A stretch of 64,000 nucleotides of DNA from Nocardioides aromaticivorans. Lineage in GTDB: Bacteria > Actinomycetota > Actinomycetes > Propionibacteriales > Nocardioidaceae. Position numbers and translations under genes: made by a program. This document shows positions 1-64,000 of this stretch, piece after piece. The notes below the pieces were generated by a model, which was not told the DNA's origin, searched no databases, and was given only the letters and a program-made list of their open reading frames with translations. The number at the start of each line of letters is the position of its first letter. The first letter of the stretch is position 1. The stretch lies in contig NZ_JACBZM010000001.1 of the NCBI RefSeq assembly GCF_013408525.1, positions 3,534,001 to 3,598,000 of the forward strand, given 5' to 3'.

Positions 1-70
1 TCGGCGCGACGGCGACCAGGCCGGTGGTGAGCAGTGCCGCGGAGAGGGCGGCGATCCTGCGGATGCGCAT
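1..70 (-). CDS. Secreted protein, N-terminus only (runs off the window)
   Basis: Only the first 23 codons are in the window. They read as a classical signal peptide start: basic MRIRR followed by an Ala/Leu-rich core. A good ribosome binding site (GGAAGG) lies a few bases before the ATG at 70. The gene follows the Ig-like secreted protein on the same strand by about 34 bases, so the two are probably co-transcribed. The mature protein cannot be identified. Confidence 0.6.
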   Translation of the reverse strand, partial: MRIRRIAALSAALLTTGLVAVAP

Positions 71-103
71 GGCTTTCCTTCCTATGGGGGATTCGGTGGC
101 GAG

Positions 104-1888
104 TCAGCGGGTCGGGGCGGCGATGCCCTCGAGCCGGACGGTGCGTCCCGAGGTCGCGACGACGACGCGGACCTTGCCGGTCCAGGCGGCGCTGAAGGTC
201 GTGACCGGGACCACCCGCTTGCTGACGGTCCGGCTGGTCCGCAACGAGATCGTCTTCAGCAGGCGGCTGCCGGCGTAGACCCGGACGGTGCCGTGGGTGG
301 TGCCGCCGCCGACGACGAGGGCGAGCCTGCGCGCTCCCCGGACGGAGTACGACGCCGACGCGTTCCTCCTCGTCGTCGTGAGCGCCCGGCCGTCATACGC
401 CGAGGGCAGGGCCGCGAGGCTCCAGCCGGTCGAGCGCACGAGGGAGCGGGCGGGCACCGGGACGGTCCACGTGCGCACGGCCGCCGTCGGGTCGGTGTTG
501 CCGGCCGCGTCGGAGGCCTGGGCACGCAGCTCGTGGGTGCCCGGGACGAGTCCGGACAGGGAGAGCGCCCCGGGCCCGCAGGGTCGCGTGGTGCCGTCGA
601 CCGCGCAGGTGAGCTGGACGCCCGGCTCGCTGGCCCCGAGCGTGAACGCGGCCTTCGTCGACGGTGCGATCGAGCCGTGGGCGGGGCCGCCGGTGATCGT
701 GGTGTCCGGCGCGGCCAGGTCGACGCTCCAGCGGCGGACCGCGGGGGAGGCGTCGGTGTTGCCGGCGGCGTCGGTGCCGGCGGCCGTCAGGACGTGGTCG
801 CCCGGCGGCAGGTCGCGCAGCGCGAGCGCGCCGTGCCGGCAGGTGAGCGGAGCGCCGTCCAGGGTGCACGCGATGCTGACGGCCGAGCCCGGCGTGGTGA
901 GGAAGAAGTCGGCGCCGGTGGCGTTGGTGCGCGAGCCCTCGGCGGGGCCGCCGTCGATGGTCGTGTCGGGGGCGGTCGTGTCGATGCTCCACGCCCAGCG
1001 TGCCGGAACCGGGTCGTACCAGGCGCCGTAGCGGGCGCCGACGGTGAACACGTGCGTGCCCTCGCCGAGGTTGTCGAAGCGGACGTTGCCCTCGTTGGTG
1101 CAGGCGACGTCGACGCCGTCGAGCGCGCAGTCGTAGGCATTGCCGGCGAGCGTCGAGAACCAGAACTGGGCGGTGCGGCTGTTCACGAGCTCGCGCGGCT
1201 TGCCGTAGAGGTTCGTGTCGACCGAGCGGAAGTCCACCCGGCGCACCTCGCTGAGGTTGCCGGAGGCGTCCTCCGCGCGGACCTCGATGTTGCGCGAGCC
1301 CTCGGGGAGGACGACGTCGGTGGGCGTCGTGCACGTGGCCCAGGGAGCGCTGTCGATGCGGCACTCGTTGCGGGTCGCGCCCTCGTGGCTCCAGGTGATC
1401 CGGAAGCCGCCCTGGCGGAGCGGCACCTGGGCGACCTGCAGGTTGCTGACGACCGGTGCCTTCGTGTCGCGGAAGACGGCGACCGGGAACTTTCCGCTCG
1501 TCCCGAACGCCGTCGACCCGACGCCGCACTCCTTGACGCCGCTGCGCTCGCGGAGCTGGTCGCAGCCCTGCCACTCCACGAAGTCCCAGTACGGCGGGGA
1601 GTAGGCGACCGAGGGACGCAGCCACACCCACGCCTCGAACGGCTCCTCGTTGCGGACCCGGTCGCAGGTCAGCACGACGCGGTGGTCGAGGTTCTGGCTC
1701 TGGTCGCAGGTCTCGGACCCGCCGTCCTCGAGGGATCCCTCGACGACCCGGACGAAACCGGAGCCTTGGATGCCGATGGTGACGTTGACCTGGCCGGCGT
1801 GCGCCGGCGCGGCGAAGGTGAGGGGGAAGAGGCCGAGGCCGGCGGCGAGGACGCCGCCGGTGATCCGGAGCAGGGCGCGGGGGCTCAT
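104..1888 (-). CDS. Secreted multidomain protein with bacterial Ig-like repeats
   Basis: 594 residues with a Sec signal peptide ending near AAPAHA (residue 31). The body carries repeated Ig/HYR-like modules of about 85 residues. The recurring features are a DTTI.GGP opening, paired cysteines within each module (xxCxxDG...C) and an ending such as A.DAAGNTD. At least two full repeats and degenerate earlier ones are visible, followed by a basic beta-rich C-terminal domain. No catalytic motif or LPxTG sorting signal is seen, so it is probably an extracellular binding or matrix protein. The start at 1888 was chosen because the signal peptide begins there and it overlaps the stop of the upstream acetyltransferase gene by 4 bases (ATGA), implying translational coupling. 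Confidence 0.7.
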   Translation of the reverse strand: MSPRALLRITGGVLAAGLGLFPLTFAAPAHAGQVNVTIGIQGSGFVRVVEGSLEDGGSETCDQSQNLDHRVVLTCDRVRNEEPFEAWVWLRPSVAYSPPYWDFVEWQGCDQLRERSGVKECGVGSTAFGTSGKFPVAVFRDTKAPVVSNLQVAQVPLRQGGFRITWSHEGATRNECRIDSAPWATCTTPTDVVLPEGSRNIEVRAEDASGNLSEVRRVDFRSVDTNLYGKPRELVNSRTAQFWFSTLAGNAYDCALDGVDVACTNEGNVRFDNLGEGTHVFTVGARYGAWYDPVPARWAWSIDTTAPDTTIDGGPAEGSRTNATGADFFLTTPGSAVSIACTLDGAPLTCRHGALALRDLPPGDHVLTAAGTDAAGNTDASPAVRRWSVDLAAPDTTITGGPAHGSIAPSTKAAFTLGASEPGVQLTCAVDGTTRPCGPGALSLSGLVPGTHELRAQASDAAGNTDPTAAVRTWTVPVPARSLVRSTGWSLAALPSAYDGRALTTTRRNASASYSVRGARRLALVVGGGTTHGTVRVYAGSRLLKTISLRTSRTVSKRVVPVTTFSAAWTGKVRVVVATSGRTVRLEGIAAPTR

Positions 1889-2406
1889 GCGCGCTCCTCC
1901 ACGAGGTCGGGCAGCGCCAGCCACGCCGCCCACGAGAGGTCGCGGCCGACATAGCGCGGCTGGGCGAGCGGCCACTCGGCGGCGATCCAGCGCGGCACGA
2001 ATGCGTCGAGCGCGGCCTCGAGGTCGGAGCCGAGCAGCGCGTCGACGACCCACCACGAGATCTCGGCGTCGGCGCCGACCTTGGCCGGCGGGTCGACGTA
2101 CAGGCAGCCGAGCAGGACGCTCTCGTCGGCGTCGAAGAGGCCGTAGAGGAAGGACTCGTGCGCCTCGATCTCGGCGGCGTGGTGGGCGAGGTCGTCGATG
2201 TCGGCCTCGCGGGACAGGTGCACCGGCGGCCACCCCCACGCCTGGCCGTAGATGCTCCACAGCCGGTCGCGCGAGCCGCGCACGGCGGGGAGGTCGAGGT
2301 CGACGTCGTCGGGACCCATCGGCCGGAGGTGGTGGCCGTCGGTCACCGCGACCCGGGTGGGGTGTGCCCAGCCGTCGGGGAGCCAGGGGGTGGGTTCGGT
2401 GGTCAT
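1885..2406 (-). CDS. GNAT-family N-acetyltransferase-like protein
   Basis: 173 residues. The order of secondary structure fits a GNAT fold: an N-terminal HHLRPMGPDDVDLD strand-helix, then a central FLYGLFDADESVLLGCLYVDP beta-hairpin, where FDADES...LGCLYV corresponds to strands 2-4. The acetyl-CoA pyrophosphate loop (Q/RxxGxG/A) is not clear, so this is a divergent member or a non-catalytic relative. The start MTTEP at 2406 is preferred; an in-frame upstream GTG adds seven residues. It overlaps the following secreted protein gene by 4 bases. The substrate is unknown. Confidence 0.55.
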   Translation of the reverse strand: MTTEPTPWLPDGWAHPTRVAVTDGHHLRPMGPDDVDLDLPAVRGSRDRLWSIYGQAWGWPPVHLSREADIDDLAHHAAEIEAHESFLYGLFDADESVLLGCLYVDPPAKVGADAEISWWVVDALLGSDLEAALDAFVPRWIAAEWPLAQPRYVGRDLSWAAWLALPDLVEERA

Positions 2407-2467
2407 GGCACGCAGCCTGTCCACCACCGCTTGCGGTGCCCTTGCCGTCGGCTTGGGGCGTCGCTTG

Positions 2468-5302
2468 TCAGGCGCCTGCGAGCGCTGCCATCTCCTCGAC
2501 CGTCAGCGTCCGGCCCGAGGCCACGTCGTCGTCGTACGACGGCCCGCGGCTCGCCCGCGCGGTGGCGGAGGCCTGCTCGATCAGCGCCTCGTCGGGCCGG
2601 TAGTAGCCGTAGACGTTGCCGCCGGCACCGGCGCGCAGCTCCGCGGCCGCGCCGCGCAGGACCCCGACCCGGGCGAGGTCGCCCGCCCCGTCGAGCGACT
2701 CGACCACGGCGAGCGCCTCGAGCAGGTAGGCGAGGTTGGCGTGGTCGCCCGTCTCCTGGCTGAGGGCGACCCCCTCGGCGATCTGGGCGCGGGCGCGCTC
2801 GAAGTCGCCGCGGACGACGGACACCTGGATCGCGGTGAACAGCGCGATGTAGACGGCCAGCGGGTCGTGGCGGCGACGGCCGGCGGCGAGGGCGTCGTCG
2901 ACGAGCGCAGCGGCCCGGGACGGGTCGCCCCGCAACAGCTCGACGGTGCCGAGCCACACGTGGGAGAGCGTCCAGAGCCACTCGCCGCCCAGGCCCGCCA
3001 CCTCGGTGAGGCCGATGGTCTCGGTGAACACGGCGACGGCCGTGTCGAGGTCGTCCTCGGCGAGCGCGACCAGGCCGATGCCGCCGTAGGCGTAGGGCAG
3101 GCCCTCGGCGTCGCCGGTGCGGCGGGCGAGGTCGGAGGCGATCCGCCAGTGCTCGCGGGCGAAGTCGAGGTCGCCCTGGGCGAAGGCGAGCGCCGCCGCG
3201 ACGGCGCCGGAGCGCACGCGCACCCGGTCGTCGGTCGCGTCGGCCAGCACGGCGGCCATCAGGCGGCGGCCCTCGCGCAGGGTGCCGCGCACCCACCAGA
3301 ACAGCCACAGGTGCCAGCCCAGCCAGCCGCCCTCGTCGGGCTGGCCCGAGGCGAGCGACCACTCGATCGCGGCGACCATGTTGGCGTGCTCGCGCTCGAT
3401 GCCGGTCAGGGTCTCGACCGTGCCCGGCCCGCGCAGTGACGGCTCGTAGTGGGCGGCCAGGCCGGTGAAGTGGCGCAGGTGGGCGTCGCGCGCGAGGCGC
3501 TCGTCGGCGGCGGGGAGGCGGGTGAGGGCGTACTGCGCGACCGGCTCCAGCAGCCGGAAGCGAGGGCCGCTGTCGCCGAGCGGCTCGGCGACGACCAGCG
3601 ACTGCTCGACCAGCGCGTCGACGAGTGCGAGCGCGTCGCCGTCGAGGTCGGCCAGCACCGCTGCGGCGGCGTCGAGGTCGAAGCCGCCGACGAAGACCGC
3701 CAGCCGGGGGAAGGCGGCCTGCTCGGCGGGTGACAGCAGCTCGAAGCTCCAGTCGATGGCCGCCCGCATGGTGCGCTGGCGCGGCGGCAGGTCCCGCGCG
3801 CCCTCCGCCGCCATCACGTGGTCGAGGCGGGCCACGATGTCGGCGGGCCTGAGCAGGCGCACACGTGCCGCTGCGAGCTCGATGGCCAGCGGGATGCCGG
3901 CCAGCCGCTGGCAGAGCTGGACCACGGCCGGGTCGTCCGGCAGCGGCGCCGCGGTGGGGGCGACCGTCGAGGCACGCGTCACGAACAGGTGCGCGGCGGC
4001 CTGCTGGTCGAGCGGGCTCAGCGGGTAGAGGACCTCGCCGCGCACGCGCAGCGGGATCCGGCTGGTGACGAGGATCCGCAGTCCCGGACAGGCAGCGGCC
4101 AGGGTGGCGACCTCCGGCCACGCGTCGACGAGGTGCTCGGCGTTGTCGAGCAGCAGCAGCTGCTCGCGGTCGCGCAGCAGCTCGAGGAGGGCAGCGAACG
4201 GGTCACCGCCCTCCGCGACCCCGACCGCGTGGGCGATGGCCGGGATCACGGCCGTCGGGTCGCGCAGCGGAGCCAGCGGCACCAGCGTGACCCCGTCGCC
4301 GAAGTGGTCCTCGGCCGCCCGCGCGACCGCGAGGGCGACCCGCGTCTTGCCGCAGCCGCCGACCCCGGTGACCGTGACCAGGCGCGAGGTGGGGGAGCGG
4401 AGCAGCTCGAGCAGGTAGTCGATGTCGCGGTCGCGCCCCACGAGGTCGCCGAGCAGGTCGGTCGACGGGATCCGGCTGGGCCGGTGCTCGGAGGGTCGCG
4501 GGTCGGGTCGCGCGTCCGGACAGGGGGCCGGCGGGTGGGCCGGGCGCAGCGCCGGGTCCTGCTCGAGGATCTGCTGGTGCAGCCGCTGCACCGCCGGGCC
4601 GGGGTCGACCCCGAGCTCCTCGACGAGGCGGGTGCGGAGGTCGGCGTACTCCTGGAGCGCGTCGGCCTGTCGGCCGGCGAGGTAGAGGGCGCGCATCAGC
4701 TGGCCGCGCACCGACTCGCGCAGCGGGTGCTGGACGGAGAGGTCCTGCAGCCGGGTGACGGCGGCGGCCGCGTCGCCGGCCCGCAGGTCCAGCTCGGCGG
4801 CGAGCTCCTCACCGGTGAGCCGGATCCCCTCCAGCCGCAGCGCCTCGGCGCGCGCGAACATCTGGGGTACGTCGGCCAGCGGCTCTCCTCGCCACCAGTC
4901 GAGCGCGGCGCCGAGGTGCTGCTGGGCCCCTCCGACGTCGCCGGACGCCAGCGCCGTACGGGCCTCCTCGACGCCGGACGCCAGGTGGTGGGCGTCCATC
5001 GCGTCGGGCGCGAGCTCCAGCCGGTAGCCGGGAGGTGCGGTGACGATCTCGGCCGGGACGCCGGCGTCGCGCAACCGCGCGCGCAGGCGGGAGATCACGG
5101 CCTGGAGGTTGGCGAGCGTCCCGCCGCGGCCGTTCTCGCCCCACACCCGGTCGAGCAGCATGTCCGTGGAGACGACGCGTCCGGCGTCGACCGCGAGCGC
5201 GGCCAGGGTCTCGCGGTGCCGCGGTGAGCCGATGTCGACGGCCGCGCCGGAGGCGTCGATGACCTCGAGGGGGCCGAGCAGCCGGAGCGGGACGTCGCTC
5301 AC
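2468..5302 (-). CDS. AfsR/SARP-type transcriptional regulator with NB-ARC ATPase
   Basis: 944 residues. The N-terminal 95 residues are an OmpR-type winged helix (LRLLGPLEV..., RVWGE, LQAVISRLRARL), followed by a bacterial transcriptional activator domain (about 97-245; VEELGVDPGPAVQRLHQQIL is diagnostic). A proline-rich linker leads to a STAND-type ATPase with P-loop GVGGCGKT (residues 313-320) and Walker B LLLLDNAEH, and then a TPR-like helical C-terminus. These proteins are DNA-binding activators, often of secondary metabolism. No biosynthetic cluster is in view, so the target is unknown. The GTG start at 5302 has a strong GGAGG site 8 bases upstream. Confidence 0.85.
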   Translation of the reverse strand: MSDVPLRLLGPLEVIDASGAAVDIGSPRHRETLAALAVDAGRVVSTDMLLDRVWGENGRGGTLANLQAVISRLRARLRDAGVPAEIVTAPPGYRLELAPDAMDAHHLASGVEEARTALASGDVGGAQQHLGAALDWWRGEPLADVPQMFARAEALRLEGIRLTGEELAAELDLRAGDAAAAVTRLQDLSVQHPLRESVRGQLMRALYLAGRQADALQEYADLRTRLVEELGVDPGPAVQRLHQQILEQDPALRPAHPPAPCPDARPDPRPSEHRPSRIPSTDLLGDLVGRDRDIDYLLELLRSPTSRLVTVTGVGGCGKTRVALAVARAAEDHFGDGVTLVPLAPLRDPTAVIPAIAHAVGVAEGGDPFAALLELLRDREQLLLLDNAEHLVDAWPEVATLAAACPGLRILVTSRIPLRVRGEVLYPLSPLDQQAAAHLFVTRASTVAPTAAPLPDDPAVVQLCQRLAGIPLAIELAAARVRLLRPADIVARLDHVMAAEGARDLPPRQRTMRAAIDWSFELLSPAEQAAFPRLAVFVGGFDLDAAAAVLADLDGDALALVDALVEQSLVVAEPLGDSGPRFRLLEPVAQYALTRLPAADERLARDAHLRHFTGLAAHYEPSLRGPGTVETLTGIEREHANMVAAIEWSLASGQPDEGGWLGWHLWLFWWVRGTLREGRRLMAAVLADATDDRVRVRSGAVAAALAFAQGDLDFAREHWRIASDLARRTGDAEGLPYAYGGIGLVALAEDDLDTAVAVFTETIGLTEVAGLGGEWLWTLSHVWLGTVELLRGDPSRAAALVDDALAAGRRRHDPLAVYIALFTAIQVSVVRGDFERARAQIAEGVALSQETGDHANLAYLLEALAVVESLDGAGDLARVGVLRGAAAELRAGAGGNVYGYYRPDEALIEQASATARASRGPSYDDDVASGRTLTVEEMAALAGA

Positions 5303-5368
5303 CTGCTCACCCTCCTGCCGCCGGACACCGGGAAAGGTTAAGGGCGGACCGGTGGCGGCGCAGGGCGT

Positions 5369-6184
5369 TTACCGAAGCAGGGCCTTGATCGCGGTCCAGG
5401 CCGCGCTCCCGAGCCGCCGGTCGGCCTCCTCCATGCCGCCACGCTGCATCCGCATCCCCGCGGTGACGACCGGCTCGCCCGGCAGGATCGCCCGGTGGCC
5501 GGCCGCCGGGTCGGAGACGAGGGAGGTCGGGAGGCCGTGGGACGCGCGCCGCGCGACGATGCGGCGCGCGTGCTCCTCGGCCGGCCAGACGCGGTCGTCA
5601 CCACCGGCGACCAGCAGCAGCTCGGTGATCCGCTCGACCGGGATGGTGGCGCCGGGCACCCGGTCGGCGAAGCGCGCGCGGGAACGACGGTAGAGGCCGT
5701 CGTACGACGGAGGGTCGGTGTCGGCCCGCCAGGTGTCGTCGAACGGGACGAACGGCAGCGGCTCGCCGTCGCGGGTCCAGTGCGACGTCACCCGGCCCTC
5801 ACCGGTCACCCCCGCCCAGACCAGGTCGCTCGGGGCGAAGGCCACCACGGCGTCGACGTCGTCGGAGGAGCAGCCCGTCAGCAGCGCCGCCTCGGCCCCG
5901 AAGGAGGTGCCGAGCACGAGCACCCGGTCGCAGTCGCGGCGCAGGTCGGCGACCCGGGCGAGGAAGGTCTCCAGCGGGACCTCCCACGGCCCGTCGTGCT
6001 GGCCCGGGCCGCCGAACCAGCGCACCGACTCCGCGAGCACGCCCTCGTCGGCGAGCAGCCGGGCCCGCGGCGCGTCGATCCGCCCGCTCGAACCGCCGAG
6101 CACGAGCGCACCGGTGCCGGTCGGGGTGGCCGGCACGCAGCGCACGCCTTCGATCCCGGTGGTCGGCTCCTCCCGCACGCTCAT
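5369..6184 (-). CDS. Alpha/beta hydrolase, BAAT C-terminal (acyl-CoA thioester hydrolase) type
   Basis: 271 residues with an alpha/beta-hydrolase fold. The glycine-rich strand ALVLGGSSGRID, nucleophile elbow GTSFGAEAAL (Ser within G-x-S-x-G), an acidic GGDDRVWPA loop and a late AGHRAIL histidine supply Ser-Asp-His. The arrangement matches the BAAT_C family of acyl-CoA thioesterase/acyltransferase-like proteins, a cytosolic enzyme whose substrate cannot be read from sequence. The ATG at 6184 overlaps the stop of the upstream small protein gene (ATGA), indicating coupled translation. Confidence 0.75.
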   Translation of the reverse strand: MSVREEPTTGIEGVRCVPATPTGTGALVLGGSSGRIDAPRARLLADEGVLAESVRWFGGPGQHDGPWEVPLETFLARVADLRRDCDRVLVLGTSFGAEAALLTGCSSDDVDAVVAFAPSDLVWAGVTGEGRVTSHWTRDGEPLPFVPFDDTWRADTDPPSYDGLYRRSRARFADRVPGATIPVERITELLLVAGGDDRVWPAEEHARRIVARRASHGLPTSLVSDPAAGHRAILPGEPVVTAGMRMQRGGMEEADRRLGSAAWTAIKALLR

Positions 6185-6348
6185 CCGGCTTCGGGGACCT
6201 CGTCACGCTGCAGGACGACGCGGTCCATCTCCTGCCCGCCGTCGCAGGTGCACAGCGCGACGGTGACGTGGTCGCCGGACTCGGCGACCACGTCCCAGTG
6301 CCCGCCGGACACGATCCAGCGGTCGAGGGCGGCGCGGGCGGGGCTCAC
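6181..6348 (-). CDS. Conserved small actinobacterial protein with a CTCDGGQEMDR motif
   Basis: A 55-residue acidic protein: an ALDRW helix, then an SGGHWDVVAESGDHVTVAL beta-hairpin, then CTCDGG followed by EMDR. I recognise this W-x-V...V-x-L-C-x-C-D-G-G-E/Q pattern from small hypothetical proteins of actinobacteria; no function is assigned to them. The reading frame ends in a 4-base overlap with the hydrolase start, which supports it as a real gene. The GTG start at 6348 is uncertain because GGAGG lies only 1-2 bases upstream of it. Confidence 0.55.
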   Translation of the reverse strand: MSPARAALDRWIVSGGHWDVVAESGDHVTVALCTCDGGQEMDRVVLQRDEVPEAG

Positions 6349-6369
6349 GCCTCCATCATGCAGTGCCGC

Positions 6370-6624
6370 TCAGACGCCCTCGACCACCGGGAAGATGTGA
6401 TCGGCCTCCAGACCGTGCGCCTCCCGGTGCACCCGCGCGGCGGTCTCCGCGTCGGGGGCGTCGACCAGGCAGAAGATCTTGCCGTTGGTCTCGTCGACCC
6501 AGTAGCTGCGGTAGTGGACGCCGTACTGCTCCTGGACCTTGAGGTCCTCGGCGTGGGCGCCGGCGACATCGGCCGCGGTGGCGCCTTCGGGCATCGTCTC
6601 GTGGACATCCATGAAGAGGGGCAT
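6370..6624 (-). CDS. DUF4242 (SCO4226-like) protein
   Basis: 84 residues beginning MPLFMDVHET, with the hallmarks of the DUF4242 ferredoxin-like fold: MDVHE near the start, a central GVHYRSYWVDE strand and KIFCLVDAPD, and a terminal HREAHGLEADHIFPV. A Streptomyces member (SCO4226) is known as a nickel-binding homodimer; metal binding here is inferred from family. An AGGAG site precedes the ATG. It is divergent from the AraC-type regulator, with 46 bases between the two starts, so the regulator may control it. Confidence 0.8.
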   Translation of the reverse strand: MPLFMDVHETMPEGATAADVAGAHAEDLKVQEQYGVHYRSYWVDETNGKIFCLVDAPDAETAARVHREAHGLEADHIFPVVEGV

Positions 6625-6670
6625 CGTCGTTCTCCTGTCGGGTGGTGATTCCTCTGCCACACTCAGGTTC

Positions 6671-7684
6671 GTGGCAGGGTCCCCCGGGGGGAATGACCGT
6701 GCGGCCGCCGTGGATGATCGCGACCCCAGCGCGGCGCTCGACGACGCGCTGGCCCACCTGCACATCCAGGGTGCGATCTTCCTGCGAGCCGAGTACACCG
6801 AGGGTTGGGCGTTCCAGTCCGCGCCGACCCAGGACCTCGCGCGCCTGCTCGCGCCGCACGCGCGGCGGATCGTGCCCTTCCACCTCGTGGCTGCGGGCCG
6901 CTGCTGGATCGAGGTCGACGGTGTCCGGCACTGGGCCGACGCGGGTGACCTGATCGTCCTCCCGTACGGCGACAGCCACCGGATGGGCGGGACACAGGAC
7001 GCCGAGGTGGTGGACGCGATGACGCTGGTGACCCCGCCGCCGTGGGCCTCGATGCCCGTCATCGAGCACGGCAGCGGGGGAGCGCTGACGCACGTCGTGT
7101 GCGGCTACCTGACGTCCGAGGCGCCGCTGTTCGACCCCGACCTGCGAGCCTTCCCGCCCGTGCTCGTCGTGACGCCGAGCGGGCCCGCGGCGCAGTGGGT
7201 GCGGGCGAGCATCGACTACGCCCTCGCGCGGACAGCCCTGGTCGCCCCCGACCTCGCCGCCACCCCGGCCGAGCTGGTGGAGCTGCTGTTCACCGAGGTG
7301 CTGCGCATCCACCTGGCGCAGGCGCCCGCCGACGAGCTCGGGTTCATCCGGGCGCTGCGCGATCCCGTGCTGGCGCCGGCGCTGGCGCAGATCCACCGCG
7401 ACCCGGCCCGCAAGTGGACGGTGGCGGAGCTCGCGTCCGTCGCCGGGGTGTCGCCGTCCCTGCTCGACGAGCGCTTCCGGGCCGTGCTGGGGCTCCCGCC
7501 GATCCGCTACCTCACCGGCTGGCGGATGCACCGGGCCCAGGACCTGCTGGCCTCCTCCGACCTCGGCGTGGCCGCGATCGCCCACCGGGTCGGCTACGAC
7601 TCCGAGGAGGCGTTCAGCCGTGCGTTCAAGCGGAAGCACGGGGTCGCGCCCGGCGCGTGGCGGCGTACCGGGGGACGGGGCTGA
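6671..7684 (+). CDS. AraC-family transcriptional regulator with cupin sensor domain
   Basis: About 337 residues from GTG 6671. The N-terminal half is a cupin_6-type sensor (VPFHLVAAGRCWIEVDG, DLIVLPYGDSHRM). The C-terminal 100 residues are a double AraC helix-turn-helix (WTVAELASVAGVSPSLLDERFR ... GVAAIAHRVGYDSEEAFSRAFKRKHG) ending with the usual PGAWRR. The start is not certain: no clear ribosome site precedes GTG 6671, and the frame stays open upstream to 6539, but that would overlap the DUF4242 gene. It probably regulates the divergent DUF4242 gene or itself. Confidence 0.8.
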   Translation: MAGSPGGNDRAAAVDDRDPSAALDDALAHLHIQGAIFLRAEYTEGWAFQSAPTQDLARLLAPHARRIVPFHLVAAGRCWIEVDGVRHWADAGDLIVLPYGDSHRMGGTQDAEVVDAMTLVTPPPWASMPVIEHGSGGALTHVVCGYLTSEAPLFDPDLRAFPPVLVVTPSGPAAQWVRASIDYALARTALVAPDLAATPAELVELLFTEVLRIHLAQAPADELGFIRALRDPVLAPALAQIHRDPARKWTVAELASVAGVSPSLLDERFRAVLGLPPIRYLTGWRMHRAQDLLASSDLGVAAIAHRVGYDSEEAFSRAFKRKHGVAPGAWRRTGGRG

Positions 7685-7691
7685 CGACCCG

Positions 7692-8480
7692 TCAGGGCAC
7701 CTCGATCGTGACGTTGGCGCGCTGGTTGCCCGGCGTGGCCGCCATGGTGGCCCAGAAGTCGGTGCTGCGCATCCACGCCGGGATGCCGAAGGGCAGGTCC
7801 CGGCTGGGGATCTCCGGGAGCTCGTCGGGGGTGAAGTCGGCGCCGTAGGGGACGAGCGGCGTGGCCACGTCCGGGTCCTGGATGCCGGCGTGGAGGCTCT
7901 GCAGCGCGATGTTCCAGTTGTCGAGCAGGTCCTTGCGGCTGATCGGGCCGCCCGGCTTGTCGGCCGTCGGGTGCAGCGCCTTGTGGAAGGTGATCGTGGG
8001 CAGCACGGCCTGTCCGGCGGGCGTGGCCGTGAAGGCCGTCCACGCGTCGAAGGCCGGGGTGCCGAAGGTGACGACCGCCTCGATCCTCCCGGGCGCGAAG
8101 GCGGCCTCGAACCACTGGTTGCGGTAGGCCTCGATCTCGGGGTCGTGCAGGTGGGGCAGCGCCTGCGACTGGTTGGAGATGCCGTAGAGGAAGGCGTTGA
8201 TCATCAGGTAGCGCCTCGTGTAGCCGAGCTTCTCGACGAAGCCCTGGACGCGCCGGCCGGCCTGGCCCGAGAGGATCCGCCGGGTGACGGCCTCGGTCTG
8301 GGCGGGGTCCTGGCCGACGACGAGGAGCCGGGCGGTGCCGTTGGCGCGGCCGCGGTAGAAGATCGGTCCCCACAGGGAGCGAAAGCCGTCGCTGCCCTTG
8401 AAGACGGTGTCGTCCGGGTAGGTGCGGCACAGGGTCTTGAACGCGCCGGTCGGACCGGAGTCGAAGGGATCGCTGATCAT
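7692..8480 (-). CDS. Uracil-DNA glycosylase-family protein
   Basis: 262 residues with the UDG superfamily layout. LLVVGQDPAQTEAVTRRI is the motif-1 loop, normally GxDPG/GQDPY, which supplies the water-activating residue. It is followed by LMINAFLYGI (motif-2 region, Asn binding uracil), VTFGTPAFDAW and TFHKALHPTA, where the late His-Pro is the leucine-loop motif. It is longer than classical UDG (about 220 residues) and closer to uncharacterised UDG-like proteins of actinobacteria. Convergent with the AraC gene, only 7 bases apart, and no hairpin is visible between them. Confidence 0.7.
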   Translation of the reverse strand: MISDPFDSGPTGAFKTLCRTYPDDTVFKGSDGFRSLWGPIFYRGRANGTARLLVVGQDPAQTEAVTRRILSGQAGRRVQGFVEKLGYTRRYLMINAFLYGISNQSQALPHLHDPEIEAYRNQWFEAAFAPGRIEAVVTFGTPAFDAWTAFTATPAGQAVLPTITFHKALHPTADKPGGPISRKDLLDNWNIALQSLHAGIQDPDVATPLVPYGADFTPDELPEIPSRDLPFGIPAWMRSTDFWATMAATPGNQRANVTIEVP

Positions 8481-8557
8481 GGTGGCCCCCGGGGGGTGAG
8501 GTGGTCGAGACCTCCAGTGCAGCGGATCGTGGGGGAGCCCACCATGGCCCGTTCTGG

Positions 8558-8998
8558 TCATGCGGAGGGGCGGCCGGGCTGCTGCCGGCAGACCCGGCAG
8601 CGCCCGACGTGCACCGTCTCCGCGTAGCCGACGTCGAAGCCGGAGCGCTCGATGAGGTCGGGGTGGGCGGACGCCTGGGGACCGGGGAGGTTCATGATCC
8701 GGCCGCAGCCGGTGCAGAACAGGTGGTGGTGGTCGGGCCCGGACGTGGACTCGAAGCGGACCGGGCCCTCGGGGAGCGCGACCCGCCGTACCAACCCGGC
8801 GGCGACCAGCGCGTCGAGGCAGTCGTAGACGGTCTGTGTCGCGACGCGACCGAGGATCTCGCGGCTCCGGTCGGCGACCTCGGTCGCCAGCAGGTGGGCT
8901 CCCTCGCCGCGGGCGCGCTCCAGCACGGCCATCACCGCGAGCCGCTGCGGGGTGACCCGCACCCCGGCGCGCCGCAACCGCGCCTCGGCTCCCGTCAT
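8558..8998 (-). CDS. Fur-family metalloregulator
   Basis: 146 residues from ATG 8998. The winged helix contains RVTPQRLAVM and TQTVYDCLDALVAAGLV, typical of Fur/FurA. The dimerisation domain has the metal site SGPDHHHLFCTGCGRI and a second Cys pair in GRCRVC, giving two CxxC pairs that normally hold structural zinc. In actinobacteria such proteins often repress a catalase-peroxidase, but no catalase gene is adjacent here. In-frame GTG codons at 9034 and 9040 would add up to 14 residues; neither has a convincing ribosome site. Confidence 0.85.
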   Translation of the reverse strand: MTGAEARLRRAGVRVTPQRLAVMAVLERARGEGAHLLATEVADRSREILGRVATQTVYDCLDALVAAGLVRRVALPEGPVRFESTSGPDHHHLFCTGCGRIMNLPGPQASAHPDLIERSGFDVGYAETVHVGRCRVCRQQPGRPSA

Positions 8999-9140
8999 GG
9001 CGGGCCGGTACCCCGCTGATCTGGACTGAGTCACGAACACGCCGCGCCACGGCCGGGGAATCCGATCGGCGTGTCCGCTGGCCGTCTCCCGTGCGGGGGC
9101 AGGGGTACTTCGGCAGGCCTACGCACGGAAGGGACGAGCG

Positions 9141-9839
9141 ATGACAACCTATGACTACAGGGCCGGGACCGACAGCGGGACCGGCACGACCGAGCAGGCC
9201 AAGCAGGCCGCCGCCACCGCAGGAGCCGAGGGCAAGCACCTCGGCGAGGAGGCGAAGGGCGAGGCCAGGGCCGTCGCGGCCGACGCCCAGGCGCAGGCCC
9301 GCGACCTGCTCCACCAGGCGCGTTCCGAGGTCGAGAGCCAGAGCCGCTCGCAGCTCGAGACGCTGGTCTCGACCCTGCAGGGCTTCGCCGACGACCTCGA
9401 GCGGATGGCGCGTGGCGAGGGCGCGGGCAGCGGCCTCGCCCAGGACGTGGTGCGCGAGGTCAGCGACAAGGCGACCGCGTTCAGCTCCCAGCTGCGCGGC
9501 CGCGAGCCCGGCGAGCTCCTCGACCAGGCGCGCGGCTTCGCGCGCCGCAAGCCCGGCACCTTCCTGCTGGGCGCCCTCGTCGCCGGCGTCGTCGCCGGTC
9601 GCGTGGTGCGGGGGGCGAAGGACGCCCAGAGCAGCACCGGCAGCACGGGCAGCACCGGCACCGGAGTGGGTACGCCGCCCCTCCCGGACGCGACCGCGAC
9701 CGCGGCCCTGCCGACCACCGACGCGCCGCCGCCCCCGCCGCCGTCGCCGATGCCCGGCCTGACCGGCTCGGCCCCGCAGGTCGGGGCCGGCACCCCGCCG
9801 CCGACCAGCCCGGGCACGAGCGGGTGGAGCACGCCGTGA
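9141..9839 (+). CDS. Membrane-anchored envelope/stress protein, holin-X/DUF3618 cluster
   Basis: 232 residues. The first 150 are an alanine/glutamate-rich amphipathic helix (repeated AKQAAATAG/AQAQARDLL), followed by one short membrane segment (GTFLLGALVAGVVAGRVV) and a proline/threonine-rich tail with a run of proline residues near 205. No enzyme motif is seen. It overlaps the holin-X gene by 4 bases and is first of a three-gene operon, with a clear GGAAGGGA site before the ATG. The likely role is in the cell envelope with its two partners; this is inferred from context. Confidence 0.65.
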   Translation: MTTYDYRAGTDSGTGTTEQAKQAAATAGAEGKHLGEEAKGEARAVAADAQAQARDLLHQARSEVESQSRSQLETLVSTLQGFADDLERMARGEGAGSGLAQDVVREVSDKATAFSSQLRGREPGELLDQARGFARRKPGTFLLGALVAGVVAGRVVRGAKDAQSSTGSTGSTGTGVGTPPLPDATATAALPTTDAPPPPPPSPMPGLTGSAPQVGAGTPPPTSPGTSGWSTP

Positions 9840-10285
9840 CCACCCAGGGGACCCGGCCGGCGGGCACCGACCCGACCGGGCCGGCCGGCACGCACGAGAC
9901 GGCCGACGGCCGCTCCCTCGGGGAGCTCGTCGGCGACATCGCCACCGACCTCACCACGCTGGTGAAGCAGGAGGTCGAGCTGGCGAAGACGGAGCTCAAG
10001 ACCGAGGCAACCAGGGCAGGCAAGGGGGTCGGCCTCTTCGGCGGAGCCGGAGTCGCCGGTCATCTCGCCCTGCTGTTCGCCTCCTTCGCCCTGCTGTTCC
10101 TGCTCGACAGCTGGATGCACGCAGGGTGGGCCGCGCTGATCGTCGCGGCGCTGTGGGGCGCCGCGGCGGCAGTGATGGCGGCCTCCGGCCGCAAGGAGCT
10201 GAAGTCGATGAACCCCACGCTTCCCACCACCCAGGAAACCCTCAAGGAGGATGCGGCATGGGCCAGGCAACTGAAGAACGGATGA
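9836..10285 (+). CDS. Actinobacterial holin-X / phage-holin family membrane protein
   Basis: 149 residues from GTG 9836, which overlaps the previous stop (GTGA). It starts with a cytosolic helix SLGELVGDIATDLTTLVKQE followed by VELAKTELK, the signature of PF07332. Two hydrophobic segments follow (GVGLFGGAGVAGHLALLFAS and WAALIVAALWGAAAAVMA). Despite the family name, these chromosomal genes are not prophage holins; they occur in actinobacterial envelope or stress operons together with DUF3618 genes, as here. Confidence 0.8.
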   Translation: MTTQGTRPAGTDPTGPAGTHETADGRSLGELVGDIATDLTTLVKQEVELAKTELKTEATRAGKGVGLFGGAGVAGHLALLFASFALLFLLDSWMHAGWAALIVAALWGAAAAVMAASGRKELKSMNPTLPTTQETLKEDAAWARQLKNG

Positions 10286-10833
10286 CCGCGCAGATCGACA
10301 GCACCCGCAACGACCTCTCCCGCGACGTGGACGCGCTCTACGACCGGGTGAGCCCGCACCGCATCGTGGAGCGCCGCAAGAGCGCCCTCCGCGGCCGGAT
10401 GTCGTCGATGAAGGAGTCCGTCATGGGCACGGCGCACGACGCCACCGGATCCGCCCAGGGTGCGGCCCAGGGCGCGGCCGAGTCGGTGCAGCACACGGCG
10501 CAGGCCGGTGTGCAGGCGGTGGGGCGGCGCGCCGAGGGATCGCCCATCGGTGCGGGCCTCGTCGCCTTCGGCGCCGGCATGGTGATCGCCGCGCTGATCC
10601 CGGCCAGTCCCAAGGAGGCCGAGCTCGCGGGTCGCCTCACCGAGGCGGCCAAGGACTCCCCGCTGATGGACGAGGCGAAGGCCGCGGGCCAGGAGATGGC
10701 CTCGAACCTGAAGGAGTCCGCCACGGAGGCGGCCCAGGAGGTCAAGGCGAGCGCGCAGGAGTCGGCCGACCACCTCAAGGACGAGGGCCGCTCGGCTGCC
10801 GAGGACGTACGCCGCGAGGCGCCCGGCACCTGA
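10258..10833 (+). CDS. DUF3618 domain protein
   Basis: 191 residues. The N-terminus (TAQIDSTRNDLSRDVDALYD followed by RVSP) is the DUF3618 signature. Then come a weak hydrophobic stretch (GAGLVAFGAGMVIAALIP) and an alanine-rich helical C-terminus resembling LEA/apolipoprotein-like 11-residue repeats (EAAQEVKASAQESADHLKDE). The ATG at 10258 was chosen for its AAGGAGG site about 8 bases upstream. It lies within the holin-X frame (28-base overlap); an alternative ATG at 10282 makes an ATGA overlap. Last gene of the operon, before a strong hairpin. Confidence 0.75.
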   Translation: MGQATEERMTAQIDSTRNDLSRDVDALYDRVSPHRIVERRKSALRGRMSSMKESVMGTAHDATGSAQGAAQGAAESVQHTAQAGVQAVGRRAEGSPIGAGLVAFGAGMVIAALIPASPKEAELAGRLTEAAKDSPLMDEAKAAGQEMASNLKESATEAAQEVKASAQESADHLKDEGRSAAEDVRREAPGT

Positions 10834-10857
10834 CCCTCCCGTCGAGCAACTCCCCGA

Positions 10858-10894
10858 GCCGACGCCGCCCGTCTCTCCCGCGGGCGGCGTCGGC
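10858..10894 (+). terminator. Hairpin terminator after the holin-X/DUF3618 operon
   Basis: Perfect 14-base-pair stem (left arm GCCGACGCCGCCCG, 9-base loop, exact complementary right arm at 10881-10894). There is no T-run, as is common in high-GC actinobacteria. It separates the envelope operon from the tad locus. Confidence 0.7.
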
Positions 10895-10999
10895 GCGCCC
10901 GGACCTGTTGTCCACAACCGGTGACGCGGCTCTACCGCGGGACGCGCTGGTGGCCTAACGTTCCTGCAGCCACAGCAGTCCTATCTCGGGTGAGTCGCC

Positions 11000-11147
11000 A
11001 TGGCCCTGGTCCAGCCACCCGTGCAGCCGTCCGTCGTGCCGCCGGTGGTCTCGGCGCCCGCCTCCGACGAGGTGGTCGCGCGTCTCGACGAGGAGCTCCG
11101 CGCCGCCGTACGACGTGAGGGGCTCGACCCGCAGCGCGACCCGGGCT
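11000..11147 (+). pseudogene. cpaF: cpaF/tadA ATPase, 5' fragment (interrupted)
   Basis: About 48 codons from ATG 11000 (MALVQPPVQP ... DEVVARLDEELRAAVRREGL). The helix VVARLDEELRAAVRREGLDP looks like the N-terminus of actinobacterial TadA-type secretion ATPases. The identification rests on the matching internal ATPase fragment at 15952 in the same orientation and on the tad genes downstream. Homology stops at about 11144-11148, where the inserted element begins. The Walker A region of the ATPase is absent from both surviving pieces. Confidence 0.65.
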
Positions 11148-11148
11148 G
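11139..11148 (+). repeat. Left att-like short repeat (ACCCGGnCTG)
   Basis: ACCCGGGCTG here matches ACCCGGACTG at 15953-15962 in 9 of 10 positions. The two copies sit exactly where cpaF homology stops and resumes, about 22 bases beyond the recombinase start codon on the right. This is compatible with attL/attR core remnants of a serine recombinase, but a match this short could be chance. Confidence 0.35.
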
Positions 11149-11363
11149 TTCGACCACCGCAGGAGGTAGGGGCGCGGTCGCAGGTACATCTTCGTCAGGC
11201 CCTCGCGCAGGTGCGGGCTGCCCTTCCTCTCCATGAGGGCCCAGTGGTGGGCTGGCTCGCCGCACTTCAGGCAGGCCTTGTCCTTCGCCTTGCCGCGGTG
11301 TCGGCTGAGCCTCTTGTGGGCTCCCTTGTAGTCGGTCTCCGACCAGGTCTCCGTGTCTGTCAT
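11149..11363 (-). pseudogene. Phage-type small zinc/HNH-like protein, truncated by the element end
   Basis: From ATG 11363 the frame encodes MTDTETWSETDYKGAHKRLS, a basic RHRGKAKDKAC region and CLKCGEPAHHWALM. The combination YxxAHxR...RGKA...C-x-x-C-G-x-A-x-x-W matches the N-terminal half of small HNH-type proteins common in actinophages. The usual second CxxC/H part is missing. After about 11149 the frame only continues into antisense cpaF, so the gene is cut at the element boundary. In a circularised element its 3' end would join the recombinase side. Confidence 0.5.
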
Positions 11364-11413
11364 GCACTCTGGTTCGGCACTTCGTGCGCCCTTGTCCGGG
11401 TAGGGTCCGGGGC

Positions 11414-12238
11414 GTGATTCAGATTGCAGTCGGCATCGTGGCGGGCGTGTTCGCCGTGCTCCCCGCCCTGCTCGTCACGCCCAAGCGGCGACAGCTGAAC
11501 CACATCAAGGAGGAGGCCGCGGTCATCAAGGAGATGCCCGAGGGCCCCGCCCGCCGGAACCTTGAGGCCGCCCACGTCGCCTCGACGGAGGCCTACGAGC
11601 GCCGGATCAAGGGACTCGACCGCGTTGACATCCTGCGTCGGCGGCTTGGGTGGCTCTTTCCCGTGGGCTACCTGGGCTTCCTGCTGGCGGCCGGGGCGAT
11701 CATCTACGCCGACCGCCTTGCTGACCAGCTCGGCGTCAAGGAAGGCACAGCGGCCACCGGCATGAACGTCGCCGGAGCGCTTCTGCTGTCGCCGCTCGTG
11801 GTGACCGTCCTTCAGCTGCGCACCGCGTTGCGTGAGCGGGACGAGCGGTTGAAGAAGGAGGTTGAGCGGCTTGAGAAGGTCGACGCCTCCCGGGCCGCCA
11901 CCGCTGCGCAGCGCGAGTCCTTCCAAGAGGCGCTCCGCAAACTGCAGGATCAGGTCGCCGGTGACGAGGACCGGATCTCGCGGGACCTCCAAGCTCAGCT
12001 GGCGCGGCTCAACGAGGGAGTCGCCCGTAGCGCCGTCAGTGGCAAGCGCCTCAGTACGGGGACCATGCGGTTCGTCAAGAACAAGGACGGCCGGTTCGTT
12101 GCCGTGACCAAGGAGCAAGGCGAGGTTGCTCCCGGCACTGGTGACGGCAAGCCGATGCGCGAGTTCCGGACCGACGACGCGCCCAAGTCGAAGGACGAGG
12201 ACGGCGACGAGCCCACGGCTCCCGTGCCGGTGAGCTGA
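11414..12238 (+). CDS. Membrane protein with coiled coil, unknown function (element cargo)
   Basis: About 274 residues from GTG 11414. An N-terminal membrane helix (VIQIAVGIVAGVFAVLPALL) is followed by a basic, helical cytosolic stretch. Two more membrane helices come next (WLFPVGYLGFLLAAGAII and GMNVAGALLLSPLVVTVLQL), then a coiled coil of about 70 residues (RERDERLKKEVERLEKV ...) and a charged disordered tail. I do not recognise the family. It is the only gene of the element on the + strand and ends in a hairpin shared with the convergent gene. It could be cargo such as a defence or surface function, but that is a guess. Confidence 0.55.
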   Translation: MIQIAVGIVAGVFAVLPALLVTPKRRQLNHIKEEAAVIKEMPEGPARRNLEAAHVASTEAYERRIKGLDRVDILRRRLGWLFPVGYLGFLLAAGAIIYADRLADQLGVKEGTAATGMNVAGALLLSPLVVTVLQLRTALRERDERLKKEVERLEKVDASRAATAAQRESFQEALRKLQDQVAGDEDRISRDLQAQLARLNEGVARSAVSGKRLSTGTMRFVKNKDGRFVAVTKEQGEVAPGTGDGKPMREFRTDDAPKSKDEDGDEPTAPVPVS

Positions 12239-12247
12239 CGGCGTGCG

Positions 12248-12279
12248 AAGGCCCCAGCTCGGTGAGGAACTGGGGCCTT
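12248..12279. terminator. Bidirectional hairpin between convergent genes
   Basis: Stem AAGGCCCCAG with its exact complement CTGGGGCCTT, 12-base loop, between the stop of the membrane gene (12238) and the stop of the convergent gene (12295). The A/T-flanked stem can work in both directions. Confidence 0.7.
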
Positions 12280-12294
12280 GTTGGCTGTCGTGGG

Positions 12295-13155
12295 TTACGC
12301 CACCCTGCGGAGCGCTCCCGAGTCGCAGAGCATCGCGATCGCGACAGCCATCGTCACGGCGGCGCGGGCCTCCTCGAGCGAGTTGGCTGACTCGCCTGCG
12401 GCGTGTCGGTCCTTCTGCCCGTAGCAGATGGCTCGGGCCAGCTGCATGACCGTCTCCCGGCCGTCCAGCTCGGTGTGCCGGTCCGGGTTGAACGTCGGCC
12501 TGGACTCTGTGATGCAGGAGCCCCACTTCTCGGGCTTCGCGTCGTAGTCGCCGATCATCTTGCCGAGCTTGGCGTCGCCGTCCTCCGGACTGATGATTGG
12601 TCGGAGGATTGCCTCAGTCGCCTTGAACGCGTCGCTCCAAGCGTCGTCCGGGCGTGGGTCCATGCCGTAGGCGGCGTTCCAAGCCTTGGTCAGGAGCTTC
12701 GACGCGCCCTCGGGTGAGGCGCTGATGGCGAGCTCGACCTGCTCTCTCGCCGACGGGTGGACGCGAAACTCCAGGCCGCGGCGGTCCATCCGCACTGCGT
12801 AGCCCGACTTGCCGCGGACCAGAATCTCTTCGAGAGTCTTCGCACGGTGGTCGTACGGGAGATGCTTCAAGATGGCGCGGATCGTGTTCAACATGCCGTC
12901 GGGTGTTATGCAGTAGTTCGCGAACCACTGCCTGTACTGACCCGCCCTCACGCCCAAACTGGAGTTGGAGGTCGGAGGTGGAGTCTTTCGGAGGACGTTG
13001 AAGATCTTCAGCATCTCGTTGATGCCGTAGGACCTCTCGGGCTCGATGACTCCTCGGATCCAATTCCAGAGCTCGCCGTGAAGGTGCGGCGGCACGTCGT
13101 AGTGGAGAGGCTCCAGCTCTTCTAGGCGGTCTTGTTCGTCGGGGTCCCACGGCAT
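12295..13155 (-). CDS. Possible abortive-infection (Abi_C/HEPN-like) protein
   Basis: 286 residues, no signal peptide or membrane segment. The C-terminal 130 residues (ATEAILRPIISPEDGDAKLG ... KMIGD ... KDRHAAGE ... EEARAAVTMAVAIAMLCDSG) resemble in layout the Abi_C-type domain at the end of abortive-infection proteins: a helix, a 'xLGKMIG' segment, an R-x-H-x-x-G turn near KDRHAAG and a final helix with EARAAV. The N-terminal half is unfamiliar. The assignment rests on pattern memory and is tentative. Its location in a recombinase element fits defence cargo. Confidence 0.45.
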   Translation of the reverse strand: MPWDPDEQDRLEELEPLHYDVPPHLHGELWNWIRGVIEPERSYGINEMLKIFNVLRKTPPPTSNSSLGVRAGQYRQWFANYCITPDGMLNTIRAILKHLPYDHRAKTLEEILVRGKSGYAVRMDRRGLEFRVHPSAREQVELAISASPEGASKLLTKAWNAAYGMDPRPDDAWSDAFKATEAILRPIISPEDGDAKLGKMIGDYDAKPEKWGSCITESRPTFNPDRHTELDGRETVMQLARAICYGQKDRHAAGESANSLEEARAAVTMAVAIAMLCDSGALRRVA

Positions 13156-13302
13156 GCCCAGATCGTAGGCACCGGTCCCGACTTTTCTCAGACGTTAGAG
13201 GCCCCGTCCCGAAGTCGTTGGAGCGCCCACGGGCCGGGGCTGGTCGGCGTGGCACACAGAGGACAGAGACCAGACCTCGCCGACGTCTACTGGTACGGCA
13301 CT

Positions 13303-13483
13303 TCAGGCGACCTTGTGTGCTGGCTTCCCGCACTCGCGGCAGAAGCCGATGGGCTTGCCTCCGCCTCGCGGCCTGCGCCAGATCACGGCGGGCTTCTCCG
13401 TCGAGTCCTTCGGCTGGATCATCGTGTCGCAGTGGACGCATCGCCATCCGCGCCCCTGGGCTGGCGGGTGTCGGGTCGGTCAT
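13303..13483 (-). pseudogene. Small zinc-ribbon protein with a +1 frameshift
   Basis: ATG 13483 has a GAGGAG site 7 bases upstream and starts MTDPTPASPG. Removing one G from the GGGG run (minus strand, 13453-13456) joins this to a frame reading WRCVHCDTMIQ ... PIGFCRECGKPAHKVA and a stop at 13303, giving a 58-residue zinc ribbon with two CxxC pairs. As written, the ATG frame runs through without the zinc pairs. It is either a real mutation or a homopolymer sequencing error. The start overlaps the preceding gene's stop (ATGA). Confidence 0.5.
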
Positions 13484-13677
13484 CGCGGGCTCCTCGCGCG
13501 GATCAGAGGTTGATCTTGTTCCCTGCCCAGGACGTAACCCGCCCTTACCCATTCCATAGGGCCTTGGGCGGGTGCGTCGTTGGGCAGGCCTGCCGTTGGA
13601 CGTGGAGGTCTCGCACCTCCGCCACCCTTGCGGATGGTCCCCGAGCCACCGTTCTCCGGTGGACCTAGCGCGGGCAT
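13480..13677 (-). CDS. Small hypothetical protein upstream of the zinc ribbon
   Basis: 65 residues from ATG 13677, rich in Gly, Pro and Arg (MPALGPPENGGSGTIRKGG ... PMEWVRAGYVLGREQDQPLI ...). There is no recognised domain. It ends in a 4-base overlap with the zinc-ribbon start, the main support for its being real. The frame extends upstream to a TTG at 13827, just after the next gene's stop, so the true start could be earlier. Confidence 0.35.
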   Translation of the reverse strand: MPALGPPENGGSGTIRKGGGGARPPRPTAGLPNDAPAQGPMEWVRAGYVLGREQDQPLIRARSPR

Positions 13678-13830
13678 CTGCCTTGGAGTCGAGGAAGCAT
13701 CTTGCTCCACCGGGAGGGGCTGTCTGTTCAGCGCGTCTCCGGTCCGACGCGGGCGCTCCATGTCCCGTCGGTGCTTCACGGCTCGCCCGTTTCGTGGGCT
13801 ATCCGGAAGGGATCTGTGCTGGGCCAACGG

Positions 13831-14334
13831 CTACGCCTTCGACTTCTGTACGGAGACTACATCGTCCTCGGCGCGCTCCTTCCTCAGCTTCTCGGCGCGA
13901 CGTGCGTAGAACGCTGCGAATGAGGCCTTGCGGCAGGTCAGGCACATCCGCGAGCCGCGGTTGGTTCCGGTGTTCTTCGGCGTGAACTCGTGGCCGTTCT
14001 TGCAGTGCGTGCTCAGGGCCCGCGGGACGGCCACCTTCGGCTGTGGAGCAGGCTTCTTCGGTCGCGGCGTCGGGACGTCCCGCTTCGGACGTCCCCGCTT
14101 CTTCGGGACGTCGGGGTGCTGCCGCTTGAGGCAGGTGGCGCTGCCGACGTGGAGGCGCAACATCTGCGCCTTCGCGACTGTCCAGCCGCACTCTGGGCAG
14201 GTTCGGGCGTCCACCTCGTTGGCGGCCTCGACCATGTCGGCGGCGTAGCTGGGGTCGATGGAGAACTGGACCAGTGCCTCCCACGTCAGCGCCGCGAACT
14301 CGATCAGCAGCCGGTCCTCGTCGATGTCGTCCAC
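13831..14334 (-). CDS. Phage-type zinc-finger / DNA-binding protein
   Basis: 167 residues from GTG 14334. A first zinc knuckle, CPECGWTVAKAQMLRLHVGS followed by ATC (C-x2-C...H...C), is followed by an AT-hook-like KKRGRPKRD. A second zinc module reads HCKNGHEFTPKNTGTNRGSR then MCLTCRKA, and the tail is a basic helix. The second module is the pattern seen in small actinophage zinc/HNH-associated proteins. It probably binds DNA in the recombinase element; no catalytic HNH core is visible. Confidence 0.6.
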   Translation of the reverse strand: MDDIDEDRLLIEFAALTWEALVQFSIDPSYAADMVEAANEVDARTCPECGWTVAKAQMLRLHVGSATCLKRQHPDVPKKRGRPKRDVPTPRPKKPAPQPKVAVPRALSTHCKNGHEFTPKNTGTNRGSRMCLTCRKASFAAFYARRAEKLRKERAEDDVVSVQKSKA

Positions 14335-14447
14335 GGTCCGACGTACGTCGATGGATGCCTGGACTCGGCGGGCTACCGCGCCGTGGCCTAGTGATCAGGT
14401 GGCCTGGAGATCGTGGAAGTCAGGGTCACGTAGCAACCCCACCTTGG

Positions 14448-15931
14448 TCACCCGTAGAGCGGTTCGCCGGTGCTCACGTTGAGCGGCGTGATGTCCACGC
14501 GCTGGCGTGCCAGCTCCTGCGTCGGCCTGACTCCCTTCGGGTGGGGGAGCACCTGCACCGAGACGAGGGCCTTGATGACGGCCTGCCGCTTCTCGAGCGA
14601 CGTGTTCGGGTCGAGCAGGCGGGCCTTGATGTCCTCGGCCGCGAGCCGGATCGAGAAGCCGCCGACCGCCTCCATGCCGACCTTGTCGACTGTGAGGGAG
14701 GAGAACATGTCGGCGAGGTGGACGCTGCGCAGCAGGCGGCCCGACTCCTTCTCCAGCGCGGCGCGGGCGGCGTCGATCTCCTCGGTGAACTTGATCCGGT
14801 TCGAGATCGACAGGCCGGACTTCGCTAGCTGGCGCTCGTCCTCGTCCAGCTCGGCGCGCTTGGCGTGCAGGGCGTCGAGGCGGGTGCGGTCGTCGGCGGT
14901 GGCCTGCAGGAGGTCGTCGGTCGGGAAGGCGAGGCGGGTCGCCACGACGTTGGTCACCACCTCCTCGGCGATGTCCTTCAGGATTGAGGCGCGGCACTTC
15001 GACGCGATGCCGCCGGTGCACTGGTAGAGCTCGTAAGGGACTCCGGCACGGGTCACCGTCTTGCCCCACCTCATCCTTCCGCCGCACTTGGCGCAGGTCA
15101 GGACGCCGCTCAGCAAGTGCTTCCTACCGACGCCCGCGTTGTTCGTCCGGCGCTGCGGCTGTCAAGGACCGAGCGGGGCTTGCGCAGTTCGTCCTCGGTC
15201 ACGATCGGCTCCCAGGCCGCCGGACCGACAGGCTCGCCCTTGTGCTCGCGGATGCCCGCGTTCCGCCACCGCCGGATCATCGACGTGAAGGAGGAGTAGT
15301 GCCACTTGCCTCCTCGGGTCGTCTTGACGCCCGCCTCGTTCCACTCGCGGATGATCGAGGCCAGCGAGGCACCGTTCAGGATGCGGGCGGTCGCCTCAAC
15401 GATCAGGGCCGCCTCCTCGTCGTCGTGTTCGATGCCGCCGACCTTGAAGCCGAACGGGCCACCGCCTCCGGAGGGTAGGCCCTTCTCCCGCAGCTCTTGG
15501 TGCTTGCGGTGGACGCGCTCGATCATGTGCTTCACCTCGTGCTGGGCGACGGCGCCGGCCACCTTCGCCTGCATCCGACCGGCCGGAGTCGAGAGGTCGA
15601 GGACGCCGCCCTATCACTGAGTGGGTGGGCACCTTCTCCGCCACGGCGATGTAGTCCTCCAACTCCGCCGTCCGGCGGTGGAGCCGGTCAGTGTGCCAGA
15701 CGATGACCGCGTCGATGGCGCCGTCTTTCAGGGCTTCGAGGAGGTCCCGGTAGCCGGGGCGGACCTTGGCCTGTAGGCCGAGGTGTCATTGTCGGAGAAC
15801 ACCGCGACGACGTCGAGGCCCAGCTCCTCTGCCTTCGCTCGACAGTCCTGCTCCTGGCGGTCCACGCCGAGGCCTGCGCCGGTGCGGTCCTGCGAGATGC
15901 GGGTGTAGATCGCCGCCCTGTTCTTCTGCAT
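14448..15931 (-). pseudogene. Large serine recombinase (site-specific integrase), three frameshifts
   Basis: Reads from ATG 15931: MQKNRAAIYTRISQD with catalytic Ser13, then GLGVDRQEQDCRAKA. One base appears lost near 15776; the next frame gives KVRPGYRDLLEALKDGAIDA and HTDRLHRRTAELEDY. A second shift (+1 or -2) near 15605-15612 leads into LSTPAGRMQAKVAGAVAQHE and the recombinase domain (FGFKVGGIEHDDEEAALIVE, GVKTTRGGKW). A third (-1) near 15142 leads to LLSGVLTCAKCGGRM, the zinc-ribbon domain and a coiled coil. Repaired, it would be about 490 residues with every domain of the family. As written it cannot be made as one protein. Confidence 0.85.
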
Positions 15932-15951
15932 AGAGATACGTGCCTTGCTAC

Positions 15952-16128
15952 CACCCGGACTGGGTGGCCCTGCAGACCCGGCAGGAGGGGCTGGAGGGCG
16001 CCGGCGAGGTCCGGCTGCGCGACCTGGTCAAGGAGTCGCTGCGCATGCGGCCGAGCCGACTAATCGTAGGAGAGGTGCGGGCCGAGGAGTGCCTCGACCT
16101 GCTGCTCGCCCTCAATGCCGGGCTGCCC
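15952..16128 (+). pseudogene. cpaF: cpaF/tadA ATPase, internal fragment
   Basis: 59 in-frame codons, HPDWVALQTRQEGLEGAGEV through KESLRMRPSRLIVGEVRAEE to LLALNAGLP. This is the Walker B/His-box core of TadA/CpaF-type pilus ATPases (typically RMRPxRIIVGEVRxxE...ALNxGLPG). Upstream lies the integrated element. Downstream, homology stops after GLP, where family members continue GMxTLHANSAREAL; instead cassette DNA begins. Walker A, the AAxR region and the C-terminus are missing. Confidence 0.85.
15953..15962 (+). repeat. Right att-like short repeat (ACCCGGnCTG)
   Basis: Partner of the repeat at 11139-11148 (9/10 identical). Crossing over within the shared ACCCGG would remove the element and join the two cpaF pieces in frame (…RDPDWVALQ…). 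Confidence 0.35.
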
Positions 16129-16206
16129 CGACTCACCGGAGAGCGTAACTCGTGCCGGGGGGCTGTCGCAGCCGTCGCCTAGGCTCAGACCAGGAGGCGT
16201 AGGGAC

Positions 16207-19200
16207 ATGGGCAGTGGAAACGGGCTTCCGCATCTCGCGGACGGCACCGATGTGGTGCGTTGGGCCGACCAAAGGTCTGCGCAATCCGACTTGCCCAGGC
16301 TGGTGCGTCGCCTGATACGTCATGAGAACGATCAGGTGCAGCGGGTTGAGATGCGGGGTGGCGAGGGCGTCGGACTCCCGGGATACGACGGAGTTGTTGA
16401 AGCGACGCGGGCGACCTCCTTCGTTCCTGCGGGTCTGAGTGTCTGGGAGATGGGTGTCGACAAGGACCCCGCGGGCAAGGCGACGGACGACTACACGACG
16501 CGAACAGCGAACCCGCTCGGGGTCGACATGGCCACGACCACATTCGTGTTTGTCACGCCTCGGCGATGGCGCAAGAAGAAGGACTGGGAACAGAAGCGCC
16601 GCGAGGAGGGCAAGTGGAAGGACGTCCGAGTCCTCGACGCAGATGACATCGAGCAGGCGCTCGAGGAGGCGGCGGCAGTTCGTATCTGGCTGTCCGAACT
16701 CCTCGACATGCCCGCTCTCGGGGCAGTGACCATCGAAGACTGGTGGCGTGGATTCTCCGGAGGGTTCGACCCGCGGTTGACTCCGGCGGTCGTGCTCGCT
16801 GGCCGGGAGAACGAAGCGGCGGAACTGTTGCGTCGTCTCTCGCCGGATGTTGGGAAGACCTTTATCAAGGCGGCGAGTGTTGACGACGGACTAGCCTTCG
16901 CGGCCTGCACGATGCTGGCCCAAGAGCCCGACGGCGCAGAGCCGATGCTTTCCCGGTCTCTCGTTGTTCACGACGGGATCACGCTCCGGCGCTTGGACAG
17001 CGCGTCCCGACTGTTGATCCTCCTCCCGTACGAGGAGCACTTGCAGCGCGAAGCACAACAGATCGCGAACCACCACGTCGTGTTCGTGGTTACTGAGGGC
17101 GACGCGACCATCGAACTTCCGCCGCTCGACCATCTGACGCTGGAGGCCGCCCTACGGGACGCCGGAGTGCCCGACGCGGACTTGAGCCGCTACGTCAGGG
17201 CGGGCAACAAGAGCCTCCTGGCTCTTCAGCGTGTGTCTGCCAAGTCGGGGCAGCCCGGCCCTGATGAGTGGGCCAACGACCTCTCGGATCGCCTGGTGCG
17301 CAGGGCATGGCTGGCTGGTGCATGGAGCCAGCTACGCAGTGGTGATGTGGAGGTGCTTGAAGCACTCACCGGCGGTCTGCCCGAGGACATTGAGGAGCGC
17401 CTCCAAAGCGTGATCCGTCAGCCGGACCCTCTCTTCACGCGAGTGGGATCGACCTGGGCTGTGGTTTCACCCGAGGACTCCTGGCGAACAGCCCGGCATG
17501 CCATTCGCGAGGCGGACCTTGAAGCACTTGAACGGGCAGTGCAGACGGTGCTGGCCTCCGTAGACCCAAGCCTCGACCTACCTCCCGATGAGCGCTGGAC
17601 TGCCGAGATATACGGGAAGGTGCGCGTTCATTCGACGGACCTTCGAAAGGGTCTGGCGCGATCCATCGCCCTGCTAGGCAGTCACGGCGACGAGGCTCGG
17701 CTCGCTGGCGGCCGGTCGGCTCGCCAGTGGGCGGAGAGGGTGGTCTGGAGCCTGCTACGACGGGCCAATGAAGACCTCTCTGCCCAACTGTGGGCGTCGA
17801 TTGAGGACGTGTTGCCGCTACTCGCCGAGGCGGCACCAGACGTCTTCCTACGGTTCGCCGCCGAAGCAGTCAGTGGTGATGACCCACTGCTAGCGAAGTT
17901 GTTCCAGGATCAAAGCGACTCATGGCAGGTCAGCAGTCCGCACACGGGACTTCTCTGGGCTCTGGAGTGCGTCGCATGGTCGAGTCACCACCTGGGCTTC
18001 GCAACGGAGATTCTGGCTCGGCTGGCCGAGTTGGACCCTGGTGGCAAGTTGTCGAATCGACCGGAAAGTAGCTTGCAAGGGATATTCCGTCCCTGGCTCC
18101 CACAGACGTCCGCGCCCGCCGAGACGCGAATCTCGACACTAGACGCGTTGCTCGAACGCCATGAGGACGTGACGTGGAAACTCCTGCTTTCGCTCCTGCC
18201 GGAGCACCATGCCGTGGGCATGCCCACCCACAAGCCTCGTTTCCGCGACTGGGCGGGTGAAGGTGAACGCGCCGTCACGTACGGCGAGTACTTCGGGGTG
18301 GTCGAAGCGATTGCCGAGCGCGTGCTCCGCCTCGCGGCGGCCGAGCCCGCCCGTTGGACTGAGGTCATTACCGAGTTCGATCGGCTGCCCGAAGCGAGCC
18401 GTATTGCGGCGATCGCTGACCTCGAGAACCTCAACACTGAGGGTCTGTCCGAGGACGAGTCCAGGGCGATCTGGAGCGCGCTCGAAGACTTCATTCGTCG
18501 CCACCGCGAGTTCCCGGATGCGGATTGGTCCGTCGCCGAGGAGTGGCTCACGAGCCTCGCCGCTATCGCCGACCGCGTACGACCCGCACGCGCCAGCGAA
18601 CAGCACCGCTGGCTCTTCGATGACTGGCACCCGGACCTAGCCGCGTCACTTCGAGATGACTTCGATGCCCGTGAAAGGGAGGTCGACCTGGCGCGCCAAC
18701 GCGCAGTAGCGCAGATCATCGCGGAGGAGGGGTTCCCCGCCGTGATGGCGCTGGCTCAGGCCGCAAAGCTTCCGTGGGCGGTGGGTTCGGCGCTCGCCCG
18801 GTCGGGAGGGGAGTTCGACATGGAGGCGCTGTCCCTGCTGGATAGCGAGGACACGTCGCTAGTTCAGTTCGCTGACGGGTTCGCGCGTATCCGCGGCGGC
18901 CGAGAAGCACCGATGGTTCGCCAGTGGGTCGAACGATTCGACGGGCGGCCTGTTGCTCAGGCCCGTTTGCTTCTGACCCTCGATGACGTCCAGGACGCCT
19001 GGGCCATGCTTGCGAACCTTCCCGACGAGGTGGACAGCGCGTATTGGGCCGAGTTTGCGCCGTATGGACGAGGCGCCGACTTCCCACATGCGAGTGAAAC
19101 GGCTAGACAACTCTTGCGACATGGCAGGGCTGCAATGGCGGTAGACGCCCTAAGTCTGTACGCGAGGCGCGATGCCGTCGAGGTAGACGTCGTGGTGGAT

Positions 19201-19974
19201 GCACTGAATGAGTTCGGGAGCGCGGAAGACCCCGAGGTCGGCCGCGTCTCTGAGCATGACCTCACGACCCTCCTCGATTACTTGCGTGCGCATGATGTCG
19301 ATGAGTCGGTCCTGGCGCGACTGGAGTGGAAGTTCCTCCCCGCGCTGCATGACGAGTCGCGGGCGAAGTCTCTTCAACGCCTTATGGCGCGGGACCCGGC
19401 GTCCTTCGTTCAACTCATCGAATACGCGTTCAGGCCTTCGGATCAGCGGGACGTATCGGAGCCGCCTCGTGTGGACCCGGGACTGGCCGCGAACGCCTAT
19501 CGGCTTCTGCGGGAATGGCGCAGGGTGCCAGGCACTAACGATGACGGGGTTGTGGAACAGGAAAAGTTGGAGTCCTGGCTTCGCGACGTTCGCGCCCTCC
19601 TTAGTGAGACCGGCCACCTCGAACTCGGTGAGCTGCAGATTGGCGAGGTGTTCGCCCATTCGCCAAGCGAGAGCGATGGGACGTTCCCTGCGCGTGCTGT
19701 TAGGAACGTCCTAGAGGCGGCGCCCAACGATCGATTCGAGCGAGGCTTCATCATTGGCCTGCACAACAAGCGAGGCGTCACGTCCCGCGGGATGACCGAT
19801 GGCGGCAAGCAGGAGTACGACCTGGCACAGCAGTACGACACCTGGGCGGAGCGAGTCGAGGCGACTCATCCCAGGACCGCCGGAGCCCTCCGCTCAGTTG
19901 CGGACTCGTACCGCAATGAGGGTCGCCGCAATGACGAAGAAGCGAGACGGTTCCTGGAAGGCATGGACCTGTAG
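16207..19974 (+). CDS. Very large protein, nuclease-like N-terminus plus helical body; candidate defence protein
   Basis: 1,255 residues, no signal peptide or membrane segment, AGGAGG site before the ATG. Residues 55-100 contain GLPGYDGVVEA (Asp61), FVPAGLSVWEMGVDKD (Glu81, Lys86) and KATDDYTTR. Then FVFVTPRRWRKKKDWEQKRR (113-132) and a VRVLDADDIEQALE helix follow. The DG...WE...K order is compatible with a PD-(D/E)xK-type nuclease fold, but I cannot confirm it. Residues 190-330 (GRENEAAELLRRL, a short LLILLPYE strand) resemble the setting of a STAND-like domain but lack a Walker A motif. From about 350 on the protein is alpha-helical and repeat-like, as in solenoids. The gene is intact beside broken host genes. 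Function unknown. Confidence 0.7.
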   Translation: MGSGNGLPHLADGTDVVRWADQRSAQSDLPRLVRRLIRHENDQVQRVEMRGGEGVGLPGYDGVVEATRATSFVPAGLSVWEMGVDKDPAGKATDDYTTRTANPLGVDMATTTFVFVTPRRWRKKKDWEQKRREEGKWKDVRVLDADDIEQALEEAAAVRIWLSELLDMPALGAVTIEDWWRGFSGGFDPRLTPAVVLAGRENEAAELLRRLSPDVGKTFIKAASVDDGLAFAACTMLAQEPDGAEPMLSRSLVVHDGITLRRLDSASRLLILLPYEEHLQREAQQIANHHVVFVVTEGDATIELPPLDHLTLEAALRDAGVPDADLSRYVRAGNKSLLALQRVSAKSGQPGPDEWANDLSDRLVRRAWLAGAWSQLRSGDVEVLEALTGGLPEDIEERLQSVIRQPDPLFTRVGSTWAVVSPEDSWRTARHAIREADLEALERAVQTVLASVDPSLDLPPDERWTAEIYGKVRVHSTDLRKGLARSIALLGSHGDEARLAGGRSARQWAERVVWSLLRRANEDLSAQLWASIEDVLPLLAEAAPDVFLRFAAEAVSGDDPLLAKLFQDQSDSWQVSSPHTGLLWALECVAWSSHHLGFATEILARLAELDPGGKLSNRPESSLQGIFRPWLPQTSAPAETRISTLDALLERHEDVTWKLLLSLLPEHHAVGMPTHKPRFRDWAGEGERAVTYGEYFGVVEAIAERVLRLAAAEPARWTEVITEFDRLPEASRIAAIADLENLNTEGLSEDESRAIWSALEDFIRRHREFPDADWSVAEEWLTSLAAIADRVRPARASEQHRWLFDDWHPDLAASLRDDFDAREREVDLARQRAVAQIIAEEGFPAVMALAQAAKLPWAVGSALARSGGEFDMEALSLLDSEDTSLVQFADGFARIRGGREAPMVRQWVERFDGRPVAQARLLLTLDDVQDAWAMLANLPDEVDSAYWAEFAPYGRGADFPHASETARQLLRHGRAAMAVDALSLYARRDAVEVDVVVDALNEFGSAEDPEVGRVSEHDLTTLLDYLRAHDVDESVLARLEWKFLPALHDESRAKSLQRLMARDPASFVQLIEYAFRPSDQRDVSEPPRVDPGLAANAYRLLREWRRVPGTNDDGVVEQEKLESWLRDVRALLSETGHLELGELQIGEVFAHSPSESDGTFPARAVRNVLEAAPNDRFERGFIIGLHNKRGVTSRGMTDGGKQEYDLAQQYDTWAERVEATHPRTAGALRSVADSYRNEGRRNDEEARRFLEGMDL

Positions 19975-20026
19975 GGCAGCCCTTAGGGCTGCGCGACTGT
20001 AGGGCAGCCCTACGGCTGCGCGACCT
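19971..20026 (+). repeat. Tandem 28-base palindromic repeat after the large gene
   Basis: Two near-identical units, GTAGGGCAGCCCT followed by GGCTGCGCGAC (19971-19998 and 19999-20026). Each can fold: GCAGCCC-TTA-GGGCTGC at 19976-19992, and GCAGCC-CTAC-GGCTGC at 20004-20019. A related inverted GGCTGC/GCAGCC palindrome follows near 20096-20114. The first unit overlaps the stop of the large gene. They may act as a double terminator or be a REP-like repeat. Confidence 0.65.
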
Positions 20027-20153
20027 CTATGCCCGTACACGGCGCGGGACGCTATGCGCTTCGGTGTCACACGCCCCCGGGGGAGGCGGTCCCCAAGGGC
20101 TGCGGCAGCCGTACGGCATGACGGACCGCCATGTCTCGACCTATGCGGGCAGG

Positions 20154-20630
20154 ATGGTTCCTGTGCACCCGATGAACCTCATTCCCCTCGCCAAGCCTGT
20201 TCCGGTGGACGACGCTCGGGACTGGCTCGACCACGTGGCCATCTGGTCTGGTGCTGTCGGTGCTCTCCTTGCCGCATTCGCCATCGGTTACGCCGCGTGG
20301 CAATCGGTGCAGACGAAGAAGGACCTCGTGCGTGAACGTCGGCTCGAGTTCGAGTTGGGCCTGCTCGCGGAGATTCGACGCCAGATGTCGATTACCCAGT
20401 TTCAGCATCTGTCGGGCTACGTAGGAGCCTTGGTCCGAGACACCCAGGACGAGACCGACATCCCGGTGCTGCGCGCCCTCGTGGGGACGAAGGCCGGGCC
20501 GAACGGGCGGCGCCGGCGCGACGAGCTCGCGGATGCAGCGCGCGGACGAGCGGCCGATCCCCAAGCGGACTGGTTGCAGTGTGCGGCGGAAGAGGTAGAT
20601 GCTGCCATCCAGCGACGACTGGAGGGATGA
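20154..20630 (+). CDS. Single-pass membrane protein of unknown function (cassette gene 2)
   Basis: 158 residues from ATG 20154; ATG 20172 (MNLIPLAKP) is an alternative and the frame is open further upstream. One N-terminal membrane helix (WSGAVGALLAAFAIGYAAWQ) is followed by a basic juxtamembrane segment and a soluble helical domain of about 110 residues (RERRLEFELGLLAEIRRQMS ...). This 'one TM then cytosolic helix' plan is common to membrane effectors but not diagnostic. It is followed 6 bases later by cassette gene 3, so the two are an operon. Confidence 0.55.
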   Translation: MVPVHPMNLIPLAKPVPVDDARDWLDHVAIWSGAVGALLAAFAIGYAAWQSVQTKKDLVRERRLEFELGLLAEIRRQMSITQFQHLSGYVGALVRDTQDETDIPVLRALVGTKAGPNGRRRRDELADAARGRAADPQADWLQCAAEEVDAAIQRRLEG

Positions 20631-20636
20631 TCCTGC

Positions 20637-21044
20637 GTGGACGATTCAGATGCGCAGTACCTGCAAGACAATCGGCATATCGCCGAGCGCCTAATGATCC
20701 TCTTGCAGCGCCGACGCCTCCTTCGTGATCGCGTGATGGACGAGGACTACGAGGAGTGCCGGAAGTCCGCTCACGACCTTCGTAAGGTCTTCGAGAACGA
20801 GATGCTGACGGTCAGGGGAGGCGGCTTCCTGCTCCGCGCGCTGATGGACCTCCAGGCGGCGTGTACGACCTTCGTGAGCGCAGCAGGACGTAAGTCGGAA
20901 GCATTCCGCCGCGACGATGAGTTGTTTCGCTACCACCTGATCGTCCTGCGGGAAGTCTTCGCCCAGCGCGTTGGTCTCATCGTCGAAAGGTTCAACCTGG
21001 TCGTCACCCCGGAGCTTCAAGGAATCATCGACTTTCGACGGTGA
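20637..21044 (+). CDS. Helical soluble protein of unknown function (cassette gene 3)
   Basis: 135 residues from GTG 20637, with a GGAGGG site overlapping the end of gene 2. The protein is entirely alpha-helical and charged (AQYLQDNRHIAERLMILLQR ... YEECRKSAHDLRKVFENEML ...). No R-x4-6-H HEPN motif or cysteine cluster is present. The close spacing suggests it works with the membrane protein upstream. A GC hairpin follows directly. Confidence 0.55.
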   Translation: MDDSDAQYLQDNRHIAERLMILLQRRRLLRDRVMDEDYEECRKSAHDLRKVFENEMLTVRGGGFLLRALMDLQAACTTFVSAAGRKSEAFRRDDELFRYHLIVLREVFAQRVGLIVERFNLVVTPELQGIIDFRR

Positions 21045-21067
21045 TTTCTCCCGAGCGGACGGCGGAC

Positions 21068-21093
21068 GGCGGGCGGCCACCAAACCGCCCGCC
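21068..21093 (+). terminator. Hairpin at the right end of the cassette
   Basis: GGCGGGCGG, 8-base loop, CCGCCCGCC, 24 bases after the stop of cassette gene 3. No T-run. It marks the end of the cassette operon before host tad sequence resumes at about 21160-21190. Confidence 0.6.
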
Positions 21094-21175
21094 TCGCGGT
21101 CGGAGGGGACTCAGCCTCGGAAACCCAAAGTTTCGAGCCCAGCGCACGGCGGTCCGAGGGCCGCCCACGGCAACG

Positions 21176-21926
21176 TGGTGGCAGCCGTGTTCCGCCCCGG
21201 GCTGCGCAGCGCGGCCGACGGCGTCGATCGCGTCCTGGGCGGCTCGGCCTAGGTGCGGCGCCGGCTGTCCCGGGCGGGTCTCGACATCGACGTCCACGAC
21301 TTCCGGATCCAGCAGGTGCTGTGGGGGCTGGCCGGCTTCGGCGTGGCGGCGGCGTACGGGCTGGTGCGGGCGTGGACCCACCCCGGCAACCCACTTCCCC
21401 TGCTGGTCGTCTGCGTGGGCGCGTTCGTGTTCGGCGTGCTGCTGCGCGACAACCGCCTCTCGGCCCAGGTCAAGCAGCGCGAGAGCGCCATCGTCGCGGA
21501 GTTCCCCACCATCGCCGAGCTGCTGGCCCTGAGCGTGGCGGCGGGCGAGGCGCCGGTCGCTGCGTTGGCGCGGGTCGTCCGGCGCGTGGTGGTGAGCTGT
21601 CGCGCGACCTGTCCGAGGTGCTGGCCCGGATCCGCACCGGTGAGCCCGTCGCCGACGCCTTCGACCGGTTGGCGGGGACGTCCGGCGTGGCGGTCGTCGC
21701 CCGTTTCGCCCACAGCGTCGCGGTGGCCGTCGAGCGGGGCACCCCGCTGGCCGACGTGCTGCACGCCCAGGCCGCCGACGTGCGCGAGGCGGGGCGGCGT
21801 GCGCTCATCGAGCAGGCCTCGCGCAAGGAGATCTTCATGATGATTCCCGTCGTGTTCCTGGTCCTGCCCGTGACCGTGATCTTCGCCTTCTGGCCCGGCT
21901 TCGTCGGGCTGTCGCTCAGCTACTGA
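21176..21926 (+). pseudogene. tadC: tadC (type II secretion F family), 5' truncated, amber codon and frameshift
   Basis: Host sequence resumes with VFRPGLRSAADGVDRVLGGS, then an in-frame TAG (21250-21252, one C-to-T change from CAG). It continues in the same frame with VRRRLSRAGLDIDVHDFRIQ. A one-base loss near 21583 shifts the frame before GGELSRDLSEVL. The T2SF core (VARFAHSVAVAVERGTPLAD ... KEIFMMIPVVFLVLPVTVIF) and a normal C-terminus follow. The N-terminal membrane helix was lost at the cassette boundary. TadC-type proteins form the inner-membrane platform of the pilus machine; this copy cannot be functional as written. Confidence 0.85.
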
Positions 21927-21952
21927 CCAGCACCTCTCGGGAAGGAACCACC

Positions 21953-22134
21953 GTGCACCACCGACCACCGATCGACCTGATCCGACGACGCTGGGGCCAG
22001 CGTGACGACCGCGGCGACGTGCCGGGGTGGGTGCTGGTGACGATCATGACGATCTCGCTGGGCGTCGCCCTGTTCGGTCTTGCCCGACCGCAGTGCTCGC
22101 GATCCTCCAAGCGGCGCTCAATTCGGTGCGCTGA
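21953..22134 (+). pseudogene. Small tad-locus membrane protein, frameshifted
   Basis: GTG 21953 with a strong GGAAGGAA site. It reads RRRWGQRDDRGDVPGWVLVT followed by IMTISLGVALFGL. A one-base loss near 22080-22090 then moves the natural ending VLAILQAALNSVR (stop at 22132-22134) out of frame. Intact, it would be about 60 residues with one membrane helix, in the position of the Flp-like or small companion gene of actinobacterial tad operons. As written the frame runs on into TadE DNA. Confidence 0.65.
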
Positions 22135-22137
22135 GCG

Positions 22138-22530
22138 ATGGCGACCGGCCGGCGGAGGGACGAGCGGGGGTCGGCCCTGGTGGACTTCACCCTGGTCTCG
22201 GTCGTGCTGGTGCCGATCGTGCTTGGCATCGTGCAGGTCGCCCTCGTCCTCCACGTCCGGGCGACGCTGGCGGCCGCTGCGTCCGAGGGAGCCCGGCTCG
22301 CGGCGACCGCCGGGAGCAGCCCCGGCGAGGGGGTGGCGCGCACGCGGTCGCAGATCGCCGATGCCGTCGGCAGTCGCTACGCCCACGACGTCGAGGTGCG
22401 CCGGGTGAGCGTCGACGGCGCGCCGGCCATCGAGGTCATCGTGCACGCGGAGGTCCCGGCGCTCGGCCTCGGCGGCCCGGCCGTCCAGCTCACCGTGTCC
22501 GGTCGCGCCGTGCAGGAGGACCCGCGATGA
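22138..22530 (+). CDS. tadE: TadE family pilus-assembly protein
   Basis: 130 residues. The N-terminus RRRDERGSALVDFTLVSVVL followed by VPIVLGIVQVALVLHVRATL is the TadE type-IV-prepilin-like helix, followed by an AAASEGARLAA segment and a small beta-rich extracytoplasmic domain. TadE pseudopilins take part in Flp pilus assembly. The frame is intact, but the ATPase and platform genes upstream are broken, so it is probably no longer used for a pilus. It overlaps the next gene by 4 bases (ATGA). Confidence 0.85.
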   Translation: MATGRRRDERGSALVDFTLVSVVLVPIVLGIVQVALVLHVRATLAAAASEGARLAATAGSSPGEGVARTRSQIADAVGSRYAHDVEVRRVSVDGAPAIEVIVHAEVPALGLGGPAVQLTVSGRAVQEDPR

Positions 22531-22988
22531 GGAGCCGGCCGCGCAGGAGGGACGAGCGGGGGAGCGGCCTCGTCGAGGTCGTCTGGATGGGTGTCCTGCT
22601 GCTCCTGCCGCTGCTGTGGATCGTGGTGTCGGTGTCCGAGGTGCAGCGCGGCTCGTTCGGCGTGAGCGGTGCGGCACGGGCGGCGGCCCGCGCCTACGCG
22701 CTCGCGCCCAACGACGTGGCCGGTGAGAAGCGGGCGGTCGCCGTCGCGCGACTGGCCCTCGCCGACCAGGGCCTGACCGATGTCCCGGTCCACGTGCGGG
22801 TCACCTGCACGCCGTACCCGCGCAACTGCCACAGCGGGACCTCGGTCATCACCGTCCGGGTCGAGTCGTCGGTGGAGCTGCCGCTCATGCCCGACGTGCT
22901 GGGTGGCGGTGCGCCGAGCTTCCGGTTGAGTGCCGAGCAGACCGTGCCGATCGGCCGCTACCGGGAGATCGACCGGGGGCGTCGGTGA
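22527..22988 (+). CDS. TadE-like protein, second copy
   Basis: 153 residues from ATG 22527. RRRDERGSGLVEVVWMGVLL followed by LLPLLWIVVSVSEVQRGSFG is a TadE-type helix, and AARAAARAYALAP follows. Two cysteines (VTCTPYPRNC) lie in the extracytoplasmic part. It is coupled to tadE upstream by ATGA and to the TadG-like gene downstream by GTGA. Same operon logic as its neighbour. Confidence 0.8.
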   Translation: MRSRPRRRDERGSGLVEVVWMGVLLLLPLLWIVVSVSEVQRGSFGVSGAARAAARAYALAPNDVAGEKRAVAVARLALADQGLTDVPVHVRVTCTPYPRNCHSGTSVITVRVESSVELPLMPDVLGGGAPSFRLSAEQTVPIGRYREIDRGRR

Positions 22989-23425
22989 GAGGCGCCCGGT
23001 GGGACCAGCGCGGCAGTACCACGCCGCTGGTCCTCGCGTTCATGGCGATCATCCTGCTGCTGGTCGCGGTCGTGGTCGACGCCAGCGCCGCCTACCTCGC
23101 CCGCCAGCGCCTCGACGAGCTCGCCGACGGCGCCGCCCTGCAGGGCGCCGACCTCGGCGCCCAGGGCCGCGATGCGTACGACGGCGGGCTGGCTCGCGGC
23201 CCCCTCGCCATCACGCGGCGCGAGGCCGAGCGGGCGGTCCACGCCTACCTGCGCGAGTCCGGCGCCCAGCACGACCATCCCGGCCTCCGGGCAGCGGTGC
23301 GGGTCGAGGGGGACCGGGTGGTCGTCGAGCTGGTCGCCCCGCTGGACCTGCCCCTCGGCGTGCCGGGGATGCCGGCGGCGTCGGTGCGGTCGGTCGGGAC
23401 CGCGGTGGTGGACCCGGAGGAGTGA
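22985..23425 (+). CDS. TadG-like (Rv3654c-type) pilus-assembly protein
   Basis: 146 residues from GTG 22985, overlapping the previous stop. The N-terminus WDQRGSTTPLVLAFMAIILL followed by LVAVVVDASAAYLARQRLDE and LADGAALQGA is the actinobacterial Rv3654c/TadG-like signature. The rest is a small alpha/beta extracytoplasmic domain. Last gene of the tad operon. Confidence 0.8.
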   Translation: MRGARWDQRGSTTPLVLAFMAIILLLVAVVVDASAAYLARQRLDELADGAALQGADLGAQGRDAYDGGLARGPLAITRREAERAVHAYLRESGAQHDHPGLRAAVRVEGDRVVVELVAPLDLPLGVPGMPAASVRSVGTAVVDPEE

Positions 23426-23433
23426 GCCGAGCC

Positions 23434-24150
23434 TCAGCCGCTCGGCCCGAAGCGCTCCACCCGGATCGCACCCGGCTGCACGCCGCAGTCCAGCAGCAGC
23501 CCCTCGGCGAAGGCGGCGAAGCGCGCCGACCCGCAGACGAAGGCGAGCTCCGTCCCGGTGAGCAGGGGAGTGAGCTCGTCGACGGTGGGCGGACCTGCCG
23601 GTCGCTCGCCGGTGTCGGTGCGGGTCCAGGCGAGCGTGGCGCCGGCGCGGGCGAGCTCCTCGGCGTAGGCCAGCTCCTCCGGCGAGCGCCCGACCGCGAC
23701 CACGCGGAGCAGCGACGAGCGGCCCAGCCGGCGGGCAGCGCGCGCCATCGCGACGGCGGGGACGACACCGGTCCCGCCGACGAGGCACAGCGCCGGCGTC
23801 GTGGTGTCCCAGGTGAACCAGCGGCCGATGGGGCCACGCATCTCCAGCACGTCGCCGACCTCGGCGACGTCGGCGAGGAACTCCGACACCTCGCCGTCGG
23901 GCAGCCGCTCGATGAGGAACTCGACCAGCGGGTCGTCCTCGTCGGAGGCGATCGAGTACGAGCGCTGCGCGGTGTAGTCGTCGGGCGCCCTCAGCCGGAT
24001 CAGGTAGTGCTGGCCGGGCCGGTGGCGGCGCCGGTCCTCCACGTGCATCCGCAGCCGGACCGTCGTGGGGGTCGGGTGGTCCTTCTCGATGATCCGCCCG
24101 GTCGTCCAGGTGGTCTCGAGCGCGCGCACGTCGTCGATGGATTCACTCAC
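23434..24150 (-). CDS. FAD/NAD(P)-binding ferredoxin-reductase-type oxidoreductase
   Basis: 238 residues from GTG 24150. The FAD domain has TAQRSYSIAS (RxYS) and HRPGQHYLIRL. The NAD(P) domain has LCLVGGTGVVPAVAMARAA and a terminal FVCGSARFAAFAEGLLLDCG, where the last Cys-Gly is the nicotinamide motif. No 2Fe-2S domain is present. It lies 10 bases after the molybdopterin oxidoreductase gene and probably passes electrons to it, replacing the heme membrane partner of MsrPQ-type systems. That pairing is inferred from gene order. Confidence 0.85.
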   Translation of the reverse strand: MSESIDDVRALETTWTTGRIIEKDHPTPTTVRLRMHVEDRRRHRPGQHYLIRLRAPDDYTAQRSYSIASDEDDPLVEFLIERLPDGEVSEFLADVAEVGDVLEMRGPIGRWFTWDTTTPALCLVGGTGVVPAVAMARAARRLGRSSLLRVVAVGRSPEELAYAEELARAGATLAWTRTDTGERPAGPPTVDELTPLLTGTELAFVCGSARFAAFAEGLLLDCGVQPGAIRVERFGPSG

Positions 24151-24160
24151 CGTGTGGTCC

Positions 24161-24766
24161 TCAATCGCCCTGGTAGCGCTGCTCGAGCCACGGGTCGCCA
24201 CGGTCGTGGTAGCCGTTGCGCTCCCAGAAGCCGGGCCGGTCGTGCGCCATCAGCTCCAGCCGCGAGACCCACTTCGCCGATTTCCAGAAGTACAGGTGCG
24301 GCACCAGCAGCCGGGCCGGGCCGCCGTGCTGGCGGGAGAGCGGCTTGCCGTCGTACTCCCACACGACCCAGGCCTTGCCGTCGACCAGGTCGCTGAGCGG
24401 GAGGTTGGTCGTGTAGCCGGTGCTGGAGTGGACCATCACGTACGCCGCGTCCGGCAGGGGGCCCGCCGCGTCGAGGAGCTCGTCGACGCTCACCCCCTTG
24501 AAGGTGACGTCGAACTTCGACCACGCGGTCACGCAGTGGATGTCGCCGACGTACGTCGACGCGGGCAGCTGGTGGATCTCGTCCCAGCTCCACGTCGTGG
24601 GCCGCTCGACGAGTCCGTCCACGGACAGCGACCAGCTCGCCGTGTCGACGACCGGGGTCGCCTCCGCGGTCAGCACGGGCCAGCCGGCACCGGTGTCGTA
24701 CTGGCCCGGGGGCAGCCGCCCCTCGTGGCCGCGTCGGCGACCGAGGAATCCACGCGTGACCGGCAT
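24161..24766 (-). CDS. Sulfite-oxidase-like molybdopterin oxidoreductase (YedY/MsrP type)
   Basis: 201 residues, a single Mo-cofactor domain. WSLSVDGLVERPTTWSWDEI opens the domain. DIHCVTAWSKFD supplies the cysteine Mo ligand (C-V-T-x-W). VMVHSSTGYTTNLPLSDL and GPARLLVPHLYFWKSAKWVS are the pterin-binding loops. There is no Tat signal, so this member is cytosolic, unlike periplasmic MsrP. The likely substrate is a sulfoxide or another oxidised small molecule. Paired with the FAD reductase downstream. Confidence 0.85.
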   Translation of the reverse strand: MPVTRGFLGRRRGHEGRLPPGQYDTGAGWPVLTAEATPVVDTASWSLSVDGLVERPTTWSWDEIHQLPASTYVGDIHCVTAWSKFDVTFKGVSVDELLDAAGPLPDAAYVMVHSSTGYTTNLPLSDLVDGKAWVVWEYDGKPLSRQHGGPARLLVPHLYFWKSAKWVSRLELMAHDRPGFWERNGYHDRGDPWLEQRYQGD

Positions 24767-24815
24767 GTCTGCTCCTGGGGAGGAAGGACTCAGGCGTCAG
24801 CGTGGACTCTAGCGG

Positions 24816-25790
24816 TCAGGTCGAGCCCGGGTCTCCCGGCGGGCTGTCGGCCTTCACCGCACCCCGCTGGCCCATCGGCCTCTCCGGGCCGACGGTCGTG
24901 TCCTCGGCGGTCTGCTGCTCGGCCTCGGCGTTGACCTCGGCGCCGAGCAGGACGACGTACATGGTCAGCCAGAGCCACAGCAGCAGGACGACGACGCCGG
25001 CGAGCGCGCCGTAGGTCTTGTTGTACGAGCCGAAGTTGTCCACGTAGAGCGAGAAGCCGAGGCTGGCGAGGAGCCACAGCACCGTGGCGACGACCGACCC
25101 GATCGAGACCCAGCGGAACGTGGGGGCGTCGCGGTCCGGCGCCAGCTTGTAGAGCACACCGAGCGCGACCGACATCGCGACGAGGAGGCCGAGCCAGCGG
25201 ACCACCTCGAGTGCCCAGCGCAGTGGCCCCGCGCCGACGAGGTTGTCCAGCACGGCCGGGGCGACCGCGACCATGCCGACCGCCACCACGACGAAGACGA
25301 TCGCGCCGAGGGTGAGGCCGAGGGCGAGCGCCTTGCGCTTCACGAAGCCGCGGGTCTCCTCCTCGTCGTACGCGAGGTTCACGGCGGTCATCACGTTGCC
25401 GACGCCACCGGACGCGCTCCACAGCGCCAGCACCAGGCTGATGATCAGGCCCAGCCCGAGCGAGCTGCTCGACGTGGTGGTCAGCGCCTCGAGCTGCGTG
25501 GTGAGCAGCGAGGCCGCGTCGGACGGCAGGGTCGCGGAGAGCTCGTCGACCTGGCGCTGCACGTCGGCGGGGTCGCGGACCAGGCCGTAGAGCATCACTG
25601 CCGCGATCATCGCCGGGAAGAGCGCGAGGAACGAGTAGAACGCCACGCCCGCGGCGAGGAGCGGGACCTGGTCCGACTTCGCCTCCCGCCAGGCCCGCCG
25701 CACCACCTGCCACCAGCCGCGGCGCGGGATCTCGGTCGGCTTGTCGGCGTCGGCGCCGGGCACACGGTCCTGGAGGGTCTGGGTGCTCAT
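24816..25790 (-). CDS. YihY/BrkB-family membrane protein
   Basis: 324 residues from ATG 25790, with six predicted membrane segments. The diagnostic segments are DQVPLLAAGVAFYSFLALFP near the start, SASGGVGNVMTAVNLAYDEE in the middle, and FGSYNKTYGALAGVVVLLLW followed by LWLTMYVVLLGAEVNAE near the end. The function of YihY/BrkB is unsettled despite the old 'ribonuclease BN' label. The C-terminal 35 residues are polar and disordered. Confidence 0.9.
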   Translation of the reverse strand: MSTQTLQDRVPGADADKPTEIPRRGWWQVVRRAWREAKSDQVPLLAAGVAFYSFLALFPAMIAAVMLYGLVRDPADVQRQVDELSATLPSDAASLLTTQLEALTTTSSSSLGLGLIISLVLALWSASGGVGNVMTAVNLAYDEEETRGFVKRKALALGLTLGAIVFVVVAVGMVAVAPAVLDNLVGAGPLRWALEVVRWLGLLVAMSVALGVLYKLAPDRDAPTFRWVSIGSVVATVLWLLASLGFSLYVDNFGSYNKTYGALAGVVVLLLWLWLTMYVVLLGAEVNAEAEQQTAEDTTVGPERPMGQRGAVKADSPPGDPGST

Positions 25791-25834
25791 GGCCGGTGCG
25801 GTACCCCGTCGCTCGACGAGCAGAAGGCCCACGA

Positions 25835-25869
25835 ACAGCGGGCCCCGGTCGACGACCGGGGCCCGCTGT
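25835..25869 (-). terminator. Strong hairpin after the Ig-repeat gene
   Basis: 15-base-pair perfect stem (ACAGCGGGCCCCGGT and its complement) with loop CGACG, 22 bases after the stop of the 1,125-residue protein gene. The symmetric stem also shields the YihY promoter region. Confidence 0.85.
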
Positions 25870-25890
25870 CCTGGGGGTGGGAAGGGAACG

Positions 25891-28800
25891 TCAGTCGTTC
25901 GGGTCCTCGTACACCGTGCGCGCCACGGCCGGGGCGTAGCTGTCGTTGCCCGCGAAGCGCACCTCGAAGCCCTGCAGGATCAGCGCGCCCCACCGCAGCG
26001 GGACGTCGCACTTCGCGTAGCCGTCGGCGTCGGTGACCGCGGAGCACACGGCCGTGACGCCGCCGTTGAGCACCGGCCCGGTCGTGAACACCAGCTCCTG
26101 GCCGGCCAGCGGGGCGCCGTCCAGCCCGGTCAGGGTGGCCTCGACCCGCGAGTAGTTGTCGACCAGCGGGTCCGCCACGTCGTGCGCGACCAGCGTCGGC
26201 TGGGCCCGCTCGACGACCTGGAGCAGCACCGGCGACGTGCCGGCCGCGTGGCTCCCGTCGCCCGAGTACGACGCCGTCAGCTCGTGGCTGCCGGCCGCGA
26301 AGCCGTCGACCTCGAGCGTCGCCGTGGTGCTGCCGTCGGCGGTGGACAGGTCGGCCTCGCCGAGCACGTCGTCACCGGAGCGGAACACCACCGTGCCGGT
26401 GGGTGCGCCGACGCCGGGGGCCGCGTTCGCGACGGTGGCGGTGAGGGTCACCGGGTCGCCGTACACGGACGGGTTGGTGGCCGACGCGATCCCGACGACG
26501 GTGCTCACGGCGCCGACCGCCTGGGTGGTCGTGGCCACCTGGCCCTCGAAGTTGAAGTTGCCGACGTAGACCGCGCGGATCTCGTGCTGCCCGGGAGCCA
26601 GCCCCGCCGTCGAGTACGACGCCCGGCTGGTCCGCGCCTCCGAGGCCGGGACCAGGCTGGTGGCTCCCAGCAGGGTGCCGCCCCTCCAGAACTGCACCAC
26701 GCCCGTGGGCTTCCCGGTGGCCGGCGCGAGCGCGGTCACCGTCGCGGTGAAGGTCACCGTCTGCCCGTGGTCGGCCACCGGGTCGTCCGAGGCGAGCGCC
26801 ATCGACGTGGCGCCCTTGACGACGTTCTGGCCGTTGCCCTGGTCGAGCACGCCGCTGCTGGCCACGAACCGGGCGTCACCGCTGTAGGCGGCGGCGATCC
26901 GGTAGGTGCCGGGGGAGAGCGAGCTGAACAGGTTGCTGGTCGCCGCGCCGTCCACGACGGCCACCGGGCCACCGAGGTTGGCGCCGTTGACGGTGAACTG
27001 CACCGTGCCCGACGGGCTGCCGGCGCCCGGCGCGACCGGGGAGACGGCGGCCGTGAACCGCACGCCCTCGCCGGACTGCGACGGGTTCGCCGACGACGTC
27101 ACCATCGTCGAGGTCTGTGCCCGCTGGACCTTCTGGGCGACCGAGCCGTTGCTGCCGCTGAAGGAGTCGTCGCCGTCGTACGTCGCGACGACGGCGTGCT
27201 GGCCCACGGACAGGTCGTCGACCGTGACCGACCCGACCCCGCCTGTGGCCGAGCTGACGTCGGCCGTGCCGAGGACGGTGTCGCCGTCGGTGAAGGTGAT
27301 CGTGCCCGAGGGCGAGCCCGCGCCCGGCGCCACCACGGAGACCTCCGCGGTGAAGGTCACCGGCTGCCCGAAGACCGACACCGGCGCGGAGCTGGTGACG
27401 ACGGTCCTGGTCGACGCCTTGTTGACCGTGTGGGTGGCGGCGGCCGAGGTGCTGGTGATGAAGTTCGGGTCGGCGCTGAGGTAGCGCGCCTTGATCTCGT
27501 GGGAGCCCCGGGCCAGCGTGCTGACCTGGATCTCCGCCGCGCCGTCCTCGAGGGTGGCGTAGTCGCCGGGGACGCCGTCGATCTCGAACTGCACCGCGCC
27601 CTGCGGCGTACCCGTCGCCGGGCTGACCGGCGAGACGGTCGCGGTGACGGTCACCGGCTGGCCGACCACGGACGGGTTCGGCGAGCTGGTGACGACGGTG
27701 GTGGTGTGTGCGGCCGCGACCTCTTGGTCGAGGCTGTCGGAGCCGCCCGCGAACTTGTCGTCGCCCTCGTAGTTGGCGGTGATCACGTGCTCACCGGCGT
27801 CGAGGCCGGTCGCGGGGGAGACCGCCGTGCCGTTGGTGACCGGGACCGGCGCACCGATCGGCTCACCGTCCGCGGCGAACTGCACGGTTCCCGTCGGCTC
27901 GCCCGCGCCCGGGGCGACGACGTCGACGTCGGCGGTGAAGGTCAGCGGCTCGCCGGCGACGGCGTCCGGGTTGGACGAGCTCAGCGTCACCGTCGTGTCG
28001 GCCCGGTTGACGCCGTGGGTGAGCGCCGCCGAGCTGCTGGAGGCGAAGTCGCCGTTGCCGTTGTACGTCGCCTGCACGTCGTGGTTGCCGGGGCGGAGGT
28101 TCGCCACGGTGAGCTCGGCGCTGTCGCCGTCGAGCGGGACGGCGGTGCCGTAGGGCTCGCCGTCGATGTTGAACTGCACGCCGCCCGCGGGGGCGCCGGC
28201 GCCGGGGGCGACGACGCCGACCTCGGCCGTGAACGTCACGGCCTCACCGGTGACGGTCGGGGAGCCCGTGCTGGTGAGGACCGTCGATGTCGGCGCCTTG
28301 CCGACGACCAGGTCCTTCGTGGAGGCGGTGCTGGTGAGCAGGTTGCCGTCGCCGCTGTAGCGCGCGCCGATCGCGTGCGTGCCGGTGCTGAGCGAGTCGG
28401 TGCTCGCCGACGTCGCCGAGCCGCCGCTCACGGTGACCGGGGAGCCGAAGTCGGCGCCGTCGACCGTGAACTGCACCGTGCCGGTCGGGTCGCTGGTGCC
28501 GTTGACCCGCGCGACCTGGGCGGTGAAGGCCACCGGCTGACCGTGCACCACGGCAGCGGGCTGCACGACGGTCGTGGTCGACGGGTTCTTCTCGACGGTG
28601 AAGTTGCTCGACGCCGTCGAGCCCTTGTAGAAGGAGGTCTGCGCGAAGGACGCCGTCACCGTCGCCGTCCGCGGCGGGCCGGAGACCGGCAGGCTCGCGG
28701 TCGCGACCCCGTTGGCGTTGGTGGTGCCGTTGACCGACGTACCACCGGACAGGGTGAAGGTGACCGTCCGGCCGGGCAGCACGGAGGCCGCCAGGTTCGG

Positions 28801-29268
28801 GTCGGTCAGCGTGGCCCGCACCGTCACCGAGGTGTTCTGCGGTCCCTCGGTGGCGCCGGAGTAGGCGAGATCGGTGACATTGTCGATCGACACCGAGCGG
28901 TTGGTGGTGGTCGTGCTGTTGGTGCAGTAGAGGAAGCCGGAGCGCTTCCGCTCGATCGCCCGGGCGGTGTAGGCGCCGTTGGCGTAGGCGTGGGTGTCGA
29001 CGGTGGCGCTCTTCGCGCCGGTGCCGCCCTGCACGCTCTCGAACACGACCGTGCCGCCGCTGTTGATCAGCTGCAGGGTCGTCTGCGGGCTGCTGCCGCT
29101 GAGGCAGCCGGTGCCGTCGGAGGCACCGCTCGCCGAGAGGGTGGCGTTGCCGCGGAGCACGGCTCCGTTGGCGGGCGCCGTGATGTCGGCGCCGGCCGGC
29201 GCGGCCAGCAGCACCGGGGTGCCGATGGCCAGCGCCGACGCCGCGACGAGGGAGATCAGTCTGCGCAC
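25891..29268 (-). CDS. Giant secreted Ig-like repeat protein (1,125 residues)
   Basis: Signal peptide [20 protein letters not shown] followed by LAAPAGA. A cysteine-containing N-domain and a Big_1-like domain ([25 protein letters not shown]) are followed by about eight tandem Ig-like repeats of 90-95 residues of the Ig_3/5 'repeat' type. Their signatures are [26 protein letters not shown], and L..GTH.I.A.Y.GD. A final Big-like domain ends in a Cys pair. GTG 29268 is chosen because AAAGGAA lies 6 bases upstream; the in-frame ATG at 29286 has no ribosome site. No sortase signal is seen. It is downstream of a paralogue and probably an extracellular adhesin or matrix protein. Confidence 0.85.
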
Positions 29269-29294
29269 GGGAGTTCCTTTCACCATGGCCGGAC

Positions 29295-32200
29295 TCACTT
29301 GAGGATGGCGCCGCGCGCCGTGGACGAGAGGTGGTTGGCGTCCCCGAGGAAGGTGGCCGTGTAGCCGCCGTTGAGGACCAGGGCGACCAGCTGGGACCCG
29401 GCGTTGCACGTGGCCGCGCCGGCACCGTTGGTCACCGAGGTGCACACGACCTTGGCGCCGACCTTGAACTCCACCGGTACGCCGGCGAGCGGGCCCGCCG
29501 AGGTCGTGACCGTCGCGCGGAGCTGGCCGAGCGGCAGGCCGAGCGGGGTCACCTTCACGACCGCCGCCTCGGCGGTGGTCGTCGTCGCGCGCTTGGCCAC
29601 GGTGACGTCGACGACGGCGGACCCGCTGCCGTCGTGCACCGCGCTGCCGCCGTAGACCGCCCTCAGGTGGTGGGCGCCCGCCGGCAGCGCTGCCGTGGAC
29701 AGTTGGGCCGAGGCCGCACCGCCCGCGGCCGGCCCCACCGGCACGGAGCCGATCTCCTCGCCGTCGGCGAGGAAGGTGACCGATCCCGTCGGGACGCCGA
29801 GGTCGCCGTTGGCGGGCGAGACCAGCGCCGTGAGGACGAGGCCGTCGCCGTAGGTGACGGTGGTCGCCGAGACGCTCAGCCCGGTCGTGGTCGCCACCTT
29901 CGCCACCGTCTGGGTGAGCTCCTCGAGCTGCGGGCGGAAGTGGACGTCGCCGGAGTAGAGCGCCGTCACCGCGTGCGTGCCGGGCGCGAGGTCGCCGACG
30001 GCGATGCTCGTCGCCGCGCCGTCCTCGAGCTCGACCGCGTCGCCCAGCGGCTGGCCGTCGACGGAGAACTGGACGAAACCGGTCGGTACGCCGGTGCCGG
30101 CCTGCTGCGAGGAGACCTCGACGCTGAAGCGCACGTCGTCACCGACCTGGGCGTCCGCGTCGGTCGACGACAGCGCCACGTCGACGCCGGCCGCGGCCAC
30201 CGTCTGGACGAGGATGTCGCCGCTTCCTGCGTAGCCGGGGGCGGGCGTGAAGGCCGCGATCACCGTGTGGTCGCCCGGGTCGGGCGAGGCGAGCGTCGCG
30301 CTCTCGGCGACCCCGTTGGGACCGACCGCGACCGCGCCGCCGAAGTCCTGGCCGTCGACCGAGAACTGCACGGTCCCGCCCGGGGCGCTGTCGTCGGCCG
30401 CGGAGACCTCGGCGCGGAAGGTGATCAGCTCGCCGTACGTCGACGGGTTGGTGCTCGACGTGAGCACCGTCGACGTCGCGACGACCGCCGTGCCCTCGAT
30501 GACCGTGTGGCTCACCGGGGCCGAGCTGCTGCCGCGGTAGTCGTCGTCACCCGCGTAGCGCGCGCTGAGCTGGTACGAGCCCGGCGCGAGGTCGGACACC
30601 GCGAGCACGGCGGTCCCGCCGGAGAGCGGGGCCGAGCCGATCGCGTCGGTGCCGGCGTAGAAGGTGATCGTGCCGGTGGCGTCGCCCGAGCCCGGGCTGA
30701 CCGCCGCGACCGTGGCCGTCAGCTCGACCTCCTGGTCCTGCAGCGACGGGGAGGGGCTGGCGAGGAGGGCGAGCGTGGTGTCCGCCTTCGCGACGTCCTG
30801 CCCGACCTGGTCGGAGCCGGACTGGTAGCCGCCGCTGCCCGAGTACGCCGCAGCCAGGGTGTGGCTCCCGGCCCTCAGCGAGGTCAGCGGCGGGAAGGTC
30901 GCCGAGCCGTTGGTCAGCGCGACCGGGGCACCGGTCGCGGTGCCGTCGACGAGCAGCTGGACGGTGCCGCCCGGCGTGCCGCCGCCGGGAGCCTGGACCG
31001 CGACGGTCGCGGTGAGGCCCACGGCCTCGCCCGTCACGGTCGAGGAGTCCGACGCGACGAGGGTGACCTCGACGGCCGCCTTGCTGACGGTCACCGTGCG
31101 CGGCGCCGCCGAGCTGGGGCCGAAGACGTCGTCGCCGGTGTAGGTCGCGACGACCGGGTTGCTGCCGACCGGCAGGTCGGTGACGGTCGTGCTGGCGTTG
31201 CCGTCGGGGCCGACGGGGGCGCTGCCGACCTCCTCACCGTCCACGGTGAAGACGACCTCGCCGGTGGGCGTCCCGGTCGCGGTCGCGACCGTCGCGCCCA
31301 GGGTCACCGGCTGCCCGGTGACAGCGCTCACCGGGTCGACCGACGACGTGGTCGTCGTCGGCTTGAGCGGCTCGCGGACCCGGAAGGTCACCGCCGCCGA
31401 CGTGCTGGTCGCGTGGTCGGCGGTGCCGTTGTAGACCGCGACGACCGTGTGGTCGCCGAGGCCGAGCGTCGAGAGCGCCGCGCTGGTCGCCTCACCGTCG
31501 GCGAGCGCGACGGCGGAGCCGAAGTCGGAGCCGTCGACCCGGAACTGGACGGTGCCGGCGGGATCCCCGCCGTGCGTCGGCACGACGCTCGCGTGGAAGC
31601 GGACCGGGTCGCCGATGGTCACGACCGCGGGGTCGGCGCTGACCGTCGTGGTCGTCGCGATGGCGCCGACCGTGAAGGCCTCGCTCGTCGAGGCGGGCTC
31701 CAGCGTCGCGTCCCCGGCGTACGACGCCGAGACGGTCGCGCTGCGCGGGGGACCGGCGACCGCGATGGTCGTCTCGGCCACGCCGGCGGCGTTGGTGGTG
31801 GCGTTCGCCGTGGCGCCACCCGAGAGCGTGAAGCTGACCGTCCGGCCGGACACCGCGCCGCCGGTGCGGTCGGTGAGCGTGGCCCGCACGGTCGCCGTAC
31901 CTCCCTGCGGGGCGGTCAGGTCGCCGGTGTAGGCCAGCGTGCTGCAGGCCTTCGGCGTGACCACGAGGGTCGCGGCTCCGGTCGCGCCGCCGGCCGAGGC
32001 GACGACGCCCCAGCTGCCACGGGCGCCGGCCTTCTGGAGGCCGTCGGACTCGGCGGGGGCGGCGACCGTCACGCTGTAGTTGCCACCCGAGGTGGTGGTC
32101 GCGCTCGCGGTGATGCTCGCGCCCGGCGTCACGGGGGACTTGTCGAGGAAGAGCGAGACCGGGACGCCCGCGGCGCCCGTGCTGAGCTTGCCGCTCACGG

Positions 32201-33161
32201 TGACGTCACCGCCCGCGCAGGACAGCGACGGGGTGATCGTGGTGGTGAGGGTCGTCGACGGAGCCGGGGTGCTCGACGACGACAGCTTGCGGTCGAGGGT
32301 CAGCGTCGCGCCGTCGAGCGGGAGCTTCAGGTACTCCTGCGCGTCGTTGCGGTGCACCGGCGACCACCAGTGCGTGCTGACCAGGCTGCCGTCGGAGCTC
32401 TGCGTGTGGACCCGACGGGTCGCGATGCTGCCCGCCGGCACGCTGGCCGTCGCGTTGGTGACCGCGGCCGGGGCGTCGAGGGAGAAGACCCCGTCGAAGG
32501 TGTCGGCCCCGCTGCCGTAGCTGCCGGCGTCGTACGTGAAGCCGCCGGTGTAGTCGACGTCCACGTCGCTCTGCCACGACTGGCCCGCCTCCACGGGGAA
32601 GTCGATCGCGCGCCACCCGCCGCGCGGGGTCATCTCGAGGTCGACCGCCGCGGTGATGTTGGTCGAGATGATCGAGATCGACGCCTTGGCCCGGAGGTCC
32701 TGGTGCTGCTGCTCCTGCAGGAGGGCGAGGTCGGAGCGGCGCACGTAGCGGGTGCCGCTCACCGACCCGGAGAAGTTGCTGAGGGTGGCGTTCCCGACGC
32801 CGTCGACCTGGGCGCTGCCGCCACCGCCGGTGATCGTGCCGGAGATGTTCAACTTGTAGGCGCTCTGCCCCTGGAAGGTCTCGACGCCGGCCACCGTGTA
32901 GGTGACGTTCTCGTTGATCGTGACGTCCGCGGTGTCGCCGGTGTAGCGGAAGCTGGTCTGGTAGGTCCACGCCCACCCGGTGCTCCACACCGCGACGTCG
33001 TCACCGCTGGCCTGCGCGGCGAGGGCGGGCGTCGTACCGGCCCCGACGAGCGTCGCGACCACGGTCGCGAGGACGCTCAGCCAGGCCATCCGTCGCCGGA
33101 AGTCGCGCGCCGCGCGGCGGCGGCTGGGCTGGAGGGTGCTGTCGTTCGGCGCAGGGAGCAT
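29295..33161 (-). CDS. Giant secreted Ig-like repeat protein (1,288 residues)
   Basis: Starts with a basic segment and a signal peptide ([18 protein letters not shown]...PALAAQA). About 300 residues of a unique N-terminal beta-rich domain follow ([20 protein letters not shown]...), then a carboxypeptidase-like or Big_1-like pair with cysteines. About seven tandem Ig-like repeats of the same type as its neighbour come next, and a C-terminal Ig-like domain with two cysteines near the end ([16 protein letters not shown]). The 26-base gap to the paralogue implies one operon. It diverges from prfB across a 200-base AT-richer region holding both promoters. Confidence 0.85.
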
Positions 33162-33362
33162 GCGTCACCGTCCCGTGAGTGGGGGGTGCCACCCGAGAGG
33201 GACGGGCACGGGAGCCCGTGTGGCGGAGGGAGTGGCGGGAGTCAAGCAGGTTGTGACGGGGCCCACATCCCTTTTCTGAAAGAAGTTCACCTTTTTTCAC
33301 CAAGGCCTTGGCGAACGGCTCGTTTCGCTGCTCCTGCCGCAGGGTGCGTAACCTTGCACCTT

Positions 33363-34481
33363 GTGGCTGGACCCGACTACGACTCCGAGATCAAGCAGCT
33401 GACTGCGACGATGCACACCATCGAGCAGGTCCTCGACCTGCCGAAGATGGAGCAGGAGATCGCGGACCTCGGCGTCCAGGTCGCCGCGCCCGACCTGTGG
33501 GACGACCAGGACAACGCGACCCGGGTGACCGGGCGCCTGTCCTCCCTGCAGGGCCAGGTGGAGCGCTTCCGCGGCCTCCAGCAGCGCATCGACGACCTCG
33601 CCGTGCTGGCCGAGCTGGCGGCCGAGGAGGGCGACGCCGACACCCAGGCCGAGGCCGACGCCGAGCTCGACCGGATCAAGAAGGCCGTCGAGGGCCTCGA
33701 GGTCCGCACCCTGCTCTCCGGTGAGTACGACGAGCGCGAGGCCATCGTCACGATCCGCTCCGGCGCGGGCGGCGTCGACGCCGCCGACTTCGCCGAGATG
33801 CTGATGCGGATGTACACCCGCTGGGCCGAGCGCAACAAGTACCCCGTCGAGGTCTACGACATCTCCTACGCCGAGGAGGCCGGCATCAAGTCGGCCGAGT
33901 TCGCGATCCACGCGCCGTACGCCTACGGCACCCTCTCCGTCGAGGTCGGCACCCACCGCCTGGTCCGGATCAGCCCGTTCGACAACCAGGGCCGCCGCCA
34001 GACCTCCTTCGCCGCCGTCGAGGTCGTGCCCCAGCTCGAGCAGACCGACGAGATCGAGGTCGACGAGAACGAGATCCGCGTCGACGTCTTCCGCTCCGGC
34101 GGCCCCGGCGGCCAGTCGGTCAACACGACCGACTCCGCGGTCCGCCTCACGCACATCCCGACCGGCATCGTGGTCTCCTGCCAGAACGAGAAGTCGCAGC
34201 TGCAGAACAAGGCCGCCGCGATGATCGTCCTCAAGGCCAAGCTCCTCGCGAAGAAGAAGGCCGAGGAGGCCGCGCTCAAGAAGGACCTCAAGGGCGACGT
34301 CGCCGCGAGCTGGGGCGACCAGATGCGCAACTACGTCCTCAACCCGTACCAGATCGTCAAGGACCTGCGCACCGGCTACGAGACCGGCAACCCGCAGCCC
34401 GTCTTCGACGGCGAGATCGACGGCTTCCTCGAGGCCGGCATCCGCTGGCGTCGCGGGGCGGACAACGCCTCCGACAACTGA
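33363..34481 (+). CDS. prfB: Peptide chain release factor 2
   Basis: 372 residues from GTG 33363. It carries the SPF tripeptide that reads the stop codon ([11 protein letters not shown]) and the GGQ hydrolysis motif ([16 protein letters not shown]), and ends [12 protein letters not shown]. There is no in-frame TGA near codon 25, so the autoregulatory programmed +1 frameshift known from E. coli is absent, as is usual in actinobacteria. It normally lies directly upstream of ftsE; here 5.5 kb of other genes separates them. Confidence 0.97.
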
Positions 34482-34502
34482 CCTGGTCGGTCGGGGGTGC
34501 GC

Positions 34503-34664
34503 TCAGCGCTCCAGGTCGGCCGCGTCGAAGATGACCTCGGCGACGGCGAAGGCCACGACCGCGCCCAGGGCACCGACGACCTCGCTGGCGAGCAGCAGGC
34601 CCAGGGCCGTGGCTGCGCCGACGCTGCGCCATGCCCAGCGGGGGAGCGGGAAGCCTTCTTGCAC
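34503..34664 (-). CDS. Small hypothetical membrane protein
   Basis: 53 residues from GTG 34664 (or 57 from TTG 34676): an aromatic/basic start (EGFPLPRWAWRS), two hydrophobic stretches (ATALGLLLASEVVGALGAVV and AFAVAEVIF) and an acidic end (DAADLER). Convergent with prfB, 21 bases apart. No family is recognised; the amino-acid pattern, not homology, supports it. Confidence 0.4.
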   Translation of the reverse strand: MQEGFPLPRWAWRSVGAATALGLLLASEVVGALGAVVAFAVAEVIFDAADLER

Positions 34665-34746
34665 AAAGTCATTCAACTCGATCGACTTTGATTGGTAAAG
34701 GCGTGGCTTCGGGTCCGTTCATAGCCAGACCGTCGGGTGCAGGGTC

Positions 34747-35199
34747 TCACTCGTATCGGGTGGAGTGCGGTGCTTGAGCTCTGCCGCGCCAGTACAGCCC
34801 CCAGGTGGCGCGCACCTGTCGCAGGACGCCCTGCGTTCGCAGTTCGCGTCGGAGGGTTCGGCTGGCATTCGGGTGCATGTAGCAATAGGCGCGGACCCAG
34901 ATGGAGGGATACTCCGCCTCCGCCTGCTCCTGTCGCTCGCGCTCAGCCGCGATTCGAAGTGCTGACAGGGGAGTTGAGGGATTGGTGAGCGCCCAACTCG
35001 TCTCGCCTGAGCGGACGAGTTCCTCAAGTGCGTCAGGTGGCATGTTCGGATTGCCGGAGGCCCATAGGCGCACTGGCGGAACAGGGTCCCTCGCCAACTC
35101 GCGTAGCCGGTCCGGGCTAGTGCTCAAACGCCTGGCCTCAAGTACACGCAGGTACGCCTCGTGTCGTTCACGTGGTGTTCGCGTATGGCGTTTGCTCAC
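34747..35199 (-). CDS. Leucine-rich-repeat-variant (LRV) type protein
   Basis: 150 residues. The middle contains LRV-like units, SPDRLRELARDPVPPVRLWA, SGNPNMPPDALEELVRSGE and TNPSTPLSALRIAA, each a short helix pair opening with N/D-P. The C-terminus (YPSIWVRAYCYMHPNASRTL) is distinct and lacks the 4Fe-4S cysteine cluster of some LRV proteins. Its GC content and codon choice look lower than prfB or ftsE. It is probably part of the accessory block between those genes. Confidence 0.55.
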   Translation of the reverse strand: MSKRHTRTPRERHEAYLRVLEARRLSTSPDRLRELARDPVPPVRLWASGNPNMPPDALEELVRSGETSWALTNPSTPLSALRIAAERERQEQAEAEYPSIWVRAYCYMHPNASRTLRRELRTQGVLRQVRATWGLYWRGRAQAPHSTRYE

Positions 35200-35567
35200 T
35201 GGACCATCTTGCCGCTCCGCTTCTGTTGGACTACGCGGCTACGGCGCTCAGAGATGGTGGCGCGCCTGACGGCGGCGGGTGTCGGGCGTGTTGCTGCCGG
35301 AGTGGAGTGCCCCGACCGCGGGCAGCCGCAATCAGAGGCACGGGGCCTGGCGCGGACGTCGTGGGCCTTACCTGTCGCGCGGGCCAACCGGGTCCTCTCA
35401 ACTCGAAGCACCAGGTGCTCGTGCCCAGGGAGTCCCGGGCGTCGCCGTGGCGCTCCTTCTACGACGCTTGACCTACCGATCGTCACGGTCTCGAGCCCTG
35501 CCGTCGACGCCGGCGCGGAGCGCTCGTCCCTGCCGCACTCCGTTGTCCACAGCCTCGAGCAAGCATC
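35200..35567. other. 370-base gap with no supported gene
   Basis: Between the divergent LRV and HNH genes. Several frames are open in this GC-rich stretch, but none has a ribosome site, a family pattern or coupling to a neighbour. No tRNA or strong hairpin is seen. The right edge carries the promoter described next. Confidence 0.5.
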
Positions 35568-35601
35568 TTGGATCGAACATATGTTCGAGTATCATACGGG
35601 T
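35568..35601 (+). promoter_or_regulatory. SOS promoter: LexA box between -35 and -10, probable leaderless start
   Basis: TCGAACATATGTTCGA at 35573-35588 is a perfect 16-base palindrome matching the actinobacterial SOS box TCGAAC-N4-GTTCGA. It lies within a plausible promoter, TTGGAT (35568-35573), 16-base spacer, TATCAT (35590-35595). Transcription would then begin about 7 bases downstream, at the ATG at 35602 itself, and no Shine-Dalgarno sequence is present. The mRNA is therefore probably leaderless and LexA-repressed. Confidence 0.85.
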
Positions 35602-36951
35602 ATGGCAGCGCAGCTCACGGCAGAGGAGGTCCGGTCGTTCGTCGACCGAATCACCGCTGGCGTGTGCCCGGACGACCCGGCCGCGCAGATCGACGTGATC
35701 GCGGCGCTGGAGACGTTGAAGTCCGCGGCGGCTGCTGTGCAGGCCGAGGCGTCGGTGGTGTACGACGCCCGCCGCCGCGCCGACGAGGCAGCGGCCGGGG
35801 TCCAGGCGGCCCGCCAGGGCCGTGGTGTCGCCTCCGAGATCGCGCTCGCCCGTCGTGAGTCACCCCACCGCGGGCAGGTCCTTCTCGGTCTGGCGAAGGT
35901 GCTGCACTCCGAGATGCCGCACACCCTGGCCCGCCTGCGCGACGGATCGTTGTCGGAGTTCCGGGCGATGCTGCTGGCGCGGGAGACGGCTTGTCTGCCG
36001 ATCGAGCTGCGGATGTTCGCCGACGAGGAGACCTGTGCCGACCCGGCCGCCCTCGACGGGGTCGGGACGAGGGAGTTGGTCGGCCGGATCCGCCGGCTGG
36101 TGGCCGAGCTCGACCCCGCCGCGGTCGCCCGCCGCGCCCGCAAAGCACAAGCCGACCGCAACGTGACCGTCCGCCCGGCGCCGGACACGATGACCTACCT
36201 GACCGCACTGGTCCCGGTCGCCCAAGGGGTCGCGGCCTATGCCGCGCTCCGCAAGGCAGCGGAAGCGGCGCGTGCCGCGGGCGATCCCCGCAGCCTGGGG
36301 CAGCTCATGAGCGACCTGATGGTCGCTCGGCTCACCGGCGTCGCCGACACGGGTACCCCCGAGGCGGCGCCGGCGGTGCCGGTCACGGTCGACGTGGTGA
36401 TCTCGGACGAGTCCCTGGCCGGTGGCCACGCCCCTGCGGAGGTCTCCGCGGACGGCGTACCAGCCGAGGTGGTGCCGCCCGAAGTCGCCCGCAACCTCCT
36501 CGCCCAGGCCATCAACCAGCCGTCCGACAGCGAGGTGATCAGCTGGTTCCGGTGCCTGTACCGCAACCGTCTCGGCCGGCTGGTCGCGATGACCACCCGA
36601 TCCCGGTTCCACACGAAGGCGATGGGTGAGTTCCTCGCCCTGCGCGGTGCCGGGATCTGCGCCACCCCGTTCTGTGATGCCCCGGTCCGGCACAACGACC
36701 ACATCACCCCGGTCGCCGACGGTGGCGACACCACGGCCGACGACGGCCAGGGGCTGTGCCAGGCGTGCAACCACGCCAAACAAGCCCCGGGCTGGCGACA
36801 ACACCAGGTCGGGCACCCCGTCGACCGTCACCAGGTCGAGACGATCACCCCGACCGGCCACCGCTACACCGCCACCGCACCCGCCCCACCCGGCTGGCGA
36901 GAACCCCGCTACGTCCAGACCGGCCCCGGCCGCTACCAGCTCATCGCCTGA
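35602..36951 (+). CDS. DUF222/HNH endonuclease-signature protein (13E12 family), SOS-regulated
   Basis: 449 residues from ATG 35602. The upstream ATG at 35581 lies inside the LexA box and is rejected. The DUF222 helical domain covers residues 10-330 (QIDVIAALETLKSAAAAVQA, ARRESPHRG, LARLRDGSLSEFRA). The C-terminal HNH domain has C-x4-C and the motif NDHITPVADGGDTTADDGQG followed by LCQACNHAKQAPGW. Paralogues of the 13E12 repeat family belong to the DNA-damage regulon in Mycobacterium tuberculosis, which agrees with the LexA box here. The DNA target and role of these proteins are not known. Confidence 0.9.
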   Translation: MAAQLTAEEVRSFVDRITAGVCPDDPAAQIDVIAALETLKSAAAAVQAEASVVYDARRRADEAAAGVQAARQGRGVASEIALARRESPHRGQVLLGLAKVLHSEMPHTLARLRDGSLSEFRAMLLARETACLPIELRMFADEETCADPAALDGVGTRELVGRIRRLVAELDPAAVARRARKAQADRNVTVRPAPDTMTYLTALVPVAQGVAAYAALRKAAEAARAAGDPRSLGQLMSDLMVARLTGVADTGTPEAAPAVPVTVDVVISDESLAGGHAPAEVSADGVPAEVVPPEVARNLLAQAINQPSDSEVISWFRCLYRNRLGRLVAMTTRSRFHTKAMGEFLALRGAGICATPFCDAPVRHNDHITPVADGGDTTADDGQGLCQACNHAKQAPGWRQHQVGHPVDRHQVETITPTGHRYTATAPAPPGWREPRYVQTGPGRYQLIA

Positions 36952-36972
36952 CAGGGACGAGCTGGAAGACCC

Positions 36973-37509
36973 TCAGAATGGGCCAATGGTGCGTGGCTCT
37001 TCGCGGCCGCGGGCCAGACGGTCCGCCTTGGCCAGGGCGTCAGGCAGACGATGGCTGCCAGCCATCGCGGCGACCAGGCGCGCGGCGTTGTCGAGCGACA
37101 CGCCTCCGGCGGTCGTGACGTAGAGGGGCCGTGTGGCCGCGCCACGGATCACTTCGATTGCGTGGGTTGCTGAGTGGAATGACGTCTTCGCGACGCCGAT
37201 CACCGGAATGCCGAACGCTCGAGCCGCATGCGCGCCGAGCCCGGGGCGGCCCTTCGGGTCGAGGGTGGCGTAGCCGTCGACGAGCAGGAGGTCGACGGGC
37301 GGCGCGGACGTCAGGACGGCCTGGATGCACGGCAGCTCACGCTTGTAGAGCGCGCCGGATTCGTAGGGGAGGGTGCGGGCGATCCTGACCACGTGCTCGG
37401 AGGTCACTGTCGAGCAGGTGCTGTCCTCGCACACGATCAGCGCGGCGCGCCCTCCGCCGTCACCGTCGTAGTGGACGTCGACGGCGCCCACCCGCGTCAC
37501 GCCGTCCAT
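36973..37509 (-). CDS. nfi: Endonuclease V
   Basis: 178 residues. The family pattern is visible as an acidic strand VGAVDVHYD (catalytic Asp), then YESGALYKRELPCI (the PYxPGxLxFRE-type wedge region), LLLVDGYATLDPKGRPGLGA (second catalytic Asp in DG, then the G-L-x-x-H-like segment) and IPVIGVAKTSF. It cleaves DNA or RNA next to deaminated bases such as inosine. At 178 residues it is short for the family (about 220). Convergent with the HNH gene, 21 bases apart. Confidence 0.8.
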   Translation of the reverse strand: MDGVTRVGAVDVHYDGDGGGRAALIVCEDSTCSTVTSEHVVRIARTLPYESGALYKRELPCIQAVLTSAPPVDLLLVDGYATLDPKGRPGLGAHAARAFGIPVIGVAKTSFHSATHAIEVIRGAATRPLYVTTAGGVSLDNAARLVAAMAGSHRLPDALAKADRLARGREEPRTIGPF

Positions 37510-37544
37510 CGCTCCACCCTAGAAGGCGCGTGCGCCAGGACGCG

Positions 37545-39266
37545 TCAGCGCGGCACCACCCGCGCCGACGCCGCACTGAGCGGACCCCACCCGACCGCAT
37601 TGCGGGCCCGGACCCGGACCACCCAGCGTCCCCGCGGCAGCCGCAGCGAGACCCGGTGCGTGCCGGCTGCCAGGGTGCGGGCGCTGGCGCGAGCGACGAC
37701 GCGTCCGGTGACGCCGATCCGGTAGGCCGTGATCTGGTAGCCCGTGATGGACGTCCCGCCGGTCACCGCCGGAGGCGTCCAGCGCGCGACGATCGTGCGG
37801 ATCCCGCCGCGGGTGCCCGGCAGCGCGCGCGGCCGGGAAGGGGCGCCCGGTCGGGTCGCCGTGGTCGTGGGCGGCGGCCCGACCACCGGGGGCTCGTCGC
37901 CCGGCGGGTCGTCGCCGGGCGGAACCTCGCCGGCGCTGCAGCCCGTGACGGTCAGGCGGTAGGCCCCGAGGCTGCCGTAGTCGTCGTACCCGATGGACGG
38001 CCAGGTGCTCGGGCTGGTCGTGCCGGAGCCGATGCCCTTGACGACGACGTGGTACGGCCCGCCGCTGAGGGTCCGGGAGAAGCCGGCGTCGAGGCCGGTC
38101 ACGCCGGACGTCATCCGGTTGGTCGCGGTGGCAGCCGAGGTGATCAGGGTGCCGGTGGGGCCGCGCAGCTCGAGCCCGATGTCGAGGTTGCCGCCGACCG
38201 ATGCCGGGTCGGCGTGGACCGTGACGGTGCCGGAGCAGTCGGTGACGGTGATCCAGTCCTCGTCGTCGCGGGTGGTGATGACGCCACGGCCGCCGGACAG
38301 GGCGGCGAGGGGGACCGCGGTGGCGACGGAGTCACCGGCCTCGTCCGCGCGGAGGGTGACGCCGTTGGTCTGCGCGACCGCGAGGTCGTCCTCGTGGTTG
38401 TTGGCGTTCGCGTAGTCGCCCTTCGACCACTGGGTGACCCCGGCCGAGTAGGGGCTGCCCATCAACGGTCCCCACAGCGACGTCCCGCCGTAGTAGCCGC
38501 TCGTCGTGGTGCCGTCGTGGCCCAGGCCGAGCGTGTGCCCGGCCTCGTGGCTGCCGGCCTCGGCCATGCTCTTGGCCCGGTTGCCGAGCGAGCTGGGGAA
38601 CACCCACGCCGGGCTGCGCGTCTCGCCGCCGCTGAGGATCGCGTCGAAGGTGCCGATCCACGCCAGGCCGCCGCAGGCGCTCCGGCACAGCGCCGCCGAG
38701 ATCGACGTGCCGGACGAGAACGCCACGCGCGTGCCGTAGCTCGTGTCGCCCGAGGAGCTGCGGAACAGCCCGCCCGACGCCGGCTCCTCGGTGGTCACGT
38801 CGATGTCGAAGGGCGCGAAGTCCTCCGCCATCCGCGCCCACACCTCGATCACGGTCGCCCGCTCGGAGTCGGAGAAGGCCGCCGAGCCGTCGAGCGACCA
38901 CCCGGGGAAGAGCAGGGTGCTGAGGCCCTGGAGCAGCCACGAGTTGGTGGACAGCAGGCTGCCGCCGTCGAAGTCGAGGAAGATCTTCTGCGCCGCACCG
39001 GGCCGGCTGTGCAGCGCGAACGCGTCCGCCTCCGTGTACGACGCCAGCGCGGTCGCCACCGACCGGCTGGTCACCGTCGGGGTGCTCGGCGGGGGACCCC
39101 ACTCGTCGAGGTAGAAGCTGCCGCCGTCCTCGGTCACGACGAGCCCGGGCGGGGCCGGGTCGGGACCGGTGGAGTCGTCGGCGGTGGCCGGCATCGCCAG
39201 GCCCGCCACCGAGACGGCCACCGAGACGGCCAGCGAGGTCAGGGCGAGCAGGCCGGATCGCAGCAT
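37545..39266 (-). CDS. Secreted zinc metalloprotease with fibronectin type III domain
   Basis: 573 residues with a Sec signal peptide. The catalytic zinc site is SHEAGHTLGLGHDG (HExxHxxGxxHD, metzincin type) near residue 235, followed by a TQWSKGDYANANN Met-turn region. A pre-peptidase-like beta domain follows (DEDWITVTDCSG, DIGLELRGPTG). After a proline-rich linker comes one FnIII domain (RPRALPGTRGGIRTIVARWT ... YQITAY). It is an extracellular protease; the substrate is unknown. Confidence 0.85.
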   Translation of the reverse strand: MLRSGLLALTSLAVSVAVSVAGLAMPATADDSTGPDPAPPGLVVTEDGGSFYLDEWGPPPSTPTVTSRSVATALASYTEADAFALHSRPGAAQKIFLDFDGGSLLSTNSWLLQGLSTLLFPGWSLDGSAAFSDSERATVIEVWARMAEDFAPFDIDVTTEEPASGGLFRSSSGDTSYGTRVAFSSGTSISAALCRSACGGLAWIGTFDAILSGGETRSPAWVFPSSLGNRAKSMAEAGSHEAGHTLGLGHDGTTTSGYYGGTSLWGPLMGSPYSAGVTQWSKGDYANANNHEDDLAVAQTNGVTLRADEAGDSVATAVPLAALSGGRGVITTRDDEDWITVTDCSGTVTVHADPASVGGNLDIGLELRGPTGTLITSAATATNRMTSGVTGLDAGFSRTLSGGPYHVVVKGIGSGTTSPSTWPSIGYDDYGSLGAYRLTVTGCSAGEVPPGDDPPGDEPPVVGPPPTTTATRPGAPSRPRALPGTRGGIRTIVARWTPPAVTGGTSITGYQITAYRIGVTGRVVARASARTLAAGTHRVSLRLPRGRWVVRVRARNAVGWGPLSAASARVVPR

Positions 39267-39336
39267 GCCTTCCCATCGGCGCGCCCGGTGTGCGGCTGAG
39301 CGGGGACCGGGTCCCGTCGCGGGTGGGCCGAAGGGA

Positions 39337-39960
39337 TCAGGAAGGCACGACGGACGCCGCTTGCGCGACGGCGACGCACCAGCGTCCGGCCCGGTCGACG
39401 AGGTCGGCCTCGGTGGCGCCGACGCCCTGGGTCAGGGTGCAGGTCAGCCAGGCGTCGCCGAAGAGCCCGCGCCACGAGACCGTGCGCTGCTCGCCGCTCG
39501 TGCAGGTGGTCGCCACCGACGGGGTGCCGAACGCGGCGGCTCCCGCGGTGGTCGTGCAGCCCCGGGCGGGGGCGGCCTTGGCGAGGGCCTGGGCGCGGGT
39601 CCGGGTCACCGGGGGAGCGAACACCCACGCCCGCGCCTCCGCGCCGGAGCCGGCGAAGGCACAGCCGTACTCGTGCGCGACGTCGCCGCCGGGCACGGCG
39701 GCGGCCTTCTCGCCGTTGCCCCAGGCGGTCAGCTCGCCGTCGCCGCCGAGGGCCTCGGCCACGGCCTCCTTCGCCACGAGCTCGCAGAACGGGGCGCGCC
39801 GCACGACGGCGGTCGTGCTGTCGAAGTCGGCGAGGTCGGTGCCCTGGTAGACGGCGGCCTTCGGGGTCGGCGTACGGTCGCCGGCCACGCCCACGCCGAT
39901 GCCCACCGGCACCAGGGTGAGGAGCGCGGAGAGCCCCAGCGCACGGACGACGGTCGACAC
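39337..39960 (-). CDS. Secreted protein, DUF3558-like
   Basis: 207 residues from GTG 39960 with a signal peptide/anchor (VVRALGLSALLTLVPVGIGV). The mature part holds FCELVAKEAVAEALGG, YGCAFAG, an Ala/Arg helix and paired cysteines (RGCTTTAG, TTCTSG, LTCTL). The layout resembles DUF3558-type exported actinobacterial proteins, although no lipobox cysteine is present. It diverges from ftsE with about 90 bases between starts. Confidence 0.6.
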   Translation of the reverse strand: MSTVVRALGLSALLTLVPVGIGVGVAGDRTPTPKAAVYQGTDLADFDSTTAVVRRAPFCELVAKEAVAEALGGDGELTAWGNGEKAAAVPGGDVAHEYGCAFAGSGAEARAWVFAPPVTRTRAQALAKAAPARGCTTTAGAAAFGTPSVATTCTSGEQRTVSWRGLFGDAWLTCTLTQGVGATEADLVDRAGRWCVAVAQAASVVPS

Positions 39961-40051
39961 GTCGGACCACCCTAGATGACGCTCCCGAATGTGACGCACC
40001 GGACGTGAGGGGTCCGCAGGGAGCACAGGTGGGTCGCGTACCGTCTTGTCA

Positions 40052-40762
40052 GTGATTCGCTTCGAGAAGGTCACCAAACGCTATGCCGGTCCGGGCCGTC
40101 CTGCCCTCGACCAGGTCACCCTGGACATCGACAAGGGAGAGTTCGTCTACCTCGTCGGACAGTCCGGCTCCGGGAAGTCGACCGCCCTGCGGCTGGTCCT
40201 CCGTGAGCTGCGTCCGACCTCCGGCCGGGTCTACGTCGCGGGCAAGGAGATCAACCGGATGGCCGGCTGGAAGGTGCCCCGGCTGCGTCGCCAGATCGGC
40301 ACCGTCTTCCAGGACTTCCGCCTGCTCCCCAACAAGACCGTCGCCGAGAACGTCACCTTCGCCCAGCAGGTGATCGGCAAGTCGCACCGCGAGATCAGCA
40401 AGTCGGTCCCCGAGACGCTCGAGCTGGTCGGTCTCAAGGACAAGGCCGACCGCATGCCCGACGAGCTCTCGGGTGGCGAGCAGCAGCGTGTGGCCGTCGC
40501 CCGCGCCTACGTCAACCGGCCGATGATCCTCATCGCCGACGAGCCGACCGGCAACCTCGACCCGCAGACCTCGGTCGGGATCATGAACCTCCTCGGTGAC
40601 ATCAACCAGACCGGTACGACGGTGGTGATGGCCACCCACGACCACGGGATCGTCGACCAGTTCACCAAGCGGGTGATCGAGCTGGAGAACGGCAAGGTCA
40701 TTCGCGACGAGGCCGGCGGCAGCTACGGCTTCCAGCACCTCGACAACCAGCAGGAGGGCTGA
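40052..40762 (+). CDS. ftsE: Cell-division ATP-binding protein FtsE
   Basis: 236 residues from GTG 40052 ([11 protein letters not shown]); TTG 40046 is possible. Walker [11 protein letters not shown]-loop [12 protein letters not shown] signature [14 protein letters not shown], Walker [14 protein letters not shown] and the switch THDH are all present. With FtsX it forms the divisome ABC complex that activates peptidoglycan hydrolases. It is followed 3 bases later by ftsX. Confidence 0.97.
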
Positions 40763-40765
40763 GCG

Positions 40766-41722
40766 ATGCAGCTGCGCCATGTCTTCAGCGAGCTCAGCAC
40801 CGGCCTGCGCCGCAACCTGACCATGCACCTCGCCGTCGTCGTCACGCTGTTCGTGTCGCTGACCCTCGCCGGCATCGGCATCCTCGTGCAGCGCGAGGCG
40901 ACGATCGCCGTCGACGAGCTCGGCAGCGAGCTCCAGATCCGGGTCAACCTCTGCACCGAGGACGACCCCTCCCTGCGCCGCGGCACGGCCAACTGCGCGA
41001 GCGGTGAGGTCACCGCCGCGCAGAAGGAGCGCATCGAGCAGGAGCTCGAGTCCAGCCCCGAGGTCGAGTCCTTCGACTTCGAGAGCAAGCAGGAGAGCTT
41101 CGAGACCGCCTACGAGCAGGCCAAGCGCAAGGACCGCGGCTACCTCTTCGAGGGCGACGGCGCGGTCGTCACGGTCGAGCAGTGGCCGGCGGCGTACTGG
41201 GTGACGCTGAAGTCGCCCGACAAGGCCGATGGCGTGATCAGCGCGGTCGAGGGCCTCGACGGCGTCGCGAGCATCCTCGACCAGCGCGACGCCATGAAGC
41301 AGATCTTCGGGATCATGACGGTCCTCAAGTACGGCTCGTGGATCGGCTCCGGGTTCCTCCTCTTCGCCGCCCTGCTCCAGGTCGCGAACACGATCCGGCT
41401 GGCCGCCCTGGCGCGCCGCCGCGAGATCGCGATCATGCGCCTCGTGGGTGCCTCCACGCTCTACATCGCGCTGCCGTTCCTGCTCGAGGCGCTGGTCACC
41501 GCGATCGTCGGCGTCGGCCTCGCCGCCGGCGCGCTGGCCGCCTTCCAGTTCTGGGGCGTCGAGAACGGCATGGCCGAGCGGGTGACCTTCCTGCCCTGGG
41601 TGGACTGGAGCGACTACGGCCACGCGCTCTACGGCTACCTCCCGCCGGGCATCCTGCTGCTCGGCCCGGCGCTGACCTTGGTCCCGACACTCCTGCTGAC
41701 CCGGAAATACGTCAAAGTCTGA
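40766..41722 (+). CDS. ftsX: Cell-division protein FtsX
   Basis: 318 residues. The first membrane helix (MHLAVVVTLFVSLTLAGIGI) is followed by a large extracellular domain of about 120 residues with ALDRVD-like helices and two cysteines (NLCTEDD, ANCASG). Three further membrane helices follow near the C-terminus (IGSGFLLFAALLQVANTIRL with AALARRREIAIMRLVGAS). The extracellular loop is the docking site for the hydrolase coded next door. Confidence 0.95.
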   Translation: MQLRHVFSELSTGLRRNLTMHLAVVVTLFVSLTLAGIGILVQREATIAVDELGSELQIRVNLCTEDDPSLRRGTANCASGEVTAAQKERIEQELESSPEVESFDFESKQESFETAYEQAKRKDRGYLFEGDGAVVTVEQWPAAYWVTLKSPDKADGVISAVEGLDGVASILDQRDAMKQIFGIMTVLKYGSWIGSGFLLFAALLQVANTIRLAALARRREIAIMRLVGASTLYIALPFLLEALVTAIVGVGLAAGALAAFQFWGVENGMAERVTFLPWVDWSDYGHALYGYLPPGILLLGPALTLVPTLLLTRKYVKV

Positions 41723-41778
41723 TCCACGGCAGTTACGGTCGAGGCGTTCACTTCCCCGAACACTGATTGGTTGTACCC

Positions 41779-43077
41779 GTGCGCTCCTTCCCCAGCGCCC
41801 CCTGGCTCCGCCGTACCCTCGACCGGATGCCGGCATGGGCTCATCCCCAATGGCTGGTGACCGCGGTCGCCGTCGTCGTCGCCCTGGCCGGCCTCGCCGT
41901 GCCGATCGCGCACGCCGACGACCGCGACGACCTCGAGGACAAGCAGGACCAGGTCCGCGGGCAGATCTCCAGCGTCAAGGACGACATCCACGAGGCGAGC
42001 GCCCGGGTCGCGAAGATCTCCTCGCAGCTCCGCAAGGCGCAGGGGCAGCTGAGCGCCGCCCGGTCGCGGCTCGCCGACGTCCGCGGTGAGCTGGCCGACG
42101 CACGCACCATCGCGACCCAGCTCAAGGCGAAGCTGGCGACGGCCGAGGCCAAGCTGGTGAAGGCGAAGGCCGACCTCGCGCAGGCGAAGATCGAGGTCGC
42201 CCAGCAGCGCGAGGAGGGGCGCGACACCCTCATCCGGATGTCGACGGAGGCCAACCCGGAGCTCGACGTGCTCATGTCGTACGCCGAGGGCGACAGCCTC
42301 GAGGAGGTGCTGGTCAGCCAGACCACCAACGGCGTGGTCACCGGCCGGCAGCAGCAGGCGCTCGACGCCCTCGAGGTGGTCCAGCAGCTGATGGCCGACC
42401 GCGAGGCCGCCGTGCGCGACGCCCGCAACGAGGTCGCGAGCGCCAAGAAGGAAGCCGACGCCAACGTCGCGACCATCACCAAGCTGGTCAACAAGGCCGC
42501 CGCCACCGAGGCCACGGTCTCCTCCCTCGTCAGCCGTACGTCGACCGCGCGGGCCGCCGTCGTGGCCGCCCGTGCCGCCGACCGGGCGGCGCTGCGCCGC
42601 CTGGAGGAGCGCGAGGCGCGGATCAAGCGCCGCATCCTCGCCCTCTCCCGCGGGCAGGGCGGCAGCTACAACGGCGACACCGGCGGCCTGCTGGCCAAGC
42701 CGGGCCCGGGGCCGGTCACGTCGCCGTACGGCTGGCGGATCCACCCCATCTACGGGTACTGGGGCCTGCACAACGGCATCGACTTCGGCACCGGCTGCGG
42801 CGCCCCGCTCGTCGCGGGCGAGTCCGGCAAGGTGATCGACACCTACTTCGACGAGGTCTACGGCAACCGCCTCTACCTCGCCATCGGGCGGGTCAACGGC
42901 GCCTCGATCGTGCTCGTCTACAACCACATGACCAGCTACGCCGTCGGCGAGGGCGCGCACGTGCGGCGCGGCCAGGTCGTCGGCTACTCCGGCTCGACCG
43001 GCTGGTCGACGGGCTGCCACCTGCACTTCATCGTGATGCGCAACGGCGAGCCCGTGGACCCGGCGCCGTACCTGTAG
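41779..43077 (+). CDS. M23 (LytM) peptidoglycan hydrolase with coiled coil, FtsEX partner
   Basis: 432 residues from GTG 41779 (TTG 41767 and ATG 41827 are alternatives; no clear ribosome site decides). A signal peptide is followed by about 230 residues of EnvC-like coiled coil starting [20 protein letters not shown]. The LytM zinc peptidase domain has [11 protein letters not shown] (His, Asp ligands) and [12 protein letters not shown] (HxH), with the substrate-site [12 protein letters not shown] loop. The coiled coil plus active peptidase next to ftsEX matches the EnvC/RipC scheme, in which FtsX unlocks the hydrolase. Confidence 0.9.
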
Positions 43078-43111
43078 AAACCGCGTTGCGCCGTTCTGGG
43101 AGAATGGACGA

Positions 43112-43621
43112 ATGGCCAAGGGGAAGTCGGGAGCGACGAGCAAGGGGGACGACGGCGGGCGCAAGCTCGTCGCGTCCAACAAGAAGGCGCGCCACGACTA
43201 CCACATCGAGGACACCTACGAGGCGGGCCTGGTCCTCCAGGGCACCGAGGTGAAGTCGCTGCGGATGGGGCGCGCGAGCCTGGTCGACGGATTCGTCGAC
43301 ATCGACGGCGGGGAGGCCTGGCTGCACGGCGTCCACATCCCCGAGTACGCCCAGGGCACCTGGACCAACCACGCCGCCCGCCGCAAGCGCAAGCTGCTCC
43401 TGCACCGCGACGAGATCGACAAGATCGAGCGCAAGGTCAGCGAGAAGGGCCACACGGTCGTCCCGCTGGCGCTCTACTTCGTCAAGGGCCGGGCCAAGAT
43501 CGAGATCGGCCTCGCCAAGGGCAAGAAGTCGTGGGACAAGCGCCAGGCGATCGCCGAGCGCACCGCGGACCGGGAGAAGGAAGAGGCGATCGGTCGCCGG
43601 CTCAAGGGCATGCGTGACTGA
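43112..43621 (+). CDS. smpB: SsrA-binding protein SmpB
   Basis: 169 residues, complete OB-fold: [52 protein letters not shown] and the C-terminal [20 protein letters not shown] helix that enters the ribosome. It carries tmRNA to stalled ribosomes; its RNA partner is coded 1.9 kb downstream (ssrA). It has an actinobacterial N-terminal basic extension. Confidence 0.97.
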
Positions 43622-44513
43622 TCGGCCGACCGAGGTCCAGGAGGTCCGCTCCTTCTGGGAGGGGCTCGGCCTGCCCGGGCTGGTCGACCTGCACACCCAC
43701 TTCCTGCCGCCGGGCATCCAGCGCGCGGTGTGGGCGGTGTTCGACGAGGCCGGCCCGAAGATCGGTCGGCCGTGGCCGATCCGCTACCGGCAGTCGCTGG
43801 AGGAGCGGGTCGCGCTCCTGCGCGACTTCGGGGTCCGTGCCTTCCCGACCCATCCCTATGCGCACAAGCCCGGCGTGGCGTCGTACCTCAACGACTGGTC
43901 GGGGGAGTTCGCCGCGGGCGTGCCGGAGGTACTGCGCTCGGCGACCTTCTACCCCGAGCCCGAGGCGGGGGAGTACGTCGCCGAGCTCGTCGAGGACGGC
44001 GTGCGGATCTTCAAGATCCACCTCCAGGTCGGCGAGTTCGTCGCCGACGACCCGGTCCTGGACCCGGTCTGGGCGGTGCTGGAGGACAGCGGGACGCCGG
44101 TCACCGTGCACGCCGGCTCCGGTCCCGTCGGCAACGCCTTCACCGGGCCGGGCTCGGTGGCCCGCCTGCTGCGCCGGCACCCGCGGCTGCGGCTGGTCGT
44201 CGCGCACATGGGTGCGCCGGAGTACGAGGACTTCCTCGTCCTCGCCGAGCGCCACGAGAACGTCCACCTCGACACCACGATGGTCTTCACCGACTTCTTC
44301 GACCGGGACGCCGCCTATCCCGCGGGCCTGCTCCCGCGGCTGAAGGACCTGCAGGCCAAGGTGCTGCTCGGCTCGGACTTCCCGACCATCCCGTACCCCT
44401 ACCACCACCAGCTCGAGGGTCTGGCCCGGCTCGAGCTCGGCGACGACTGGCTCCGCGACGTCTGCTGGCACAACGCCTTGCGGCTGCTCGGCCCCGACGC
44501 CGCAAATTCTTGA
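43614..44513 (+). CDS. Amidohydrolase family metal-dependent hydrolase
   Basis: 299 residues from GTG 43614, overlapping the end of smpB by 8 bases. The TIM-barrel metal site is visible as [13 protein letters not shown] (HxH on strand 1), [28 protein letters not shown] and the late [13 protein letters not shown] (catalytic Asp). It belongs to the amidohydrolase_2 group, which includes decarboxylases and hydrolases; the substrate is not predictable. Confidence 0.85.
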
Positions 44514-44590
44514 CCCGGCCGCCCTTCCCTCCGGACCTTCCACGGGTGCAGTCTTGGCCCCGACCCGTCGTTGCTTTCCCGAGGAGAACC

Positions 44591-45433
44591 ATGCGTGCTC
44601 GTCTCCCGATCCTGGCCGGCGCCATCCTCGCCGGCCTCGGTCTCGTCGCCCCCGCTCCCGCGACCGCCAGCACCGGCGGAACGGCTGATGGTGACACCCA
44701 CCCGAACGTCGCCATGATCGCGTTCTACGACGCGGACGGCCGTTTCCGTTGCTCGGCGACCCTGATCAGCCCGACCGTGCTGGTCACGGCCGCCCACTGC
44801 ACCGACGGCACGCTCGGACAGACGCTCGTCACCTTCGACAGCGTGATCGCCGAGGCGCCGCCGTCGCCGCTGCCCGTCGCTGCCGACGTCACCGCCGGCT
44901 ACACGAAGGCCGAGCTCGAGGCGAAGGGCTACCTCTCCGGCACGGCGTACACGCACCCGGAGTACAGCGACTTCACCGACCTCGACAACTGGAACGACGT
45001 CGGCGTCATCGTCCTCGACGAGCCGGTCGAGGGCATCGCCCCGGCCCCGGTCGCCGCCCTCGGTGCGGCCAGTGCCATCAAGCAGCCGCGCAAGACCATC
45101 TTCACCGCGGTCGGCTACGGCACCGAGGTCCGGCAGGCCGACTCCGGCCCGCAGAAGCCCACCCCGATGAGCTACCCGCTGCTGCGCCGGTACGTCGACA
45201 TGCCCGGCCAGAAGATCACGCCGCAGATCATCCAGACCAACGGCAACGAGCACGACCCCTTCGGCACCGGCGGCACCTGCTTCGGTGACTCGGGCGGGTC
45301 GCTGTGGCTCAACGGGAAGGTCGTCGCGGTGACGTCGTACGGCTACACGGACAACTGCCGCTACATCGACGGCTACCAGCGCATCGACATCCCCGTCGTC
45401 GCGGACTGGCTGGCGGGTTTCCTCGCGGACTGA
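44591..45433 (+). CDS. Secreted trypsin-like serine protease
   Basis: 280 residues. Signal peptide (ILAGAILAGLGLVAPAPATA), then the S1 fold with VLVTAAHCTDG (His), NWNDVGVIVLDEPV (Asp) and GGTCFGDSGGSLWLNGK (Ser), so the triad is complete. Few cysteines are present: the His-loop, GGTC and DNC cysteines. ATG 44591 has a GAGGAG site. Followed by its own terminator. Confidence 0.9.
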   Translation: MRARLPILAGAILAGLGLVAPAPATASTGGTADGDTHPNVAMIAFYDADGRFRCSATLISPTVLVTAAHCTDGTLGQTLVTFDSVIAEAPPSPLPVAADVTAGYTKAELEAKGYLSGTAYTHPEYSDFTDLDNWNDVGVIVLDEPVEGIAPAPVAALGAASAIKQPRKTIFTAVGYGTEVRQADSGPQKPTPMSYPLLRRYVDMPGQKITPQIIQTNGNEHDPFGTGGTCFGDSGGSLWLNGKVVAVTSYGYTDNCRYIDGYQRIDIPVVADWLAGFLAD

Positions 45434-45453
45434 TCCGCATCGATCCACGCGCG

Positions 45454-45484
45454 CGGGCCCACCGGGAACAATCCGGTGGGCCCG
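45454..45484 (+). terminator. Hairpin terminator after the protease gene
   Basis: CGGGCCCACCGG, 7-base loop, CCGGTGGGCCCG, followed by TGTCGTTG. It separates the protease gene from ssrA. Confidence 0.85.
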
Positions 45485-45527
45485 TGTCGTTGAGTCCCAG
45501 TAGACTCGTGCTGTTCACAACTCAAGA

Positions 45528-45897
45528 GGGGCTGATCGGTTTCGACTTGGGACGTTAGTTCCAGGGGAAGCGGGTCGAGAAGCCAGCGTCATCTCGTAAA
45601 CGATCGCTGGAAACCAATAACTGCCAACGCTAAGCGCAGTTCCTTCGCTCTCGCTGCCTGAGCAGTGATCGAAGCGTCTGACCGGGCATCCGTCTCCGTC
45701 CCGGACCCAGGCGTCATCCAGGAGACTTGCTGATCCGCTGCTGTCAGGGTGGCTGATCGGGACTCAAACCTGACTGGGCCTGTCGGCGACGTGTCAGTGC
45801 GAGCGCCGGGGCCGAGAACACGCCAGCACTGACTGCACCCGGAGAAGACCTGGATCGACGCTCGAGGACCGGGGTTCGATTCCCCGCAGCTCCACCA
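45528..45897 (+). ncRNA. ssrA: Transfer-messenger RNA (tmRNA)
   Basis: About 370 nt. The 5' end GGGGCTGATCGGTTTCGAC pairs with the 3' end CAGCTCC-ACCA to form the alanine-type acceptor stem, with the G3-U70 identity pair. The T-loop arm is GGGGTTCGATTCCCC. The tag frame at 45623-45661 encodes ANAKRSSFALAA and stops at TGA, a typical degradation tag ending in ALAA. It rescues stalled ribosomes together with SmpB. CCA is encoded. Pseudoknot details were not checked. Confidence 0.97.
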
Positions 45898-45914
45898 GAC
45901 CTCTCATGAGACGA

Positions 45915-45949
45915 CAGAGCCGCCCCTCGGGGCGGCTCTGCTGTCTTTT
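45915..45949. terminator. Intrinsic terminator between ssrA and the convergent agmatinase gene
   Basis: CAGAGCCGCCC, CTCG tetraloop, GGGCGGCTCTG, followed after a few bases by TTTT (45946-45949), one of the few hairpins here with a T-run. It sits directly between two convergent transcripts. Confidence 0.9.
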
Positions 45950-45959
45950 CGGGGAGTGA

Positions 45960-46916
45960 TCAGACGGCCGTCCGACGGGCGTGGCCCATCGCGAGCAGGG
46001 ACACCAGGTCGTAGGCGACGTGCGCGGCGGCGACGCCGGTCATCTCGGCGTGGTCGTACGCCGGCGCGACCTCGACGACGTCGCCGCCGACCACGTCGAG
46101 GTCGGCGAAGCCGCGCAGGATCTCCAGCAGCTCGCGGCTGGTGAGGCCGCCGGCCTCCGGCGTGCCCGTGCCGGGGGCGTGGGCCGGGTCGAGGACGTCG
46201 ATGTCGATGGACAGGTAGACCGGCCGGTCGCCCACGCGCGCGCGGAGCCGGTCGACGACCTCGTCGACCCGCAGCCGGTAGACGTCGGCGGCGGTGACGA
46301 TGCCGAAGCCGAGGCGGCGGTCGTCCTCGAGGTCCCGGGGTCCGTAGAGCGGGCCGCGGGTGCCGACGTGGCTGAGCGCCTCGGTGTCGAGGATCCCCTC
46401 CTCGACCGCGCGGCGGAACGGCGTGCCGTGGGTGTACTCGGCGCCGAAGTAGGTGTCCCACGTGTCCAGGTGGGCGTCGAAGTGGACCAGCGCGACGGGT
46501 CCGTGACGCTCGGCCGCGGCCCGCAGGAGCGGCAGGGAGATGGTGTGGTCGCCTCCCACGACGACCAGGCGCGCGCCGTCGGCGGTCAGCGCTGCCGCTC
46601 CCGCCTGCACCGACTCGACCGCCTCGTCGATGCGGAACGGGTTGGCGACGATGTCGCCGGCGTCCGCGACCTGCGCGACCTCGAACGGCGAGACGCCGAG
46701 GCCCGGGTGGTAGGGGCGGAGCAGGCGCGAGGACTCCCGCACGTGCGCCGGGCCGAACCGTGCGCCCGGGCGGTAGGAGACCCCGCTGTCGAACGGGACG
46801 CCGGCGACGACGATGTCGGCGGCGGGCACCTCGTCGATGCGGGGCAGCCGGGCGAAGGTCGCCGGGCCGGCGAAGCGGGGGACGAGCGAGCTGTCGGTGG
46901 GACCGATGGTGGTCAC
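45960..46916 (-). CDS. speB: Agmatinase-type ureohydrolase
   Basis: 318 residues from GTG 46916. All binuclear manganese motifs of the arginase fold are present: [27 protein letters not shown], and [20 protein letters not shown] (DxDxxDPxxAPG). The sequence is agmatinase-like. Related enzymes act on other guanidino compounds (guanidinobutyrate, guanidinopropionate), and the neighbouring permease suggests an imported substrate, so the symbol is provisional. It is downstream of the NCS1 permease on the same strand. Confidence 0.85.
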
Positions 46917-46926
46917 GGGTACCTCT

Positions 46927-46970
46927 CTGGATCGGCTGTGGATCGGCTCTGGATCAGGTCTGGGTCAGGC
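46927..46970 (-). repeat. Four tandem 11-base repeats between permease and ureohydrolase genes
   Basis: On the + strand the units are CTGGATCGGCT, GTGGATCGGCT, CTGGATCAGGT and CTGGGTCAGGC, exactly one DNA helical turn each. They fill the intergenic gap and run over the permease stop codon. They may be a replication-slippage array or a protein-binding array. Confidence 0.7.
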
Positions 46971-48509
46971 GACGGCGACGGCGGGGCCGTCCGCGGCGAC
47001 GATGGGCGTCGCGCCGGCGGTCCCGGTGGGGACCAGGCGCGGACCGTCGGGGCCGAAGGCGTCCTCCGGCTCCGGGAAGATCCACAGCAGCGCCGGGTAG
47101 AGCAGCGCGGCGAGGCCGAGGCCGACCGGGATGCTCAGGTCGACGCCGTTGGCGAGGTCGCCGAGCGGGCCGACGAACTGGCCGGGCACGTTGACGAAGC
47201 AGATGCTGAGCGCCGCGGGCACCAGCCAGCCGACGAGGCCCCGGAAGTTCCAGCCGTGCGCGAACCAGTAGCGGCCCCCGCGCTGGCGGCGGTTGAACAC
47301 CTGGAGCGAGTCGGAGTCGTACCAGCCGCGGCGCACGACCCAGCCGATCGTCATCACGACCATCCAGGGGACCGTGCAGGTGATGATCAGGATCGCGAAG
47401 GTGGAGATGCTCTGGACGACGTCGAGTGCGAACCGGCCCACGAAGATGAACGCGATCGCGAACACGCCGATGAAGACGGTCGCCTGGACGCGGGTGAACC
47501 GCGGGAACACGCTGGAGAAGTCGAGCCCGGTGCCGTAGAGCGACGTGGTCCCGGTCGACATGCCGCCCACCAGCGCGATCAGGCACACGGGGACGAAGTA
47601 CCACTCGGGCGCGACGGCGAGCAGCCCGCCGACGTAGTCGCCGGCCGTGATGTAGTCACCGGCGTCGGTCGCGATCACGGTCGCGGTGACGAGGCCGAAG
47701 CCGAACGGGACCAGGGTCGCGAGCTGGGCGAGCACGGTCGCGAGCATCACCCTGCGGCGCGGGGTCTCCCGCGGGATGTAGCGCGACCAGTCGCCGAGGA
47801 AGGCGCCGAAGGAGACGGGGTTCGACATCACCACCAGCGCCGCTCCGACGAAGGAGGGCCAGTAGAGCGCGTTGGTCGCGGCGTCCGCGCCGGGACCGTA
47901 GATGCCCGCGTAGCCCGGGTCGAAGGCCCCGCCGAAAGCGACGATCCCCAGCAGGAAGAGTGCCGTGGCGGCGGCCACGGCCACCTTGTTGACGAGCAGC
48001 ATGAAGCGGAAGCCGTAAATGCAGACCACGAGGACCAGCACGGCGAAGATGCCGTAGGCGATCGCGAGGACGGCGTCGTTGACCGGTACGCCGACGGCGC
48101 GGTTCGCTGCGCCGACGAGGACGTCGCCCGACGACCAGACGGAGATCGAGAAGAACGCGAGCGCCGTCAGCAGCGACAGGAACGAGCCGACGACCCGGCC
48201 GTGCACGCCGAGGTGGGCCGAGGACGAGACCGCGTTGTTGGTGCCGTTGCGCGGCCCGAAGACCGACATCGGCGCGAGGATCAGCGCGCCGACGCCCAGG
48301 CCCAGCAGGGTGGCGAGCAGGGCGTCGCGGAAGCTGAGGCCGAACAGGATCGGGAAGCTGCCCAGCACGACGGTCGCGAAGGTGTTGGCGCCGCCGAAGA
48401 CGAGCCGGAACAGGTCGAGCGGGCGGGCGCTGCGCTCGGCGTCGGGGATGGCGTCGACGCCGTGCGTCTCGACCTCGGTGGCCTTCGGGGGCGCTGCGAT
48501 CTCGGACAT
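46965..48509 (-). CDS. NCS1-family permease (purine/cytosine/allantoin type)
   Basis: 514 residues with about 12 membrane segments. Family motifs are LVFGGANTFATVVLGSFPIL near helix 1, FGPRNGTNNAVSSSAHLGVH, and the SFGAFLGDWSRYIP loop (NPxxFGxxxxDWSRY). The RBS AGGAAGGAA precedes the ATG. It brings in a nucleobase-like or related small molecule. Co-transcribed with the NTF2-like gene upstream and the ureohydrolase downstream, so the imported substrate may be a guanidino compound; that link is inference. Confidence 0.85.
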   Translation of the reverse strand: MSEIAAPPKATEVETHGVDAIPDAERSARPLDLFRLVFGGANTFATVVLGSFPILFGLSFRDALLATLLGLGVGALILAPMSVFGPRNGTNNAVSSSAHLGVHGRVVGSFLSLLTALAFFSISVWSSGDVLVGAANRAVGVPVNDAVLAIAYGIFAVLVLVVCIYGFRFMLLVNKVAVAAATALFLLGIVAFGGAFDPGYAGIYGPGADAATNALYWPSFVGAALVVMSNPVSFGAFLGDWSRYIPRETPRRRVMLATVLAQLATLVPFGFGLVTATVIATDAGDYITAGDYVGGLLAVAPEWYFVPVCLIALVGGMSTGTTSLYGTGLDFSSVFPRFTRVQATVFIGVFAIAFIFVGRFALDVVQSISTFAILIITCTVPWMVVMTIGWVVRRGWYDSDSLQVFNRRQRGGRYWFAHGWNFRGLVGWLVPAALSICFVNVPGQFVGPLGDLANGVDLSIPVGLGLAALLYPALLWIFPEPEDAFGPDGPRLVPTGTAGATPIVAADGPAVAVA

Positions 48510-48520
48510 CGGGTTCCTTC

Positions 48521-48916
48521 CTACGCCACCGGGCAGGGTGACAGGTGCTCGTGGACGGCGACCACGCGGTCGCCGTCGAGGACGAAGACGATGGACTCGC
48601 GCTCGTCGGTCTCGGTGCGCTCGCCGTCGACGACCGTCACGGTGTGGACGCGGTGGGTCAGGACGCCGGTGTCCCCGTGGACCTGGACCAGCCGGTCGGT
48701 GCTGGTGCACGACTCCACGCGCCAGCCGTCGGCCAGCCAGCCCGCCCACAGCCGTTCGTACGACGCCCGGTCGTCGAGCCGGTCGGGCTCGGGGTGGAAC
48801 ACGAAGGTGGCCGACGGCGCGAAGCAGTCGAAGTAGGCGGCCGTGTCGGTCGCCGCGAACGCGGCCACCAACCGGTCGGTCGCCGCGAGCACCTGCTCGG
48901 TGGTCAGTGCCGCCAT
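48521..48916 (-). CDS. NTF2-like (SnoaL/DUF4440-type) protein
   Basis: 131 residues from ATG 48916, GGAGG site upstream. It is a cone-shaped NTF2-like fold: LVAAFAATDTAAYFDCFAPS, ATFVFHPEPD, the WLADGWRVESC helix and strands RVHTVTVVDGERTETDERES and IVFVLDGDRVVAVHEHLS. Members are small-molecule binders or enzymes (isomerases, hydrolases). First gene of the permease-ureohydrolase operon and divergent from the Lrp regulator. Confidence 0.75.
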   Translation of the reverse strand: MAALTTEQVLAATDRLVAAFAATDTAAYFDCFAPSATFVFHPEPDRLDDRASYERLWAGWLADGWRVESCTSTDRLVQVHGDTGVLTHRVHTVTVVDGERTETDERESIVFVLDGDRVVAVHEHLSPCPVA

Positions 48917-49136
48917 CGTTCCTCCGTCGTCCTCGGTCGTCGTGGTGGCCGCACCGTAGGCGTGATCTGGGACACCCGGCAAGCACTTCGTGCGTTACAG
49001 AGCCGCAACAAGTCACGATCGTCCACAGCTCAGGCCTACTATGGCGACAACGGCTTCGCATGAGTGGTCAGTGGTGATCGAAACGCCACCGTGGGAAGTC
49101 CGAAAGAAGTCGGAAAAATCTTCGAGGGGCGAGACG

Positions 49137-50039
49137 GTGGACGAGGTCGACGAGGCGATCGTGGAGCTGCTCGAGCACGACGGCCGGATGTCGCACCCGG
49201 CGATCGCCCGGGCGGTCGGCACCTCGCGGTCGGGAGCTGCCGCCCGTGTGCAGCGGCTGCTCGGGTCGGGCCAGGTCGAGGTGCGCGGGGTGGTCCACCC
49301 CGCGGTCCTCGGCCAGGGCGCCCTCGCCTACGTCACGCTGACCGTCCAAGGTCCGGTGGCACCGGTCGCCGCCTGGGTCGCCGAGCGCGAGGACGTGCCC
49401 TTCGTCTCCCTGCCCACCGGGCGGCAGGTCGTGCTGGTGGAGGTGCGGGCCGGGTCGACGCAGGAGGTCGACCGCGCGGTCACCGAGCTGCGCTCCCACC
49501 CGTCGGTGCGCGCCGTCGAGGTGCTGACCTACGTCGAGGTCGTGCGCGACGTGGTCGGCCCCACGGGGGACGTCGACGGTGACGTCGACGAGACCGACCT
49601 GACGCTGCTCCGCGCGCTCGAGGAGGACGGGCGGGCGTCGTACGTCGACCTCGCGCGGCTGGTCCGCCTCTCGCCCGCAGGGGTACGCCGCCGCGTGCTG
49701 CGGCTGCTCGACGACGGGCTGGTCCGGGTCGGGGCGATCGTGCGGCACTCAGGCCGCGACCGGCAGCCCACGATGGGCCTGGGCCTGCGACTCTCCGGCG
49801 ATCCCGCGCCCGTCGTGGACCTGCTGGCCGGCGACCGCGAGGTCATCTTCCTCGCCCGGACGCTGGGTCGGTTCGACCTGCTGCTGACGCTGCGGGCCCA
49901 TGCCGGCGCCGACCTCGCCGAGCGGATCGACCGCGTGCGGTCCCTGCCCGGCGTGGAGGACGTCGAGTGCTGGAGCCACCTGCACATCGTCAAGGAGACC
50001 TACGCGGCGGTCCGGGTCGGCGGCGCGCCGCGTTCCTGA
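49137..50039 (+). CDS. Two-headed Lrp/AsnC-type regulator
   Basis: 300 residues from GTG 49137; the frame is open further upstream, but family similarity starts here. It contains two complete Lrp units in tandem. HTH 1 is DEAIVELLEHDGRMSHPAIA followed by RAVGTSRSG; RAM 1 is around 65-130. HTH 2 is DLTLLRALEEDGRASYVDLA followed by RLVRLSPAG; RAM 2 includes FLARTLGRFDLLLTLRAH and ends GVEDVECWSHLHIVKETYA. Duplicated Lrps of this kind often control the divergent operon next to them, here the NTF2/permease/ureohydrolase genes. Confidence 0.85.
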   Translation: MDEVDEAIVELLEHDGRMSHPAIARAVGTSRSGAAARVQRLLGSGQVEVRGVVHPAVLGQGALAYVTLTVQGPVAPVAAWVAEREDVPFVSLPTGRQVVLVEVRAGSTQEVDRAVTELRSHPSVRAVEVLTYVEVVRDVVGPTGDVDGDVDETDLTLLRALEEDGRASYVDLARLVRLSPAGVRRRVLRLLDDGLVRVGAIVRHSGRDRQPTMGLGLRLSGDPAPVVDLLAGDREVIFLARTLGRFDLLLTLRAHAGADLAERIDRVRSLPGVEDVECWSHLHIVKETYAAVRVGGAPRS

Positions 50040-50085
50040 CCGGCGACCGGCCCGCCGCCGACCGCCGCTCTGGCAGGATCGCCGC

Positions 50086-50325
50086 ATGGAGCCGACGGTG
50101 GACCTCTTGCCCAAGCTGCGCGGCAGTCTCGCGACCGGTGCGACGGCCTACGGCGCGACCGCGATCGGGGCGGCGGCGCTGGGCGCCCTGGCGATCGGCG
50201 CCGTCGCCGTGGGTGCGGTCGCGATCGGGCGACTCACCCTGGGGGAGGGACGGATCAGCCGGCTCGTCATCGACGAGCTCGAGGTGAAGGTGCTGCGGGT
50301 CGGCTCGGTCGAGTCGCTCGACTGA
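50086..50325 (+). CDS. Small protein built of five-residue repeats
   Basis: 79 residues. From residue 18 the sequence has strict period five with a glycine at the first and a hydrophobic at the last position (GATAY, GATAI, GAAAL, then similar units), decaying into SRLVI, DELEV, KVLRV. Such pentads suggest a small beta-helix like pentapeptide-repeat proteins, although the consensus (G-A-x-A-hydrophobic) is not the usual A-D/N-L-x-x. No signal peptide. Function unknown. Confidence 0.6.
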   Translation: MEPTVDLLPKLRGSLATGATAYGATAIGAAALGALAIGAVAVGAVAIGRLTLGEGRISRLVIDELEVKVLRVGSVESLD

Positions 50326-50400
50326 CGGGGCGTCTGGTCCACGCGGTCGGGGGTACCTCCCGGAGATCCCACTCCGCGTGGGCGAAAGAAAGGAACCGCC

Positions 50401-50562
50401 ATGGGTACGCTCCTGTGGATCGCCGCAGTCGTCCTCGTCATCGCCGGAATCGTCACGTTGATCCAGGGCAGCATCCTGCTCGGCATCGTGCTGATCGTCG
50501 TGGGGCTCCTGGTGGGGCCCGGAGGTGTCTCCATCTTCAACGGGCGCGGCAACACCGTCTGA
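50401..50562 (+). CDS. GPGG-motif small membrane protein
   Basis: 53 residues, two membrane helices (LLWIAAVVLVIAGIVTLIQG and ILLGIVLIVVGLLVG) ending in the diagnostic GPGGVSIF motif. AAAGGAA lies before ATG 50401. The family is widespread in actinobacteria, and its function is unknown. Confidence 0.8.
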   Translation: MGTLLWIAAVVLVIAGIVTLIQGSILLGIVLIVVGLLVGPGGVSIFNGRGNTV

Positions 50563-50589
50563 CCGCAGCACGCTGACCGGGAGAGCCCT

Positions 50590-51249
50590 CTAGGCTCGGG
50601 CGGCGGCGTCCAGCGCTTCGTCGAGCGGGACGTCGCCGCCCACCAGGTTCCACTGCTGGCCGACCGTGTCGGGACGGTCGAGCACGGCCGCGAGGACGGC
50701 GGCCACGTCGGCCCGGGTCACCGGGCCGCGCGGGACGTCCGGTCCGATCGCCACGTGCCCGGTCGCCGGGTCGTCGGTGAGCCGGCCCGGACGCAGGATC
50801 GTCCAGGCGAGGTGGCTCGCGCGCAGGGCCGCGTCGGAGTCGCGCTTGGCCGCGACGTACGCCGCCCAGACCTCGCCCGCATCGGGAGTGACCGGCTCGT
50901 CGACGTCGATCGCGGAGACCTGCACGAAGCGGCGGATGCCCAGACGGGTCGCCGCCTCGATCGACTTGAGCGAGCCCTCGAGGTCGACGGTGCGCTTGCG
51001 CTCGATGTTGCCGTCGGGTCCGCCGCCCGCGCTGAACACGACGGCCGAGCAGCCCTCGAACGCCGCGGCGAAGTCGTCGACGCCGGCGTTCTCGATGTCG
51101 AGCAGGCGCACCTCCGCCCCGAGCTCCTCCAGCGCGGCGCGCTGCTCCTCCGAGCGGACGAGCGCGACGGGCGTGTGGCCCTGGGCGACGACGAGGGGGT
51201 GCAGCAGCCGGGCGATCTGGCCGTTGCCTCCGACGATGGCGACGAGCAT
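50590..51249 (-). CDS. NAD(P)-binding atypical SDR protein (NmrA/YwnB type)
   Basis: 219 residues. Rossmann motif AIVGGNGQIARLL (GGxGxIA), AVVFSAGGGPDGN, an FVQVSAIDVDE strand, and the YVAAKRDSDAALRASHLAWT helix containing the YxxxK-like pair. The ending WNLVGGDVPLDEAL is typical of SDR_a5-type proteins. It probably acts on a small redox substrate or as a sensor. Confidence 0.85.
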   Translation of the reverse strand: MLVAIVGGNGQIARLLHPLVVAQGHTPVALVRSEEQRAALEELGAEVRLLDIENAGVDDFAAAFEGCSAVVFSAGGGPDGNIERKRTVDLEGSLKSIEAATRLGIRRFVQVSAIDVDEPVTPDAGEVWAAYVAAKRDSDAALRASHLAWTILRPGRLTDDPATGHVAIGPDVPRGPVTRADVAAVLAAVLDRPDTVGQQWNLVGGDVPLDEALDAAARA

Positions 51250-51280
51250 GCACCCAATCTACGTGCGACCCCCACGGCCC

Positions 51281-52048
51281 CTACGGGCGCACCGTCAGGG
51301 TCTGCGCGATCGTGCCGAGCGGCCCGTCCTCGTCGTGCATCTTCGAGCTGGTGACGCCGATGCCGCCGGGACCGTACGACTGGGTCGTGTCGAGCCCGAG
51401 CCAGCCCTCGGCCGGGGCGTGCAGGAAGTGGGCGGTCAGGTCGAGGTTGGGGAAGGCCACCTCGCCGGGGTCGGCGCGCACCGCGATGCCGTTCGTGACG
51501 TCGACCAGCCCCGCGACCGCGGCCAGCCGGCTGACCGGCTCGTCGGCGACCAGTGCGTGCGGCGTGCGGACCCAGACCATCGACCGGCCGGGGCCGAGCT
51601 CCTTGCGGCGGACCTCGAGCGACGCGATGAACCCGCCCCGCCACAGGCCGGCCATGTCCCACGGCTCCATCTCGTCGGCGGACGGGATGGAGGGAAGGTC
51701 GGTCCCGGCGAGCGGGGTCGTGTCGTAGGGCTCCGCCAGCCACGCCCTGAGTACGACGACCGTGCGGCCACCGTGCGACGCGGTCGCCTGCACCAGCTCG
51801 ATCGTGCGGCCCGGCCGCAGCACCTCGACGGACACGTCGATCGGCTCGATCGGCACGGTGCCGAAGATGTCGTAGGACAGCCGGCTGACCACGAGACCGT
51901 CCTGGCGGCGCCGGTCCCGGTCGGTCTCCACCTCGTGCGCCAGCACGCCGAGCGCGGGCGCGATGTGCTGGGTCGCGAGGTCCCACGCCCCGCCCACGTG
52001 CTCGGTGGGGGTGAAGGTGTGCGGTGCGGTCCGGTGCCAGTACGCCAC
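51281..52048 (-). CDS. Acyl-CoA thioesterase (TesB-like double hotdog)
   Basis: 255 residues from GTG 52048. Two hotdog halves are present: HVGGAWDLATQHIAPALGVL with SRLSYDIFGTVPIEPIDVSV, and the second half FPNLDLTAHFLHAPAEGWLG followed by LDTTQSYGPGGIGVTSSKMH. The sequence matches the thioesterase family 4HBT_3 annotated in actinobacteria for acyl-CoA hydrolysis. Monocistronic or co-transcribed with the SDR gene 30 bases downstream. Confidence 0.8.
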   Translation of the reverse strand: MAYWHRTAPHTFTPTEHVGGAWDLATQHIAPALGVLAHEVETDRDRRRQDGLVVSRLSYDIFGTVPIEPIDVSVEVLRPGRTIELVQATASHGGRTVVVLRAWLAEPYDTTPLAGTDLPSIPSADEMEPWDMAGLWRGGFIASLEVRRKELGPGRSMVWVRTPHALVADEPVSRLAAVAGLVDVTNGIAVRADPGEVAFPNLDLTAHFLHAPAEGWLGLDTTQSYGPGGIGVTSSKMHDEDGPLGTIAQTLTVRP

Positions 52049-52174
52049 GGGCCCATTGTCCCGGGGGCCGGTCGGGCGTCGTACCCCCGATCGGAGGGGC
52101 GGGCCACTTGATCGGCGCGCCCAGTTCACCTCCGGCCCACCGCGCCGCCACCTGCGGCTGGTCGGGTGGCCCCC

Positions 52175-53317
52175 ATGACCCGGAACACCACCCTCCTCCC
52201 GAGGACCCTGCTGGCCCTCGCCACCTCGGCCGCCGTCACGCTCGGCGCCGCCACCGTCCCCGCCGAGGCCGCGCCGGCCGGCCACGGCAAGCCGGCCGCC
52301 GACGAGACCACCCCGCTCGTGTTCGCCCACCGGGGCGCGTCCGGCTACCGGCCCGAGCACACGCTCGCGGCCTACCGCCTCGCGATCCGGATGGGCGCCG
52401 ACTACATCGAGCCCGACCTGGTCTCGACCAAGGACGGCGTCCTCGTCGCCCGGCACGAGAACGAGATCAGCGGCACCACCGACGTCGCCGCGCACCCGGA
52501 GTTCGCTGGGCGCCGCGCGACGAAGGTCATCGACGGCGTCACGGTCACGGGCTGGTTCACCGAGGACTTCACCCTCGCCGAGCTCAAGACGCTGCGCGCC
52601 AAGGAGCGGCTGCCCCAGGTCCGCCCGGGCAACACCGCCTTCGACGGCCGGTTCGAGATCCCGACCCTGGATGAGGTCATCCAGCTCGCGAAGCGTGAGT
52701 CGGGCCGTACTGGCCGGACCATCGGCATCGCGCCGGAGACCAAGCACCCGACCTACTTCGACTCGATCGGGCTCTCGCTCGAGGAGCCGCTGGTGCGCGC
52801 CCTGCGCCGCAACGGCCTCGACCGCGCCAACGCCAGGGTCGTCATCCAGTCCTTCGAGACCGGCAACCTGCGCCAGCTCGACACGCTGACCCGGGTGCCG
52901 CTGGCACAGCTGGTCGACGCCGCCGGGGCGCCGTACGACCTCAAGGCCGCCGGCTCGACCACGACCTACGCCGACCTGGTGAAGCCGGCCGGGCTCGCCG
53001 AGGTCGCGACCTACGCCGACTGGGTCGCCCCGAACAAGAACCTGATCCTGCCGCGGGACGCCTCCGGCGCCATCGGTACGCCGAGCGCGGTCGTGGCCGA
53101 CGCCCACGCCGCCGGGCTCGAGGTCGTCACCTGGACGATGCGTGTCGAGAACCAGTTCCTGCCGACGAACCACCGCATCGGCACCGACCCGAACGCGAAG
53201 GGCGACCTCGCCGGCGAGATCGACGCCTTCCTCGACGCCGGGGTCGACGCGCTCTTCTCCGACAGCGCCGACATCGCGGTCGCCGCCCGCGACGCGTGGG
53301 TGGCCGACAACGACTGA
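52175..53317 (+). CDS. glpQ: Secreted glycerophosphodiester phosphodiesterase
   Basis: 380 residues with a signal peptide (ALATSAAVTLGAATVPAEAA). Catalytic motifs: FAHRGASGYRPEHTLAAYRL (His-Arg, Glu), YIEPDLVSTKDGVLVARHEN (Glu-Asp, His) and the GIAPETKHPTYF loop (Glu, Lys). It hydrolyses glycerophosphodiesters outside the cell to glycerol-3-phosphate and an alcohol, a phosphate or glycerol scavenging role. Confidence 0.9.
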   Translation: MTRNTTLLPRTLLALATSAAVTLGAATVPAEAAPAGHGKPAADETTPLVFAHRGASGYRPEHTLAAYRLAIRMGADYIEPDLVSTKDGVLVARHENEISGTTDVAAHPEFAGRRATKVIDGVTVTGWFTEDFTLAELKTLRAKERLPQVRPGNTAFDGRFEIPTLDEVIQLAKRESGRTGRTIGIAPETKHPTYFDSIGLSLEEPLVRALRRNGLDRANARVVIQSFETGNLRQLDTLTRVPLAQLVDAAGAPYDLKAAGSTTTYADLVKPAGLAEVATYADWVAPNKNLILPRDASGAIGTPSAVVADAHAAGLEVVTWTMRVENQFLPTNHRIGTDPNAKGDLAGEIDAFLDAGVDALFSDSADIAVAARDAWVADND

Positions 53318-53354
53318 GGCGTCTTCTTCGCCCGGCAGGGGGCACCGTGGCGAC

Positions 53355-54692
53355 ATGCGCCTGGGCCCCCTGCTGGCATTTCTCGCCGTCGTGCTCGCTG
53401 CCGGACTCCTGGCGCCGCCGCCGGCTGGCGCCGCCGACGGGCTGACGCTCACCGCTCCCGCGCAGTACGCCGACCGCGACACCCCGTTGACGATCGCCGG
53501 CGCGCCGCCCGGCGCCGCGGTGGTCCTCGAGCGCTTCGACGGCACGGACTGGCAGCCCGCAGGCTCCTTCGTCGCCGGTGAGGACGGCACCGTGACCACG
53601 CCGGTGCGCGTGCTGCGGGTGCCCGCGCGCAACCTGGTCCGCGCCACCGCCGCCGGGGCCACGGGGGAGCTCCGGCTCCCGCTGCGCGCGATCGGCACGA
53701 CCACCACGCTGACCGGCCCGCGGCAGGTCGTCGACGAGCGGTCGATCACGTTGACCGTCGTACGACGGACGGCGGAGGGGACGGCGGTCCCCGGACCGGT
53801 CCTGCTGCAGCGCATCGTGGCGGGATCGTGGAGCACGGCCCGCACCCTCACCCTGGGCACGACCGGTACGGCGACCACCTCGGTCACGCCTCGCAGCGAC
53901 AGCACCTGGCGGGTGGCCAGCCCCGCGCAGCCGTGGGCGGCCTCCTCGGTCAGCGCCCGGCTGGCCGTCGACAACCTGCCGCCGGGGCGCCCGGTCGCGT
54001 TGCCGGAGGCGGCGCCGCGTCCGCGGGTCGCGCTGCCCGCCGCACCCCGGGCCACCGGCGCCGGTGCGAACGCCGCGATCTACCGGATCCCGGACCGGGT
54101 CTGGCGCTCCATGGTCGGGCGCAGCTGGCACCGCGGCTGCCCGGTCGGCCGCTCGGGCCTGCGCCTGCTGCGGATCAACTACTGGGACTACGCCGGCTAC
54201 CGCCGCCGCGGGGAGCTGGTCGCGGCCGCGTCGGTCGTCCGGCAGATGGCCGGCGCCCTCGCCGACATGTACCGCGCGGGCCTGCCCATCCGCTCGATGT
54301 ACCGGGTCGACCGGTTCGGCTGGTCGAAGCGGCTGCAGGGGGCCGACGACTACCGGTCGATGGCCGCCGGCAACACCTCGGCCTTCAACTGCCGGTGGGT
54401 CGTCGGCCGGCCTGGCGTCCGCAGCCCGCACACCTACGGACGGGCGCTGGACCTGAACACCTGGGAGAACCCCTACCTGTCGCGCCAGGGCTGGGAGCCG
54501 AACTCCTGGTGGCCCTCGCGCTCGCATCCCCGCGCCGCCTGGCGCAGCCGCAGCCACGCCGTCGTGGCGATCATGCGCGCCCGCGGCCTGCGCTGGACCT
54601 ACGGCACGTCGGACAGCCAGCACTTCGACGCCGTGCCCCCGGGTGGCCGACCGATCGTCGTACCCGGTTGCGCGGTCGTGGTCTGTCACTAG
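53355..54692 (+). CDS. Secreted M15-family D-Ala-D-Ala-type peptidase
   Basis: 445 residues with a signal peptide, two beta-sandwich (Ig/CBM-like) modules in residues 30-210, then an M15_4 zinc peptidase domain: SPHTYGRALDLNTWENPY (His and Asp ligands) and YGTSDSQHFDAVP (third His). It probably trims peptidoglycan peptides. It follows the GDPD gene by 37 bases. Confidence 0.85.
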   Translation: MRLGPLLAFLAVVLAAGLLAPPPAGAADGLTLTAPAQYADRDTPLTIAGAPPGAAVVLERFDGTDWQPAGSFVAGEDGTVTTPVRVLRVPARNLVRATAAGATGELRLPLRAIGTTTTLTGPRQVVDERSITLTVVRRTAEGTAVPGPVLLQRIVAGSWSTARTLTLGTTGTATTSVTPRSDSTWRVASPAQPWAASSVSARLAVDNLPPGRPVALPEAAPRPRVALPAAPRATGAGANAAIYRIPDRVWRSMVGRSWHRGCPVGRSGLRLLRINYWDYAGYRRRGELVAAASVVRQMAGALADMYRAGLPIRSMYRVDRFGWSKRLQGADDYRSMAAGNTSAFNCRWVVGRPGVRSPHTYGRALDLNTWENPYLSRQGWEPNSWWPSRSHPRAAWRSRSHAVVAIMRARGLRWTYGTSDSQHFDAVPPGGRPIVVPGCAVVVCH

Positions 54693-54701
54693 CCTGACGT
54701 C

Positions 54702-55115
54702 GTGGCGGACTGCATCTTCTGCGCGATCGTCGCCGGCGACGCCGAGGCCGACGTCGTCCTCGACGAGCCGGGGTTCCTGGCCTTCCTCGACCGGCGCCCG
54801 GTGTTCAAGGGCCACGTCCTGCTCGTGCCCCGCGAGCACGTGGTCACGCTGCCCGACCTCCCGGCGAGCGAGCGTGACGGTTTCCTCGCCGCCGCCCAGC
54901 GCCTCGCCACCGCCGTCGTCGAGGGCCTCGGCGCGCAGGGCAGCTTCGTCGCGATGAACAACGTCGTCAGCCAGTCCGTCCCGCACCTGCACCTGCACGT
55001 CGTGCCGCGGACGAAGGGCGACGGGCTGCGCGGCTTCTTCTGGCCCCGCCGCACGTACGCCGACGGGGAGTCCGCGGAGTATGCCGCCCGCCTGCGGGCC
55101 GCGCTCTCCGCGTAG
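54702..55115 (+). CDS. HIT-family nucleotide hydrolase
   Basis: 137 residues from GTG 54702. The start CIFCAIVAGD (with CxxC) and the histidine triad SVPHLHLHVVPR (HxHxHxx) are complete. It acts on nucleoside 5'-phosphoramidates or similar conjugates. It follows the M15 gene by 9 bases. Confidence 0.92.
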   Translation: MADCIFCAIVAGDAEADVVLDEPGFLAFLDRRPVFKGHVLLVPREHVVTLPDLPASERDGFLAAAQRLATAVVEGLGAQGSFVAMNNVVSQSVPHLHLHVVPRTKGDGLRGFFWPRRTYADGESAEYAARLRAALSA

Positions 55116-55155
55116 GCTGCCGCCGATCGTCTACCGAGTTGAGAGGTCAGCACCC

Positions 55156-55926
55156 ATGGGTCGTTTCGACGGGCGAGTCGCCGTCATCACCGGAGCAGCG
55201 CGCGGGATCGGGTTCGGCACCGCCACCCGGTTCGCCGAGGAGGGCGCGTCGGTCGCGATCGTCGACCTCGACGAGACCGCGGCCGCCGAGGCCGCCGCGA
55301 AGCTGCCGCTCACCGAGGGTGCGAAGGCCATCGGCGTGGGCGCCAACGTCTCCGACGGCGCGTCGGTCGACGCCGCCATCGAGCGGGTCGTCACCGAGCT
55401 GGGTGGGATCCACATCCTGGTGAACAACGCGGGCATCACCCGCGACAACCTCCTCTTCAAGATGACCGAGGAGGACTGGGACCTGGTGATGGGGGTGCAC
55501 CTCAAGGGTGCGTTCTTGATGACCAAGGCCGCGCAGAAGCACTTCGTGGAGCAGAAGTACGGCAAGGTCGTGAACATCTCCTCGATCTCGGCGCTGGGCA
55601 ACCGGGGGCAGGCCAACTACTCGGCCGCGAAGATGGGCGTGCAGGGCTTCACCCGCACCCTGGGCATCGAGCTGGGCCCGTTCGGGATCAACGTCAACGC
55701 GGTCGCGCCGGGCTTCATCGCGACCGAGATGACCGACGCCACCGCGGCCCGGCTGAAGATGGACGTCGACGAGTTCCGCCGCCTCAACGCGGAGGCGAAC
55801 CCGGTCCGCCGCGTCGGCCTGCCCGACGACATCGCGGCCGCGGTCACCTTCCTGTCGGCCGACGAGTCGTCGTACATCACCGGCCAGACGCTCTACGTCG
55901 ACGGCGGGATCAGCCTCGGAACCTGA
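55156..55926 (+). CDS. fabG: 3-oxoacyl-ACP reductase-type SDR
   Basis: 256 residues. TGAARGIGFGTA (TGxxxGxG), NNAGITRDNLLFKMTEEDWD, the catalytic Ser (ISSISALGNRGQ) and YSAAKMGVQGFTRTL (YxxxK) are all present, plus VAPGFIATEMTD. It resembles FabG-like ketoacyl reductases, but the isolated context leaves the substrate open, so the symbol is provisional. Confidence 0.85.
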   Translation: MGRFDGRVAVITGAARGIGFGTATRFAEEGASVAIVDLDETAAAEAAAKLPLTEGAKAIGVGANVSDGASVDAAIERVVTELGGIHILVNNAGITRDNLLFKMTEEDWDLVMGVHLKGAFLMTKAAQKHFVEQKYGKVVNISSISALGNRGQANYSAAKMGVQGFTRTLGIELGPFGINVNAVAPGFIATEMTDATAARLKMDVDEFRRLNAEANPVRRVGLPDDIAAAVTFLSADESSYITGQTLYVDGGISLGT

Positions 55927-55947
55927 GCACCCTGCAATGCAGCACAT

Positions 55948-55980
55948 GGAGCCGCTCCCGCGACACGCGGGGGCGGCTCC
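55948..55980 (+). terminator. Hairpin after the SDR gene
   Basis: 15-pair stem with one G-T wobble (left arm GGAGCCGCTCCCGCG, loop ACA), 22 bases after the SDR stop. Confidence 0.85.
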
Positions 55981-56014
55981 GTCGTCCTCGGGGCCTCTGG
56001 GCCAGACTGGTCGG

Positions 56015-57058
56015 GTGCGTGTGAAGACTCTGCGATCTGCCCTGCCCGCCTCGCTCGTCGTGATGAGCCTCGTGCTCGCCGGATGCGGCGGGGGAGACGA
56101 CGACTCCGCCGACAAGCCCAAGAGCGACGAGACCCCGTCGCAGAGCCAGGCGCCCGAGGAGCCGGCCACCTGGCCGCTGACGGGTGAGCTGACCAAGGGC
56201 GGCGCCTCGGCGGAGCTCACCCACCCGGCGTACATCGTCAAGATCGACAACTCCCAGGACAGCAACCCGCAGATCGGTGTCGGCAAGGCCGACCTCGTGG
56301 TGGAGGAGCTGGTCGAGGGCGGCATCACGCGCCTTGCGGTCTTCTACTACGAGAACCTGCCCAAGCAGGTCGGCCCGGTCCGCTCGATGCGGCTGACCGA
56401 CATCGGCATCGCCAAGCCGCTCGGTGCCTCGATCGTCACCTCGGGTGCGGCGCCGGTCACGCTCGACGGCCTGCGGAAGGCCGGCATCAAGTTCCTCGAC
56501 ATGAACAACCCGCACGTCGTGCGGGTCAGCGACGGCACCCACGACTCGCTGCACAGCGTGATGGCCAACCTGAAGAAGATCGGCGCCGAGGCGAAGCAGG
56601 ACCCCGCGCGTCCCGCCGACTACCTGCCCTTCGGCGACGAGGCGCTCCCCGCCGGCAAGCCGGCGACCACGATCGACGTCAAGCTCTCCGGCTCCCGGAC
56701 GTCGCACTGGAAGTTCGAGGGCGGGAAGTACGTCCTGCAGAACGGCTACATGCCGCAGGGCGACGTCTTCACCCCGGACACCGTCATCGCGGCCACCGTG
56801 CGCACGACGCTCGCGCCCTACTCCGACCCGGCCGGCAACCCGGTCCCGGTCTCCCACTTCGAGGGCAGCGGCAAGGCGCTGATCTTCCACGACGGCGAGG
56901 TCGTCGAGGCGACCTGGGAGAAGGCCGACGAGGGCGCCGAGATCACCTTCAAGGATGCCGACGGCAAGGAGCTCGACATCCCGGTCGGGCGCACCTGGCT
57001 CGAGCTGGTGCCCGGCAAGGGCGCCGCGGCGACCGGTGGGGTCACCTACGGCAAGTGA
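56015..57058 (+). CDS. DUF3048 lipoprotein (YerB-like)
   Basis: 347 residues from GTG 56015 (GTG 56021 is an alternative). A lipoprotein signal with lipobox VLAGC is followed by a polar Ser/Asp/Glu linker. The DUF3048 domain contains HPAYIVKIDNSQDSNPQIGV, ADLVVEELVEGGITRLAVFY and KQVGPVRSMRLTDI. It is anchored on the outer face of the membrane, and its function is unknown. Confidence 0.85.
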   Translation: MRVKTLRSALPASLVVMSLVLAGCGGGDDDSADKPKSDETPSQSQAPEEPATWPLTGELTKGGASAELTHPAYIVKIDNSQDSNPQIGVGKADLVVEELVEGGITRLAVFYYENLPKQVGPVRSMRLTDIGIAKPLGASIVTSGAAPVTLDGLRKAGIKFLDMNNPHVVRVSDGTHDSLHSVMANLKKIGAEAKQDPARPADYLPFGDEALPAGKPATTIDVKLSGSRTSHWKFEGGKYVLQNGYMPQGDVFTPDTVIAATVRTTLAPYSDPAGNPVPVSHFEGSGKALIFHDGEVVEATWEKADEGAEITFKDADGKELDIPVGRTWLELVPGKGAAATGGVTYGK

Positions 57059-57078
57059 GCCGTCCTTGAGCCCGCGCT

Positions 57079-57110
57079 GACCGGTCGGCCCCGCCAGGGG
57101 CCGGCCGGTC
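57079..57110. terminator. Bidirectional hairpin
   Basis: 14-pair stem with one wobble (GACCGGTCGGCCCC, loop GCCA) between the convergent DUF3048 and TetR genes. Confidence 0.8.
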
Positions 57111-57126
57111 GGCCATTTCCGGCGGC

Positions 57127-57843
57127 TCAGTCGCTCTCGTCGGCCTCGGGCAGCTCGACGGTGTCGAAGGCACTGGGCATGTCGATGCCCTTCTCCACGA
57201 GGCTCTGCACGCCGGCGAGGAGGAAGCCGATGGCGTTCTCGACGCGCCGCGCCGCCGCCTCCGGGTCGTCGGAGGTGGCGACGGACTCGCCGGCCGACGA
57301 CATCGCGCCGAAGAAGATGCGCGAGAAGGTCTGCAGCATCGGCTCGTCGAGCTCCCAGGAGCCGGCGTCGAGCGTGGCGCGGACGATCTCGACGATGTTC
57401 GCGTACGTCGAGCGCTCCTCCTGCTCGCGGAACCGCTCGTAGCCCAGCACGGCCGGGCCGTCCTGGATGACGATCCGTCGGTAGCGCATCTCCTGCACCA
57501 CCTGGAGGAAGGAGCGCAGGCCCTCGGTCGCCTTGCGCCACGGGTCCTTCTCGTTGCGCAGGGCCTTCTGGATCCGCTTCGCCGACTCCTGCTCGACCCG
57601 CTCGAAGACGGCCTCGAAGAGCGCCTGCTTGCCGGAGTAGTGGTGGTAGAGCGCGCCCTTGGTCACCCGCGCGCCGGCGACGATGGCGTCCAGCGAGGTG
57701 GCGGCGTACCCCTTCTCGGCGAAGAGCTTCTCGGCGACGTCGACCAGGGCCCGCTTGGTGGAGGCGGAGTACGCCGCCCTCCGGGTCGCTCCCGCGACCC
57801 CCGGAACCTTGGGGACCAGCTTGGAGACGGACGCCTTTGCCAC
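57127..57843 (-). CDS. TetR-family regulator
   Basis: 238 residues from GTG 57843 (VAKASVSKLVPKVPG). The N-terminal extension is followed by a TetR HTH (RALVDVAEKLFAEKGYAATS, GARVTKGALYHHYSGKQALF) and a helical ligand domain with a C-terminal tail. Divergent from the 182-residue protein gene across a 190-base region with several palindromes, so it probably controls that gene and itself. Confidence 0.85.
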   Translation of the reverse strand: MAKASVSKLVPKVPGVAGATRRAAYSASTKRALVDVAEKLFAEKGYAATSLDAIVAGARVTKGALYHHYSGKQALFEAVFERVEQESAKRIQKALRNEKDPWRKATEGLRSFLQVVQEMRYRRIVIQDGPAVLGYERFREQEERSTYANIVEIVRATLDAGSWELDEPMLQTFSRIFFGAMSSAGESVATSDDPEAAARRVENAIGFLLAGVQSLVEKGIDMPSAFDTVELPEADESD

Positions 57844-57875
57844 CGGTTCAGCATAGGCAACCCGCATTCCGGATC

Positions 57876-57889
57876 GTGACACCGGTCAC
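57876..57889. promoter_or_regulatory. Candidate TetR operator palindrome 1
   Basis: GTGACACCGGTCAC, a perfect 5+4+5 inverted repeat 33 bases upstream of the TetR start. It is followed by another short palindrome, CACGGTGTCGTG, at 57909-57920. Confidence 0.45.
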
Positions 57890-57946
57890 CCCCGGAGGTG
57901 GGCGGGATCACGGTGTCGTGCCGTTTGGCATACCCCCGGTCTGCGC

Positions 57947-57974
57947 CATACTCGTAGTACGTACCAGCGGTATG
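57947..57974. promoter_or_regulatory. Candidate operator palindrome 2
   Basis: An imperfect 28-base dyad: CATAC at one end, GTATG at the other, and a GTACGTAC core. It lies 62 bases upstream of the divergent gene at 58036, in a position suited to TetR-type repression. Confidence 0.45.
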
Positions 57975-58035
57975 TCAGGTACCCCCAGTCTTCCCTCCCG
58001 AGGCCTGGCAGCCGCCGAGAAGCAAGGAGCTGACC

Positions 58036-58584
58036 ATGACCTGGAAGGCCTACCACAACCGGGGCGAGACCCTCCGCGCCGTCATCAACACGTCCTCCGT
58101 CCGCCGTGACGGCGTCCTGCCCATGGACGTCGCCGGCGTCGCGGAGACCTTCCGCGACGAGCTCGACCTGCTCGCCGCGCTCACGCTCAAGTGGCACACC
58201 CGCCTGTCCGGCAACATCGAGCAGATGCTGGCCCACCAGCCGGTCGACCTCGACGAGGCCGTCACCGTCGCCTGGAGCAACACCGCGCACGAGCTCGCCG
58301 GTGTGCGGATGATCATCGACAACTACCGCACCAACCCGCTCGACGACGCCATGGCCCGGGCCATGGCGACCGCCGCGGACAAGGAGCACTACCTGCTGGC
58401 CGTGATGGCCGGCCGCTCCAGCCTGCTGAGCGAGGAGGCCGCGCTCCGCATCGGCGCCGACCTCGAGGAGCGGGCCCGCCTGCTCCACCGCGGCATCCCG
58501 GTGATCACGCCGGACGCCGCCTACGAGGAGCCGGAGGTGCGGGGCTCGCTCCTCGAGCGCCTGCGCGCGGTGCTCGCCGCCTGA
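58036..58584 (+). CDS. Conserved hypothetical helical protein
   Basis: 182 residues, predicted mostly alpha-helical: ETFRDELDLLAALTLKWHTR, LSGNIEQMLAHQ, EAVTVAWSNTAHELAGVRMI and DNYRTNPLDDAMARAMATAA. AAGGAG lies before ATG 58036. I do not recognise a named family. The His/Trp/Asp-rich helices could bind a ligand or metal, but there is no proof. Probably controlled by the divergent TetR protein. Confidence 0.65.
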   Translation: MTWKAYHNRGETLRAVINTSSVRRDGVLPMDVAGVAETFRDELDLLAALTLKWHTRLSGNIEQMLAHQPVDLDEAVTVAWSNTAHELAGVRMIIDNYRTNPLDDAMARAMATAADKEHYLLAVMAGRSSLLSEEAALRIGADLEERARLLHRGIPVITPDAAYEEPEVRGSLLERLRAVLAA

Positions 58585-58604
58585 CCGACCCCCCCGCTGA
58601 GTCC

Positions 58605-58653
58605 GACCCCGGACCTGACGCACCCTCCCTCCCAACGCGTCGGGTCCGGGGTC
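58605..58653 (+). terminator. Long GC hairpin
   Basis: 17-pair stem with one wobble (GACCCCGGACCTGACGC with a 15-base pyrimidine-rich loop), 20 bases after the stop of the hypothetical gene. Confidence 0.8.
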
Positions 58654-58705
58654 GCCCCGTGTCCGGACACCGGCGCCGCGTGGGTCGAGGTGGGATGATG
58701 GGGAC

Positions 58706-59287
58706 ATGTCGAGCGCAACCGGCCACGGCACGGGGGAGATCGCGGTCGGGAGCCTGCTCCTGGCCAGTCCGGCGCTGCTGGACCCCAACTTCGTCGACAC
58801 GGTGGTGCTGCTGCTCGACGTGAACGACGAGGGCGCGCTCGGCGTCGTCCTCAACCGGCCCTCGGCCCTGCCCGTCTCGGAGGTGCTGGGGGAGTGGGGG
58901 GACGTCGTCGACGAGCCGGAGGTGCTCTTCCAGGGCGGCCCGGTCTCCACCGACGGTGCCCTCGCGGTGGCGCTGGCGTCGCCCGACGGCCTCGACTCCG
59001 CCGGCTTCAAGGCGATGTGGGGCCGGATCGGCCTGCTCGACCTCGACACCCCGCGCGAGCTGGTCGACGGCACGGTCGACCGGCTGCGGATCTTCGCCGG
59101 CTACGCCGGCTGGGGCGCCGGCCAGCTGCAGGCCGAGGTCGCCGAGGGCAGCTGGTACGTCGTCCCGGGGCTCGTCGACGACGTGTTCGCCGGCGAGGTC
59201 CCCGACCTGCGCCGGCAGGTGCTGCGCCGCCAGCCCGGCGACCTCGCGATGCACGCCACCCGGCCGGCCGATCCCGAGCTCAACTGA
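58706..59287 (+). CDS. YqgE/AlgH family protein
   Basis: 193 residues with family motifs GSLLLASPALLDPNFVDTVV, GALGVVLNRPSALPV, EVLFQGGPVS and FAGYAGWGAGQLQAEVAEGS. It is a widely conserved cytosolic protein of unsettled function. ATG 58706. Confidence 0.92.
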   Translation: MSSATGHGTGEIAVGSLLLASPALLDPNFVDTVVLLLDVNDEGALGVVLNRPSALPVSEVLGEWGDVVDEPEVLFQGGPVSTDGALAVALASPDGLDSAGFKAMWGRIGLLDLDTPRELVDGTVDRLRIFAGYAGWGAGQLQAEVAEGSWYVVPGLVDDVFAGEVPDLRRQVLRRQPGDLAMHATRPADPELN

Positions 59288-59333
59288 GGGTGGGGATCGG
59301 GTTCCGTCGGCCCGAGGTCGGTAGAGTGACCCG

Positions 59334-59600
59334 GTGACCACGATCGGCTTCTCGACAGAAACGGATGTCCGCGAGGACCGCCGTACCGTCCCGACCGACG
59401 AGGGCGACCACGAGCGTTTCTCGCACTACGTGGACAAGGACAAGCTCACCGAGGCGATGGTCATGGGCACCCCCGTGGTGGCCCTCTGCGGCAAGGTCTG
59501 GGTGCCCAGCCGCGCGCCGGAGAAGTTCCCGGTCTGCCCGGACTGCAAGGAGATCTGGGAGAGCATGTCGGACGACGAAGGGTCTGGTCCGGACGCATGA
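59334..59600 (+). CDS. DUF3039 protein
   Basis: 88 residues. HERFSHYVDKDKLTEAMVMG, then VVALCGKVWVPSRAPEKFPV followed by CPDCKEIWE, where one Cys and a CxxC could bind zinc. This is the actinobacterial DUF3039 signature, and the gene is regularly found just before the helicase that follows. It overlaps the helicase start by 4 bases (ATGA). Confidence 0.88.
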   Translation: MTTIGFSTETDVREDRRTVPTDEGDHERFSHYVDKDKLTEAMVMGTPVVALCGKVWVPSRAPEKFPVCPDCKEIWESMSDDEGSGPDA

Positions 59601-61369
59601 CGTCGCTCGGTCCGGCCTGGCCGGAGCGGGCAGCCTGGGGCACGGCGCCGTCGCTGCGTGCCTGGCAGTCCGCCGCGCTCCAGGACTACCTCGCCCGCAA
59701 CCCCCGGGACTTCCTCGCCGTCGCGACGCCCGGCGCCGGCAAGACCACGTTCGCGCTGACCGTGGCCGCCGAGCTGCTCGGCCGCCGCATCGTCGACCGG
59801 CTCGTCATCGTCGCGCCCACGGAGCACCTGAAGCTGCAGTGGGCCGAGGCGGCCGCCCGCGCGGGGATCCCGGTCGACCCGACGTACTCCGCGGGCGCCG
59901 GCAAGATCGCCAGCGACTTCGTCGGCGTCGCCGTCACCTATGCGGGTGTGGGCGTCAACCCGCTCGCGATGCGCATCCGCACCGAGCGGTTCCGGACGCT
60001 GGTCATCCTCGACGAGGTGCACCACGCCGGTGACTCGCTGAGCTGGGGCGAGGGTGTCCGCGAGGCGTTCGAGCCCGCCGCCCGCCGGCTCGCGCTGACC
60101 GGCACGCCCTTCCGCTCCGACATCAACCCGATCCCGTTCGTCACCTACGCCCCCGGCGAGGACGGCGTCCCGACCTCGGTCGCCGACTACACCTACGGCT
60201 ACGCCGAGGCGCTCAAGGACCACGTCGTGCGCCCCGTGCTCTTCCTGGCGTACTCCGGGCAGATGAGCTGGCGCACCCGCGCCGGCGACGAGGTCGCCGC
60301 CTCGCTCGGCGAGCCACTGACCAAGGACATGACCTCGCAGGCGCTGCGCACGGCCCTCGACCCGAAGGGCTCGTGGATGCCGTCGGTGCTCGCCGCAGCC
60401 GACAAGCGCCTCTCCGAGGTACGCCGCCACGTCCCCGACGCGGGCGGCCTGGTCATCGCCACCGACCAGGACAGCGCACGCGCCTACGCCAAGCTGCTCA
60501 AGCAGATCACCGGCGAGTCCGTGACGGTCGTCCTGTCGGACGAGAAGGCCGCGTCGAAGAAGATCTCCGCGTTCAGCGCCGACGACAGCCGCTGGATGGT
60601 CGCGGTCCGGATGGTGTCCGAGGGCGTCGACGTCCCGCGCCTGGCGGTCGGCGTGTGGGCGACCACCACCTCGACGCCGCTCTTCTTCGCCCAGGCCGTC
60701 GGCCGCTTCGTGCGTGCCCGGACCCGCGGCGAGATCGCGTCGGTCTTCCTGCCGTCGGTCCCCAACCTGCTGACCTTCGCCGCGGAGCTCGAGGCCCAGC
60801 GCGACCACGTCCTGAAGCGCAAGGTCAACAACGACGGCGACATCTTCGCCGCCGAGGAAGACCTGATGAACCAGGCCAACGCCGGCGACGCCGCCTCCGA
60901 CGAGCTCGACGCCGTGCCCTTCGAGGCGCTCGGGTCCGAGGCCCGCTTCGACCACGCGCTGTACGACGGCGCGCAGTTCGGCCACGAGGGCGAGGTCCAC
61001 GTGGGCTCCGAGGAGGAGATGGACTTCCTCGGCATCCCCGGCCTGCTCGAGCCCGACCAGATGCGGAGCCTGCTGCGGCAGCGGCAGGAGGACCGGCGTC
61101 GTACCCGGTCGAAGGCGGTGGAGGTCGAGGAGGCGCGCCCCGCCGACACCCTCGCCGATGTCACCACCCACGAGCACCTCGCCGTCCTGCGCCGCGAGCT
61201 CAACGGGCTGGTCGCCTCGTGGAACCACCGCACCGGCCAGGCGCACGGCATCACCCACGCCGCGCTCCGCAAGGAGTGCGGGGGACCGGCCGCGGCCGTC
61301 GCCAACGCCGAGCAGCTGCAGAAGCGGATCGACCGGATCCGGGAGTGGTCGGTCCGCAAGACCTCCTGA
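59597..61369 (+). CDS. DEAD/DEAH-box (SF2) helicase
   Basis: 590 residues. Walker A ATPGAGKTTFAL, motif Ia IVAPTEHLKLQW, DEVHHAGD box, motif III LALTGTPFRS, and in domain 2 MVSEGVDVPRLAVGVWATTT and FFAQAVGRFVRAR (motifs V, VI). The C-terminal 200 residues are charged and helical. It probably acts on nucleic acids with the DUF3039 protein, given the conserved pairing; the exact role is unknown. Confidence 0.9.
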   Translation: MTSLGPAWPERAAWGTAPSLRAWQSAALQDYLARNPRDFLAVATPGAGKTTFALTVAAELLGRRIVDRLVIVAPTEHLKLQWAEAAARAGIPVDPTYSAGAGKIASDFVGVAVTYAGVGVNPLAMRIRTERFRTLVILDEVHHAGDSLSWGEGVREAFEPAARRLALTGTPFRSDINPIPFVTYAPGEDGVPTSVADYTYGYAEALKDHVVRPVLFLAYSGQMSWRTRAGDEVAASLGEPLTKDMTSQALRTALDPKGSWMPSVLAAADKRLSEVRRHVPDAGGLVIATDQDSARAYAKLLKQITGESVTVVLSDEKAASKKISAFSADDSRWMVAVRMVSEGVDVPRLAVGVWATTTSTPLFFAQAVGRFVRARTRGEIASVFLPSVPNLLTFAAELEAQRDHVLKRKVNNDGDIFAAEEDLMNQANAGDAASDELDAVPFEALGSEARFDHALYDGAQFGHEGEVHVGSEEEMDFLGIPGLLEPDQMRSLLRQRQEDRRRTRSKAVEVEEARPADTLADVTTHEHLAVLRRELNGLVASWNHRTGQAHGITHAALRKECGGPAAAVANAEQLQKRIDRIREWSVRKTS

Positions 61370-61379
61370 AGGTCCCGGG

Positions 61380-61874
61380 TCAGCCCTCGAAGGGGCGGAC
61401 GCCCGGGCCGGGGCGGGTGGCGACGTGGCGCGGGTCGTCGACGTGGTGGCCGGCGGCGCAGCGGACCTCGACGTGGACCGGCTCCGCGCACTCGCCGCGG
61501 TGCACGAAGACGGTCGGCGGGCCGCCGGGGTCGGCGAGGTGGCGGTCGCCCCAGTGGCTGATCGCGAGCAGGATCGGCTGCAGCTCGAGGCCCTTGTCGG
61601 TCAGGCGGTACTCGTGCCGGACCCGGGAGCCCTCCTGCTGGTAGGGCTCGCGGCGCAGGATGCCCTCCTCGACCAGCGAGGCGAGCCGGTTGGAGAGCAC
61701 CTGGCGGGGGATGCCGGAGTGGCGGCGGATGTCGTCGAAGCGTCGTACGCCGAGGAAGACCTCGCGCAGCACGACCACCGTCCAGCGCTCGCCGAGGATC
61801 GCCATCGCCCGGCCGAGGGTGCAGTTGTCGACCGACCAGGCGAGTGCCGGCGGCGAGGTGGCCACGGTGCTCAT
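61380..61874 (-). CDS. HxlR-family regulator
   Basis: 164 residues. CTLGRAMAILGERWTVVVLR followed by EVFLGVRRFDDIRRHSGIPR and QVLSNRLASLVEEGILRRE is the complete HxlR winged helix (Cys14-type start). A 40-residue tail with H/C residues follows (FVHRGECAEP, VRCAAGHHV). Divergent from the thioesterase gene with 64 bases between starts, so it probably regulates it. Confidence 0.88.
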   Translation of the reverse strand: MSTVATSPPALAWSVDNCTLGRAMAILGERWTVVVLREVFLGVRRFDDIRRHSGIPRQVLSNRLASLVEEGILRREPYQQEGSRVRHEYRLTDKGLELQPILLAISHWGDRHLADPGGPPTVFVHRGECAEPVHVEVRCAAGHHVDDPRHVATRPGPGVRPFEG

Positions 61875-61889
61875 GGGACCAGCATAGGC

Positions 61890-61899
61890 GACCTAGGTC
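61890..61899. promoter_or_regulatory. Candidate HxlR operator
   Basis: GACCTAGGTC, a perfect 10-base palindrome in the 64-base gap between the divergent HxlR and thioesterase starts. HxlR dimers bind such dyads; this is inferred from position only. Confidence 0.5.
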
Positions 61900-61938
61900 T
61901 CATTGACAGACCCAGCGTGGGCCCGCGACGATGGGGCC

Positions 61939-62403
61939 ATGACTGAGTCCGCGATCCAGACCCAGCTCGACCCGAGCACGCTCGACGGCTTCGAGCAGCT
62001 GCACGCGATCCTCGACGGCCACCTGCCGCCGGCGCCGATCGCGGAGACCCTCGGCTTCGTGGGCTTCGAGGTGCCCGAGCGCGGCACTGCGATCTTCGAG
62101 CTCGACCCCGAGCTGCGCCACTACAACCCGATCGGCAGCATGCACGGCGGCGTCTTTGCGACCCTGCTCGACTCCGCCTGCGGGTGCGCGGTCCACTCGA
62201 CCCTCGCGGTGGGGGAGGCCTACACCTCGCTCGACCTCACGGTGAAGTTCCTCAAGGCGGTCACCGTCGACTCCGGCCGGCTGCGCGCCGTCGGCACGGT
62301 GATGCAGCGCGGCCGCCGTACCGCCCTCGCCGAGGCGAAGCTGTACGACGGCCGCGGCCAGCTGGTGGCCTACGCGTCGAGCTCGTGCCTGATCATCGCG
62401 TGA
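61939..62403 (+). CDS. PaaI-type hotdog thioesterase
   Basis: 154 residues from ATG 61939. Hotdog core NPIGSMHGGVFATLLDSACG (HGG with the catalytic Asp), then YTSLDLTVKFLKAVTVDSGR and RRTALAEAKLYDGRGQLVAY. It hydrolyses acyl-CoA or aryl-CoA thioesters. It ends head-on against the MFS gene, with adjacent stop codons. Confidence 0.88.
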   Translation: MTESAIQTQLDPSTLDGFEQLHAILDGHLPPAPIAETLGFVGFEVPERGTAIFELDPELRHYNPIGSMHGGVFATLLDSACGCAVHSTLAVGEAYTSLDLTVKFLKAVTVDSGRLRAVGTVMQRGRRTALAEAKLYDGRGQLVAYASSSCLIIA

Positions 62404-63666
62404 TCAGCTGAGGTCGCCCAGCGCCTCGGCCTCCGCCTCCTCGGCGGAGTGCGGGGCCGGGGCGCCGTGCAGGGCGGTCGCGATGGTCCGGCCGCCGGCC
62501 AGCATCACCACGACGCCGACCGCGACGGCGATCCCGCCGAACCAGAACGGCGCGGCCGAGCCCTGGTGTTCGGCGAGCTTGAGCGCCACGTACGGGCCGA
62601 CGGCGCCGCCGGTGAACCGCACGAACGAGTACGCCGCCGACGCGACCGGCCGCTCGACCGGTGCCGCGCCCATGACGGCCTCGGTGACCAGCGTGTTGAT
62701 GACGCCGAGGAAGGCGCCGGCGACGACGATGCCGACGATGACGACGCTGCTGGTGTCCGCGCCGAGCGCCATGAGGAGCAGGTCGAGCGCGAAGAGCGCG
62801 AGGGCGCCGACGAGCGCGGGCACGGTGCCGACGCGGCGCTGCACCCACGGGGCGAGCGCGACGGACGCGACCGCGAGCAGCACGCCCCAGCCGAAGAAGT
62901 TCCAGCCGATCTCCATGATCCCGGCCTCCGGCAGCGCGAACGGGCCCGCCGCGAGCAGCGAGAAGAAGCCCAGGTTGTAGCAGACCGCGACCGCGGCCAT
63001 GATCGCGAGCGCGGGGTGCGCCAGGGCCTTGAACGGGTCCGCCAGCGTCGTACGACGGGCCGCCGGCGGGGTGGCCGGCAGGAAGACCGCGGTGGCGACG
63101 AGGGCGATGGTCATCAGCACCGAGACCCCGAAGAACGGGCCGCGCCACGACTGCTCGCCGAGCAGGCCGCCGACGAGCGGGCCGGACGCGATGCCCAGGC
63201 CGAGGGCGGCCTCGAACAGGATGATCGCCTGCGCCAGGGAGCCCCTCGACGCGCTGACGATCGTCGACAGTGCGGTCGCGATGAACAGGGCGTTGCCCAG
63301 TCCCCAGCCGGCGCGGAAGCCGATGACGGCGCCGACCGAGCCGGACAGCCCCGCCAGCCCGGCGAACACGATGATGAGGAAGAGTCCCAGCAGGAGGGTC
63401 CTCTTGGCGCCGATCCGGGTCGAGACCACGCCGGTGACGAGCATCGCGACGCCCATCACGGCCATGTAGCTGGTGAACAGCAGGGAGACCTGGCTCGGGC
63501 TCGCCTCGAGCTTCGCGGCGATCTCCTTGAGGATCGGGTCGACGAGGCCGATGCCCATGAAGGCGATGACGCAGGCGAAGGCGACGGCCCAGACGGCGCG
63601 CGGCTGGTGGAGGAACGAGCCTCCGGTGGCGGTCTCCTCGGTGGTGGGGTGGGCGGTGGCGGTCAC
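62404..63666 (-). CDS. MFS drug/metabolite exporter
   Basis: 420 residues from GTG 63666, 12 membrane segments. The A-motif region is SYMAVMGVAMLVTGVVSTRI followed by GAKRTLL, and motif C-like ALGLGIASGPLVGGLLGE indicates a DHA1-type antiporter. Coupled to the MarR gene upstream by a GTGA overlap, so it is probably an efflux pump under MarR control. Confidence 0.88.
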   Translation of the reverse strand: MTATAHPTTEETATGGSFLHQPRAVWAVAFACVIAFMGIGLVDPILKEIAAKLEASPSQVSLLFTSYMAVMGVAMLVTGVVSTRIGAKRTLLLGLFLIIVFAGLAGLSGSVGAVIGFRAGWGLGNALFIATALSTIVSASRGSLAQAIILFEAALGLGIASGPLVGGLLGEQSWRGPFFGVSVLMTIALVATAVFLPATPPAARRTTLADPFKALAHPALAIMAAVAVCYNLGFFSLLAAGPFALPEAGIMEIGWNFFGWGVLLAVASVALAPWVQRRVGTVPALVGALALFALDLLLMALGADTSSVVIVGIVVAGAFLGVINTLVTEAVMGAAPVERPVASAAYSFVRFTGGAVGPYVALKLAEHQGSAAPFWFGGIAVAVGVVVMLAGGRTIATALHGAPAPHSAEEAEAEALGDLS

Positions 63667-64000
63667 ATGCTTCCTTCCGTGCTGGTGCCGCTGCTGGGGT
63701 CGACGACGGCCTGGAGCACGGCCACGGCGGTCGCGAGGTCGTCGGGGGAGAGGTCGGGGTGCCGGGCGAGCCGCTCGGCCACGAGCGAGGCGCTCAGTGC
63801 GCGCACCCGCCGCAGCTCGGCGCGACCCGCGTCGGTGAGGGTGACCAGGCTGCTGCGGGCGTCCGCCGGGTTCGGCGTCTTCGCCACCCAGCCCTGGTCG
63901 GTGAGCTGGCCGACCTGGCCGGTCATCGTCGGCTGCGAGCAGCGGTCCGCCTGGGCCAGCGCGGTCACCGACTGCGGGCCGAGCTCGTCGAGGATCGACA
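63663..64000 (-). CDS. MarR-family regulator (5' end outside the window)
   Basis: The 112 visible codons cover the winged helix and C-terminus: SILDELGPQSVTALAQADRC, SQPTMTGQVGQLTDQGWVAK, the wing NPADARSSLVTLTDAGRAEL and a terminal dimerisation helix. It is cut by the window end. The 4-base overlap with the MFS gene suggests a local regulator of that exporter. Confidence 0.88.
   Translation of the reverse strand, partial: SILDELGPQSVTALAQADRCSQPTMTGQVGQLTDQGWVAKTPNPADARSSLVTLTDAGRAELRRVRALSASLVAERLARHPDLSPDDLATAVAVLQAVVDPSSGTSTEGSM

Follow-up and report, generated by a model that had tools for sequence, protein, structure and literature searches.

A probable single-gene NLR-like immune receptor with a predicted nuclease front end and no Walker A motif in Nocardioides aromaticivorans

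The AVAST systems (Avs1–Avs5) join an N-terminal nuclease (Avs1–4) or other effector to a central STAND module and a long C-terminal sensor. In the Avs5 study, the Walker A motif of PaAvs5-1 is given as GPAGSGKT, and a section heading reads "ATPase activity of PaAvs5 is essential for immunity" (PMC12931631). Eroded NTP-binding motifs within a STAND fold have been described for iSTAND sensors, which occur in MoxR-vWA ternary systems and in BREX; they have a proposed sensor role and are linked to variable effectors (PMC8195603, PMC12839542). In NLR/BASS signalosomes, the receptor bears an amyloid motif at its N-terminus, and the effector encoded next to it bears one at its C-terminus (PMC7889193). 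PNP_UDP_1 and lipase (SesB-like) are listed among the canonical effectors of fungal NLRs in a further article (PMC12258605).

We analyzed a 64,000-nt stretch of the genome of the soil bacterium N. aromaticivorans (the window), in which a sequence-only reading had proposed a three-gene defence cassette built around a 1,255-residue protein. The features of this locus, all on the + strand, are as follows:

15950..16128, +: host-gene remnant (tadA by translation) at the left edge of the replaced stretch, from identity to relatives
16207..19974, +: receptor gene, 1,255 aa, intact; uninterrupted ORF with an AGGAGG-like site upstream (by eye)
16207..16716, +: PD-(D/E)xK-type nuclease domain, residues 1–170, with Asp61, Glu81 and Lys91; from the model and conserved residues
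16750..17241, +: STAND/AAA+-like domain, residues ~182–345, with AGR(E) at 198–200 and without Walker A; from the model and fold matches
17290..17463, +: winged-helix-like unit, residues 362–419, after the NTPase-like domain; from the secondary-structure order in the model
17530..19971, +: all-helical solenoid, residues ~442–1255; from the model and HEAT-type PDB matches
20064..20630, +: 188-aa gene with GTG start, a passenger; ORF not conserved with the receptor
20637..21044, +: 135-aa gene with GTG start, a passenger; ORF not conserved with the receptor

The large gene had been described as intact and under selection, and both points held: its 1,255 codons run without interruption over 3.8 kb, and dN/dS lay near 0.1 (0.075–0.138, figures that omit L007, for which pair dS was not computable). 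Its assignment to an unnamed family was likewise upheld, as the protein matched nothing above cut-off in Pfam, NCBIfam or PADLOC, Avs models included, and no PADLOC family even at E ≤ 1; at that threshold, 39 family members yielded three weak families, none of them Avs. Against PDB sequences, phmmer returned nothing at E ≤ 10, and a profile of residues 1–620 gave nine chance-level hits (best E 0.21). Pfam searches with 45 N-terminal halves produced scattered weak matches in one to three members each, including VMAP-M2 at E 0.0042, on which we do not rely. A known named family was thus ruled out within Pfam, NCBIfam, PADLOC and PDB sequences. The family does correspond over almost its full length to phrog_18693 (E 6.6e-170), a PHROG cluster to which no name, function or mechanism is attached. 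Of 50,697 records in the phage collection, one holds a member, even though the family has a PHROG. We recognized no paper describing it in the literature searched, which lay outside most subscription papers and supplements and does not imply that the family is unpublished.

At the N-terminus, the suspected PD-(D/E)xK-type fold was borne out by the predicted structure, which contains the alpha-beta-beta-beta-alpha-beta core of this superfamily, by fold matches and by conservation of the active-site Asp, Glu and Lys. In the family alignment, which omits truncated, duplicate or wrongly oriented loci, Asp61, Glu81 and Lys91 were invariant (53 of 53 rows), whereas Lys86, named earlier as an alternative to Lys91, is absent from the conserved columns. 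Lys91 is displaced into a helix, a shift known for some PD-(D/E)xK families. The front end is probably a DNA-cutting nuclease, as predicted from the model.

What had been called a long helical body resolves in more detail, with a winged helix between an inactive STAND-like module and a HEAT-like solenoid. Among structures in the PDB, the top matches of the modelled N-terminal half were Avs3, Avs5, the Apaf-1 apoptosome and Avs4, and alignments of the model with NRC4 and Dark spanned residues 177/182 to 504/512. The lack of a Walker A motif, also noted earlier, was confirmed across the family: [AG]x4GK[ST] occurred in residues 190–260 in none of 57 rows, and the 17 of 256 proteins that contain it anywhere do not have it after strand 1, judging from the listed positions. 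As far as models and fold matches go, the order effector, NTPase fold, winged helix and repeat sensor typical of STAND/NLR proteins is present. The solenoid, which carries the conserved motifs DPGGxLSNRP (610–619) and NxRGxxxRxxxxGGxxE (1187–1203), is likely the sensor; because the top Foldseek matches of the C-terminal half were generic HEAT-type proteins only, its ligand cannot be inferred.

By structure, the nearest PDB matches of the protein are Avs3 (8dgc), Avs5 (9nc9) and Avs4 (8dgf), but it differs from AVAST proteins in lacking Walker A and in having no Avs match in PADLOC at E ≤ 1. With iSTAND it shares eroded NTP-binding motifs, a proposed sensor role and a link to variable effectors, a comparison of features and not of kinship; here, however, effector, inactive STAND-like domain and solenoid are all parts of one polypeptide, and neither MoxR nor vWA was found among the eight window proteins scanned with Pfam.

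The family comprises at least 1,309 database proteins, which among the matches listed are named only as hypothetical, TIR-domain, HTH/excisionase or transposase-like. A tree was computed from every sixth of 120 listed homologues together with P0121–P0256, admitting proteins with a body of at least 900 aa and an assignable front end. Among the loci, L053 (a duplicate of L041) and L060 (a near-duplicate of L058) were left out, and L104 is the locus of L058 again. In relatives, the nuclease on this body is replaced by a TIR domain, by a membrane segment or by a RHIM/BASS3-like amyloid motif, so that the exchangeable effector domains characteristic of STAND/NLR proteins are also found in this family. 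This exchange, as read from the sequences, constitutes the strongest evidence for the receptor reading.

In all four amyloid-bearing loci that one family-wide search yielded (L104–L107), an adjacent gene, encoding an alpha/beta hydrolase or a nucleoside phosphorylase (PNP_UDP_1), ends at its C-terminus in the motif of the receptor's N-terminus; a scan of the 8,533 open frames in 117 loci gave no further match. Pfam RHIM matched the L106 partner weakly (E 0.035, below cut-off) and none of the other three partners. This arrangement is like that of bacterial BASS3 and of fungal HELLP/PNT1-type pairs, the motif being BASS3-like by resemblance only, and may represent a putative amyloid relay from receptor to partner; unlike in BASS, the partners are not BELL proteins and the receptor lacks Walker A. 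The window receptor itself has no amyloid motif. Because the body swaps its front ends and a partner gene shares the amyloid motif, the layout is that of an NLR.

The two downstream genes, which the sequence-only reading had counted as part of the system, have no homologue by tblastn (E ≤ 1e-3) in 67 other loci, some of them short or overlapping; the three-gene cassette was rejected, as the small genes do not recur beside relatives of the receptor. The 188-aa protein has one TM segment by eye. In another genome of the genus, a distant homologue of the 135-aa protein (29% identity) has as neighbours an integrase of the tyrosine type and an ORF of 276 aa.

The window at 15950/15952–16128 matched a segment in all seven relatives compared (84.8–87.7% identity). 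Because this host match ends at 16127/16128, position 16129 is the exact left edge, and by this comparison host DNA is replaced by the stretch that starts there. In two of the seven relatives the match restarts at 21175 and 21214, about 1.4 kb further along in the relatives, and in the other five there was no match around 21175–21214; the right edge is less certain than the left. GC content per 1-kb bin was 0.63–0.69 at 12–21 kb versus 0.72–0.77 at 1–11 kb and 0.71–0.76 at 21–33 kb, with a few further window bins also down to 0.66–0.67. The replacement of tad DNA beside a recombinase thus stood in the main, the adjoining serine recombinase (PF07508, PF13408) consisting of overlapping broken frames, while the identity of the interrupted gene as the pilus gene tadA is our reading of its translation. 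An Abi-like gene in the recombinase element found no backing: searches of Pfam, NCBIfam, PADLOC and PHROG with the upstream 286-aa gene returned nothing.

We consider, with a probability of roughly three in four, that the gene acts on its own as an NLR-like immune receptor, probably directed against phages or plasmids. Starting from the computed domain order, intact D-E-K, absent Walker A and front-end exchange, we infer a course in which the C-terminal helical solenoid would bind an invader cue, until which point the inactive STAND-like module and winged helix would keep the protein off; cue binding would lead to oligomerisation, bringing the N-terminal PD-(D/E)xK domains together to cut the invader's DNA, the host's or both, and would in this way protect against phage. 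Because Walker A is absent, activation would need to run without the usual ADP/ATP exchange.

A restriction-type nuclease, in which DNA itself (modified, foreign or from a plasmid) is recognized by the solenoid or a fused HTH and cleaved directly by the N-terminal domain, with no receptor-like switch in between, would fit the nuclease fold, the HTH_3 or HTH_17 fused ahead of the nuclease in many relatives, and the presence of family members on plasmids. This is unlikely, however, because TIR, amyloid-motif and membrane-type front ends, none of them nucleases, are also attached to this body, which must therefore be more than the DNA-targeting arm of a nuclease. Plasmid carriage would also suit a toxin-antitoxin-like addiction or stress-death module that stabilizes the mobile elements carrying it, as would the XRE-like HTH fused to some relatives, one of which is annotated "HigA family addiction module antitoxin"; yet the small genes, being absent from 67 other loci, are no conserved antitoxin, and the effector classes belong to immune receptors, which makes such a module very unlikely. 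The wide phyletic spread of the family might point to a housekeeping DNA-repair or chromosome protein, but only four genomes out of 396 from the phylum (two candidates per genome scored, so that misses are possible) and 4 of 58 relatives (one an 18-bit hit) had a member, the own genome being counted in both. Because this distribution is patchy, a housekeeping role was rejected, and we give it hardly any credence. Plasmid carriage and the exchanged front ends also speak against it. Of the two outcomes named as refuting the sequence-only reading, a predicted fold unrelated to nucleases and homologues mainly in conserved housekeeping contexts, neither occurred. The defence or conflict role proposed for the locus is supported by effector swapping and by the gene neighbourhoods of relatives (2 of 137 neighbour genes were omitted from the PADLOC comparison).

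Beyond the immune-receptor reading of this one gene, we see even odds that the family is a widespread, unnamed NLR class without nucleotide exchange, uniting sensor, inactive STAND switch and effector in one polypeptide and reusing its body for several outputs: nuclease, TIR, membrane or RHIM-like amyloid. In the amyloid version the signal would pass, as it does in fungal NLRs, to a hydrolase or nucleoside phosphorylase that is a separate protein. If so, these generically named proteins would form a new immune-receptor class, would raise the question of how an NLR switches without ATP binding, and would show the exchange of a built-in enzymatic effector for an amyloid relay within one receptor family.

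The 1,255-aa protein encoded in the window, in which a predicted PD-(D/E)xK-type nuclease front end precedes a long body, gave no match above cut-off in Pfam or NCBIfam and none in PADLOC at E ≤ 1, while one unnamed PHROG matched residues 16–1248. In a protein database, at least 1,309 of at least 7,992 candidates qualified as relatives with E ≤ 0.001. A functional name was found in none of 120 relatives among the matches listed, and the literature searched returned no recognisable description of this family. Relatives in Actinobacteria, Proteobacteria, Bacteroidota and Firmicutes were located at 54 genome loci and on 22 plasmid records (coverage ≥ 80% in 18). The distribution is rare and patchy: in a sample of 396 genomes across the phylum, 4 had a family member, the source genome counted. 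The helical body contains two strongly conserved motifs, DPGGxLSNRP (residues 610–619) and NxRGxxxRxxxxGGxxE (residues 1187–1203), and in the family alignment variability is highest at residues 700–1090 of its solenoid.

Domain layouts computed for 136 family proteins (P0121–P0256) revealed front-end swaps. The nuclease-domain HMM scored above 20 bits in 98 proteins, with a partial match in one more. Among the remaining 37, 20 carried a TIR domain (precomputed TIR_2 in 11, the rest assigned by sequence), four of these starting inside it; five carried an amyloid-like motif (a looser form in one), 11 started at the body, and P0233 alone displayed two apparent membrane segments, judged by eye. 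In many relatives an HTH_3 or HTH_17 domain lay ahead of the nuclease, and in one an HTH_20/MarR-like stretch, below cut-off, preceded it. When the bodies of 140 proteins, stripped of their front ends, were placed on a quick, unrooted tree, the TIR and amyloid proteins each formed one clade (support 100 each) amid nuclease-bearing branches. This tree required at least 14 architecture changes, mostly gain or loss of an N-terminal extension counted as HTH. Since the tree is unrooted, we only infer that the nuclease was the ancestral front end.

One receptor with an amyloid-like motif, at locus L058, starts with GFQIGDGNIQIN, and the gene directly upstream terminates in GFQIGNSNTQIN plus a few residues. 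Among 250 genomes from the bacterial family to which L058 belongs, apparently Micromonosporaceae, ten held a relative at E ≤ 1e-30; the motif was present in the four closest (L104–L107), where the end of an adjacent gene bore it in every case, equally far from the stop, and the strict motif was found in none of the other six loci. The partner was an upstream alpha/beta hydrolase in L104 and L105 (Abhydrolase_6 above cut-off) and a downstream PNP_UDP_1 phosphorylase in L106 and L107. Across 8,533 open frames from 117 loci, the strict motif occurred 12 times, always within a receptor–partner pair, a count that includes redundancy (L104 is L058's locus again, and L060 is nearly identical). PMC7889193 describes this arrangement in the amyloid signalosomes of fungi and in bacterial BASS, and the two partner types are canonical effectors of fungal NLRs (PMC12258605).

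Four of eight plasmid regions inspected had defence-type neighbours by annotation: a Shedu-domain gene in one, restriction-modification in another, SIR2, abortive-infection, AbiEii and RES-Xre genes in a third, and a PDDEXK protein in the fourth; the other four, one lacking annotation, had none. In 23 genomes, the scan covered 135 of 137 receptor neighbours (up to three genes per side), and at E ≤ 1e-10 these hit 210 PADLOC families, vs 23 for 124 control genes from 14-kb stretches that lie on the receptor contigs at a distance of about 90 kb or more. These figures give a direction and not a rate, because the families overlap (three GajB-like genes alone match many models) and gene calling relied on a codon model for which the receptor served as training sequence. 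L025, L026 and L029, all from Actinobacteria, have a gene of 1,389–1,411 aa directly 3′ of the receptor (~13992–18248); these genes are alike in position and size, the two properties compared.

The window locus itself had neither a TIR nor an amyloid partner, and was arranged as follows.

11000–15950, second insertion of ~4.8 kb (relatives' match at 11054–11151 in two of seven; remnant from 15950), carrying genes of 286 aa and 167 aa (the latter with a C-terminal HNH-endonuclease-type match, phrog_826) and a frame-broken serine recombinase
15950–16128, match to the tadA of seven relatives compared (gene named from translation)
16207–19974 (+), putative receptor
20064–20630 (+), 188-aa small gene
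20637–21044 (+), 135-aa small gene
21253–21926, host gene, TadC-like by eye, split over two reading frames

The sequence-only reading had proposed an intact large gene within a three-gene defence cassette, and the first element held, the 1,255 codons being uninterrupted. A close copy in N. ungokensis, 89–95% identical in pieces, is frameshifted, whereas the window copy is intact; dN/dS against two of its pieces was 0.075 and 0.138. For L013 the value was 0.077, with dS at a saturated 3.4. The cassette itself was not borne out: neither small protein had a tblastn match in any of 67 further loci, among them L014, which has the closest receptor, and each had one other weak match in 118 genomes of the genus, its own included. 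The small genes look like separate passengers. Next to the homologue of the 135-aa protein are an ORF of 276 aa and a tyrosine-type integrase (named by eye). Comparison of L103 (506–1905) with window 20064–21044 outlines a possible mobile pair beside that integrase type, in which a larger ORF, apparently with a membrane segment, precedes a protein of 135/156 aa; of the two, the second only is a confirmed homologue.

GC content of the 12–21 kb stretch was lower than in its immediate surroundings. The match to relatives stops at 16128 and resumes, in two of seven, at 21175 or 21214, ~1.4 kb further along in those genomes, which indicates that ~5 kb replaced ~1.4 kb of host DNA; the other five showed no renewed match there. 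The upstream element looks to have inserted in the same gene, tadA, and given the split TadC-like gene, decay seems to have affected the tad cluster to either side.

In its proposed way of working the receptor resembles AVAST and NLR receptors. Unlike AVAST proteins it lacks both a Walker A motif and an Avs-model match, and for that reason we do not class it as AVAST. Inactive STANDs have precedent as sensors in PMC8195603 and PMC12839542. The solenoid would sense a cue, upon which the STAND-like domain, itself inactive, would act with the winged helix to release and assemble the protein, so that clustered predicted nuclease domains could cut DNA, with protection as the presumed outcome. Judged from its relatives, from which the immune reading is drawn, the window gene probably serves such a role.
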